Positions 1 to 42,864 of a DNA stretch of 42,864 nt are shown here, piece after piece (position 1 is the first letter of the stretch; the number at the start of each line of letters is the position of its first letter). The position numbers were made by a program, and so were the translations under genes. The DNA is taken from contig CAIXJC010000083.1 in NCBI GenBank assembly GCA_903919715.1, forward strand, positions 1-42,864. The letters run 5' to 3'. This DNA is from an uncultured bacterium (lineage in GTDB: Bacteria; Planctomycetota; Phycisphaerae; Phycisphaerales; SM1A02). Under the pieces are notes generated by a model that saw only the letters and a list, made by a program, of their open reading frames with translations, had not been told where the DNA came from and did not search any database.

Positions 1-1
1 A

Positions 2-112
2 AAAAGAGGTCCAGCAGCTCCCTTTGAAGTGCTTCAGATGGGCGGGGCAATATCAAGTCGTACTGTGCGGGAAGTCCCATTCGCACCCGTGTCAGTCGAA
101 ATCGCTATGTAA
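2..112 (+). CDS. 3' end of an unidentified gene (partial)
   Basis: An open frame enters from the left edge and stops at TAA 110-112, giving 36 residues that end in PFAPVSVEIAM. Composition resembles a genuine protein tail and codon use fits the neighbours, but no family can be named from so little. A weak hairpin (AAATCGC at 99-105 pairing with GCGATTT at 120-126, followed by two more T) overlaps the stop and could be a terminator. A competing frame starting at base 3 is also open, to 184, but reads as low-quality protein rich in Cys and Lys. The call is an inference. Confidence 0.35.
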   Translation, partial: KRGPAAPFEVLQMGGAISSRTVREVPFAPVSVEIAM

Positions 113-181
113 ATTCGCTGCGATTTTTGAATTGCCGAAGACCTTAACACCTAGAAAGAATGCTGTAGTAAACTTTTTTGT

Positions 182-433
182 ATGAACGCAACACCAGCAA
201 ATCCAATTCAACTTGTTCCAGGCAACTCATTGATCACCAAGACGCCTGAAGAAGGTCGGCAACTCGCAATCAAGATGTCGAGGTTGATCGTCAAGGCCAC
301 TCAGCCGGATGCCGCGGTGCGCGAAAAGCTTCGGCCGATGTATGCGGAAGATCCCGCAATGCTGATTGCAGTCTGTCAGGCAGTCGCGACTGAGTTTGCG
401 ACCATCGCCGCTGCGAACAACTATTGGAGATGA
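182..433 (+). CDS. Small hypothetical protein, 83 aa
   Basis: The ATG at 182 opens an 83-residue soluble protein with no signal peptide or membrane segment. It is rich in Ala and looks mostly helical (EEGRQLAIKMSRLIVKAT, then a second helix AMLIAVCQAVATEFATIAAA). Codon use matches nearby genes, which argues for a real gene. No clear Shine-Dalgarno sequence precedes the start; the upstream bases are T-rich. It converges on the haem-binding lipoprotein gene with 22 bases between stops. I do not recognise the family. Confidence 0.55.
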   Translation: MNATPANPIQLVPGNSLITKTPEEGRQLAIKMSRLIVKATQPDAAVREKLRPMYAEDPAMLIAVCQAVATEFATIAAANNYWR

Positions 434-442
434 ATGGATTGA

Positions 443-461
443 GCGTGATTCGCAATCACGC
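443..461. terminator. Perfect hairpin between convergent stops
   Basis: GCGTGATT (443-450) and AATCACGC (454-461) form a perfect 8-bp stem with a 3-base loop, lying between the stop at 433 on the plus strand and across the stop at 456 on the minus strand. Its symmetry suits a bidirectional terminator, but neither side has a T tract, so the role is inferred. Confidence 0.4.
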
Positions 462-1124
462 AGAAGTCTTGGCGCTCTCAACAACTGGAACTTGCACTTC
501 GCCGTACTTCCAGAACCAAAGAATGAACGGGCTGTTGTAACCAAAGAAGCGCGGCGTGCCATCAGCGCGCCACTGCGGATTCGCGGCAAGCCATGCGTTG
601 ACGATCGCCAAACCACTCGCGAAGTTGTCATCGTTGTAACTGCCACGAACACCAACGCTCGCATATGTGCGCGGTGCGACCTCGCGAACAACGACCTGTC
701 CGTCGTTACCCAGAGTTCCCGTTTCGCTCGTGCGATAGAGAAACGCCATCGAAGTCATTGCGCGCGCGTCCTTCTGTGAATACTCCATCTCAACTGGAGC
801 GGTCATCGGAATGTCGTTCTTCGATATGTGATTGAAAAGCGTTCCGAACATCGGCCCCATCTTTTCATCGCTGCCGGCGCCGTCATTCTTGGTCACAACG
901 GCCTCGCGGTACTGCGGATATTCCTTCACTTCTACCACGCCGACTTCAGTCAGGAGTGGCCAGCCTTTTGGCAATTCCGCTTCGTGAAAATAGACGACTT
1001 TGCCTGATTGCCGCACGCAACCAACGACCGTCAGCGCGGTACCTGCGGCAATCAAGATGCCAACGACGGTGCGCGGCCGAAGTCGCGAGCGTTTTTGAAG
1101 TGGATTTGGATTTGGTGTGTTCAT
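456..1124 (-). CDS. SOUL-type haem-binding lipoprotein
   Basis: This 222-residue protein begins with a basic n-region (KRSRLRPR), a hydrophobic stretch and a lipobox-like VVGC with Cys36, so it is probably exported and lipid-anchored. The rest matches the SOUL haem-binding family: VEVKEYPQYREAVV, then FGTLFNHISKNDIPMTAPVE with the family's typical IPMTAPV core, and a C-terminal FFGYNSPFILWFWKYGEV. The ATG at 1124 was chosen because the 130 codons upstream in this frame lie antisense over fabI and lack protein character. fabI is divergent, with 111 bases between starts. Function in bacteria is unclear; haem or tetrapyrrole binding is the family expectation. Confidence 0.85.
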   Translation of the reverse strand: MNTPNPNPLQKRSRLRPRTVVGILIAAGTALTVVGCVRQSGKVVYFHEAELPKGWPLLTEVGVVEVKEYPQYREAVVTKNDGAGSDEKMGPMFGTLFNHISKNDIPMTAPVEMEYSQKDARAMTSMAFLYRTSETGTLGNDGQVVVREVAPRTYASVGVRGSYNDDNFASGLAIVNAWLAANPQWRADGTPRFFGYNSPFILWFWKYGEVQVPVVESAKTSA

Positions 1125-1235
1125 GGCAGTGATGGAAAGAGTGGAAATGATCCTGTCAATCGCGATGACTTTGCCAACTGTAGCGACCTCGATTGCCTCG
1201 CGCCACATTTGCCTCTTTGCATTACTCTTACCCAT

Positions 1236-2015
1236 ATGGGATTTATGAATGGAATGCGTGGTTTGGTTGTCGGAGTCGCCAACGAAAATTCGATCGCAAC
1301 ATCGATTGCGGAGAGTTTGCTGCGCGAAGGGGCTGAATGTCTCTTCACGCATATTCCTGGCGAGAAAAATGAACGGCGTACGCGCAAGGCGGTTGAATCG
1401 CTTGGCGTGAAGGAGCCGTGGATGATGCCGCTCGATGCGAGCAGCGACGAACAACTCGACGCGACATTTGCGAAAATTGGTACGGACTTTGGTTCGATCG
1501 ACTTTCTTGTGCACTGCATTGCATATGCGGACAAAGATTGGTTGCGACCCGACAAATTCGCGGGAACGCCGCGAGCCGTCTTCAATAACGCGCTGGATAT
1601 TTCGGCATATACGTATATTGCGATGGCCAATCGTGCAGCACCGCTGATGACCAACGGTGGATCGATGGTTGCGCTGTCGTATTACGGAGCGGAAAAAGCT
1701 GTTCCTGGTTACAACGTGATGGGAGTCGCGAAGGCGGCGCTCGAATCATCGACGCGCTATCTGGCGATGGAACTCGGTGCGAAGAACATTCGAGTCAACG
1801 CAGTTTCTGCTGGACCAGTGCGCACGATGAGCGCGATGGCTGTTGGCGGATTCTCGGAAATCCTTGACTGGGTTGTGAAGAAGGCGCCGCTGCGCAGAAA
1901 CATCACGCCGATCGAAGTTGGTAACGCCAGCGCATTTCTGCTGTCGCCACTTGCATCTGGAATCACAGGGCAGGTGGTTTATGTGGATAGCGGCTACGGC
2001 ATCATGGGTCTTTGA
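1236..2015 (+). CDS. fabI: Enoyl-[acyl-carrier-protein] reductase (NADH)
   Basis: The 259-residue protein performs the last reduction of each fatty-acid elongation cycle (trans-2-enoyl-ACP to acyl-ACP). It has the FabI form of the SDR fold: nucleotide-binding GVANENSIA (13-21) instead of GxxxGxG, active-site Tyr150 in LSYYGAEK, and Tyr159-x6-Lys166 in GYNVMGVAK. The tail SGITGQVVYVDSGYGIMG is also characteristic. Length matches the family. The ATG at 1236 gives the usual MGFMNGMRGLVVGVA opening; ATGs at 1245 and 1254 are alternatives. It stands alone between a divergent SOUL gene and a long structured spacer. Confidence 0.96.
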   Translation: MGFMNGMRGLVVGVANENSIATSIAESLLREGAECLFTHIPGEKNERRTRKAVESLGVKEPWMMPLDASSDEQLDATFAKIGTDFGSIDFLVHCIAYADKDWLRPDKFAGTPRAVFNNALDISAYTYIAMANRAAPLMTNGGSMVALSYYGAEKAVPGYNVMGVAKAALESSTRYLAMELGAKNIRVNAVSAGPVRTMSAMAVGGFSEILDWVVKKAPLRRNITPIEVGNASAFLLSPLASGITGQVVYVDSGYGIMGL

Positions 2016-2062
2016 GGTCGCCGCGCAAGCGGGCGAGCGAGTGGGCGCGAGTGAGTGGCGAT

Positions 2063-2187
2063 GCCGTTGAAAAATTCGCTCGGGGCTCAGACAGTCCTCG
2101 GCGGCCGACACGATCTGATTTACGAAAATATGTTTGCAAGTGCAGTCGACCGCCTGCGGAACTCGCCCGAGCAAACTTTTCCACGGC
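2063..2187. repeat. 125-bp imperfect palindromic repeat, copy 1
   Basis: This spacer element between the convergent fabI and MnmE-like genes is closely similar (over 80% by eye) to 40715-40839. Its two halves are imperfect inverted repeats: GCCGT (2063-2067) with ACGGC (2183-2187), GCTCGGG (2078-2084) with CCCGAGC (2166-2172), and an inner arm GGCGGCCGAC (2100-2109) with GTCGACCGCC (2145-2154), leaving an AT-rich loop that is also conserved between copies. Short open frames cross it on both strands but have no start signals. A structured RNA, bidirectional terminator or mobile palindromic repeat are all possible. Confidence 0.8.
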
Positions 2188-2240
2188 GGAGACGCGGATC
2201 ACGCAACAGAACAGAACGGAACTGCAAAGCAAACGCCGAT

Positions 2241-3311
2241 CTATGTTCGAGCGATCAAATCTGGATGAAAAATCCATGGTTCGTCGCTGGAGAAGTCCTC
2301 GTCGCAAATCAGCGCGCGCCGGATTGCGCACGCGAGTTCAACCAATCCAATTCGCTGCGTCGCGCTGACACGCACGCTTGCTGAGCGCGCCTCCGCGGAT
2401 TCGCATTTGGGATCGAGATCGATGCGCGTGCATACTTTGAGACGAGGCAGGTCCGAATCCAGCGGAGGGCAGGGCTGCCCTGGAGCGGAAATCTCGAGAA
2501 TCAAACTTGCTCCAATGCGAAGCTTCGCGGCGATACTTTGCGCGGCGGCTTCGACAGGATCATTCGTCTTGCGAATTCCTGGCGTATCGAACCAGTCCGC
2601 AACGAGTCCATCAAGTTCAACTCGCGCAGCGACGGCATCGCGAGTCGTTCCCGCAAAGTCCATCGCAATCGCGACCATTCGACCAGCGACTGCGTTCAAG
2701 AGCGATGACTTGCCGACATTCGCTGCGCCGACGGCAACAATGCGCGGAGGATGAAGCAAGCGAGAGAGTCGATCGGCGCGAAGTGTCGACGTGGTGTCAG
2801 CCACCCACCCGCGCGCAACTGCGGCGGCGATTCGGTTTGGCTGCGCAAGCAAGAGTGGAATTGCGCGCTCGCTCGCAGCCGTTGAAATTGCAGAAAGTGC
2901 GAGCGCTTCGCGAAAGCAGCGCGCTTCGGGATATGCCAGTTGGCAGTGTCGGCTTGCATCCCCAGGCGAATTTCCTTGGGTTATGTCCTTCATTTCGCTG
3001 ACACCGTGAGCACGCATCCACGCATCAATTCGCGCAACGATTCGTGGTCCGCCATGAGGCATGATCAACGCACTTGTTTCTGAGAGTCGAACAATCAACC
3101 CATCGTCGATGTCCGCAAAGTTGGCGTGCACGATCTGGCCGATTCTCGGTGCGGATTTTTCGGTGAGAGTTCGCCCCATCAACTCGCACAGCACGGCGTC
3201 GAACGCCGTGGCATCAAGTGAATTCAATCTGCCGATTGCCACCGCTCCAGCAGAGCGCGGTGTCTCCCAGATCAATTCGATCTGCGCATTATTCTTCGTC
3301 TGCTGATTCAT
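2241..3311 (-). CDS. MnmE/Era-like GTPase, C-terminally short
   Basis: A 356-residue protein with a TrmE-type G domain: G1 GAANVGKSS (195-203), G2 GTTRD (221-225), G3 DTPG (242-245), G4 TRID (295-298), G5 VSAT (315-318). The first ~120 residues resemble a degraded MnmE N-terminal domain, including VRLSETSALIMPHGG. MnmE normally has about 450 residues and ends in a helical domain with a C-x-G-K motif that holds the catalytic cysteine for tRNA wobble-uridine modification; here the protein stops soon after the G domain at IFHPDLIART. It may be a paralogue with another role. The ATG at 3311 overlaps the coaX end by 23 bases; a TTG at 3347 is less likely. Confidence 0.8.
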   Translation of the reverse strand: MNQQTKNNAQIELIWETPRSAGAVAIGRLNSLDATAFDAVLCELMGRTLTEKSAPRIGQIVHANFADIDDGLIVRLSETSALIMPHGGPRIVARIDAWMRAHGVSEMKDITQGNSPGDASRHCQLAYPEARCFREALALSAISTAASERAIPLLLAQPNRIAAAVARGWVADTTSTLRADRLSRLLHPPRIVAVGAANVGKSSLLNAVAGRMVAIAMDFAGTTRDAVAARVELDGLVADWFDTPGIRKTNDPVEAAAQSIAAKLRIGASLILEISAPGQPCPPLDSDLPRLKVCTRIDLDPKCESAEARSASVRVSATQRIGLVELACAIRRALICDEDFSSDEPWIFHPDLIART

Positions 3312-4074
3312 CGACGAATCCAGCGATGACGGAAACTGCGATACCAAGCAAGATCAGATCGGGAACAACTCGGTCGACGAAGTCTTCATTTTCCAAGATC
3401 GCTTGCGCATCGCCGCCTGTTGCAACGACCATCGGGAAAGATCCAAATGAGTCGGCATAACGCTCGATCATGCGCTGCACAAGCCCGCGAATTCCAAAGA
3501 AGACTCCTTGAAGCATGGCTTGTTCTGTATTGCGACCGTACGGCTCGTTGTCAGGCAACACAAATGAAATCTCAGGCAGGGCATTGGTGTGTTCGTGCAG
3601 CGCGTTCAATTGCATTTGCGCGCCAGGGGCAATCACGCCTCCGTGAAAAGTACCGACACCATCGACAAAGTCGATCGTGACCGCAGTCCCCGCATCAATA
3701 ACAATGCACGCTTGCTTGAGACGATGGAACGCTGCCGTCGCACAGAGCAAACGATCGACGCCAGTCTTTGCCTTGGGATCGAGCTTCGTCGAAATAGCAG
3801 GCGCAATATCACGGCCGATTCGAGAGACATCGACGCCGAGTCTTCCAGAGATGCGCGCTTCGAGCGGCTTTGCAAATGCATCGTTCACGCTTGCGAGCGC
3901 AACAACGCCCTCATCGTCATCGAGATGTTCCCAGTGATGCGCAATGCGTTCGACGATCAGTTCGGATTCGGTGTTTGGAATTTGCTCGCTCGCATCGAGT
4001 TCTTCTGCGCCGTCAAGAAAACGGCCAATATGCGTGCGGGTGTTTCCGATAGAAATGGCGAGGATCGCAGTCAC
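3289..4074 (-). CDS. coaX: Type III pantothenate kinase
   Basis: This 261-residue enzyme phosphorylates pantothenate in the first step of coenzyme A synthesis. Family motifs are present: SIGNT (8-12), GVDR (105-108), IDAGTAVT (126-133), GGVIAPG (145-151) and ATGG (218-221). The first motif is normally DxGNT; here the Asp is Ser8, an unusual loss at a phosphate/metal-binding position. The start is GTG 4074, whose last two bases share the TGA of the aminotransferase gene (GTGA), so translation is probably coupled. The GTG is chosen because the motif then sits at the usual distance from the N-terminus. Confidence 0.9.
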   Translation of the reverse strand: MTAILAISIGNTRTHIGRFLDGAEELDASEQIPNTESELIVERIAHHWEHLDDDEGVVALASVNDAFAKPLEARISGRLGVDVSRIGRDIAPAISTKLDPKAKTGVDRLLCATAAFHRLKQACIVIDAGTAVTIDFVDGVGTFHGGVIAPGAQMQLNALHEHTNALPEISFVLPDNEPYGRNTEQAMLQGVFFGIRGLVQRMIERYADSFGSFPMVVATGGDAQAILENEDFVDRVVPDLILLGIAVSVIAGFVDESADEE

Positions 4075-4967
4075 GAAGCGAGTATAGGGGCGGACGTCGA
4101 TGCGACGGAAGTCGCAAGTCCGCATTCGCGGCGCAGGTGTTTGACCAGTGCCGCGTTCGCTCGGGTTGCAATGGGTCCGATCGTGCCGCATCCAACGGAC
4201 TGTCCATCGAGCAATGTCACTGCAGAAAACATTCTGCGGCTTGCGGTCAAGATGATTTCTGATGCGCCGCGCAAATCTGCTTCGGAGATTGGTCGAACAG
4301 AGCAGGGAATGCCGGCATTGACGCACGCTTCAAGCAATCGAGTGCGCATCACGCCATTGAGAATCTCTGGCGTCGTTCCCACAGGCGGCGTGACAAGTTG
4401 GCCGCGCACGACGGCGAAAACGTTTGATGTCGTGCCTTCGCTCACGAATCCACTGCGCACAAGAATCGCTTCTTCGTTTCCAGTTGGGGCAACAGCAAGC
4501 ATGGGCAGCAAATTGCCCAGAAGAGCAGTGGATTTGATTTCGCAGCGATGCCACCGTTCGTCCTGAACCACAGCGCATGCAGCGGTCGTGAGCGTTTCGA
4601 GCTCTTCAATACCGCCACACTCCGATGCGCAGGCAAAGACAGTCGGCACAAGTCCCTTTGGCGGCATATGCGTCCGCGTCGCTGCAGCGCCGCGAGAAAC
4701 TTGCAAGTAGATCGATGCGTTTGGCCATCCGTTTTTCTCGATCAGCGCAGTCGAGATCGATTGCAGTTGCGTAGCGTCGAAACCTTCAATGCAAGTCAGC
4801 GCAAGACTGCGTGCAAGTCGCGCAATATGCAGATCCATTCCAACCGGCGCTCCGCCGAAAAAACGAACGACTTCATAAACGCCGTCTCCAAAGAGAAAAC
4901 CTCTATCAAAGACGCTGATCTTGGCATCTTGCGCATTGACGAGTCGACCGTTGAGCCATACTTGCAT
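4071..4967 (-). CDS. dat: D-amino-acid aminotransferase, PLP fold class IV
   Basis: A 298-residue fold-type IV transaminase. It has DRGFLFGDGVYEVVR (21-35), typical of D-alanine aminotransferases, the PLP-binding lysine Lys145 in EIKSTALLGN, and the cofactor loop SEGTTSNVF (176-184). The expected reaction is transfer of the amino group between D-alanine and 2-oxoglutarate, feeding D-glutamate or D-alanine to peptidoglycan; branched-chain aminotransferase or aminodeoxychorismate lyase are the related alternatives. It is the first gene of a minus-strand run with coaX and the MnmE-like gene. The 156-base upstream gap (4968-5123) holds a CGGGCA/TGCCCG inverted repeat and probably its promoter. 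Confidence 0.85.
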   Translation of the reverse strand: MQVWLNGRLVNAQDAKISVFDRGFLFGDGVYEVVRFFGGAPVGMDLHIARLARSLALTCIEGFDATQLQSISTALIEKNGWPNASIYLQVSRGAAATRTHMPPKGLVPTVFACASECGGIEELETLTTAACAVVQDERWHRCEIKSTALLGNLLPMLAVAPTGNEEAILVRSGFVSEGTTSNVFAVVRGQLVTPPVGTTPEILNGVMRTRLLEACVNAGIPCSVRPISEADLRGASEIILTASRRMFSAVTLLDGQSVGCGTIGPIATRANAALVKHLRRECGLATSVASTSAPILAS

Positions 4968-5123
4968 AGGAAGACTTTACATCGTCACGGGAGCGCAAAC
5001 TTGTTCATCGAATAAACAAATTCAGTGACACACCCCTTGGTTGCGGGCAAATCGTCATGCTGCAGCACTCCGTTCTGCCCGTAAGCCTGCGCCCTAAAGC
5101 CGAGGGAGCAACGCTGCGCAAGG

Positions 5124-5936
5124 TCACTTCACGTTGTCGCGGGCTCGGACGATCGCGCCAATTCGTACGGGGTCGAGCTCGTTCGACCAGATCCCGTCCA
5201 CTTTGAGCGTGCTGCCAACAATGATCGCGTCGGCGCTACGGAAAATCCGCGCGAGATTTTCTGGCGTCGCACCGCTGCCCGCAAGCACTGGAAGCTTCGT
5301 GGCTGCACGAGCCATCGCAAGCTCTGCTGCGTCTGGTTCGACGGCGGTTTCAGTTCCAGTCACGATCATCCCGTCGGCTTGAAAGAACTCGGCGGCGCGC
5401 ACCCATGCGGCCATATCCAAGTCCGCCGTCAGTGCATGAGAGGAGTGTTTCTTGCGCAAATCAGCGTAAATCTTGATTGATTCTGCCCCGAGGCGTTTGC
5501 GTTCGCGCAGCAATTCTCCAGCACATGCATTGGCCAATAAACCTTCGTCGGCAACGGCTGAGAAGACGAAGCCTTCCGCGCGGACAAACGATGCGCCGGC
5601 TGCGTGTGCAACGGCAAGTGCGGCAAGGTTTGCGCCCGAAAGAATCTGAACGCCAACTGGAATGTTGACTGCGTTCACGACCGCCGCAGTCGCCACGGCG
5701 AATGTCGCAACCGTGTCGGCTCCAGATGCATCAGCAAGGTATGGCCTGTCGTGCATGTTCTCGACGATCAATGCGTCGAAGCCTGCGGATTCCAATTGCC
5801 GCGCTTCGGCGACGGCCTTTGCGACGATTTCCGCTGGTCGCATGTTGGACGAAGGTGTTCCAGGGAGCGCACGAAAGTGGACCATTCCAATGAGAGCATG
5901 CGCACGGCCGAAGATGTGGTGTCTTTGTGTGTTCAC
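5124..5936 (-). CDS. btpA: BtpA family protein (TIM-barrel)
   Basis: The 270-residue protein has the BtpA/SgcQ pattern: ALIGMVHFRALPGTP near the N-terminus, GFDALIVENMHDRPY, GVQILSGANLAALAVAHAAG and a C-terminal ADAIIVGSTLKVDG, consistent with a TIM barrel with a phosphate-binding end. In cyanobacteria BtpA is linked to photosystem I stability; in other bacteria the role is unknown and nucleoside or sugar metabolism has been suggested. The start is GTG 5936, overlapping the TGA of the upstream channel gene by four bases (GTGA), so the two are co-translated. Nothing photosynthetic is nearby. Confidence 0.85.
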   Translation of the reverse strand: MNTQRHHIFGRAHALIGMVHFRALPGTPSSNMRPAEIVAKAVAEARQLESAGFDALIVENMHDRPYLADASGADTVATFAVATAAVVNAVNIPVGVQILSGANLAALAVAHAAGASFVRAEGFVFSAVADEGLLANACAGELLRERKRLGAESIKIYADLRKKHSSHALTADLDMAAWVRAAEFFQADGMIVTGTETAVEPDAAELAMARAATKLPVLAGSGATPENLARIFRSADAIIVGSTLKVDGIWSNELDPVRIGAIVRARDNVK

Positions 5937-7093
5937 TGGAAGTCCTTTGCGGAGTTGGGAGAGTCCATTGCTCGAGCGATGTCGACCCACTCGGGTGATT
6001 CGATCATCTTGATGATCGCAGTATTCAATTGTCGTACTGTGGCGAGGTCGAGTTTTTCAGAGATCCCAAGCGCCACGAATCCGCGGACCGCTTCGGTCGG
6101 AAGTAAGCAGAGATTTGGATCATCTCGAATACGCAGGAGCGATCGCAGTTCATTGGTTGGGTGAAGAAAACCGTCAATTTCGCGTCGATCGAGCGCGGTA
6201 AATGCGGCCTCCGGGGTTGCAAAAATATGCGGCAATACTCCGAGTTTGGCGGCAACAAATCGACTACTTGGGCGGTCGATGATTCCCACGAGATTGGCCT
6301 TCATGTCCTTGATCGATTTGAAGTATGGCGTCAACTGTCCAACGGTCAGGGTCGCAACAATCGTCGCCGAAAAAATCGCCACCAGCACGATCGACACGAA
6401 GATCCAAACAGTTCCCACGAATTTCCCAAGTGCAGTTCGAGGGACGAAGTCGCCATATCCCACAGTACTAAGCGTGCTGACCGCCCACCACAAACTATTT
6501 ACGAAGGAGCCACGCTCGGTGAATTGGCTCGAATGCTCCAGTCGTTCAACGACACGGATGATGCTTCCAGCAATAGCAGTTGCGATCAGCATAAAACCGA
6601 GCCAGATGAGTACTTCATAGGTCATCACGCGCTCGAGCACCGCGCGAGGAAGAGTGACGCCGTGCGAATGGGTGACGAGCGAATATCCGCCCGCATCGAA
6701 TGGGACGGTGAAGTCGATCGTTTCATCTTGCAGGGCGGTGATTTGAATGCCGGTGGCGCCGATGTCGATCAGGCCAGCTCCCATCTGCGAATTCATTTCA
6801 TCCCAAGTGCATTCCTTCAGTTCGTATCGGAATCCAGTCTCCTTCGCCACTTTCTGCCAGAGTTCGATCGCTGGGCCAGTCCACGTTCCGTCGGGTCGCT
6901 TCCATGAATAGGGAATTCGCTCCAGTGTTGCCACTTGCAGAACTCGTGTTGCTGGCGCTGGGCTTGGAGCCGCGGCATTCTGCGGTGTCGTTTGAGAGAC
7001 GATCAGGGCTATAAATAATTCAGCAAGCATCGAGAGCGCAAGATACGCCGACAATCGGGATGAGGTGGTACTTTGCGAGAGTGACTCATCCAA
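5933..7093 (-). CDS. GluR0-like ligand-gated potassium channel
   Basis: The 386-residue protein has the layout of prokaryotic ionotropic glutamate receptors: a signal or N-terminal segment (about 13-33), first half of a solute-binding type 3 domain (50-145), membrane helix (159-180), pore loop with potassium filter STVGYGD (209-215), second membrane helix (225-252), then the second half of the binding domain (255-375). An external ligand would gate potassium flow across the inner membrane. Odd point: the arginine that binds the amino-acid carboxylate in this domain family (TxxR) is Gln122 in ITALQDETIDF. The start is uncertain: TTG 7093, TTG 7054 and ATG 7030 are all possible and none has a good ribosome site; 7093 would overlap the divergent epimerase gene. 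Its stop overlaps btpA. Confidence 0.85.
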   Translation of the reverse strand: MDESLSQSTTSSRLSAYLALSMLAELFIALIVSQTTPQNAAAPSPAPATRVLQVATLERIPYSWKRPDGTWTGPAIELWQKVAKETGFRYELKECTWDEMNSQMGAGLIDIGATGIQITALQDETIDFTVPFDAGGYSLVTHSHGVTLPRAVLERVMTYEVLIWLGFMLIATAIAGSIIRVVERLEHSSQFTERGSFVNSLWWAVSTLSTVGYGDFVPRTALGKFVGTVWIFVSIVLVAIFSATIVATLTVGQLTPYFKSIKDMKANLVGIIDRPSSRFVAAKLGVLPHIFATPEAAFTALDRREIDGFLHPTNELRSLLRIRDDPNLCLLPTEAVRGFVALGISEKLDLATVRQLNTAIIKMIESPEWVDIARAMDSPNSAKDFQ

Positions 7094-7992
7094 TACAACT
7101 CAGTGATTCTTCGGCGTCAAACACGCTTGTCATCGAACCAGATGCTGGGTGCGTCGCGACGAGTTGGCGGGTCAATGATCGTGAAGTGCTCGCATTACCG
7201 TCGCCGCGGGAAGAGTTTCTGCGCTCGCCGCGTACAGGCGGTGTGCCACTGCTTTATCCATATGCCAATCGCCTGCGCAGTGATCATTTTCAAGTTGCGG
7301 GGCGTGATGTCGACCTTTCTGTTGATGCGAAATTAAAGCGCGATCCAACTGGATTGCCGATTCATGGATTGCTGTTGCGATGGAGCGAATGGAATTTGAT
7401 TCAGCCATCACCAAGTCGTCTTGAGGCGTCGATTCGGTGGAGCGATCACGCAGTATTGATGGCTGCGTATCCATTCGCGCACACGCTGAGAGTGATCTGG
7501 GAAGTCGCACACGATTCGTCTGCGGCGACATTGACCGTGACGACGATCATCGAAGCAGACCAAGGTCAACCCGTTGCGGTCGCATTCGGTTGGCATCCAT
7601 ATATGTCCGTTGCCAATGCGGCGTCGGCGCACATCGAAATTCCTCGCCGTCGACCAGTTGCGCTTGCAAAAACTGGGCTTCCAATTCTTGGCGCGCCCAG
7701 AAGTGATTGGGTGGAGGCATCCAAGGAGGCGGTTGGGCAGAACCAAGATTCGCTCTTTGAAATTGAACCGAGTGCGGGGAGCACGCGCATTGCGATCGTC
7801 GACGTCAGTGATCGCACCGAAATTCGCTTCGAAGGGGGATACAACTTCCTTCAGGTTTATTCGCCAACTGGAGGAACCTTCGCATGTGCCGAACCCATGA
7901 CAACGGCGACATCTGCATTGACGGATGCGCCGAAAGTGATTGCGCCTGGCGAGCGAGCCCAAGCGATATTCCAGATGCGCAGATCGCTCTGA
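7081..7992 (+). CDS. Aldose 1-epimerase family protein
   Basis: This 303-residue cytoplasmic protein has the galactose mutarotase-like beta-sandwich pattern. Recognisable are PLLYPYANRLR (57-66), the first histidine in LPIHGLL (His95), the second in FGWHPYM (His172) and the acid in FACAEPMTT (Glu271). Such enzymes interconvert alpha and beta anomers of sugars; this branch is closer to the GalM-related and glucose-6-phosphate epimerase-like proteins than to classic GalM, so the substrate is open. GTG 7081 is chosen; ATG 7060 would add seven residues and lie deep in the divergent channel gene's signal region. Confidence 0.85.
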   Translation: MTHPIQLSDSSASNTLVIEPDAGCVATSWRVNDREVLALPSPREEFLRSPRTGGVPLLYPYANRLRSDHFQVAGRDVDLSVDAKLKRDPTGLPIHGLLLRWSEWNLIQPSPSRLEASIRWSDHAVLMAAYPFAHTLRVIWEVAHDSSAATLTVTTIIEADQGQPVAVAFGWHPYMSVANAASAHIEIPRRRPVALAKTGLPILGAPRSDWVEASKEAVGQNQDSLFEIEPSAGSTRIAIVDVSDRTEIRFEGGYNFLQVYSPTGGTFACAEPMTTATSALTDAPKVIAPGERAQAIFQMRRSL

Positions 7993-8015
7993 TAAATCTG
8001 CTAGTTTGAGCGGAG

Positions 8016-8873
8016 ATGGCAAGAACACTCGAAGGAAAAGTAGCGATCATCACGGGCGCTTCAAGCGGCATCGGCGCTGCGACGGCGCGAGCGATGGCGA
8101 CGGCTGGAATCGATGTGGTGCTTGTCGCACGGCGACGTGACAAACTTGAAGAAGTAGCGAAGTCGATTCGGAATCTTGGGAGGAGAGCGCACGTCGTTGT
8201 TGGCGATGTTTCTGACACACCACATGTGACCGCAGTTCTCGACGAAGCAGAGCGTCACTTTGGACATTTTGACATCGTCTTTTCGAACGCGGGCTATGGA
8301 ATGGAACGTCCGGTTCACTTGATGGAAGATGCGGACCTTCGCGCAATGTTTGAAGTGAATTTCTTCTCGTCCGTCGCATTGCTGCGTGAATCCGCAATTC
8401 GATTGCGCCGAGCAAAGCGACCAGGGCATCTCTTGATGTGTTCGAGTTGCCTTTCAAAATTTTCAATGCCAGATCAAGGCGCGTATGCCGCAACAAAGGC
8501 TGCGCAAGAAGCGATTTGCCGAGCGATGAGATTCGAGCTTGCGGCTGATCACATTGAAGTCGCAAGCGTTCATCCGGTGACGACCACGACAGAGTTTTTC
8601 AGTGAAAGTGCCCAGCGCAGTGGAACGAAGGGGGGAAGCGTTCCCGATCATGCGCCCAAGTTGTTCGTGCAGTCACCTGAGCGCGTGGCAGATGCGATCG
8701 TCGCATGCTTGCGCAGACCACGATCTGAGGTGTGGACGAGTCACATCGTTCGATTGTCCAGCGCTCTCTTTACTGCATTTCCTTGGATTCTCGATTTGGT
8801 CCTTCGACGTGAAGCCAGGAGGCAGAGTCGCCGACGAGCACACGCTCCAAGTGCGACCGCCAAGGTGCCGTGA
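8016..8873 (+). CDS. Short-chain dehydrogenase/reductase
   Basis: A 285-residue classical SDR with NAD(P)-binding TGASSGIG (13-20), NAG (91-93), catalytic Ser in CSSCLSK (about 143-148) and Tyr157-x3-Lys161 in YAATK. An Arg-Arg-Arg after the second strand (VLVARRRDK) favours NADPH. The C-terminus is extended, with a hydrophobic stretch (SSALFTAFPWILDLVL) and a very basic tail, suggesting membrane association. GGAG lies just before the ATG at 8016. It starts 23 bases after the epimerase gene, with gap following, so a loose operon is likely. Substrate cannot be told. Confidence 0.88.
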   Translation: MARTLEGKVAIITGASSGIGAATARAMATAGIDVVLVARRRDKLEEVAKSIRNLGRRAHVVVGDVSDTPHVTAVLDEAERHFGHFDIVFSNAGYGMERPVHLMEDADLRAMFEVNFFSSVALLRESAIRLRRAKRPGHLLMCSSCLSKFSMPDQGAYAATKAAQEAICRAMRFELAADHIEVASVHPVTTTTEFFSESAQRSGTKGGSVPDHAPKLFVQSPERVADAIVACLRRPRSEVWTSHIVRLSSALFTAFPWILDLVLRREARRQSRRRAHAPSATAKVP

Positions 8874-8924
8874 AAGGGCTATTCTTTCGCTTTCTACTTT
8901 CGATTCTCACTTCATAGGAGCACC

Positions 8925-9947
8925 ATGGCAATTCGAGTCGCAATAAACGGATTTGGTCGCATCGGTCGTTTGGTCTATCGAATCGCATCGCAGCGTGCGG
9001 ACATTGAAATCGTTGCGGTCAACGATCTCGTTCCTGCGGACAACCTTGCTTACTTATTGCGATACGACACGATGCACGGACGCTTCGGGGAAAACGTTCA
9101 TGCCGAGGGCGAAGAGATCGTCCACGGTGCTCATCGAACCAAGTGCACTGCGATCAAGGATCCATCTTTGTTGCCGTGGAAGGCGATGGGAGTTGATTAT
9201 GTGATCGAGTCGACTGGATTTTTCACGACGGCGGAAGATGCAAAGAAGCATCTCGATGCGGGATGCAGACGCGTGCTGATTTCGGCGCCGACCAAGAGCG
9301 AGAAAGAAGTTCCAACGCTCGTTTATAAAGTGAATCACTCGGCATACAACCCAGAGAAGGACCGAATCATTTCCAACGCATCGTGCACGACGAATTGCCT
9401 TGCGCCGCTGATCAAAGTCGTTCTGGATTCGTGTGGACTTGAAGAAGGATTGATGACGACGGTCCATTCCGTCACCGCCACGCAGCCAACTCAAGATGGT
9501 CCGAGTAAGAAAGATTGGCGCGGTGGTCGAAACGGTTACATGAACATCATTCCAAGTTCGACTGGTGCGGCGAAGGCTGTCGCGCTTTGCTTGCCTGCGG
9601 TCAAGGGCAAGTTGACTGGCATGGCCTTTCGCGTACCGACGGCGAATGTCTCGTGCGTCGATCTGACTTTCCGTTCCGAGCGTCCGACATCGCTGGACGA
9701 AATTACCAAGTGCATGCGCGCTGCTGCGGATGGGCCGATGCAAGGGGTTCTTGGCGTCACCGATGACGAAGTCGTTTCGAGCGATTTTGTTGGTGATCCG
9801 CGATCTTCGATCTTCGATGTGAAAGCCTCGGTGCAACTGAATGATCGATTCTTCAAACTTGTCTCTTGGTATGACAATGAATGCGGATATGCAAATCGCT
9901 GTGTTGATATGGTCGCGATGATGGCCTCGAAAGATGGCCTGAAATGA
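8925..9947 (+). CDS. gap: Glyceraldehyde-3-phosphate dehydrogenase
   Basis: The 340-residue enzyme converts glyceraldehyde 3-phosphate, phosphate and NAD to 1,3-bisphosphoglycerate in glycolysis. It has INGFGRIGR (7-15), Asp34 after the second strand (NAD preference), the active-site [12 protein letters not shown] with Cys154, His181 in TTVHSVT, and [12 protein letters not shown] near the C-terminus. Length is typical. An AGGAG ribosome site precedes ATG 8925 by a good distance. pgk and tpi are not adjacent. The gene ends 35 bases before the adaptor gene. Confidence 0.97.
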
Positions 9948-9982
9948 CTTGCTCGTTCGGTTCCACTTCTGAAAGAGTTCTT

Positions 9983-11407
9983 ATGAAAACCCAATTCTTG
10001 ACCGCACATTTTGCCACTCTGGCGCTTGCGATTTCTGTGTGGTCTGGAAGCGTTTCTGCACAAACGCCGCCTGTGACTCCGACTCCGCCGGCACCGCCGC
10101 CGCCGAAAACTTCGGCCGTTGAAAAGGGAGCGTTGACGCTCGTGACTGATCGAGCGGGACGAATCGCATCATCGAAGAAGACGGTTGTTCGCTTCGAGCC
10201 AGAAGCGTTCAGCGGAGCGGTCACAGTTGTGAAAGTTGTCGCAGTTCCTGGGCCAGTCAAGGCGGGCGCAGTCATTGCTGAACTTTCTGGCAAGGACTTT
10301 GAAAAGACTCTCGCCGACCTTCGCACGCAATTGGCTGAGTCAGTCGAGCGGCTTGCATCACAAGTTGAAGAGCAGGCAGTTGCTCGTGCGGCGGATGCAA
10401 CGGCACTCGAGCGAGCGCAACGCAGCTTCTTTCTCGCCGAGCAAAAGCAGAAGCTCTCGCGCGAGTATTACTTTGCTCGAGATTTGGATATGGCATCGCT
10501 GCGCTTGAAGTCACAGACGGATGGGCTGAAGGATCAAGGCGACGAGCTGACGCAACTCGAGCGGATGTACTCCGACGCAACGCTTGAGAGTGAAACGAAG
10601 GACATCGTGATTGGTCGCGCTCGGCGTGCGATGGAACGAGGTCAGGCCATGTTCAAATACGGAACAAAGGATTATGAATTGTTCTTGGCAATCGAACATC
10701 CCAACGATGTGCGCGAACTTGATGACAACGTGAAATACGCTCAGCAGGGTTTGGAGCACTTGCGAATTCGCCAGCGATTGCAGGCGATTAGCGCAAGATT
10801 GACGATGGCCGCAACAGAGCGTGCTCTGGAAGATGCCAAGTTGAAATTGGCCCGAATGGAGAATGACGCGAAGGCGATGACTGTGAAGGCTCCCGTCGAT
10901 GGGCTGATGTCGATGAGCGTTCCAGATGCTGGAGAGGCCGTCAGCCCGCGGAGTTTGATGGCGACCATTGTTGATCCTTCATCTCTTGAGATCGGTGGAA
11001 CACTTGATGCCAACAGCCTGCGCGTGCTTGAGATCGGATCAAAGGTCGATGTCTGGCTTCCATCGCGCCCTGAATATTCGGGCACTGCCACCGTCGACGA
11101 GATTGCGCCGATCGGTGCGCCCGACGGCGAAGGCGCAAGTTATCCATATGTCGCAAATGTTCGCACGTCAGATGGGACATGGCCTCTGGGAGCTGAAGCG
11201 CACATCATTGCGCGTAAAATCATTCCAGATTGCATCTTGGTTGATAGCAAAGCGGTCAAAGCTGAAAAAGGAAAATGGACTGTCAACCTTTGGATCGACG
11301 GCAAGAAAGTCGAACGCGAAATTCGCGTTGGTGCAAGCGACGGCAAGAAGACACAAGTCATTTCCGGACTCGCAGTCGGCGATCAAGTGGTGATGCCTGA
11401 TGCGTGA
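9983..11407 (+). CDS. HlyD-like periplasmic adaptor (membrane fusion) protein
   Basis: A 474-residue exported protein: signal peptide 1-26 ending VSAQ, a proline-rich linker (PPVTPTPPAPPPPK), a first biotinyl/lipoyl-like half (VVKVVAVPGPVKAGAVIAEL), a long helical coiled-coil hairpin (about 105-290), the returning lipoyl half (MTVKAPVDGLMSMSVPDAGE) and a beta-barrel region. This is the adaptor architecture of tripartite exporters and RND or ABC pumps, but no transporter is adjacent. GAAAGAG precedes ATG 9983. Its end overlaps the next gene by 8 bases, so it is co-expressed with a QW-repeat lipoprotein and a sulfotransferase. Confidence 0.82.
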   Translation: MKTQFLTAHFATLALAISVWSGSVSAQTPPVTPTPPAPPPPKTSAVEKGALTLVTDRAGRIASSKKTVVRFEPEAFSGAVTVVKVVAVPGPVKAGAVIAELSGKDFEKTLADLRTQLAESVERLASQVEEQAVARAADATALERAQRSFFLAEQKQKLSREYYFARDLDMASLRLKSQTDGLKDQGDELTQLERMYSDATLESETKDIVIGRARRAMERGQAMFKYGTKDYELFLAIEHPNDVRELDDNVKYAQQGLEHLRIRQRLQAISARLTMAATERALEDAKLKLARMENDAKAMTVKAPVDGLMSMSVPDAGEAVSPRSLMATIVDPSSLEIGGTLDANSLRVLEIGSKVDVWLPSRPEYSGTATVDEIAPIGAPDGEGASYPYVANVRTSDGTWPLGAEAHIIARKIIPDCILVDSKAVKAEKGKWTVNLWIDGKKVEREIRVGASDGKKTQVISGLAVGDQVVMPDA

Positions 11408-12686
11408 TCGCGCCATCGCGATCATCTTTCGTGCGGTCGCAATCTCCGCATGCGTGCTGGCTTCGTCATGTGCTTCGTCGGGCGGTTCGTCATCGGCGAA
11501 GCCAGACGAGATCATGCATCATGATTTGAGTCCCAATTCGGTCGTTGCTCCCAGTGCGAAACCGCCTATTCCCGCAGCAGAAATTGCGCAGGCAGCAAGC
11601 GATTCTTTCGAGAAGGGGATTGGCTGGGCGCTTGCGAATCAACGCGCAAATGGAAATTGGGGATCGCTGGAATCCATACGTCGACGTGAGATTTTTCTCG
11701 ATACGCAGGCAAGTCATCTTGCTTTTCAAACAGCGACGACGGCCATCGTCACGTGGGCGTTGATCGAGCCGGCTCGAACGAAGCCCGAGTGTCGTGCAGC
11801 GCTCGAGCGTGGATTTGCTGCGCTGACGATCAAGGCTCCTCCTGGTCGCGCATCAGGCAAGACTTTTTATAGCGTGTGGGCTCACAACTATCTCATCTAC
11901 CTCTCGGCGGCTGTGCAGGCTGATCCGAGCTTGGCTGCTTTTCATGCGGCTTGGAAAACGATTGGTGAAGAAGAGATCAAGCGGGTTCGCCGCGAGCAAG
12001 GTGCCGATGGTGGGTGGGGTTATTACGACTTCAACTTCACTGGCGAAAACCCGAGCGGTCATGAGTCGACCAGCTTTAACACCGCAGCAATGATCTTGGC
12101 GTTGAGGGCTGCCAACGCACAAGGCGCAGTCATTCCTCCAGGAACGATCGAAGACGGGACGCGCGCGATCTTGCGAATGCAATTGCCCAGCGGTGCGTTT
12201 GCATATGGAACCTATGCAGAATTGACTCCGCGTGCGGATTACAACAAGGTCAGCGGGTCGAGTGGTCGCCTTCAATCATGCAATGTGGCGCTCCATGCAG
12301 TCGGCGCAGGGAAGGTGACGACAGAGACGCTCTTGCGCGGAGTCCAACATTTGCGCGACACGCATCAATACATCGAGATTGGTCGCGGTCGTGTGATGCC
12401 GCATGAATCTTTTTATCGCAACAGCGGTTATTACTATTACTTTGACCATTATTACGCAGCGTGCGCACTTGCAGCTGTACCGCCATCGGCAGAGCGTGCG
12501 GAACTTGTTCGGTGGCTGACGGAAGTGATGGTTCATGATCAGAACCCCGATGGAAGTTGGTTTGACTATCCGCTCTATGGTTATGGCAAGGCATACGCCA
12601 CTGGACTTGGACTGCTGACGCTCGAAATTCTCAGGCCGCTGATCGATACTGCTGCTGCCGCTGCCAACACCACCGATGTCAAGTGA
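11400..12686 (+). CDS. Lipoprotein with squalene-cyclase-like alpha/alpha toroid
   Basis: The 428-residue protein has an N-terminal signal and lipobox LASSC (Cys24). Four QW-type motifs (Q-x3-G-x-W/F) are visible at 81-87, 200-206, 261-267 and 381-387, spaced as in the prenyltransferase/squalene-oxidocyclase toroid. The DxDD acid motif of hopene cyclases is not seen, so cyclase activity is doubtful; a periplasmic toroid used for binding is more likely. There are Tyr-rich stretches (SGYYYYFDHYYAA). It overlaps the adaptor gene by 8 bases and the sulfotransferase by 11, a strict operon. Export plus loss of the catalytic motif make it unlike hopanoid biosynthesis enzymes. Confidence 0.8.
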   Translation: MRDRAIAIIFRAVAISACVLASSCASSGGSSSAKPDEIMHHDLSPNSVVAPSAKPPIPAAEIAQAASDSFEKGIGWALANQRANGNWGSLESIRRREIFLDTQASHLAFQTATTAIVTWALIEPARTKPECRAALERGFAALTIKAPPGRASGKTFYSVWAHNYLIYLSAAVQADPSLAAFHAAWKTIGEEEIKRVRREQGADGGWGYYDFNFTGENPSGHESTSFNTAAMILALRAANAQGAVIPPGTIEDGTRAILRMQLPSGAFAYGTYAELTPRADYNKVSGSSGRLQSCNVALHAVGAGKVTTETLLRGVQHLRDTHQYIEIGRGRVMPHESFYRNSGYYYYFDHYYAACALAAVPPSAERAELVRWLTEVMVHDQNPDGSWFDYPLYGYGKAYATGLGLLTLEILRPLIDTAAAAANTTDVK

Positions 12687-14121
12687 ATCATTCGATGCGC
12701 TGATGAATCAGCAGCGCTTCTCCGCAGCGTTGGAGTTGTCGCAGCGAATGAATAATCAACAGCCCAGCAGTGGTTACTGGTGGATGGCAGCTGGTCGTGC
12801 AGCGCTTGCGTGCGGTCGACTGCATGACGCAGTAGAGAGTTTCGATCGTGCGCAGCGACTCTTGCCGACGGATCCTCACTTGCAGTTGCAGCGAGCGATT
12901 GTGGATCACCGACTTGGTCGCAGTGTTGCGGCGGCAGATCGACTTCGAAAATTGATTGCCAGCGAACCGGTCAATGCAATCGATGCGACGATCGTGCTGG
13001 CTGAAGTTTTACACCGCTCAAATCAGCGCGATGAATTGGATCGAATCGTCGCAGTTGGTGGCGCATGGACAAACGATCCGCGTGCGCAATTATTCGTCGC
13101 ACGTGGGCAGGCGATTTCGGATCGCACCCAAGCGATCACAACGCTGGACCAACTGGCTCGCAGCACTGCGCCCGCTCATGTGAGGCGAATTGCTGGATTT
13201 GAGGCGATTCGGATGTTGGATGCGCTAGGTCGATACCGCGAAGCATTCGAACTAGCTGTCTTTATGCACCGATCAACGGGAACGGCGTATGACATCGGCG
13301 GATTGCAAGGAGAAATCGAAGCGCAGAAGAATTTGCTTGCGCGCGGTAAAGCATCATGTCCGCCGCGTGCTCCACGCATGGAAGAAACGGCGATGATTCT
13401 TGCGCTTCCCAGAAGTGGAACGACTCTGTTGGAACAGATGCTTGATCGACATCCTGCGATCGCGGGCATCGGCGAATATGGCGGCATTCATGCTCTTGGC
13501 GACCGTGCGATTTCGTCCGGACTCTGGCCCCATGATCTCGCGGCTATTGAATCGAGCGATGCGCTTGCGTGGCAGAAGGAATACAAAACGGGCGCTGCAT
13601 TTCTTCGACGACCAGGCGCACGCTGGACACTTGATAAAAATCTTCACGCATGGCGTTGGCTTCCGCTGATCGCAACCATTCTGCCTGGCACGGTCATGAT
13701 TGCCGTCGACCGAGATCCGCGTGATACTGCGATCAGCACTTTTCTTGGAAATTTTCATCCCAGCGCATTTGGATGGTCAGGGTCGATCGAGTCCATTCAT
13801 AAAGTGATTGCTGCGCACCGATCGATTCTGCCGCAGGCGCTTGAGGCGCTCGACTTTGAACACGAGGCGATTGTGTATGAAGACTTGATCGCCGATCCTG
13901 CAGGGCATGTAAGCCGATGCCTGAAACGGATGGGTCTTGCGATGGACGAGGCAACTCTTGCCCCCGAAGGCAATCTGCGCACTGTGTTGACCCTGAGCCA
14001 CGATCAAGTGAGGCGTCCGATCAACCGCGCTTCGATTGGACGATGGCGAAATTATGAATGGGCGTTCGATGAATCGTGGAATTCACTTGCCGCTCTTCAT
14101 GATGCGCGGCGCAGGCTCTGA
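12676..14121 (+). CDS. TPR-domain sulfotransferase
   Basis: A 481-residue protein with degenerate tetratricopeptide repeats over roughly 1-220 and a sulfotransferase domain from about 235. The 5'-phosphosulfate loop is LPRSGTTLLEQML (244-256) and the 3'-phosphate site is VDRDPRDTAIS (345-354). It should move sulfate from PAPS to a hydroxyl or amine of an unknown acceptor, in the cytoplasm as no signal peptide is seen. TPR-sulfotransferases of this type are common in planctomycetes and proteobacteria. ATG 12676 overlaps the preceding gene by 11 bases. It is the last gene of the operon, closed by the terminator at 14160. Confidence 0.9.
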   Translation: MSSESFDALMNQQRFSAALELSQRMNNQQPSSGYWWMAAGRAALACGRLHDAVESFDRAQRLLPTDPHLQLQRAIVDHRLGRSVAAADRLRKLIASEPVNAIDATIVLAEVLHRSNQRDELDRIVAVGGAWTNDPRAQLFVARGQAISDRTQAITTLDQLARSTAPAHVRRIAGFEAIRMLDALGRYREAFELAVFMHRSTGTAYDIGGLQGEIEAQKNLLARGKASCPPRAPRMEETAMILALPRSGTTLLEQMLDRHPAIAGIGEYGGIHALGDRAISSGLWPHDLAAIESSDALAWQKEYKTGAAFLRRPGARWTLDKNLHAWRWLPLIATILPGTVMIAVDRDPRDTAISTFLGNFHPSAFGWSGSIESIHKVIAAHRSILPQALEALDFEHEAIVYEDLIADPAGHVSRCLKRMGLAMDEATLAPEGNLRTVLTLSHDQVRRPINRASIGRWRNYEWAFDESWNSLAALHDARRRL

Positions 14122-14159
14122 AAAGGCCAAGATAAGACCAAGAAAGGCCAATAAAAAAA

Positions 14160-14182
14160 GGGGACGCCGCTTGGGCGTCCCC
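14160..14182. terminator. Bidirectional intrinsic terminator
   Basis: GGGGACGCC (14160-14168) pairs perfectly with GGCGTCCCC (14174-14182) around a 5-base loop. On the minus strand seven T follow, ideal for ending the PEP-CTERM gene; on the plus strand only CTTT follows, adequate for the sulfotransferase operon. Confidence 0.9.
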
Positions 14183-14226
14183 CTTTGAAGACAAACTTTA
14201 GAGACTTATCGACTCTTATTCAGAAG

Positions 14227-14769
14227 TCATGATCGTCGTCGACGACCAACGAGACCTGCAAGTCCAACGAGTGCAATTGCACCAGGAGCTGGCACTGCAG
14301 TCACACCAAGAAGTGTGATAGATCCAGTCCAAGTTCCTGAGGTGCCTGCGGAGCCATAGCCGTTGCCGATCCAAACGCTGTTTGAACTGCCAGTCATATT
14401 GAGGCCAGTTGTGAAGTTCACGGTGCCAGTAACAGTAGTTCCAGGAGCGGACGCACCACCGTTTGCCCAACTGTAACGCTGAGTAGCATTCAAGTTTGAG
14501 AACCCACCGCACTGCAGTGCGCCACCGAGGGCAAGAGGACTGCCGGCGACATAGACGGTCAAGTCGTCTGCGTATGTGTAGGCGACGGATGCATTGAGCG
14601 TCGCATTGACAGTCGCGCCAGTTAGCGTTCCAGAGAGACTGCCAGCGAGATAGGCTTCGTTGAAGTTGAAGCCAGTCCATGTTTGATTTGTGAAGGTAAA
14701 GGTCACGTTAGCAGTTGCGACCGAACCCACGATTGCGGCGAGCGAGGCGCCAAGAAAAGCAGTCTTCAT
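14227..14769 (-). CDS. PEP-CTERM-like exported protein
   Basis: The 180-residue protein has a signal peptide ending near VATA, a Thr/Ser/Asn/Gly-rich body without cysteine-based fold, and a sorting tail AVPAPGAIALVGLAGLVG followed by RRRRS. The tail has the order motif, hydrophobic helix, arginines of PEP-CTERM proteins handled by exosortase, with the PAPG variant frequent in Phycisphaerae. A GGAG ribosome site lies before ATG 14769. The body is probably a secreted or surface beta-rich domain; function is unknown. No exosortase is in the window. Confidence 0.85.
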   Translation of the reverse strand: MKTAFLGASLAAIVGSVATANVTFTFTNQTWTGFNFNEAYLAGSLSGTLTGATVNATLNASVAYTYADDLTVYVAGSPLALGGALQCGGFSNLNATQRYSWANGGASAPGTTVTGTVNFTTGLNMTGSSNSVWIGNGYGSAGTSGTWTGSITLLGVTAVPAPGAIALVGLAGLVGRRRRS

Positions 14770-14844
14770 TGAGAGGCTCCAAAAAGGGATTAAGAAAAAA
14801 ACAAACGCACATCCCTTTTCTCACACCTCGTATGGTCACTTTGC

Positions 14845-14865
14845 ACGCAGATCCGCGTCTGTCAA
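14845..14865 (-). promoter_or_regulatory. Possible -35 box and operator of the PEP-CTERM gene
   Basis: Reading the minus strand, TTGACA (14865-14860) lies about 95 bases before the start at 14769, followed at once by a near-palindrome ACGCGGATCTGCGT (14858-14845). No convincing -10 box sits 16-18 bases downstream, so this is a tentative site. The rest of the 226-base gap to 14995 is AT-rich with T runs at 14891-14897 and 14965-14971. Confidence 0.25.
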
Positions 14866-14995
14866 ATTATGGGGCGTGATTTTGGGCGATTTTTTTTATA
14901 AAAATGGCAATCAAAGATAATTTTTAGTGGTTTAAGTCCTATAACTCCAAAAATACGGCGCGCCTTTTTTTCTGAATTATGCATTTCGTTGCATT

Positions 14996-16066
14996 TCAAT
15001 GACCTTTTTGGTGTTCTCGTCGATCGGCACGAAATGAAGCCAGAACCCCGACCGCCAGAATGGCGAAGATCACAATCAGCAAATAGAGGTTGAATTGATC
15101 GCCGACCACGGACTTAATCCAATCAGCGACGAACATCTTGGCGCCGACCAGAAACAGAATTGCGGCCAGTGAATATTTGAGATAGCGAAACTTGTCGAGC
15201 ATTCCGGCAAGCACGAAGAAAAGTGACCGCAGTCCAAGGATGGCAAATATGTTGCTGCTGAAAACTAAGAATGGATCGGCTGTGAGTGCAAAAATCGCAG
15301 GGATCGAATCGACTGCAAATATCAGGTCGGTCGTTTCAACCGTCAGCAGGGCGATGGCCAGAGGAGTAAGCATCCACGCGCCGGGCTTTGTCCGCGCAAC
15401 GGCGGCGTCCTCAAACGGCACCGCAATCCCTGGCGTGCCCTCGAGCGAGTTTGCGCTGCCCGCACGGACGAGAAAGTGGTTCCCGTGATATCGATCGGTC
15501 ACAGGGAAGAACCTGCGGGCGATTCGGATGATGGCGCTATTCGACGGGACAGCATGAGCACTCTTGGTCGCCAGCATCTTGATGGAAGTCACGATGAGAA
15601 ACGCGCCAAAGAGAAAGAGAATCCAATGAAAGTGGCTGACGAGCTGAGCGCCGATGCCGATCATTGCTCCGCGCATCGCAAGAGCACCAATGATTCCCCA
15701 GAAAAGCAGGCGATGTTGATAGACCGCTGGGACTGCAAACGATGCGAAAATCATCGCGATGACAAAGAGATTGTCAACGCTGAGTGATTGCTCGACGATG
15801 TATCCAGTCAGATACTTGCCAGCAGCGGCGCGTCCATCGTTGACCGTGCCATCAATCGCATCAACTGTGGTCCCGAGGTTGAACCAATGGTTTTCGTAGG
15901 CGAAATAGATCGGAACTGAAAAGGAGATCCCGATGATGATCCAAACAACAGACCATTTCAGCGCTTCCTTTACGGTCACGACATGGGCTTTGCGGTGAAA
16001 GAGCCCAAGATCCAACGCGAGGAGCAGGAGAATCAGCGCAATGAATCCAGTCCAAAGCAACATCAT
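14996..16066 (-). CDS. TerC/Alx family membrane protein
   Basis: A 356-residue inner-membrane protein with about eight or nine helices. The two family signatures with conserved acids are VEQSLSVDNLFVI (91-103) and ETTDLIFAVDSIPAIFA (244-260). The family (TerC, Alx, MeeF) has been linked to tellurite resistance, pH response and manganese export that also metalates secreted proteins. Starts at ATG 16066 or 16063 are equivalent. I looked for a yybP-ykoY manganese riboswitch in the leader (16067-16170) and did not see its conserved core. The next gene upstream is divergent. Confidence 0.93.
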   Translation of the reverse strand: MMLLWTGFIALILLLLALDLGLFHRKAHVVTVKEALKWSVVWIIIGISFSVPIYFAYENHWFNLGTTVDAIDGTVNDGRAAAGKYLTGYIVEQSLSVDNLFVIAMIFASFAVPAVYQHRLLFWGIIGALAMRGAMIGIGAQLVSHFHWILFLFGAFLIVTSIKMLATKSAHAVPSNSAIIRIARRFFPVTDRYHGNHFLVRAGSANSLEGTPGIAVPFEDAAVARTKPGAWMLTPLAIALLTVETTDLIFAVDSIPAIFALTADPFLVFSSNIFAILGLRSLFFVLAGMLDKFRYLKYSLAAILFLVGAKMFVADWIKSVVGDQFNLYLLIVIFAILAVGVLASFRADRREHQKGH

Positions 16067-16174
16067 GTTTGGGCTTGCGATCGATGCGAGTGTGCGCGAC
16101 TGGGATTCATAGAGAACTGGAGTCTATCGACGCTTTGATAGGCATGATGATTTCGTCCCTCTTTGTTGGCTAGG

Positions 16175-16546
16175 ATGAGAATTCCCATGGAAACATTGAA
16201 CGAACCAAATCCTCCGCAGCAAAAAGCAGGCTGGATTGCGACCACTGGTGGTCAATTTCGTTTAGCAGCGATCGTAGAAGCGTGGTCATGGGTTGGGCTG
16301 CTTGTTGGAATGTTCTTGAAGTATGTCGTTATTCTCAATCCCATCGGAGTTCAGATCATGGGACCGATTCATGGTGTGCTGTTTGTGATCTATCTGGTCA
16401 CAGCGCTTCGGGTCGCGAAAGAACAGAAGTGGAGCGTCCTTGTGACGACGATCGCTTTGGCTGTCGCAGGCCCGCCATTTGCGACTTGGATCTTCGAGCG
16501 CTGGGCGTTGAAGCGTGGGATGCTCGGTGCGACAACTACTTTGTAG
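16175..16546 (+). CDS. DUF3817 small integral membrane protein
   Basis: The 123-residue protein has three hydrophobic helices (about 32-50, 60-80, 88-105) and the DUF3817 pattern: FRLAAIVEAWSWVGLL, then MGPIHGVLFVIYL and AGPPFATWIFERWALKR. Function is unknown; the domain also appears fused to transporters. ATG 16175 is chosen, with ATG 16187 the alternative. Its tail overlaps the convergent transglutaminase-hydrolase gene by 11 bases, so no terminator separates them. Confidence 0.85.
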   Translation: MRIPMETLNEPNPPQQKAGWIATTGGQFRLAAIVEAWSWVGLLVGMFLKYVVILNPIGVQIMGPIHGVLFVIYLVTALRVAKEQKWSVLVTTIALAVAGPPFATWIFERWALKRGMLGATTTL

Positions 16547-18863
16547 CAGGATTTGCAGGAAGATTTCCCGTCGGGACTGAAACTTCTGCAGTAAACGACG
16601 CATTTGGATCGCCTCGTTCCTGAATGGTCTTGGCAATAGTTGCAATCGTGCGGGGAAGGACTTTCGTGCAGACGACTTCGTTGCCACACTTGATCGTGAC
16701 GGGCTGATCGAGGTCGCACATCGTGTCATCGAGGCGGATCGAGAGCGAATCAGCATTTGACTCTTCGATGCGAATTGTTTGGCCTTCTCTGGTGGCAACG
16801 ACGCGCGCGCCAGCTTTGGGTGTGTTGGTTGTCAACCAATAGAACCGTGTGTGCGTGACATCGTCTTGAAGCCAGATGATCTTTGTTGGACGCATATCGC
16901 GCGTAAACGTTGCCATCCACGGCACGGCAGTCGCATCTTCGCGGTCCATCCAGTGTGCTTTTCCAGCGTGAATTTCTACAAGGTGGGGATAGCCACCTGG
17001 ATCGTTGGCGGCGAGTTCATCGAGCATGACTTTCCACTTCGCGCCGATCTTGTTTCGGTCGAATCCCGTGTCATTTTCTCCCACATGCAGTGCAAACGGA
17101 AGGTCGCGCAAACCGTCCGGCTTGGTTTCGTTTGGATGTCCTGCCATCATTGATGCCGCGGCAAGTTGATCTGCCATGCGTGGTGCAAGCTGATAAACGC
17201 CGTCGCCACCAGCGCTATATCCCATGATGTAGACCCGGTCTGGATTAACGCCTTCGACGATAATCATGTCTTCGATGAGTTTGGTGAAGAGGGGATCGAT
17301 GTGCGCTTCGTGCCAAAGGTTCCATGTGTCAGTCGGAGCGCGCGGTGCGACATAGATTCCTTCTTTGGGTTGATAGAGTTTTTTCTGATTTTCCCACTGC
17401 TGATCGTTGACTTGCTTGGGCGCACCGCCACCGCCGTGCATCGAAATGAAGAGGCTGCGGCCGCCCTTTGGCTTATCGCCATACGCCTTATACCAAATGG
17501 GCATCTTGACGCCGTTCGCTTCAATGACGCATGATTCCAGCTCTTTCTTGCACTCCGCACGCAGGCGAGATGACTCGTTCTTCCAAATGAGATCGCGTGC
17601 GGCAATCGCATCGCTCTTGCTGAGAGGGATGCTTGAGAAAGTCTGCTTGTCGATGTCGGTCAGGCCACGCTTGCCCAAATATGCGCGCAGGTCCTTGACC
17701 GCTTTTCGTGAAGCGGATGCGTCGAGTGGGAGTGTGACAAGTTGCTCGTCACGGTCGACGGTAAAGGCGAGAGCCGTCGAGTTGGGTGTCGTGATCGTGC
17801 ACTGTGCGCCGAGCGGTAACCGTGCAGTCAGATGATCGTTCGCATCAAAGCCTTCGTCGTTGGTCATTCCAGAAAAAAGAACTTCGCCCTTCGCGCTCGA
17901 AATTGTGATCGGCAGCGATTGACGTTCTCCATCGTCGACTGTGCGAATGCGCACGCGCACTTGCCCCGCAGGCATCGGCGTATTTGACTTGGTGTAACGA
18001 TCAGTCACGTTGATCGCTCGGACGATGCCATCGTCGTCTTCGCGCCATGCAGCTGGAAAGGTCAGTGGAGAGTCAGTCCAGGTCACTGCGTAGATTGCGT
18101 TCATCGCATCGTCACGCCTCGCCGTTGCAGCGCGATCCGTGAACCATCCTTTGTCGAGTTCATCGCCAGTTGGTTCCGCTGCGCCGGTGAAATGCCATGT
18201 TCCATCCCAGACTTCAGTCCACGAGTGATTGCCACTGCCGTCGATCCACATAGGAATGCCTGCGAATCGCGCGGGAATACCGACGGATCTGCATGCATCA
18301 ACCAGAATGATCGCAAGCCCTGTGCACGATGCCAGGCCAGATTCCATTGACTCTCGGGGACTCTGATCCGCACGCTTGCGCTTGGTCGAATACTTGACCC
18401 CCACAAGTGGAAAGAGCTCGCGGTTGAGGATCGCAGCTGCTTGGCTTGGAGTTTTCGCATTGGCAATCAGCGGCGCGCATCGCTCACGGAGAGATTTTCG
18501 CCATTCATCGCGAGTCTCATTGATGCATGCATACGGGAGGATGCAATCAAAGAACATCTCTTGGGAGACGGCATCGTGCCATGGCGCGGACCGCCACGCA
18601 CGAGTCGCTTCGGCACAGTTGTCGAGCAGGAATTGTGCGGAGAGAGTTTGCAGATCACGCTGTGGCATGTGAGTGATCAACCATGTCATTGCCGCTTGTT
18701 GATCGGCGGGCGCGCTCTTGACAGCCAATTCAATTTGTGAGCGATTGTCCTTTGATAGTTCCAGAGCACGTGCGAGATGGGCATCGACCGAATCGCCGAG
18801 GGCGATTGATCCCAGAGCCGACACGCAGAGCAAGAAGGCAGCGAGATGTGTGGCAATTCTCAT
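16536..18863 (-). CDS. Exported transglutaminase-like / alpha-beta hydrolase fusion
   Basis: A 775-residue protein with a signal peptide (about 1-23, ending SIALG). Residues ~130-240 form a transglutaminase-like domain: SGLASCTGLAIILVDACRS with Cys180 and GNHSWTEVWDGTW with His213. A beta-rich middle follows (300-380). From ~445 there is an esterase/PHB-depolymerase-like hydrolase with HGGGG oxyanion loop (476-480), GYSAGG nucleophile Ser550, Asp598 in GENDTG and His637 in KAHWMD. Both domains look active except that the transglutaminase acid is not obvious. ATG 18863 is preferred to TTG 18872 because it starts the signal peptide directly. Substrates are unknown; a periplasmic role in breaking peptide or ester links is inferred. 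Confidence 0.85.
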   Translation of the reverse strand: MRIATHLAAFLLCVSALGSIALGDSVDAHLARALELSKDNRSQIELAVKSAPADQQAAMTWLITHMPQRDLQTLSAQFLLDNCAEATRAWRSAPWHDAVSQEMFFDCILPYACINETRDEWRKSLRERCAPLIANAKTPSQAAAILNRELFPLVGVKYSTKRKRADQSPRESMESGLASCTGLAIILVDACRSVGIPARFAGIPMWIDGSGNHSWTEVWDGTWHFTGAAEPTGDELDKGWFTDRAATARRDDAMNAIYAVTWTDSPLTFPAAWREDDDGIVRAINVTDRYTKSNTPMPAGQVRVRIRTVDDGERQSLPITISSAKGEVLFSGMTNDEGFDANDHLTARLPLGAQCTITTPNSTALAFTVDRDEQLVTLPLDASASRKAVKDLRAYLGKRGLTDIDKQTFSSIPLSKSDAIAARDLIWKNESSRLRAECKKELESCVIEANGVKMPIWYKAYGDKPKGGRSLFISMHGGGGAPKQVNDQQWENQKKLYQPKEGIYVAPRAPTDTWNLWHEAHIDPLFTKLIEDMIIVEGVNPDRVYIMGYSAGGDGVYQLAPRMADQLAAASMMAGHPNETKPDGLRDLPFALHVGENDTGFDRNKIGAKWKVMLDELAANDPGGYPHLVEIHAGKAHWMDREDATAVPWMATFTRDMRPTKIIWLQDDVTHTRFYWLTTNTPKAGARVVATREGQTIRIEESNADSLSIRLDDTMCDLDQPVTIKCGNEVVCTKVLPRTIATIAKTIQERGDPNASFTAEVSVPTGNLPANPATK

Positions 18864-18911
18864 ATGCCGCAACGATACTTCCAGTAGCAGGCTTGGAAAA
18901 ATGCGCGCAAA

Positions 18912-19484
18912 TCACCGCGCGGGAGAATTCATAACGAGTTGTATGGTCGTTTCGATCGTGATGCGCCGACGAACTGCGATATGACCCCAAAGGATGATTC
19001 CAAAGATTGATGGAATCATTACATACATGGGCCACGATGGCAGTGTTTCCCATGCATTATTGGCGATGCGTTCGGTTGCATGCAAGATTTGGATAAAGAG
19101 CAGAGTCAGGACGATTGAAATGATGGTCATCATCCACGTCAGCGGCTCGATGGCGCGGCCTTGCGCATCGGCGGGAAGCGCAAGCAATTCTTCCTTGCGT
19201 GGAATATTCACAATTCCTGGCGCACGGCGAAGCAGCCATGGGATGAGTGCGGAGATCCCCATCAGAAAGAGCGTGAGGAGTGTTGCGATGACGGGCAGCA
19301 GAAACCAGTTCGCAAAACTTGGCGGACCGAACGAATCTGGAACGCCGCTCAAGTCGAAATGGAGTGGAATCCGTGCGGGGAGCTTTGGATAGAGGCTGAT
19401 AGAAACGATCCACACTGCGGTGATGCAGAGCGCTGAAGTGATGTACGCAACTATTCGCACAGTGCTGATAGTACGACAGCGCAT
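18912..19484 (-). CDS. DUF1648 membrane protein
   Basis: A 190-residue protein with about four helices. The signature is PARIPLHFDLSGVPDSFG (36-53), typical of DUF1648 domains (as in SdpI-related immunity and membrane proteins). The body has helices near 8-30, 58-85, 115-138 and 150-168. SdpI proteins give immunity to a toxin, but DUF1648 proteins mostly have no known role and there is no toxin gene nearby. It starts at ATG 19484 and lies 48 bases upstream of the transglutaminase-hydrolase gene on the same strand, so co-transcription is likely. Confidence 0.85.
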   Translation of the reverse strand: MRCRTISTVRIVAYITSALCITAVWIVSISLYPKLPARIPLHFDLSGVPDSFGPPSFANWFLLPVIATLLTLFLMGISALIPWLLRRAPGIVNIPRKEELLALPADAQGRAIEPLTWMMTIISIVLTLLFIQILHATERIANNAWETLPSWPMYVMIPSIFGIILWGHIAVRRRITIETTIQLVMNSPAR

Positions 19485-19514
19485 CGATCACATCGCCAAT
19501 CGCTATTTGCCAAG

Positions 19515-19798
19515 GTGCGCCACATTGCTCCGAGTCGCCAAAGTTTGCGCGCGCTTGATGGGCTCACTTTTTTCTTGGCGGATGTGCAAGATGGCTTGGG
19601 TCCATACTTGGCGATCTATCTTGTTGCGTACGGACACTGGGAGCCTTCGCAGGCATGATCGCCAGCAGTGCGGATTGCAACACCGCTTTCATCAGCTTGT
19701 CTGGTGTTGCGTCGCTTGGGCTGCTTTGGTTTGCGTTGACGGTTCGAGATTCAGCGAGCGCATCAAGTGTTAGAAGTGCTGTTGAGATTGTCCACTAG
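19515..19798 (+). pseudogene. Internally deleted MFS transporter remnant
   Basis: Two short frames read as the ends of one major-facilitator protein. From GTG 19515 to TGA 19656 a 47-residue frame contains LDGLTFFLADVQDGLGPYLA and YGHW, the usual N-terminus of a large MFS subfamily. From 19655 to TAG 19798 a second frame contains NTAFISLSGVASLGLLWFAL, which resembles the last helix of such transporters. The missing ~350 residues suggest one big internal deletion with a frameshift at the joint. It fills nearly all of the 323-base gap between the divergent DUF1648 and CocE-like genes. Very short relics are easy to over-read, so confidence is moderate. Confidence 0.65.
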
Positions 19799-19807
19799 AC
19801 TTTGTTG

Positions 19808-21775
19808 ATGGTCACAACGCACAGGACTCGATGCCAGTTGGCAGCAGTTTTGGTTTGTTTCGTCACTGCTCGTGCATTCACCCAAACCACGCCGGCGATC
19901 CCTGCAACACAGGCTCAAGCAGAGCCAGCATCAACTGCTTTCGATTATGAGAAACGCGAGGTGATGATTCCAATGCGTGACGGAGTCAAGCTTCACACCG
20001 TCATTGTTGTTCCAAAGGGTGCGCCGAATACTCAGCCGGCCCAGAAAGCTCCGATTCTCTTTACGCGTACTCCATATAACGCTTCGGCTCGCGCAACGCG
20101 CAGTCAATCGCCATCGATGTTGGCAACGCTCCCTCAAGGTGATGGGGTCTTTGTTGCCGACGGTTACATCCGAGTGTTTCAGGATGTCCGTGGCAAGTAT
20201 GGTTCGGAAGGCGATTATGAAATCGTGCGGCCGATCCGTGGGCCGCTCAATTCCAGCGATACTGATCACTCAACAGATGCGTATGACTCGATTGATTGGC
20301 TTGTGAAAAATGTGCCTGAATGCAATGGGCGCGTCGGGATGGTCGGGAGTTCGTACGAAGGATTCACGGTCGTGATGGCACTGATCAATCCGCACCCTGC
20401 ACTGAAAGTCGCGGCTCCAATGAGCCCGATGGTGGATGGTTGGATGGGCGATGATTGGTTTCACTATGGCGCTTTCCGCCAAACCAGTTTGGATTTCTTT
20501 GCGGGTCAATGTGCTGGACGCAGTGGCGGCAAAGCGATTGTTCATGCGAGCGACGATGAATACGAAAACTTTCTTCGCGCAGGATCCGCCGGCGACTTTG
20601 CAAAGGCAGCGGGTCTTGAAGAGTTGCAAGTATGGCGCACATTTTTGGCGCATCCTTCTTATGACCAATATTGGAAAGAGCAGGCGCTTGACATCATCAT
20701 GGGTAAGCAGCCGCTGACGGTTCCGACGATGTGGATTCAAGGCATTTGGGATCAAGAAGACATGTGGGGTGGTATTCATTGCTATGACGCAGTCGAGCCA
20801 AAGGACACTACAAACGCGAAAAACTTTCTTGTCATGGGGCCGTGGCGCCATAGTGGTGTGAACTATGAAGGGTCGACGCTTGGACCTCTCAAGTTTGACG
20901 GCGATACTGCGCTGCAATTTCGCCGCGATGTTCTGAAGCCATTCTTTGATCAGTATTTGAAAGAAGGTGCGCCGAAGGCCGACACGCCACCGGTGTTCTT
21001 TTATAACACGGGCGACAATCATTGGGACCGACTTGCACATTGGCCACTCTCATGTGCTGCTGGCTGTGCGTCGATTTCAAAGCCCCTGTATTTGAAGTCG
21101 AATTTTGGTTTGTCATTCTCGCCGCCAGTCGCAGTGCTACGCACGGGTGAAAATGCGGCCGCCACGTTCGACCAATATGTTTCAGACCCTGCGGCGCCTG
21201 TTCCGTATTTCCCGCGACCTTCGCGGTTCTCGAATACGGAATGTTGGCGAACATGGTTGCTCAGCGATCAGCGCGATGTTGGCAAGCGAGCTGATGTGGT
21301 GAGTTACACCAGCGAGGTCTTGAGCGAACCTGTTCGTGTCAGCGGCGCGCCTGGCGTCAATCTTGTTGCGTCTACCACGGGCACGGATAGTGACTGGGTT
21401 GTGAAGTTGATCGATGTTTATCCCAGTGAATTTCCAAGTCAACCTGAGATGAGTGGTTATGAACTTCCTGTTGCGATGGATATTTTCCGAGGGCGGTACA
21501 GGGAAAGTTTCGCCATACCAATGCCCATCGCAGCGAATGTGCCGTTGACATATCGATTCAATTTGTCGATGGTCAATCATGTCTTTAAGCCTGGCCACCG
21601 AATCATGGTGCAGGTGCAATCAAGTTGGTTTCCGCTGTATGACCGCAATCCACAAACATTTGTGCCGAATATTTTTCTTGCCAAGTCCCCGGAGTATGTG
21701 AAAGCCACGCAGCGGATTTATCACGCACCTGGCGTCGAGAGTTTTATTCAATTGCCTATCGTTTCGCCAAACTAG
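19808..21775 (+). CDS. Exported CocE/NonD-family hydrolase
   Basis: A 655-residue protein with a signal peptide (to about residue 27). The S15/CocE architecture is clear: VMIPMRDGVKLHTVIVVP, then TRTPYN, FQDVRGKYGSEGDYE, the nucleophile loop GMVGSSYEGF (Ser182), GIWDQEDMWGG carrying the acid region and GPWRHSGVNYEG with the histidine, followed by a C-terminal jelly-roll. The GSSYEG form is typical of alpha-amino acid ester hydrolases and glutaryl-7-ACA acylases. It would cleave acyl ester or amide bonds in the periplasm. ATG 19808 is used; the upstream TTGs are less likely. Its stop overlaps the convergent oxidoreductase by 4 bases. Confidence 0.92.
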   Translation: MVTTHRTRCQLAAVLVCFVTARAFTQTTPAIPATQAQAEPASTAFDYEKREVMIPMRDGVKLHTVIVVPKGAPNTQPAQKAPILFTRTPYNASARATRSQSPSMLATLPQGDGVFVADGYIRVFQDVRGKYGSEGDYEIVRPIRGPLNSSDTDHSTDAYDSIDWLVKNVPECNGRVGMVGSSYEGFTVVMALINPHPALKVAAPMSPMVDGWMGDDWFHYGAFRQTSLDFFAGQCAGRSGGKAIVHASDDEYENFLRAGSAGDFAKAAGLEELQVWRTFLAHPSYDQYWKEQALDIIMGKQPLTVPTMWIQGIWDQEDMWGGIHCYDAVEPKDTTNAKNFLVMGPWRHSGVNYEGSTLGPLKFDGDTALQFRRDVLKPFFDQYLKEGAPKADTPPVFFYNTGDNHWDRLAHWPLSCAAGCASISKPLYLKSNFGLSFSPPVAVLRTGENAAATFDQYVSDPAAPVPYFPRPSRFSNTECWRTWLLSDQRDVGKRADVVSYTSEVLSEPVRVSGAPGVNLVASTTGTDSDWVVKLIDVYPSEFPSQPEMSGYELPVAMDIFRGRYRESFAIPMPIAANVPLTYRFNLSMVNHVFKPGHRIMVQVQSSWFPLYDRNPQTFVPNIFLAKSPEYVKATQRIYHAPGVESFIQLPIVSPN

Positions 21776-23475
21776 CGCGGCATGTTCTTGGCGACCCAAC
21801 TCGCTTCGGAGAGGCACGTTTCGACTGCAGGCAAGAGCCAGTTGTCCTGATTGGCGAACCAGATTCGTTCGTTCATTGGCCTTCGCAAAACATCGCATAA
21901 ATCGCCGAAATATGTGCCCGGACGAGCGTATGGCATCGCATGACCCCACCGAGTCATACGGATGGATGCGACATCGGAATCAGTGACGCCCAGTAATTTC
22001 AAGAGTCGTCTGATTTGTGGAGCTGCGAGTGTGGCATACGTCTGAAGCGATTGGTCGTACACGATCGTGAAGCGCGCAGTGTGCCACGGGAGCGGCCAGT
22101 ACAGCGTCAGCACATCGCCACTGATATGTGGGGACGCAATTGCGAAGGTGCCGTTGACTGCATCAGTGATTCTGCGATCACTCTCGAACGCGGCGTCGCC
22201 CATCGGGAATTGGTCATCATGTATTGCGAAGATGTCATAAAACTTTTCGTGGACTCGCTGGGTGAGCAAGACATTGACGACCAAGTAGGCAACGGTGTGA
22301 ACCTGTGGAATCGCTTCGAATTTTTCAGGATCGAGCGTCGAGAGTTCTGGCATCATGTGCGGCAGGATGTGCTTCGAGCCTGCATAGACAACCTGTTTGG
22401 CGCCCAGTGTGTGCGTCTTGCCCGCGAGATCCCGCCATGCGATTGAGACGCCTCGCGCCTCCATGCGTATGTTTGTGACGATGCAGCCAGCGCGCAGTCG
22501 CGGGCTTTGAGCGGATTTCCAAGGGATTCCCGCAAGTTCTTTCCAAAAGAGAGTGGCGAGACCCGCATTGCCTCCAGGCATCACAAGTCTTCCAGATTCC
22601 TCTGCGGCGATGAAGTTCCATCCGGCAGCTGCGGAGAGTTCATCCCAGCCAACGCCAAAGCTTGAAAAGCAATACGCCTCGAGCGCTCTCGCCAACATCG
22701 GTGGGGTGATTCCGCCACATGTCGCATCGACGGATTCATGAAAAGTTTGCGTGTCGAGTTGGCGAACAAGTTCGCGCGTGGTGTCGTCAGTCCACGGTAT
22801 GTCTGGATAATTGTTGTTGGCATAATCCGCAACGGCCGCACCGTATCGCTGGAGCGCTGCAACTTCCTCTTGTGTGCAGTCTTTGCAGATGTCGTCAAAA
22901 AGTTGGCCAGCGAATTCGAATCGAAAGCCAGAGCCAGTGTCAACCTGCGCTGTCGCGTAGACGCCGAGTGAATCGTAGAGTCGGTCGAACTCGCTTCCTT
23001 TGTCGGGGACCATGAAGTATGCGCTGCCTTGAGAATATGGAAGTCGATTCCAACTCTCGCCCATTGAATTTCCGCCAAAGCGCGTTCGCAAATCGAAGAG
23101 CATCCAGTCTTTGTCGCGAAGTGCATGTGCAGTTGCAAGTCCTGAGAGTCCGCCGCCGATGATTGCAACAGCGCAGTGTTCATCTAGTTGCGCCCACTGC
23201 GGCGGTGATTCCGGCACATGAAATGGAAGCCCACCCGACGCGAATGAATCGCCGAACCAAGTCGGTGCGAAGGGGAGTCCGTCAATCATGGTTGTCGCAG
23301 TGACAGATGGAATCGGAAGAATTGGACAACTTTGGGGGACGGGAATCCACTGCGGATGATTGCCAACGCCGCCTGGCAGATTCCAGAGTCGCCGATTTGA
23401 AGGTGCCAACATGATCGCGCCAACCGCCGCAAAGCCGGTTCGCAGGAAGTCGCGGCGTTGGACGGGGGCTGTCAT
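21772..23475 (-). CDS. Tat-exported FAD-dependent amine-oxidase-like oxidoreductase
   Basis: The 567-residue protein begins with a twin-arginine signal (RRDFLRTGFAAVGA, 7-20). The FAD-binding fingerprint is AVAIIGGGLSGLATAHAL (102-119) with an acid at the end of the second strand (LFDLRTRFGG). The C-terminal ERIWFANQDNWLLPAVETCLSEASW matches the closing FAD-binding segment of flavin amine oxidases, desaturases and related enzymes. The substrate is unknown; a folded flavoprotein moved to the periplasm by Tat is inferred. It ends 4 bases inside the CocE-like gene and its 88-base upstream gap is shared with the divergent hydrolase fusion. Confidence 0.88.
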   Translation of the reverse strand: MTAPVQRRDFLRTGFAAVGAIMLAPSNRRLWNLPGGVGNHPQWIPVPQSCPILPIPSVTATTMIDGLPFAPTWFGDSFASGGLPFHVPESPPQWAQLDEHCAVAIIGGGLSGLATAHALRDKDWMLFDLRTRFGGNSMGESWNRLPYSQGSAYFMVPDKGSEFDRLYDSLGVYATAQVDTGSGFRFEFAGQLFDDICKDCTQEEVAALQRYGAAVADYANNNYPDIPWTDDTTRELVRQLDTQTFHESVDATCGGITPPMLARALEAYCFSSFGVGWDELSAAAGWNFIAAEESGRLVMPGGNAGLATLFWKELAGIPWKSAQSPRLRAGCIVTNIRMEARGVSIAWRDLAGKTHTLGAKQVVYAGSKHILPHMMPELSTLDPEKFEAIPQVHTVAYLVVNVLLTQRVHEKFYDIFAIHDDQFPMGDAAFESDRRITDAVNGTFAIASPHISGDVLTLYWPLPWHTARFTIVYDQSLQTYATLAAPQIRRLLKLLGVTDSDVASIRMTRWGHAMPYARPGTYFGDLCDVLRRPMNERIWFANQDNWLLPAVETCLSEASWVAKNMPR

Positions 23476-23563
23476 TGCGATTGAAGTCTAACCCCAACAA
23501 TCAACGAATCAATAAATGCACGATGAAACTCAAGGATTTTACGCGTTTGAGTTGTGGCGTTGA

Positions 23564-25606
23564 ATGGTGGACAATATTGAGATGATCAATGATTTCTCGC
23601 GTCATCGGACTTTCCTTGCATTCATCGGAGGAATTGTCGTTTGTGTCGCAAACGTCCTCGCGGCTCCGCCAGAGCAACCGTCAACGCCGACGCCAGAGGT
23701 CGCTGCGGATTCGCTCGCAACCGAAGTCAGACGCGTCATCACCGTTGATGGTGTGACGCGCACATATCTGGCGCACATTCCCGCATCGGTGGATCGGTCG
23801 AATGAGACGCCCGTCGTTCTTGTGTTGCACGGCGCTGGAACGAATGGGCCCATCACCGTGATGTTTAGCGGTATGAACAAGAAGGCTGATGCTGAGAATT
23901 TCATCGCGGTTTATCCCGATGGCACAGGCGCCGGAATTTTTCTGACGTGGAACGCAGGTGGACTCAGCAAGTCGAAAGTGGACGATGTCAAATTTCTCAG
24001 TGCGGTGATTGACGATCTTGCGCTGGTTGCGAAGATCGATCCGCGCCGCATTTTTGCAACTGGAATTTCAAATGGCGGCATGATGAGTTACCTCTTGGCA
24101 AGCGAATTGTCTGATCGAATTGCAGCGATCGCACCGATCGCAGGAACGGTAACAACCGAAAAACCAACGCCATCTCGCTCAGTGCCAGTGATGCACTTTC
24201 ATGGAACAGCTGACAAGATTGTGCCAGTTGCTGGGCCTGGATCCGATACGCCCAAGTTCATCACGTTCAAATCGGTTGATGAGTCGATCAAGATGTGGTG
24301 TGGGATCAACGGTTGCGCCGCGACGCCGATTGTGACGCAGTTTCCAGACACAGTGGACGATGGAACGACGGTCAAGCGCTTCGATTATCCCGCAAAGGTT
24401 GGCGGTGGCGACGTTGTGTATATAGAGATTTCTGGGGGCGGTCACACATGGCCTGGTCAGAGGGCACTGGTGTCGTTCATCGGCAAGTCGACGAAAGACA
24501 TTTCCGCGAATGATTTGATGTGGGAGTTTTTCCTGGCGCATCCGATGCCACAGAAGGCTGAGAAAAGCGTTGCGGTTGTCGATTCCATATTGCCTCATTT
24601 GTCGAAGGCGAAGTATGCGGTTGCGCCACGGGCGGAGTTGAAACTGACGAGCGAAAAGCGCACGACGGAATTGGAAGTGCGTGTTGTCTATCCCAGTGCG
24701 CCGCTTTCGGCGCAAGTGCCCAGTGTGCCGTGGCCGCTCGTCGTGTTTTCTCACGGGATGGGTGGATCGTGTGAAACATTCGAAGGACTTGCGCAATTTC
24801 TTGCAGCGCGGGGATATGTCGTCATTCGTCCGACGCATGGAGACTCGATCAAGCTGCGCCGCCAGAATGGCGAGGATGTCAGTGGTTTCGTTCGCGATCC
24901 GAAGTCAGCGACCAAGACAGTCGACATTCAGGGGCGCGTGCAAGAGTGTTCGCTGATCTTGGATTCGCTCGATCTGATCGAGGCCCAAATCACAGGGTTG
25001 CATGATGCGCAAGGCAAGGGGTTGATCGATCGCACGCGGATGGTGATCGCTGGTCACTCCGCTGGTGCGATGACGACAGAGCTGTCGGTCGGTGCCAAAG
25101 CGCATGGGCTTGATCGAACTCTTGTGTCGCTTGCCAAGCCGATTGCGAGTATCGCGGATCCGCGGTTTCGTGCAGGGGTTATTGTTTCTGGAGCAGGGAT
25201 CAAGACGCGCATCTTCACGGAAGAATCGTGGAATGAAATTTCAGTTCCAATCTTGGTCATTACGGGATCGCTTGATCGCTCTCGCGCCTCGGATGAGGAT
25301 CCAGAAAGTCGGCAGAGTTCATTTCGATATTCCAGAGGAACTGCGAAGGGGGGGGCGCCTGCGTGGCTGATGTTCATCGAAGGCGCGACGCATTCGAGTT
25401 ACTCTGGAAAATCAAAGGCGCTTGCTTTGGACAAGCCAGATCCGACTGCGACGGATCCAGAGCTCGTAGAAAAGATCACAAGCGAAGTGATCGTGAGATT
25501 TCTAGACGCAGTCGTCTGTGGCGATGTTGTTTCGAAAGAGTGGCTCGGGTCACCAGCAGAAATCAAGGCGCTCAGTCAAGGCAAGGCGACGATCGAATCC
25601 AAATAG
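23564..25606 (+). CDS. Exported protein with two fused alpha/beta hydrolases
   Basis: A 680-residue protein with a signal peptide (about 7-34, ending VLAAP). Residues ~55-325 are an LpqC/PHB-depolymerase/feruloyl-esterase-like hydrolase: LVLHGAGTNG, nucleophile Ser169 in GISNGGMMSY, Asp217 in HGTADKIVP, His294 in GGGHTWPG. Residues ~355-660 are a second hydrolase like PAF-acetylhydrolase or dienelactone hydrolase: VVFSHGMGGS (oxyanion), Ser499 in GHSAGAMT, and an acid and histidine in TGSLDRS and EGATHSSYSG. Both triads look complete. ATG 23564 and ATG 23582 are both possible starts. A secreted enzyme with two ester substrates, perhaps plant polymers or polyesters, is inferred. Confidence 0.9.
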   Translation: MVDNIEMINDFSRHRTFLAFIGGIVVCVANVLAAPPEQPSTPTPEVAADSLATEVRRVITVDGVTRTYLAHIPASVDRSNETPVVLVLHGAGTNGPITVMFSGMNKKADAENFIAVYPDGTGAGIFLTWNAGGLSKSKVDDVKFLSAVIDDLALVAKIDPRRIFATGISNGGMMSYLLASELSDRIAAIAPIAGTVTTEKPTPSRSVPVMHFHGTADKIVPVAGPGSDTPKFITFKSVDESIKMWCGINGCAATPIVTQFPDTVDDGTTVKRFDYPAKVGGGDVVYIEISGGGHTWPGQRALVSFIGKSTKDISANDLMWEFFLAHPMPQKAEKSVAVVDSILPHLSKAKYAVAPRAELKLTSEKRTTELEVRVVYPSAPLSAQVPSVPWPLVVFSHGMGGSCETFEGLAQFLAARGYVVIRPTHGDSIKLRRQNGEDVSGFVRDPKSATKTVDIQGRVQECSLILDSLDLIEAQITGLHDAQGKGLIDRTRMVIAGHSAGAMTTELSVGAKAHGLDRTLVSLAKPIASIADPRFRAGVIVSGAGIKTRIFTEESWNEISVPILVITGSLDRSRASDEDPESRQSSFRYSRGTAKGGAPAWLMFIEGATHSSYSGKSKALALDKPDPTATDPELVEKITSEVIVRFLDAVVCGDVVSKEWLGSPAEIKALSQGKATIESK

Positions 25607-25628
25607 CGCGATCGAAGCCGCACGAATT

Positions 25629-26111
25629 TCATTTGCCTTCGGCGGCAGGAGCGAGCTGCACGTCTGTCTGATCACTTGGAGTGAACCGTGCATCTTGCGC
25701 ATTTTTCGTGGCGATCAGCCAGACGATTACTCCAACGAAAAGCATTGCGGCGCTGAGAATGCGAATGCCTCGTGCGAGTCTGAAGTATTTCAAGAATTCT
25801 GGCGGCATGCCCGCTGCGCGATACGACCGATCGGTGGTGATAGCGCTCATCACTCCTTGTGCGAGAAGTGCGCCAAGTGCGATGACGGTTGCGGTCGGCA
25901 ATCGCTCTCGATCATTTATCACGACCAAGACATATGCGATGGCGATGACAATTGGAATGACGAGGTTCATGACCGAAGCGTTTGCCGCAATGCGGACGAC
26001 GTCGGAGTGGTGTTCAGCGCCAAGGCATTTCAGCGCCCGACGCCCGAAGTGCGATGCTCCGAGGACGCAAACCATGAAGAGGCCGAGAAGTATTCCCAGG
26101 AGGTGGTTCAT
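25629..26111 (-). CDS. Membrane protein of unknown function
   Basis: A 160-residue protein with four hydrophobic segments (about 3-18, 44-66, 73-90, 116-134), starting directly in the membrane without a signal peptide. The loop SYRAAGMPPEFLKYFRLARGIRI sits before the last helix and the C-terminus is hydrophilic. I do not recognise the family. It is convergent with the hydrolase fusion (22 bases apart) and starts 39 bases downstream of the DUF1552 gene on the same strand, so it may be the last gene of that operon. Confidence 0.75.
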   Translation of the reverse strand: MNHLLGILLGLFMVCVLGASHFGRRALKCLGAEHHSDVVRIAANASVMNLVIPIVIAIAYVLVVINDRERLPTATVIALGALLAQGVMSAITTDRSYRAAGMPPEFLKYFRLARGIRILSAAMLFVGVIVWLIATKNAQDARFTPSDQTDVQLAPAAEGK

Positions 26112-26150
26112 GACGAGAGCGTAGTCAATGCTTCGCTCAGTCGTGGGCGG

Positions 26151-27512
26151 CTATTGAGCGGTCGAATCGAGCGCGAGAATTCCAGTGCTGTCGCCAAATC
26201 GATCCGCTTTGACGTGCATCTTCCCAAGCATTGAAAGATAGAGATTGCAGAGCGGTGTTCCTGTGGCGAATGTGCGCTGCGGCGCATGTTGAATTCCAAG
26301 GGCAGAGCCACCCGCAAATATCACTGGCAAATCGTCATGATTATGGCGATTTCCATCGGCGATCGCGCCGCCATACACCACCATCGTGTGATCAAGCACG
26401 CTTTGTCCATGTTCGTCAACCGCTTGCATCTTCGTCAAGAGATGGGCGAGGCGTTCTCCTTGCCATCCATTGATCGCCGCAAACTTCTTCAGTTTGGATG
26501 CGTCATTCCCATGATGGCTGACATCATGGTGGCCGTCGTTTACGCCGATGTCTGGATATGCGCGGTTCGATCCTTCATTTGCCAACATGAGCGTGACGAC
26601 GCGAGTTTGATCCATCTGAAGTCCAAGCACGGCGAGATCGCTGAGCAGTGTGATGCGCTCTCGAAAATCTGCGGGCTCACCCGGCGGCGTCATCGTGTTG
26701 AATGCGGCATCAGCCGTTTTTTCAGAACCACTTGCTGGCGCTCGTTCCATTGTTTCGATGCGACGTTCGATCGACCGTATCCCGTCGAGATACTCATCCA
26801 ATTTGCGGCGATCATTTGTGCTGAGTTTCGTATTGAGTGCCGCGGCTTGGCTCCCGACCGCATCCAGAATGCTTGATCGCATCCGCAGGCGAGCTTCGCG
26901 TGCGGCAGAAGATTCTCCTTCTGGTCCCTGCGAAAAGAGCCGATCGAATACGCGGCGTGGGTCGTCTTCTTTCGCGTTGGGCGAATGCGCACCACGCCAA
27001 GAAATGTTGCCGCTGTATGCGCAGCTATAACCAGAGTCACAACTGCCAGCGCTCATCCCAGGCTCGCCGCCAAGTTCGAGACTTTCCATGCGAGTTGTTC
27101 CCGCGAGTTGCGCGGCAGCGACTTGGTCGACGCTGATTCCCGCTGAGATGTCTCCGCCAGATGTTTTCAACGGATGAGCACCCGTTAGAAAACATGCTCC
27201 GCTTCGCGCATGATCGCCGGGACCATCGCCGAGTGCCTCCGCATTTCGGTGGCACAGATTTCGCATGACAGAAAATCGACCAGCATGATTGGAGAGGGAA
27301 GCAATTGCGGATCCTGGCCACGCTGCTGGATCCACTCCATTTGGAAGGAAGACGAAGACCATTCGCGCAGGTGGGGTGGCGAGAGCTGTTCGTGTCGCAG
27401 CCGCAGCAGTGCGAGTCCAAAGTGTCCGTCCCGGAAGCATCGCTTCAAGAACAGGCAGTGCAATCATTGCGCCAGCCGCACGAAGGAGCGTTCGGCGCGA
27501 GAGATGCGTCAC
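26151..27512 (-). CDS. DUF1552 protein with Tat signal
   Basis: A 453-residue exported protein. It starts with a twin-arginine signal (LSRRTLLRAAGAMIALPVLEAM) and follows the DUF1552 pattern: PARMVFVFLPNGVDP, DHARSGACFLTGAHP, SIERRIETMERA, then VVTLMLANEGSNRAYP and NDGHHDVSHHG, with many conserved histidines that suggest metal binding. Its biochemical role is unknown. DUF1552 genes are nearly always next to DUF1592 cytochrome genes, as here. The GTG at 27512 overlaps the TGA of the upstream gene (GTGA); an upstream ORF extension is antisense-like and rejected. Confidence 0.92.
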   Translation of the reverse strand: MTHLSRRTLLRAAGAMIALPVLEAMLPGRTLWTRTAAAATRTALATPPARMVFVFLPNGVDPAAWPGSAIASLSNHAGRFSVMRNLCHRNAEALGDGPGDHARSGACFLTGAHPLKTSGGDISAGISVDQVAAAQLAGTTRMESLELGGEPGMSAGSCDSGYSCAYSGNISWRGAHSPNAKEDDPRRVFDRLFSQGPEGESSAAREARLRMRSSILDAVGSQAAALNTKLSTNDRRKLDEYLDGIRSIERRIETMERAPASGSEKTADAAFNTMTPPGEPADFRERITLLSDLAVLGLQMDQTRVVTLMLANEGSNRAYPDIGVNDGHHDVSHHGNDASKLKKFAAINGWQGERLAHLLTKMQAVDEHGQSVLDHTMVVYGGAIADGNRHNHDDLPVIFAGGSALGIQHAPQRTFATGTPLCNLYLSMLGKMHVKADRFGDSTGILALDSTAQ

Positions 27513-29803
27513 TGTGCGCCCCGCATTCGAAACGATGGGCTTTCCGTAATGGCATGCACGATGTCTGCCAGTGTAGGACGCGCGGAAAGATTTTCGCAGA
27601 GAAAATCGATTTCGTCTTCGGTGTTCTCGTTCGGCGCGCATCCGATGGCATACGTCATGAGATGTTGAACGAGTGAACGAATGAAAGCTGGATTATCACG
27701 CAAGTTTGTGCGAATACCGTCAAGGCCAGTGATGACGAATCCACTTGGCAACGTCCCTTGGGTTTCGACAGGTCTTCCATCTACTTTTTCACGCAGGCGA
27801 CCGACAGGGTCGTACGCTTCGAAGGCGAATCCAATTGCATCCATTCGAGTATGGCAACTCGCGCAGTTCGCATCGGCTCGATGTATCTCGAGCAACTCGC
27901 GCATGCTCTTTCCGCCTCGATCCGCTGCGCGATCAGGAATTTGCGGCGTTCCAGGCGGAGGTGGCGGCGGTGGAGCACCGAGTATTGAATCCAAGACCCA
28001 TTTGCCGCGCTTCACAGGAGATGTCCGAGTGGGGTTCGATGTTGCAGTGAGCACGCTCGCATGCGCAAGCACTCCTCCTCCTCGAGTTGGATCAACTGGA
28101 ACGCGATTCATGCCGACTGTCGTTGGGATTGGCATTCCATAATGCTTTGCCAATCGCGCATCAACGAAGGTGTAATCCGCATCAAGAATTGTCTGAGCTG
28201 GTCGACCTTCACGCAGAACACTGTTAAAGAAAAACACGCTCTCTTGACGCATCGAGCGAAGCAGTTGCGCATCAATGCCTGGAAACTGCGTCGGATCTGG
28301 CATCTTCTGGTCGAGCCCATCAATCGCGAGCCACTGTGTTGCGAATCGTTCTGCGAGACTCGATGACTTGGGATCGGCGAGCATCCGGTTGACGACCGAT
28401 TGTCGATCTTGCGTCGTGTCGAGATTTCCATTCGTCGCATCATGCGCAAGCGATTCGTCTGGGCAACTTGCCCAGATGAAATAGGAGAGTCGTACCGCAA
28501 GTTCCTGAGGAGTGAGTTCCCGCGCCCGGATCTCCGCAGTTGGTTGCGCCTCGATGCGAAAGAGAAATTCTGGATGAACAAGCAGTGCGGTAATCATCGT
28601 CCGCAATTGTCCTTCATATGAGTAGGGGAGGTCGAGCGAGTCAGTCACGCGGTGAAGCATGTTGCGGTCTGCTGCGGTCGCTGGTCGCCGAAGAATTCGC
28701 TGGATCAGCCAATCGGCACTTGTGTTTCGACGAGCGTTTCCTGTTTGCGTGCCGACCACCGTATCAAGTGATTGTCGCCACGCCGGGAGTTCATAGGCAT
28801 CCAACGGGCCTTCGATTGTGACACCGCATACGAGCGCATTGCGGTCGAGATTCGGCTTGCCTTGCTCTCCTTTTTGGAAGAAATCGTTATTAAATGTGAC
28901 TGAAATCGTTTGTGCGCCGGCTCTCAGTGGCACTTCGATGCGCCGACTTCCTGGGGCTGAAAATATTTCCTCGACAGTGAATTCAGCGAGTTGATTTTTC
29001 CCAGCAAGCAGGCTCATGCGTACGGGGTCAGGTCCCGCTTGTTGTCCTGCGATGCGACTCGTGATTGCATACCGACCAGTGCGGGGAAGATCGACCTTTG
29101 TTCGTGCCTCACCGTTTGACCAGAGAAGCGCGCCATTTTTTTGTTTTACACCTTGCTCTTTCGTTATCTCCATCGATTTCCCGTCGATAACAATCTTGAC
29201 GGGTGCGGTGGAACTGGCTTCTGGTGCCGCTTGTGCTGCGATGGCCTCGGCGATTTCTACGAGGCGCTCGAATGAAATCGGCGCAAGGCTGAGAACTGAT
29301 CCAATGTTGTCAAAGCCGGCCCCTACATCATCTGGCGGGAGTGCGCCAAGCGGTGCAACATCGATGGCAAAGAGGTCTCGAATCGTGTTTGCATACTCGG
29401 CCCGATTCAATCGGCGCGGCGGCCCGCTCGTGACGATGATTTGCTTGCGATCGAGAATGACTTTGCTGCGCAGTGCATGGATCGCAGCAGTGCGTTCGGC
29501 CCCGGGAGGCTGCGGATCGGATGCGGGTGGCGGCATTTCGCCATCCGCGATTCTGCGAACTGCCTTTCGCAGTATGGAACGATCTGCTTCCGTGGTCAAT
29601 TCTTTTTTGAGTCGATCAACTGCATCTTCTAAGCTGAACTTTCCCTTGGGCTTTGCACCACTATGGCAATCGATGCACCATGTATCGATAAAGGCAGCGC
29701 CATTCTCTGGCGGAGTGTCAGCGTGTGCCGCAACATTGATGCAGCACAATCCAGCAGCGCAGAGCACTGTGAACGCCTGCAGATTGCACAGTGCGACAGA
29801 CAT
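27509..29803 (-). CDS. DUF1587/1592/1588/1585 planctomycete cytochrome protein
   Basis: A 764-residue exported protein. After a signal peptide ending near VAAHA comes a haem-binding CIDCH (43-47) in a small cytochrome-like domain, then the order of planctomycete domains: PPRRLNRAEYANTIRDLF (DUF1587), a carbohydrate-binding-like middle, the DUF1595/1592 region (RILRRPATAADRN, LTPQELAVRLSYFIWASCPD), DUF1588 (SVLTATSNPTRTSPVKRGKW) and a second CASCH before RMDAIGFAFEAYDPVGR, closed by DUF1585. Two haem motifs suggest periplasmic electron transfer. ATG 29803 is preferred to TTG 29821. It is translationally coupled to the DUF1552 gene; the substrate of this pair is unknown. Confidence 0.93.
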   Translation of the reverse strand: MSVALCNLQAFTVLCAAGLCCINVAAHADTPPENGAAFIDTWCIDCHSGAKPKGKFSLEDAVDRLKKELTTEADRSILRKAVRRIADGEMPPPASDPQPPGAERTAAIHALRSKVILDRKQIIVTSGPPRRLNRAEYANTIRDLFAIDVAPLGALPPDDVGAGFDNIGSVLSLAPISFERLVEIAEAIAAQAAPEASSTAPVKIVIDGKSMEITKEQGVKQKNGALLWSNGEARTKVDLPRTGRYAITSRIAGQQAGPDPVRMSLLAGKNQLAEFTVEEIFSAPGSRRIEVPLRAGAQTISVTFNNDFFQKGEQGKPNLDRNALVCGVTIEGPLDAYELPAWRQSLDTVVGTQTGNARRNTSADWLIQRILRRPATAADRNMLHRVTDSLDLPYSYEGQLRTMITALLVHPEFLFRIEAQPTAEIRARELTPQELAVRLSYFIWASCPDESLAHDATNGNLDTTQDRQSVVNRMLADPKSSSLAERFATQWLAIDGLDQKMPDPTQFPGIDAQLLRSMRQESVFFFNSVLREGRPAQTILDADYTFVDARLAKHYGMPIPTTVGMNRVPVDPTRGGGVLAHASVLTATSNPTRTSPVKRGKWVLDSILGAPPPPPPPGTPQIPDRAADRGGKSMRELLEIHRADANCASCHTRMDAIGFAFEAYDPVGRLREKVDGRPVETQGTLPSGFVITGLDGIRTNLRDNPAFIRSLVQHLMTYAIGCAPNENTEDEIDFLCENLSARPTLADIVHAITESPSFRMRGAQ

Positions 29804-29854
29804 AGGAAAAGCGTATCGCAACTGCGATATAGAAACACGCAGTCACAACGAACA

Positions 29855-32248
29855 TCAGGGTTTCTTTGGCGGCTGCGACGGACTTTGCAGTGTGGCGTTC
29901 GTGCGTGCTGCCTTCAATGCTTGCAATGCGACGAGCCGTTTCTGCACTACCGAAATTTCTTCCGCAGATTGCGGAGCGCGTTCGCGCAGGAGCGTGGCGC
30001 TCTGAGTCACGTAGGCGATGGATGTTTCAAGATCGCCCTTCGTCTCGCTCAATTTCGAGAGGAGCATCAGTGAGGCTGCGAGGTTGCGTGGATAATTCCC
30101 CTCATGCCGGCGCCCATCAACAGCCATCTGCGCATTCTGGATCGCTTCATCGAAAAGGGCGGCATCTTTGATGGGGGTTGTGGCGTCGATGTCTTGCGTT
30201 GCGGTCGCAAGCAGGCAGAGAGTCTCCGCCAGTTTGTGCCGTGCCGCAGTCACCGTTGGATGATTGAGCCCATATCGCGGAGTGATCAGCTCGAGTGCAT
30301 GTTTCTGATGGATCAACGAGAGGTCGGCACGACCGCGTGCGAGTTCAATATCAGAGAGCAACGCGAGATTGCGTCCGAGTCGCCAGTCGGTTGAGCCACC
30401 GTTCTTGATCAAGACTTGGATCGATTCGTCTGCAAATATTCGCGCATCATCGAATCGCTTCGCTTTGCACAGTGTCGTTGCGCGGGAAAAGAGAGCTCGT
30501 GCGAGTTCTTCGCCCTTGTCGCCCTCAATCTCGCGGGTGAGTTGAATTGATTCATTGGCGAGCTTGTCGCTCAGTGCAAGCTCATTCAAGTCGCCATACA
30601 CCATGCTGAGATGAAGCATCGTCTTCGCGGTCAAGGGATCGGCGAGGGGCAAGTATTGCCGGCGAAGTTTGAGCGCTTCTTCATATGCGGCGCGTGAATC
30701 TGCAAGTCGGCCTTCCCAGTAAAGCGCACGGCCATACTCATGAAGCGAATTCGCAAGCGCGATGTTTTCGTTGGATCCACCGTGCGCGGCTAGGTCGCGC
30801 CGATACTGCACGGAAGACATCATCGTTCGAGCTGCGGATTCATAATCCGTCAGAGACGTGAAAACTGGCCCGATGGTTTCTCGGACATCGTTGGCGATAT
30901 CGGGCTGAGTTTTTAACTTCTCGCCCGCTTCTTTTTCGACGAGCTTTAAAAAGTCTTGAACCGTGACGGCGCTGCCAGTTTGTGCCCCTGAAACGTTCGA
31001 TGATTTCAGCGATGAAAGAAAGACATCGAGCGTTTGCTGTGCGCGTTGCTGTTGTTTCTCGGCCTTCGACCAGAGCAGTCCCATGACGACCGCGAATGCC
31101 ATGATTCCAACTGCAACCGTGCAGCCTGCGACAACGGCGATGCGATTGCGCCGCACAAACTTGCCCATTCGATACCGAGTCCCTGGTGGTCCAGCCAAGA
31201 CCGCTTCTCCATCGAGATAGCGGCGCAAATCCGCGGCGAGTCCACTCGCACTTTCATAGCGGCGCGTTCGATCCTTCTCGAGGCAGCGCATGGTGATCCA
31301 ATCGAGGTCTCGTTTTAGATCTCGCTCGAGAGCGCCGAATTCGATGCGGCGGGTATCGGTGACTGTCTTTCGTTCTTGGGAGTTCATCTGCGCCAGTCGA
31401 GCACTTGGACGCAGTGGTTCGGTCTCCATGATCGTTCGGTGCAGCCGCGCGAGTCCTGATCTGTGAAATGTTTCAGATTCGATCGGCGTCTTCGTGACCA
31501 GCAGTTCATAGAGGATGACGCCGATGGAATAAATATCACTTCGCGTATCGATATCGACCGATCCACCTTCCGCCTGCTCGGGGCTCATATACACGGGCGT
31601 TCCAACGAATTGTCCAAATTGTGTTTCGAGAGCGTTGTCGCCCGCGCTGGCAGAGACAGCTTTTGAAATTCCAAAGTCGATCACTTTGGCGCGAAAGCCT
31701 TCGTCTGTTTCGCAGACCAAAATGTTTCCTGGCTTGAGATCGCGGTGCACGACGCCCTTCATGTGTGCGTGCTGAATTGCATCGCAGATTTGTGCAAGCA
31801 ATGTCATGCGACCGCGAATGTCCATTCGCTGATGTTCACAAAACGTTGCGAGTGGCTCACCCGCGGCGTACTCCATCGCAAAGTACGGCTGGCCGTCGGG
31901 TGTTGTCCCCGCATCAAACACCTTTGCAAGGCCCGGATGATCCATGATCGCAAGCGCCTGTTTTTCTGCTTCGAAACGCGCTCGGGATGACGCCGACGCA
32001 AAGGCCATTTTCATCACCTTCAGCGCTACTTTTCGGCGAACGGGTTCGGTTTGATCGGCGAGATAGACGATGCCGAATCCACCTTCGCCAAGGTGCGATA
32101 AAATTTTGTATTTCTCGCCAAAAATTGCGGGCGGGGGGATGGCGGGCTCAGAGGTCTGCGCAGTGGAGTCGCCAGTGATGGCCGACGCAAGCGTGTCGCG
32201 CGGGACAGCGCTGTGTAATAGGGTTCGATCTTCGTCGCTGGGAGACAT
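29855..32248 (-). CDS. Transmembrane Ser/Thr protein kinase with TPR-like tail
   Basis: A 797-residue PknB-type kinase. The kinase domain (about 46-350) has GEGGFG (54-59), Lys77, the catalytic loop HRDLKPGN (168-175), DFG (191-193) and MSPEQA (221-226), all intact. One membrane helix lies at 370-393, followed by helical repeats resembling TPRs (about 460-780; for example EYGRALYWEGRLADSRAAYEEAL). This is the common planctomycete arrangement for signalling kinases. Such genes often follow an ECF sigma factor gene; none is present here, and the next gene upstream is divergent. It is 51 bases upstream of the DUF1592 gene on the same strand. Confidence 0.95.
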   Translation of the reverse strand: MSPSDEDRTLLHSAVPRDTLASAITGDSTAQTSEPAIPPPAIFGEKYKILSHLGEGGFGIVYLADQTEPVRRKVALKVMKMAFASASSRARFEAEKQALAIMDHPGLAKVFDAGTTPDGQPYFAMEYAAGEPLATFCEHQRMDIRGRMTLLAQICDAIQHAHMKGVVHRDLKPGNILVCETDEGFRAKVIDFGISKAVSASAGDNALETQFGQFVGTPVYMSPEQAEGGSVDIDTRSDIYSIGVILYELLVTKTPIESETFHRSGLARLHRTIMETEPLRPSARLAQMNSQERKTVTDTRRIEFGALERDLKRDLDWITMRCLEKDRTRRYESASGLAADLRRYLDGEAVLAGPPGTRYRMGKFVRRNRIAVVAGCTVAVGIMAFAVVMGLLWSKAEKQQQRAQQTLDVFLSSLKSSNVSGAQTGSAVTVQDFLKLVEKEAGEKLKTQPDIANDVRETIGPVFTSLTDYESAARTMMSSVQYRRDLAAHGGSNENIALANSLHEYGRALYWEGRLADSRAAYEEALKLRRQYLPLADPLTAKTMLHLSMVYGDLNELALSDKLANESIQLTREIEGDKGEELARALFSRATTLCKAKRFDDARIFADESIQVLIKNGGSTDWRLGRNLALLSDIELARGRADLSLIHQKHALELITPRYGLNHPTVTAARHKLAETLCLLATATQDIDATTPIKDAALFDEAIQNAQMAVDGRRHEGNYPRNLAASLMLLSKLSETKGDLETSIAYVTQSATLLRERAPQSAEEISVVQKRLVALQALKAARTNATLQSPSQPPKKP

Positions 32249-32392
32249 TGACGGTCAGTCTATAGCCGTTTTACTCATAAACGATCGCATCCACTTTGCT
32301 GAATCAGATTGGTGGCGTTGTAATTTTTCATAATTTATTTGGCATTTGAATCTATTGAGGTACTTTTAAACATCGACGCCCCTAGGAATCCC

Positions 32393-33598
32393 ATGAACAC
32401 ATTTCGCATTTCACTTCTCTCGGTTGTTCTCGCATCTATTTCGAGTACTGCATGTGGTGGTCCTGATTGGGATGAAGGTGCGAAGGATGCTGGTTCATTG
32501 CCTGCAACTGCCCAGACAGTTAGTGCATCAACTAGTACCGCGACGACGCGTGTTCGAGGAACGACATCGGCAGGGGTTGTCACAGGGGATTTGGTTGACA
32601 TGTATTTGGTGAAGGTCGGATCAGATCCAAGCCAGTTCAAGTTTGATATGAACATGGGTGCAGGCGGAGCGCCTGCATGGAGTGCTCGCCTCACTCTGTT
32701 CAAAAAAGTCGTAGTCAATTGTGGGACGATCCCACCGAATTACGTAACGCTTGGAAAGCCCATCGCCACGGTTGTGAAAGCGTCTGCTGGGAGTCCTTTT
32801 CCGATTCTTGATGGAACAGTTGTCGTCAACGCAGGAACTGCGACCCTTGGGAGTCTGATGATTCCGAATGCGGAGTATTACGTTGCAGTTTCGGGATTGA
32901 CGAATCTTCCGATTGGATTGTCTACTGATTGTTCAGGCACGGGCACTACGAAGACGCTCTTTCTAAACACGAATGCCTTTGGCATTTATTTGCCAGACAT
33001 CAATGACGCCTTGTATCACGTCACGGGTTGGACGAACCCGTCCGATGCGGCGACTGGTGCCTGTTCCATGCTGGTCTCGAGCGTCTATCCACTGCCTGCA
33101 AGTTCATGTAGTGATTATGTTCCGGTGAATGGTTCGCCAACGGAGAAGGCTTTCGACTTTGGATTTGCTCCAGCGACAACTGGTACGGTCTCTTGCGCTT
33201 CGGGATACACAGTCAATCGAGAGTTCTTCTATCTCTGGACGCCGAATTGTTCGGGTTCGGCTGACGTGACGACCTGCGGATACACGAGCGCGGATTCCGC
33301 TATTGAAGTCTTTGCCCTCGATCCATGCAATTCCGATGCGTGTACTGCGGCGGCGTCAAGTTCCATCGCATGCAATGATGAGTGTGGAACGGGAAATGCG
33401 TCGAAGGTCACCTTCGCCGCTACAGCTGGACATCAATATCTCATCAGGCTCACAAGACTTACTGGATCTGCAACCACTGGCACAATCAAATTTACTTGTG
33501 CGGCGAGTCTTGGTTCGCGCGATATCAATGGTGACGGAATCGTCGATGCAGCGGATCTTGCACTTCTGCTTGGCAGTTGGGGAACGAGCGGGAATTAG
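32393..33598 (+). CDS. Secreted cysteine-rich protein with dockerin-like C-terminus
   Basis: A 401-residue exported protein. The signal peptide (FRISLLSVVLASISSTAC) could be lipoprotein-type with Cys21, though the lipobox is weak. The body is Thr/Ser/Gly-rich with about 18 cysteines (CSGTGTTKT, CNDECGTG, CSDY), suggesting a disulfide-bonded extracellular domain of unknown fold. The last 27 residues contain DINGDGIVDAADLALLLGSWG, a calcium-binding dockerin type I half-repeat, a frequent end of Phycisphaerae secreted proteins. An AGGA ribosome site lies before ATG 32393; the TTG 32339 opening is rejected. The 144-base gap to the divergent kinase is AT-rich and should contain both promoters. Confidence 0.82.
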   Translation: MNTFRISLLSVVLASISSTACGGPDWDEGAKDAGSLPATAQTVSASTSTATTRVRGTTSAGVVTGDLVDMYLVKVGSDPSQFKFDMNMGAGGAPAWSARLTLFKKVVVNCGTIPPNYVTLGKPIATVVKASAGSPFPILDGTVVVNAGTATLGSLMIPNAEYYVAVSGLTNLPIGLSTDCSGTGTTKTLFLNTNAFGIYLPDINDALYHVTGWTNPSDAATGACSMLVSSVYPLPASSCSDYVPVNGSPTEKAFDFGFAPATTGTVSCASGYTVNREFFYLWTPNCSGSADVTTCGYTSADSAIEVFALDPCNSDACTAAASSSIACNDECGTGNASKVTFAATAGHQYLIRLTRLTGSATTGTIKFTCAASLGSRDINGDGIVDAADLALLLGSWGTSGN

Positions 33599-33632
33599 CA
33601 GGATTGATGTGACTGAATTGTTGAAGACGCGA

Positions 33633-34379
33633 TTACTCGCGGCGACGGCGCTGACGGGATGCCAGAGCGGATGACAGCGCGAACAATGCAAGCGACCCTG
33701 GCGCAGGGGCGACCGAGTATTCAATAGTCAACATCGGCACGACGGAACTGTCATAAGACTCGCTCGAATCAAAGCGGCGCGTTGTGCCAGGTGCCGATTC
33801 GTCTCCGCGAAGCATCCATCCAAACGAACTCTGTGGGTGTGCAACCCACTCGCGGAAATCCGCTGTCATCTGCGCAGAGGTCCAAGAATAAAAACCAAGA
33901 TCCCCCACGGAAATCGATGCGCTAGCGGCGGAATCAAAGTCACCGCCTGGTGAATTCCACAGCGTTTCAAAGAGCGACGAGTGCAGCCATGTTGCGTCGC
34001 CAGACATCGCAGTTGCGCCGCCGCCTTCGTTGCCTGTTGCGTCGCTCGCGCCTTCGGTCCAACTGGAAGTCATGCGATGGAGTGAAAAATTGTTGGTGAG
34101 TGTGCTTGCGGATGCGACATGCAGACGAAGTGAAACGCTTTGTATCAATGCATTTTCTGGAAGGACCGATGTGGTCTCAAACGCAATCAGCGTTCGGCGA
34201 GTTTGCGGTTGGTTGGTGTTGCCTGCGAAGAGGTACTGACCGGATCCATTTGCGAGTGCCCCCGTGGTACTTTCGTAAAGCGTCGTGTCACGCGATGCAG
34301 AGACTTGCATCATGTCAGCTGTGACTGGAAGCGTGATCAATCCAATCACTATGAAGCTTGCGGAACAGCGGGCGAGCAT
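33633..34379 (-). CDS. DNRLRE-domain protein with PEP-CTERM-like tail
   Basis: A 248-residue secreted protein: signal peptide to about residue 21, then a DNRLRE domain (SRDTTLYEST, LIAFETTSVLPENALIQSVSLRLHV, LHRMTSSWTEG, FREWVAHPQSSFGWMLRGDE), a beta-sandwich found in cell-surface proteins, and a sorting tail VAPAPGSLALFALSSALASRQRRRR with the PAPG motif, hydrophobic stretch and basic end. It is the second such tail in the window. It converges on the dockerin-like gene with a 34-base gap that has a short CGCGA/TCGCG hairpin. It is probably a surface protein of unknown partner. Confidence 0.88.
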   Translation of the reverse strand: MLARCSASFIVIGLITLPVTADMMQVSASRDTTLYESTTGALANGSGQYLFAGNTNQPQTRRTLIAFETTSVLPENALIQSVSLRLHVASASTLTNNFSLHRMTSSWTEGASDATGNEGGGATAMSGDATWLHSSLFETLWNSPGGDFDSAASASISVGDLGFYSWTSAQMTADFREWVAHPQSSFGWMLRGDESAPGTTRRFDSSESYDSSVVPMLTIEYSVAPAPGSLALFALSSALASRQRRRRE

Positions 34380-34496
34380 GTCTGAAATATGCCTCGATTT
34401 GCAACGAATGCAAACGGCGTCTGGCCAGATTAATTATTCGATGGTCAATCTGCGGTGGATTGGAGGAATCGAAGGCTCCGTCCTTCCTGAGAGTCT

Positions 34497-34892
34497 TCAG
34501 CCGTTGTTCTTCGAACCTTTGCCGTTTCTTCTTCCTTGTCCACCTTGACCGTTCGGTCCACCTCTACCGTCTGGTCCATCCTGCGAGCCAGGTCCATTTC
34601 CGCCGTGCATCGATTGAGGCGGTGGGCCTTGCATATGCGGGCCTTGCATTTGGTTTCCTGCCATGTTCGGTCCTTGCATTGGGTTTCCCTGCATATGCGG
34701 ATTTTGCATCGGGTTCCCTTGCATGCTGCGTTCTCGGTTGGATTGCCCGTTGGAAGTTGCACGGCCAAGCGCAAAGAAGAAGAAAGCAATGCCGATGATG
34801 AGAGCCACCCAAAGCCAGCGGCGTAAACGGCGGACGGTTCGTTCTAACTTTTCAATGCGGGCAAGTTCGGGAGTTGAAGTGGAGTCTGACAT
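34497..34892 (-). CDS. Low-complexity membrane protein with MQGP/MQGN repeats
   Basis: A 131-residue protein: a short basic/coiled N-terminus (PELARIEKLERTVRRLRRWL), one hydrophobic helix (about 25-42), then a Met/Gln/Asn/Pro/Gly-rich tail with repeats of MQGNPMQ and MQGPHMQG and a Gly/Arg/Asn-rich end. It resembles a single-pass anchored protein with a disordered periplasmic or cytoplasmic tail. ATG 34892 was chosen because the upstream part of the frame is unlike protein. It is on the same strand as the DNRLRE gene, 117 bases upstream of it, and divergent from the sugar operon. I do not recognise a family. Confidence 0.6.
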   Translation of the reverse strand: MSDSTSTPELARIEKLERTVRRLRRWLWVALIIGIAFFFFALGRATSNGQSNRERSMQGNPMQNPHMQGNPMQGPNMAGNQMQGPHMQGPPPQSMHGGNGPGSQDGPDGRGGPNGQGGQGRRNGKGSKNNG

Positions 34893-35046
34893 GGAGAGCC
34901 TTTCGTGTTGAAGTGGTACGACTTTAAAAAGTGTATCAGAGTAAAACCCAGAGTCGAAGCGGCAGTGCACGGATGGTCACAGACTGAATCAACCGTCGGG
35001 ATGTAGGCTTCGTCGCTGTTCCTTTGCTTGGCGAGCCACATTCACT

Positions 35047-35820
35047 ATGACACCGAAAAATATTCCACAGTTTCATCTCGAGGGTCAGGTGGTATTGGTC
35101 ACGGGTAGCAGTCGGGGACTTGGGAAAGCGATCGCCTTTGCGCTTGGCGAGGCTGGAGCCAAGGTTGCAATCAATTACTGGAATGACCGCGAACGAGGTG
35201 CCCAAACACTCGCGGAGTTCAAAGCGGCTGGATATGCGGGTGATTTGTTTCGAGGCAATGTGATTGATGAAGCTGACGTGAACCGTATGTGCAGTGAGAT
35301 CGGTGCAAAGCTCGGACCGATTGACACACTCGTGATCAATGCAACGCCGGATCAGCCACATAAGCCAATCGAAGAGTACGACTGGGCCTTTCACCAATCG
35401 ATGATCGACTTCTTTGTAAAGAGTCCGTATTTGCTGACTCGAGCGACGCTCGCTCATATGAAGAAGCAGCGGCACGGCCACATCATCAACATTACGAGCG
35501 AGGTCTTCCACCGCGGCGTTGGAAATTTCAGCCCTTATGTCGCCGCGAAGGGCGCACAGATTGGATGGACTCGAAGTATGGCGATGGAGCTTGCGCCATG
35601 GAACATCACCGTCAATGCTGTCGCTCCTGGTTGGATTCCTGTTGAGCGACATGCGAATGACGCGCAGAGCGACAAAGACGGTTACGAAAATCAGATTCCG
35701 ATGGGGAACTTTGGAACCCCGAGCGATGTTGGCGGCGCAGTTGTTTTTCTGGCGAGCGAAGCCGCGAGATTTATTACTGGGCAGTCGATTCATGTCAATG
35801 GTGGAACCACCGTTTATTAA
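35047..35820 (+). CDS. SDR oxidoreductase, first gene of a sugar operon
   Basis: A 257-residue classical SDR: TGSSRGLG (19-26), INAT in place of the usual NAG (97-100), Ser151 in NITSEV, Tyr164-x3-Lys168 in YVAAK and the tail ARFITGQSIHVNGGTTVY. It resembles 3-oxoacyl-ACP reductases and sugar dehydrogenases. As it is followed after 12 bases by a sugar ABC transporter and a mutarotase, a role in oxidising the imported sugar at C1 is more likely than fatty-acid synthesis; this is inferred from position. No Shine-Dalgarno is obvious. Its promoter must lie in the 154-base gap 34893-35046. Confidence 0.88.
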   Translation: MTPKNIPQFHLEGQVVLVTGSSRGLGKAIAFALGEAGAKVAINYWNDRERGAQTLAEFKAAGYAGDLFRGNVIDEADVNRMCSEIGAKLGPIDTLVINATPDQPHKPIEEYDWAFHQSMIDFFVKSPYLLTRATLAHMKKQRHGHIINITSEVFHRGVGNFSPYVAAKGAQIGWTRSMAMELAPWNITVNAVAPGWIPVERHANDAQSDKDGYENQIPMGNFGTPSDVGGAVVFLASEAARFITGQSIHVNGGTTVY

Positions 35821-35832
35821 ATGGAGAAAATC

Positions 35833-36984
35833 ATGCAAAGAAATTTGGCGACGGCAACGAGAATGTCCACAGCGATCTTGGTGGTGTTTGGATTTATTTC
35901 GTTGACATCATGTGGAGAGCCTGCGGTCGAACTTTCTCCAAAGCAGCGCCAGGCGCAATTCGTGCAGAATTATGCGAAGAATCCGATTGTGAAGCCGCGG
36001 TTGGCATTCGTCACGAACGGGATTGCGGATTTTTGGGTGATCGCACAGCGTGGGGCGGAGCAGGCGGCTATCGATACTGGCGCAACGGTTACGGTCCATA
36101 TGCCTGCGGAGGGGATTGCCGATCAGAAGCGCATTCTCGAAGATCTGTTGGCGCAGAACATCAACGCAATCGCAGTCAGTGCAATCGATCCAGCAAATCA
36201 GTTGGATGTGCTTGATCAAGTTGCGACGCGAACTTTGCTCGTGACGCATGACAGCGACGCACCTGCGAGTGCCCGATTGGCTTATGTGGGACTCGATAAT
36301 TACGACGCGGGGAGAGCTGCAGGAAAATTAGTGAAGGCAGCGTTGCCAAATGGTGGAGAGATCGCGATTTTCGTTGGGCGAATGGAGCAGGACAACGCTC
36401 GTCGCCGCAGGCAAGGTTTGATGGATGAAATCTTTGATCGCAGTCGCGACGAAAATCGCGTCGAAGATCCAAATCAATCTCTGACCATCGGGAAGTTCAC
36501 TGTTCTCAATACGCTCACGGATCAGTTTGATCGTGCGAAGGCGAAAGCAAATGTTGAGGACATGATCAGCGCAAATCCAAATCTCGGGTGCGTCGTCGGA
36601 TTGTTTACATACAACCCTGTCCTTGCGCTTGAAGCGCTTCGGAGCGGCGGAAAGATTGGCCAGATCAAGGTTGTTGGATTCGACGAGGCGCCAGAAACTT
36701 TGGCTGGAATTCGCGATGGATCAGTGCAAGGAACGGTCGTGCAAGATCCATACAACTATGGATATCGAAGTATGCAGCTCCTCAATGCGGTCTGTCTTGG
36801 GAAGCCCGATGCGCTGCCCAAGGGTGGATTTATTGACATTCCTGCGGTGACGGTGACGAAAGACAATGTTGATGCATTCGAGGCAGATCTCAAGAAAAAG
36901 TTGGCCGGGAATAAAGCTGCAGCCAACGCTGGGAATCAAACTGGGAATCAAGCTGGGAATCAAGCTGGGAATTTGGCGAAGTGA
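35833..36984 (+). CDS. Sugar ABC transporter substrate-binding lipoprotein
   Basis: A 383-residue RbsB-type binding protein. A lipobox LTSC gives lipidation at Cys27. The periplasmic-binding fold (Peripla_BP_4) is clear from RLAFVTNGIADFWVIAQRG, DPANQLDVLDQV, YVGLDNYDAGRAAGKLV, VVGFDEAPETLAGIRDG and GTVVQDPYNYGYRSM. GGAG at 35823-35826 favours ATG 35833 over ATG 35821. The C-terminus carries a tandem NQAG repeat. Its stop overlaps the GTG of the ATPase gene. The sugar is unknown; ribose, xylose or similar pentoses are the family norm. Confidence 0.93.
   Translation: MQRNLATATRMSTAILVVFGFISLTSCGEPAVELSPKQRQAQFVQNYAKNPIVKPRLAFVTNGIADFWVIAQRGAEQAAIDTGATVTVHMPAEGIADQKRILEDLLAQNINAIAVSAIDPANQLDVLDQVATRTLLVTHDSDAPASARLAYVGLDNYDAGRAAGKLVKAALPNGGEIAIFVGRMEQDNARRRRQGLMDEIFDRSRDENRVEDPNQSLTIGKFTVLNTLTDQFDRAKAKANVEDMISANPNLGCVVGLFTYNPVLALEALRSGGKIGQIKVVGFDEAPETLAGIRDGSVQGTVVQDPYNYGYRSMQLLNAVCLGKPDALPKGGFIDIPAVTVTKDNVDAFEADLKKKLAGNKAAANAGNQTGNQAGNQAGNLAK
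36928..36975 (+). repeat. 12-bp tandem repeat inside the binding-protein gene
   Basis: The unit gctgggaatcaa is repeated three times, the second with a single change, followed by a fourth partial unit. It encodes AGNQTGNQAGNQAGN at the C-terminus, beyond the periplasmic-binding fold. Length variation by slippage would add or remove four residues without breaking the frame. Confidence 0.9.
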
Positions 36985-38498
36985 CCGTTGCGCCGCCGAT
37001 CCTGCAGTGCAGGGGGCTTGGGAAAAGATTCGCCGGCGTCCACGCCTTGCGCGGAGTGGATCTTGATATTCGCTCGGGAGAAGTTGTTGCGGTCGTCGGC
37101 GCGAATGGTGCTGGCAAGAGCACCTTGATGAAAATTCTTGCGGGAGTCTTGCCACAGGATTCCGGTGAAGTACTGCTCGCGGGTAACCCGATTCGATTCG
37201 CTGGGGTGCGCGATGCGGTGCGAGCTGGGATTGCGCTCGTGCATCAAGAACTGCACTTGGCGGACAATGTGGATGTCGCTGGAAACATTTTTCTTGGCCG
37301 TGAGCCACATCGATTTGGTTTCCTTGATCGACAGGCGATGCACTCCCAAGCGCGCGAGTGGATGAGCCGTGTGGGACTCGAGCTCTCGCCTTCCACCGAT
37401 GTCTCCACGCTTTCGATCGGTCACCGTCAGATGGTTGAGATTGCAAAAGCGCTTTCTTTGCGTGCAAAGGTGTTGATTTTAGACGAACCAACGAGCAGTT
37501 TGAGCATGGGCGAGACAACTCGTTTGCTGGCGCTCATTCGTGCGCTCGCAGAGCAGGGGGTTGCGGTTGTCTACATCACTCATCGGCTCAATGAAGTATT
37601 GCTCTGCGCTGATCGAGCTGTGGTACTCCGTGATGGCGCACGTGTCGCAGAGTTTTCGCGGGAGCAGCTGACTCGAGAGCGACTCGTGCATGCGATGGTT
37701 GGAACGATCCACGAACAACACGCGCGAGGCGATAGAGAATCGCGAAGCGGATCGACGACAAGACTTCTTGTGCGTGATCTCAAGACGCAGGCGCATCCTG
37801 AGGCAACAATTGATTTTTCGATCCGCCGTGGAGAAATTGTTGGACTCGCTGGGCTTGTCGGCTCTGGTCGCACGGAAATTCTGCAGTCCATCTTTGGGAT
37901 CGATAAAAGAATTGCGGGCGAAGTCGTTTTGGATGGGCGCCTGGTTGCTTCCAATGATCCTGCGGCGGCAGCACAGCGTGGCATTGCGATGGTCCCAGAA
38001 GATCGTCAACGAGACGGTCTCATGCTGGAGGATTCAGTTCGTTTGAATGCATCGATCATCAGGATTTCGCGCGAATCTGTGTTTGGTTTCATCCGAGGTG
38101 GATTGGAACGAGCAGGAGTCGCGCGGATGGTCGGGCTGATGCGAATTCATCCTGCGACGCCTGAGAGACCTGTTGGGCTTTTTTCTGGAGGAAATCAGCA
38201 GAAAGTGGTGTTGGCGAAGTGGCTTTCGACAGAACCGAGCGTGCTGTTGCTTGATGAGCCAAGTCGCGGCGTCGATGTCGGGGCGCGTGCCGAGATTCAT
38301 TCGCTGATTCGCCAGGCATCCGACCGCGGTGCAGCCGTTCTGTGCGCGATCAGCGATACAGAAGAATTGCTGTTGCTTTGCGACCGCATTATTGTCATGC
38401 GTATGGGACGGATCGAAGGTGAAATGGACGTGGCGGAAGCAACGGAAGAATCGATTACTCGTTTGGCGATCGTGGGAAGTGTGGAGTTCGCAGCATGA
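36981..38498 (+). CDS. Sugar ABC transporter ATPase (RbsA/XylG type)
   Basis: A 505-residue tandem ATPase. The first half has Walker A GANGAGKST (40-48), a Q-loop in LVHQELHLADNV, signature LSIGHRQ and Walker B VLILDEPTSSL. The second half has the degenerate GLVGSGRTE in place of Walker A, signature FSGGNQQK and LLLDEPSRGVDVGARAEI, as usual for ribose/xylose-type importers. It powers uptake through the adjacent permease. The GTG at 36981 overlaps the previous TGA (GTGA), and its own TGA overlaps the permease ATG (ATGA), so the set is translationally coupled. Confidence 0.96.
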   Translation: MTVAPPILQCRGLGKRFAGVHALRGVDLDIRSGEVVAVVGANGAGKSTLMKILAGVLPQDSGEVLLAGNPIRFAGVRDAVRAGIALVHQELHLADNVDVAGNIFLGREPHRFGFLDRQAMHSQAREWMSRVGLELSPSTDVSTLSIGHRQMVEIAKALSLRAKVLILDEPTSSLSMGETTRLLALIRALAEQGVAVVYITHRLNEVLLCADRAVVLRDGARVAEFSREQLTRERLVHAMVGTIHEQHARGDRESRSGSTTRLLVRDLKTQAHPEATIDFSIRRGEIVGLAGLVGSGRTEILQSIFGIDKRIAGEVVLDGRLVASNDPAAAAQRGIAMVPEDRQRDGLMLEDSVRLNASIIRISRESVFGFIRGGLERAGVARMVGLMRIHPATPERPVGLFSGGNQQKVVLAKWLSTEPSVLLLDEPSRGVDVGARAEIHSLIRQASDRGAAVLCAISDTEELLLLCDRIIVMRMGRIEGEMDVAEATEESITRLAIVGSVEFAA

Positions 38499-39481
38499 AG
38501 AAGTCAATCGGCATTGCAATAATCTTGCTTGCGATCGTGATTGCGACGGCAATTCTTTCGCCAAATTTTCTGAGTGCGTACAACCTGGAAAATCTCCTTC
38601 GTCGAACCGCGCTGTTCGGCATTCTCAGTATTGGGGTTGGCTTCGTCATCCTGACAGCTGGAATCGATCTCTCGATCGGTGGTGTTGTGTGTTTGGCGGG
38701 AATCTTGACGCCGTATCTCTTGACGCAAATGGGATGGACGCCGACCGAAACCATCGGCGCAATTCTGCTGATGTCGCTTGCAATTGGAATCCTGCAGGGA
38801 AGTTTGGTTGCCTACGGACGAATCCAGCCCTTCCTCGTGACATTATGCGGTCTGCTGATTTTTCGAGGTGTCGCACGTGGGATTACGATGGATCAAACGC
38901 AGGGTTTTCAAGGGAAATTTGCGGGAATTCGTTGGATCGGGAATGGGCGAATTCCTCTCCCAGGCGTGGATGGATTCGCAATTCCTGCGCCCGTCTTGTC
39001 GCTGGTCATCATCGCAGTTCTCGCGATGGTCTTCCTCAATCGCACCGTCTGGGGAAGGTGGATGAAGGCCGTCGGCCGCAGCCCAAACGCTGCGCGATAT
39101 AGCGGAGTTCCCGTTGCACGACTGCAGATTCTTGCGTACACCATCTGCAGCCTGCTCGCCGGTTTCGGTGGATTGCTTTTCGTATGCGACGTTGGCAGCG
39201 CGCAACCAAGTGACTTCGGTAACTTCTATGAGCTCTACGCGATCGCCGCTGCAGTTCTTGGCGGCTATAGACTTTCGGGCGGCGAAGGCAGCGTCGTTGG
39301 AGTTGTGATTGGTGCGGCAGTGATGCAAGTGTTGCGTAATGCAATTGTCCTTGTGCCGTGGTTGCCAGATACTGCGGAGTTCGCGGTCATCGGGCTTGTG
39401 ATCTTGATCGGTGTTCTCTCTGATGAACTATTGCGTCGGTTTGCGGCGAGCCGCGCCCGCACGCAAGCGAAAGGAGTTTGA
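38495..39481 (+). CDS. Sugar ABC transporter permease (RbsC type)
   Basis: A 328-residue inner-membrane protein with about eight to ten helices. The family signature is GFVILTAGIDLSIGGVV, followed by PFLVTLCGLLIFRG and, after the cytoplasmic coupling loop, AVGRSPNAARYSGV and AAAVLGGYRLSGGEGSVVGVV. It forms the membrane channel, probably as a homodimer with the ATPase. The ATGA overlap couples it to the ATPase gene. Its TGA overlaps the mutarotase ATG by one base (TGATG), and the mutarotase ribosome site GGAG lies inside its last codons. Confidence 0.96.
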   Translation: MKKSIGIAIILLAIVIATAILSPNFLSAYNLENLLRRTALFGILSIGVGFVILTAGIDLSIGGVVCLAGILTPYLLTQMGWTPTETIGAILLMSLAIGILQGSLVAYGRIQPFLVTLCGLLIFRGVARGITMDQTQGFQGKFAGIRWIGNGRIPLPGVDGFAIPAPVLSLVIIAVLAMVFLNRTVWGRWMKAVGRSPNAARYSGVPVARLQILAYTICSLLAGFGGLLFVCDVGSAQPSDFGNFYELYAIAAAVLGGYRLSGGEGSVVGVVIGAAVMQVLRNAIVLVPWLPDTAEFAVIGLVILIGVLSDELLRRFAASRARTQAKGV

Positions 39482-40665
39482 TGAAATCGGTCGTTGTGAA
39501 AAGTATTGTCGGTATCGCAATTTGCACGCTCTGTTCTCTCGCGGTCTTTGGAGCCGCATCTCTTTCTTCCACCAATCAGAAAGCTTCATCTATGAAAGCA
39601 AGCATTTCGGTCGCCGACTACGGCACGGTGAATGGTCAGCCTGCGCATCTATGGACGATCACAAATCCTGGCGGAATGCGCATGAAAGTGACCGATTACG
39701 GCACAATCATCACCGAACTCTGGGTGCCAGATTCCAAGGGCAAGCTCGTTGATGTTGTGCTTGGACGCTCGTCGGTGCAGGAGTACATCGACCGAACGCA
39801 GTACTTCGGATGCACCGCAGGTCGTTGCGCGAACCGCATTGCCAAAGGTCAGTTCACGATCGACGGCAAGCCGTCGCAGGTCACATGCAATAACGGTGTG
39901 AATTCTCTTCACGGTGGCGCAAAGGGATTCGACAAGGTGTTATGGAAGGGTGAAGCAGGTATGAAGAACGGCGATCCGTTCGTGACTTTCACGTACACGA
40001 GTAAAGACGGTGAGGAGGGGTATCCCGGAAACTGCACGGCGGTTGTGACATACACGCTGACGAGCAAGAACGAATTGCATGTTTCGATGAGCGCAACAAC
40101 GGATGCGCCAACGCCAGTGAATCTTGCGCACCATTCTTATTGGAATTTGGGCGGTCACGATTCAGGTGTGATCCTGCAAGACGAGTTGATGATTGCTGCA
40201 GATAATTTTACCCCAGTTGATTCAGCGCTCATCACAACTGGTGAGATCAAGTCTGTGGTGGGGACGCCGTTCGATTTTCGCACGATGAAAGCGATCGTCA
40301 AAGATATTGGGCAGTTGCCTGCAACGGCGAGTGATCCGGGCGGCTTCGATCACAACTGGGTGATCAATGGAGCGAAGGCGGGCGAGATGCGAGAATGCGC
40401 TGTTTTGCGCAGTCCAAAGAGTGGAATTGTGATGACGGTCATGAGCAATCAGCCCGGCATGCAGTTTTATACGGGTAATTTTCTAGATGGTGTGCCGGGG
40501 AAGAATGGTGCGATTTATGCAAAGAACAATGCGCTGTGCCTTGAGACGCAAGCTTTTCCAGACAGCATCAACAAGCAGGGGAAAGCGGGATGGCCCGACG
40601 TGATTTTGCGACCAGGGCAGACGTATCAGCATGAGATTGTGCATCGGTTTACGGTGGTTGAGTAG
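39481..40665 (+). CDS. galM: Exported aldose 1-epimerase (mutarotase)
   Basis: A 394-residue GalM. The catalytic set is present: GRCANRIAKGQF (115-125), NSLHGG with His144, VNLAHHSYWNLGG with the second histidine (218), the substrate loop in GGFDHNW and the acid in CLETQAFPDS. Unlike cytoplasmic GalM it has a signal peptide (about 1-26, FGAASL), so it should act in the periplasm, interconverting anomers before uptake. GGAG at 39473-39476 precedes ATG 39481. It ends the five-gene sugar operon and converges on the DUF1501 gene across the 407-base spacer with repeat copy 2. Confidence 0.94.
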   Translation: MKSVVVKSIVGIAICTLCSLAVFGAASLSSTNQKASSMKASISVADYGTVNGQPAHLWTITNPGGMRMKVTDYGTIITELWVPDSKGKLVDVVLGRSSVQEYIDRTQYFGCTAGRCANRIAKGQFTIDGKPSQVTCNNGVNSLHGGAKGFDKVLWKGEAGMKNGDPFVTFTYTSKDGEEGYPGNCTAVVTYTLTSKNELHVSMSATTDAPTPVNLAHHSYWNLGGHDSGVILQDELMIAADNFTPVDSALITTGEIKSVVGTPFDFRTMKAIVKDIGQLPATASDPGGFDHNWVINGAKAGEMRECAVLRSPKSGIVMTVMSNQPGMQFYTGNFLDGVPGKNGAIYAKNNALCLETQAFPDSINKQGKAGWPDVILRPGQTYQHEIVHRFTVVE

Positions 40666-40714
40666 GCGCTGCTTAAATAGCCGCGGACACAGCCGCGGAA
40701 ACTGATAAGTGAGC

Positions 40715-40839
40715 AGCCGTGAAAAGTCCTCTCGGGGCTCAAACAGTCCTCGGCGACCGACACGATCCGATTTGCGAAATTTTATTTCAAGTTCAGTCGG
40801 CCGCCTGCGGAACTCGCCCGAGAGAACTTTCCAACGGCT
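40715..40839. repeat. 125-bp imperfect palindromic repeat, copy 2
   Basis: This is the second copy of the element at 2063-2187, in the same orientation and of the same length. AGCCGT (40715-40720) pairs with ACGGCT (40834-40839), TCTCGGG (40730-40736) with CCCGAGA (40817-40823), and GGCGACCGAC (40752-40761) with GTCGGCCGCC (40796-40805). The outer CTCGGG stem keeps pairing although one G-C of copy 1 is T-A here, which supports folding as RNA or as a DNA cruciform. The loops are also conserved, so sequence matters beyond the stem. Confidence 0.8.
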
Positions 40840-40924
40840 GGAGACGCAAGCAGATGCGCGACGGAATCTGAAAACGTTCGAGCGAGAATTTGATTCGCCA
40901 ACGTGGGCAGTGGAATGATTTGAA

Positions 40925-40987
40925 CCCCGGCGAGTTTGCAAGCCGAGCAAGTCTGCGCAGCTCGGCGCAGCATGTTTGAGCCCGGGG
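40925..40987. other. Nested inverted repeat
   Basis: GCCGAGC (40942-40948) pairs with GCTCGGC (40960-40966) around an 11-base loop, and CCCCGG (40925-40930) can close it with CCGGGG (40982-40987). It lies beyond repeat copy 2, with no T tract. It could help stop transcription from either side, but no similar segment flanks copy 1. Confidence 0.5.
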
Positions 40988-41072
40988 GCAAATCAGTCCG
41001 CTGCCAAAATCTGCACGAACCATATTTGAGTCCATGCATTGCGTAGTTGTTTGAACTGCCGCGCTTGTGCTG

Positions 41073-42557
41073 TTACGCAATAACTTGTCGAATCGGTTGC
41101 GCGCCTTCGACGCCAACCAATTTCTGATCAAGTCCAGCATAAAAATATGTCAGCGCATTTGGATCAATGCCAAGTTGATTCAGAATCGTCGCGTGAAGTT
41201 GCTTTACATGGAAGCGTTCGCCGACACCGATTGATCCAAGTTCGTCTGTCTCGCCGACAGAGATGCCACCTTTGATCCCGCCACCGGCCAACCACATAGT
41301 GAAACCCCACGAGTTGTGATCGCGGCCAGTTCCCTTTGCATATTCTGCGGTGGGTTGACGGCCGAACTCTCCGCCCCAGACGACGAGTGTGTCGTCAAGC
41401 ATGCCTCGGCGCTTGAGATCCTTCAGCAGTGCGGCGATTGGTTTGTCCGTTCGCCCAGCGTGATAATCGTGATTCTTCTTCAGGTCGTCATGTGCATCCC
41501 AATTCGCGTCGTTGTGCGATCCGCCGGAATAGATCTGCACGAATCGAACACCTCGCTCGACAAGTCTTCGAGCAAGAAGACACTTGCGGCCGAAATCTTC
41601 CGTCTGCGGTTCGTCCATTCCATAGAAGCTCTTGGTTTCAGCGGTTTCTCCACTGAAATCAATCGTCTCCGGTGCAGTCGATTGCATCCGATATGCCAAT
41701 TCATAACTTTCAATGCGGCTTTCCAATTCTGGATTGCCGCTGCGCAGGAGCGCGTGCCGTGTATTCCACATCTTCAGTCGGTCGAGCAATTTTCGCTGCG
41801 CAGTTTCCGAGCGAGCCACTGGAGTCGCAAGGTCAAGAATCGGATCGCCCTTGCCGCGCAGAACACATCCTTGAAAATGAGCGGGCATGTATCCGCTCGT
41901 CCAATTCTTCGCACCGCTGATCGGTCCACCTGTTGCATCGAGCATCACGACAAAGCCAGGTAGATTTTGATTGACAGATCCAAGTCCATAATTCACCCAC
42001 GCTCCCATCGATGGCGCACCGCCAAGGAGTTTTCCCGTATTCATCATCAGCATCGCACTGCCGTGAATTGGGCTCTCGGCGTACATGCTCTTGATGAACG
42101 CCATGTCATCGACGCAGGTGGCCAAGTGGGGGAAGAGGTCGCTGACCCACGCGCCAGATTGCCCGTGCTTCTTGAAATTCCATTTCGGCCCGACGATGCG
42201 ACCTTCACTCTTGTCGCCACCGCGACCTTTGGTTTTCACTTGAATTGTCTGTCCGTCGTATTTAAACAGGTCTGGCTTGTAATCAAATGTGTCGACGTGA
42301 CTTGGTCCGCCATACATAAAGAGGAAGATCACAGACTTTGCTTTGCCTGGAAAATGAGGCAATTTTGCAGCAAGCGGATTAACCGCAGGCAGTGGGGTGG
42401 TTCCATCAAACGCAAGAGCTTGTTTCTGAAGAAAACCATCTTTCGCCAACATCCCCGCAAGTGCAACGCTGGTGAATGCTCCGCCCGCTTGCCAGAGAAA
42501 TTCGCGGCGCGTGTTTCCGCAGAAACTATTCGTCGGTTGTGGTTGATCAGTCGACAT
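41073..42557 (-). CDS. DUF1501 sulfatase-like protein with Tat signal
   Basis: A 494-residue exported protein. The twin-arginine signal is TRREFLWQAGGAFTSVALAG (16-35). The DUF1501 pattern follows: KSVIFLFMYGGPSHVDTFDYKP, SMYAESPIHGSAMLMMNTG, VERGVRFVQIYSGGSHNDANWDAH, LVVWGGEFGRQPTAE and GRDHNSWGFTMWLAGGG. The fold is alkaline-phosphatase/sulfatase-like with metal-binding His and Asp, but activity is unknown. DUF1501 genes are paired with DUF1553 cytochrome-type genes in planctomycetes, as here; the start overlaps the end of that gene by 11 bases. Confidence 0.95.
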   Translation of the reverse strand: MSTDQPQPTNSFCGNTRREFLWQAGGAFTSVALAGMLAKDGFLQKQALAFDGTTPLPAVNPLAAKLPHFPGKAKSVIFLFMYGGPSHVDTFDYKPDLFKYDGQTIQVKTKGRGGDKSEGRIVGPKWNFKKHGQSGAWVSDLFPHLATCVDDMAFIKSMYAESPIHGSAMLMMNTGKLLGGAPSMGAWVNYGLGSVNQNLPGFVVMLDATGGPISGAKNWTSGYMPAHFQGCVLRGKGDPILDLATPVARSETAQRKLLDRLKMWNTRHALLRSGNPELESRIESYELAYRMQSTAPETIDFSGETAETKSFYGMDEPQTEDFGRKCLLARRLVERGVRFVQIYSGGSHNDANWDAHDDLKKNHDYHAGRTDKPIAALLKDLKRRGMLDDTLVVWGGEFGRQPTAEYAKGTGRDHNSWGFTMWLAGGGIKGGISVGETDELGSIGVGERFHVKQLHATILNQLGIDPNALTYFYAGLDQKLVGVEGAQPIRQVIA

Positions 42558-42864
42558 ACATGAACTCGTTGCTGTTATAGAGAGTCAGCGTGAGAATATT
42601 CATCGCATCAGATTCTGACATGGATTCTGAAGATTGCAAATCGGAGATGAATGCAATGCCTTCATCGATCTCTTGGGATTCGACCGTGCGACCATACGCC
42701 AAGCGTATTGCACGCTCGATTTGTGCACGCACATTGTTTGGAAACTCGCGGCGAAGTCTGTCGGCGAAGACGATCGCTTGGCCGTTGGTCAATTTGCTGT
42801 TGAGCATCGTGAGTGCTTGTGTTGGTTGAATGGTTGAAAATCGCACGGGGCAGGCATTATCAAT
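42547..42864 (-). CDS. DUF1553 (PSD1) protein, C-terminal part
   Basis: The frame runs off the right edge, so only the last 105 residues are seen. RFSTIQPTQALTMLNS is the usual DUF1553 closing motif, followed by FADRLRREFP, RAIRLAYGRTVESQE and the C-terminal LTLTLYNSNEFMYVD. Full proteins normally carry an N-terminal cytochrome domain (PSCyt1), then DUF1549 and DUF1553. The 11-base overlap with the DUF1501 gene start shows one operon. Function is unknown; polysaccharide or sulfated-glycan handling has been suggested by distribution only. Confidence 0.93.
   Translation of the reverse strand: MDNACPVRFSTIQPTQALTMLNSKLTNGQAIVFADRLRREFPNNVRAQIERAIRLAYGRTVESQEIDEGIAFISDLQSSESMSESDAMNILTLTLYNSNEFMYVD

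Follow-up and report, generated by a model that had tools for sequence, protein, structure and literature searches.

Integron attC sites fold into hairpins that keep conserved unpaired bases while their stems vary, and they lie just past stop codons. Among interspersed repeats, REPs of the GTAG/CGTC families are 20 to 40 bp long, carry a GTAG or CGTC tag, and occur close to gene 3′ ends, a placement similar to that of the element described here, according to the part of PMC3733652 drawn on here. The same part names ERIC, NEMIS, and RUP among bacterial MITEs (PMC3733652). Palindromes can also be shaped where they stand. Sections of two further papers report that template switching causes arm homogenization and spacer inversion in yeast (PMC8604942) and that it creates and repairs hairpin stems in one event (PMC8794818).

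We analyzed a stretch of 42,864 nucleotides (the window) from an uncultured bacterium of the Phycisphaerales (Planctomycetota). The original prediction held that a long imperfect palindrome occurs twice in this stretch, about 38 kb apart and with more than 80% identity. The pair was confirmed, with copies of about 125 bp that are approximately 85% identical and whose refined coordinates are given below. A repeat search of the window placed them 38.65 kb apart and matched them in segments of 68 nt (85% identity) and 62 nt (84%). Copy A1 lies between a fabI-like gene on the plus strand and a convergent GTPase gene, and copy A2 between an aldose epimerase gene on the plus strand and a convergent DUF1501 gene. 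The features are as follows.

2063 to 2187, plus strand: copy A1 of the palindromic element, downstream of the fabI-like gene, from repeat search and folding; element present here in 5 of 17 genus genomes
2085 to 2100, plus strand: left core half L of A1, GCTCAGACAGTCCTCG
2154 to 2166, plus strand: right core half R of A1, CTGCGGAACTCGC
40714 to 40840, plus strand: copy A2 of the palindromic element, downstream of the aldose epimerase gene; element present here in 5 of 7 genomes
40737 to 40752, plus strand: left core half L of A2
40805 to 40817, plus strand: right core half R of A2
about 40906 to 41005, minus strand: palindrome B, a variant core in opposite orientation (GCTCAAACATGC ... GGCTTGCAAACTCGC), adjoining A2 towards the convergent DUF1501 gene

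Both copies fold into long imperfect hairpins, and the minus-strand folds are more stable than the plus-strand folds. Compared with shuffled sequences, A2 reached z = −3.04 on the plus strand. A1 reached z = −4.07 on the minus strand and z = −1.33 on the plus strand, where 22 of 200 shuffles matched it, a value within chance. A tandem G·A beside the stem suggests that the minus strand might form a K-turn or a ribozyme. Palindrome B, a related palindrome absent from the original prediction, follows A2. Its pattern (GCTCAAACATGC...GCTTGCAAACTCGC) was present in 28 of 194 loci; in the loci that we read, B was oriented opposite to A and its outer stems varied from place to place.

Each element consists, in order, of an arm S1 (median, 24 bp), a left block L of 16 nt, an inner part S2, a right block R of 13 to 14 nt, and the second arm S1′. 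The inner part is a long stem or merely a 3-nt loop. Most elements measure about 80 to 140 bp; shorter and longer forms exist, all of them well above 40 bp. The two blocks form a conserved internal-loop core, with L = GCTCARACAGTCCTCG and R = CTGCGGAACT(C/GC)GC.

Further copies were sought in the genome and its relatives, and many were found, clearly contrary to the refuting condition of the original prediction that neither would hold any. With one copy as the query, the genome of origin returned 28 rows at an E value of 0.01 or better, which merged and aligned into 24 places: the apical part is long in 14 and short in 6, and 4 places are truncated. Among 61 genomes searched at an E value of 0.001 or better, the family was present in 9 of 19 genomes of the genus (our own counted) and in none of 42 others. 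The copy-rich genus genomes G011 and G012 gave 57 and 54 matches, respectively, and several loci carried copies in tandem in the same orientation. Between Planctomycete copies, the paired regions vary, and the two blocks are almost fixed. The aligned copies, judged by eye, share the ends CAGCCG...CGGCTG, with GTAGCCG in a few. Many of the A copies in Planctomycetes (L050 and L316 among them) are preceded by a variable number of short tandem repeats, each about 12 bp long (ACAGCCRCGGAA).

To follow the core across phyla, we searched genome contigs with a gapped pattern of both blocks and obtained at least 113 stretches. Of the 113 stretches listed, 97 scored at least 60 bits against the Planctomycete family and 16 had no family A match. 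Eleven of these 16 were named, as Coriobacteriia (Olsenella, Atopobiaceae, Coriobacteriaceae, and Coriobacteriia) or Chloroflexi metagenome-assembled genomes (MAGs); their blocks were the same and their stems unrelated. The full core pattern was present in eight of nine genomes searched from the Coriobacteriia and Chloroflexi carriers. The L half, searched by itself, was found in 105 of 296 Coriobacteriia genomes, with up to 88 copies per genome, and the reversed control pattern had no match in the rows returned. Only one of 392 genomes of our own phylum contained it (the genome of origin), and the control pattern also gave one match. Three of 400 Chloroflexota genomes had an L hit, again with one match for the control; for two of the three, no right half was found in the 150 nt after the match, and these half-motif hits were set aside.

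Conservation of R was measured on loci that had been picked without R (L225 to L294, L320 to L349, and L353 to L382). With up to two mismatches allowed, R lay within 90 nt of 72 of 80 L halves, against 7 of 3,708 control windows. Positions 1 to 10 were identical in 69 to 72 of these 72 R halves, and positions 11 to 13 took two forms, CGC (39) and GCG (33). From Coriobacteriia to Chloroflexi MAGs and a single Planctomycetota genus, the core is nearly invariant and the stems differ. A viral origin was also considered and rejected: core A in two spacings and core B in one had no matches in viral contigs, and blastn with the 33-nt core returned one plasmid record and five phage records, all partial and with E values of 3 or more.

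The arms behave differently from the core. In 91 Coriobacteriia hairpins, where S1 again extends over a median of 24 bp, each arm formed a median of 21 Watson-Crick pairs (lowest, 2) with its own partner, compared to 1.5 when arms were swapped between hairpins. Swapped-arm pairing reached 18 at the 95th percentile and 31 at the highest, because some copies share a family. In genomes G716, G718, and G067, the copies that we read had arms that differed from copy to copy. Among those read from G597, G683, and the Planctomycete genus, many have common arms by eye. Two further arrangements were seen. Hairpins L196, L203, and L209 (G064) contain cores nested within one another, at least two per hairpin, as though one element had moved into the loop of another. 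In L261 and L263 of G597, the inner regions are expanded by a repeated unit of about 75 bp containing AACCTTTTTGGTT; L263 is partly N.

Arms also diverge between orthologous sites. Between species, the distal 14 nt of the arm were 50 to 71% identical and the whole 24-nt arm was 54 to 79% identical, except for the near-identical pair L355/L207 (100%). For reference, the two arms within one element are 67 to 96% identical and random 24-mers 56%. The distal parts of the arms at orthologous sites are therefore about as unlike as random sequence, and the whole-arm values indicate that part of the arm is kept. Two pairs, L353 and L355 at argF and L234 and L235 at mqnA, show alignable compensating changes that resemble stepwise, RNA-type change.

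Copies often lie just 3′ of stop codons. We scored orientation with a simple gene caller for 57 cores in L195 to L214 and L225 to L254, a set that includes two Chloroflexota loci and in which nested cores were counted singly. The nearest upstream gene was co-directional for 44 cores and opposite for 11, and 2 had none; 10 of the 57 were inside called open reading frames (ORFs). Thirty of the 44 co-directional cores begin 24 to 50 nt past the stop codon. In five other chosen genomes (L255 to L294), the counts were 27 co-directional, 16 opposite, and 4 with no upstream gene, so that the orientation bias was weak or absent, and in G597 alone (6, 7, and 2, respectively) orientation was not fixed. 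For Planctomycete family A, removing 68 copies near an edge and 15 in called ORFs from 177 left 94 scored copies, of which 74 were co-directional and 20 opposite, with 62 between convergent genes. The 24 copies in the genome of origin comprised 16 co-directional, 2 opposite, 3 inside ORFs, and 3 at an edge. All of these position counts include tandem and orthologous copies and are not independent. The recognizable upstream proteins are mostly ones that we take to be housekeeping.

Element sites are gained and lost. The five occupied fabI sites, among the 17 genus genomes with a fabI match, belong to a close group whose FabI-like proteins are 93 to 96% identical to our own; the core was not seen in the 450 nt at the fabI site of the remaining 12. 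The epimerase count (5 of 7) excludes an eighth, partial match. At both genes, the element-free sites are too diverged for the boundaries of the element, and with them any target-site duplication, to be defined. In Coriobacteriia, an element was present at purA in 7 of 30 loci, three of the 30 (one with a core) ending less than 100 nt from the stop codon, and at argF in 2 of 30.

Other hairpins occur at such sites. In L318 (G017), an unrelated long hairpin occupies the epimerase 3′ site where other species have A. A second conserved-loop hairpin stands 3′ of an argF-like gene in Coriobacteriia. Its loop, GGATGCTCGTCTCC, was exact in 12 of 30 loci (L359 to L363, L365, L367 to L370, L378, and L381), L364 is a variant with a compensating stem, and an Rfam search of five of the loci found no match.

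If the arms were kept as RNA, they should carry a strand signature. RNA stems tolerate G·U and do not tolerate A·C, and therefore G·T mismatches should exceed A·C mismatches on the transcribed strand. In the arms of the 91 Coriobacteriia hairpins, the two were equally frequent (64 G·T versus 67 A·C, P = 0.86). The same held in a looser count (126 versus 129), and hairpins whose neighbors were both co-directional had 15 G·T and 20 A·C. The purA loci bear on the same question. Cores in L320 and L323 face one way and those in L321 and L322 the other; among these loci, purA is 96 to 97% identical to that of L320 and S2 is 75 to 85% alike to it. Inversion in place is the simplest reading, and independent replacement is possible. 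Together, the equal mismatch counts and the opposite purA orientations favor upkeep of the Coriobacteriia arms at the DNA level over upkeep as RNA.

The Planctomycete copies gave a different result. On the plus strand, A·C far exceeded G·T both in S1 (308 versus 78) and in S2 (167 versus 10), and S1 in the genome of origin had 30 A·C and 9 G·T (P = 0.001). All pattern loci bar 11 were taken as Planctomycete in this set, though 16 of 113 lacked a family A match, and we did not treat the counts as independent, because copies share ancestry and a few fixed positions are inherited. An excess of this kind would fit folding of the minus strand, on which A·C of the plus strand reads as G·U, and strand neutrality is unsupported there.

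Our reading, to which we assign a probability of roughly 0.5, is that the element is a palindromic repeat of the chromosome that evolves as DNA; its two-part core is conserved, and its stems are free. We infer that the fixed core is the part that some factor recognizes and spreads. The folded core would be bound and spread by a structure-recognizing enzyme or host factor, both from one bacterium to a distant one and to new sites in the same genome, and copies near gene ends would survive best. A replication polymerase may then switch template at the core hairpin and copy one flank as the inverted form of the other, which would keep the arms matched and sometimes flip the core. Arm homogenization and spacer inversion are outcomes of template switching, and on this basis the arms would be made and kept at the DNA level. 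Some results count against this reading: the co-directional bias (44 versus 11) exceeds what a strand-neutral element would need, though it is weaker in L255 to L294, part of the arm is kept between orthologues, the argF and mqnA pairs look stepwise and compensatory, and the Planctomycete copies show their A·C excess. A mobilizing enzyme was not found in a search for Y1_Tnp (RAYT type), which was negative in all 19 genus genomes and positive in 5 of 14 control genomes, or among the families listed for neighboring proteins, where 25 of 129 families, from 99 proteins, included no transposase. The fullest version of the idea is tentative and possible at best. It would make the hairpin a self-renewing DNA element. 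Its fixed two-part core, recognized in folded form by a putative enzyme, would pass between bacteria that are only distantly related, establish itself close to gene ends, and form locus-specific arms of rather constant length (about 24 bp) by reverse-complement copying of the neighboring host DNA.

Under a rival reading, the hairpin acts as RNA in a 3′ untranslated region. Co-transcribed with the upstream gene, its internal loop would be bound by a protein that stabilizes, processes, or terminates the mRNA, and the stems would vary since pairing alone matters. The position after stop codons and the orientation bias in many genomes agree with such a role, as do the housekeeping character of the upstream genes and an internal loop that is almost invariant beside compensating stems. 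We nevertheless consider it rather doubtful, given that G·T equals A·C in the Coriobacteriia arms, that the core is inverted at the same purA locus between close relatives, that G597 has no orientation bias, and that the element is absent from many orthologous sites. In addition, Rfam 15 gave no match at the gathering score in the window or in 10 out-of-genus loci, with only sub-threshold hits, among them a microRNA-family match on A2 that was rejected (24.4 bits against a cut-off of 100). For the arms, the suggestion in the original prediction of a structured RNA is thus disfavored by the equal mismatches and the opposite purA orientations in Coriobacteriia. Separately, L195 and L251 resembled the 3′ halves of tRNAs, but ARAGORN predicted no tRNA in any of 19 loci submitted.

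The element could also be a non-autonomous miniature transposon like MITEs, ERICs, or REPs, which a transposase of a known class moves in trans, with arms that are drifted terminal inverted repeats. Such an origin would account for the dispersed multicopy families whose members have arms in common (in the Planctomycete genus and, within Coriobacteriia, in G597 and G683), for tandem and inverted pairs, and for clade-specific sites. A transposase recognizes fixed ends, whereas the arms in G716, G718, and G067 differ from copy to copy, and the genus genomes lack Y1_Tnp; we judge this origin unlikely. Least probable by far is that the hairpins are non-canonical or bidirectional transcription terminators that evolved convergently. 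Most scored Planctomycete copies (62 of 94) do lie between convergent genes, and a strict scan found inner stems resembling intrinsic terminators in 4 of 93 Coriobacteriia hairpins and in none on the other strand. So small a share led us to reject inner stems as native terminators, and the proposal of a bidirectional terminator offers no general explanation. A fixed loop in two parts, about 29 nt in all and common to several phyla, is more than termination would require, and by eye, U-runs were not seen after the arms in most copies.

The remaining suggestion, a REP-like mobile palindrome, comes closest. Dispersal in many copies, often at gene 3′ ends and with no transposase of their own seen, stood up; the RAYT, the length of 20 to 40 bp, and the GTAG or CGTC tag did not. 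We found no description of the element in the literature searched, a search that excluded supplements and left subscription papers mostly outside its scope, and the repeat family is apparently undescribed. If our reading is right, it is a bacterial interspersed repeat defined by a conserved internal loop and not by its ends, present across phyla and with arms apparently rewritten locally. Two questions would then become testable: how palindromic repeats without a transposase are mobilized, and to what extent hairpins in bacterial genomes are built and repaired through template switching. The element also carries a warning: compensating stem changes, the usual proof of a functional RNA, can occur without a strand-specific G·U signature.

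The Planctomycete copies presumably resemble bacterial MITEs in size and dispersal. Like ERIC, NEMIS, RUP, and other MITEs, the elements are interspersed noncoding palindromes near genes; unlike these families, with their fixed terminal repeats, they have outer arms that are locus specific in some genomes and share the center alone across phyla. With integron attC sites they have in common a hairpin, conserved unpaired bases, variable stems, and a position after stop codons; attC differs in having its conserved boxes at the hairpin base, while here an arm of about 24 bp lies outside the core. REP and BIME sequences with RAYT, as far as the part of PMC3733652 used here describes them, are likewise palindromic and intergenic and sit close to gene 3′ ends; the spacers that hold them are convergent or unidirectional, and inverted pairs are frequent. 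By the features tested, the element is not a REP, because the genus has no RAYT (Y1) transposase, the element is far longer (mostly 80 to 140 bp), and the consensus of aligned Planctomycete copies, inspected by eye, has no GTAG or CGTC tag; a two-part internal-loop core and free stems also set it apart. With template-switched quasipalindromes it shares arm homogenization, multibase changes, and spacer inversion, to judge from the sections of PMC8604942 and PMC8794818 cited above. Those cases are mutations at arbitrary sequences, in yeast genes and RNA genes, whereas the present element has a fixed core that travels with it and is dispersed. The element may accordingly be placed as a variant among interspersed palindromic repeats, with the possibility that it is a new kind of element.
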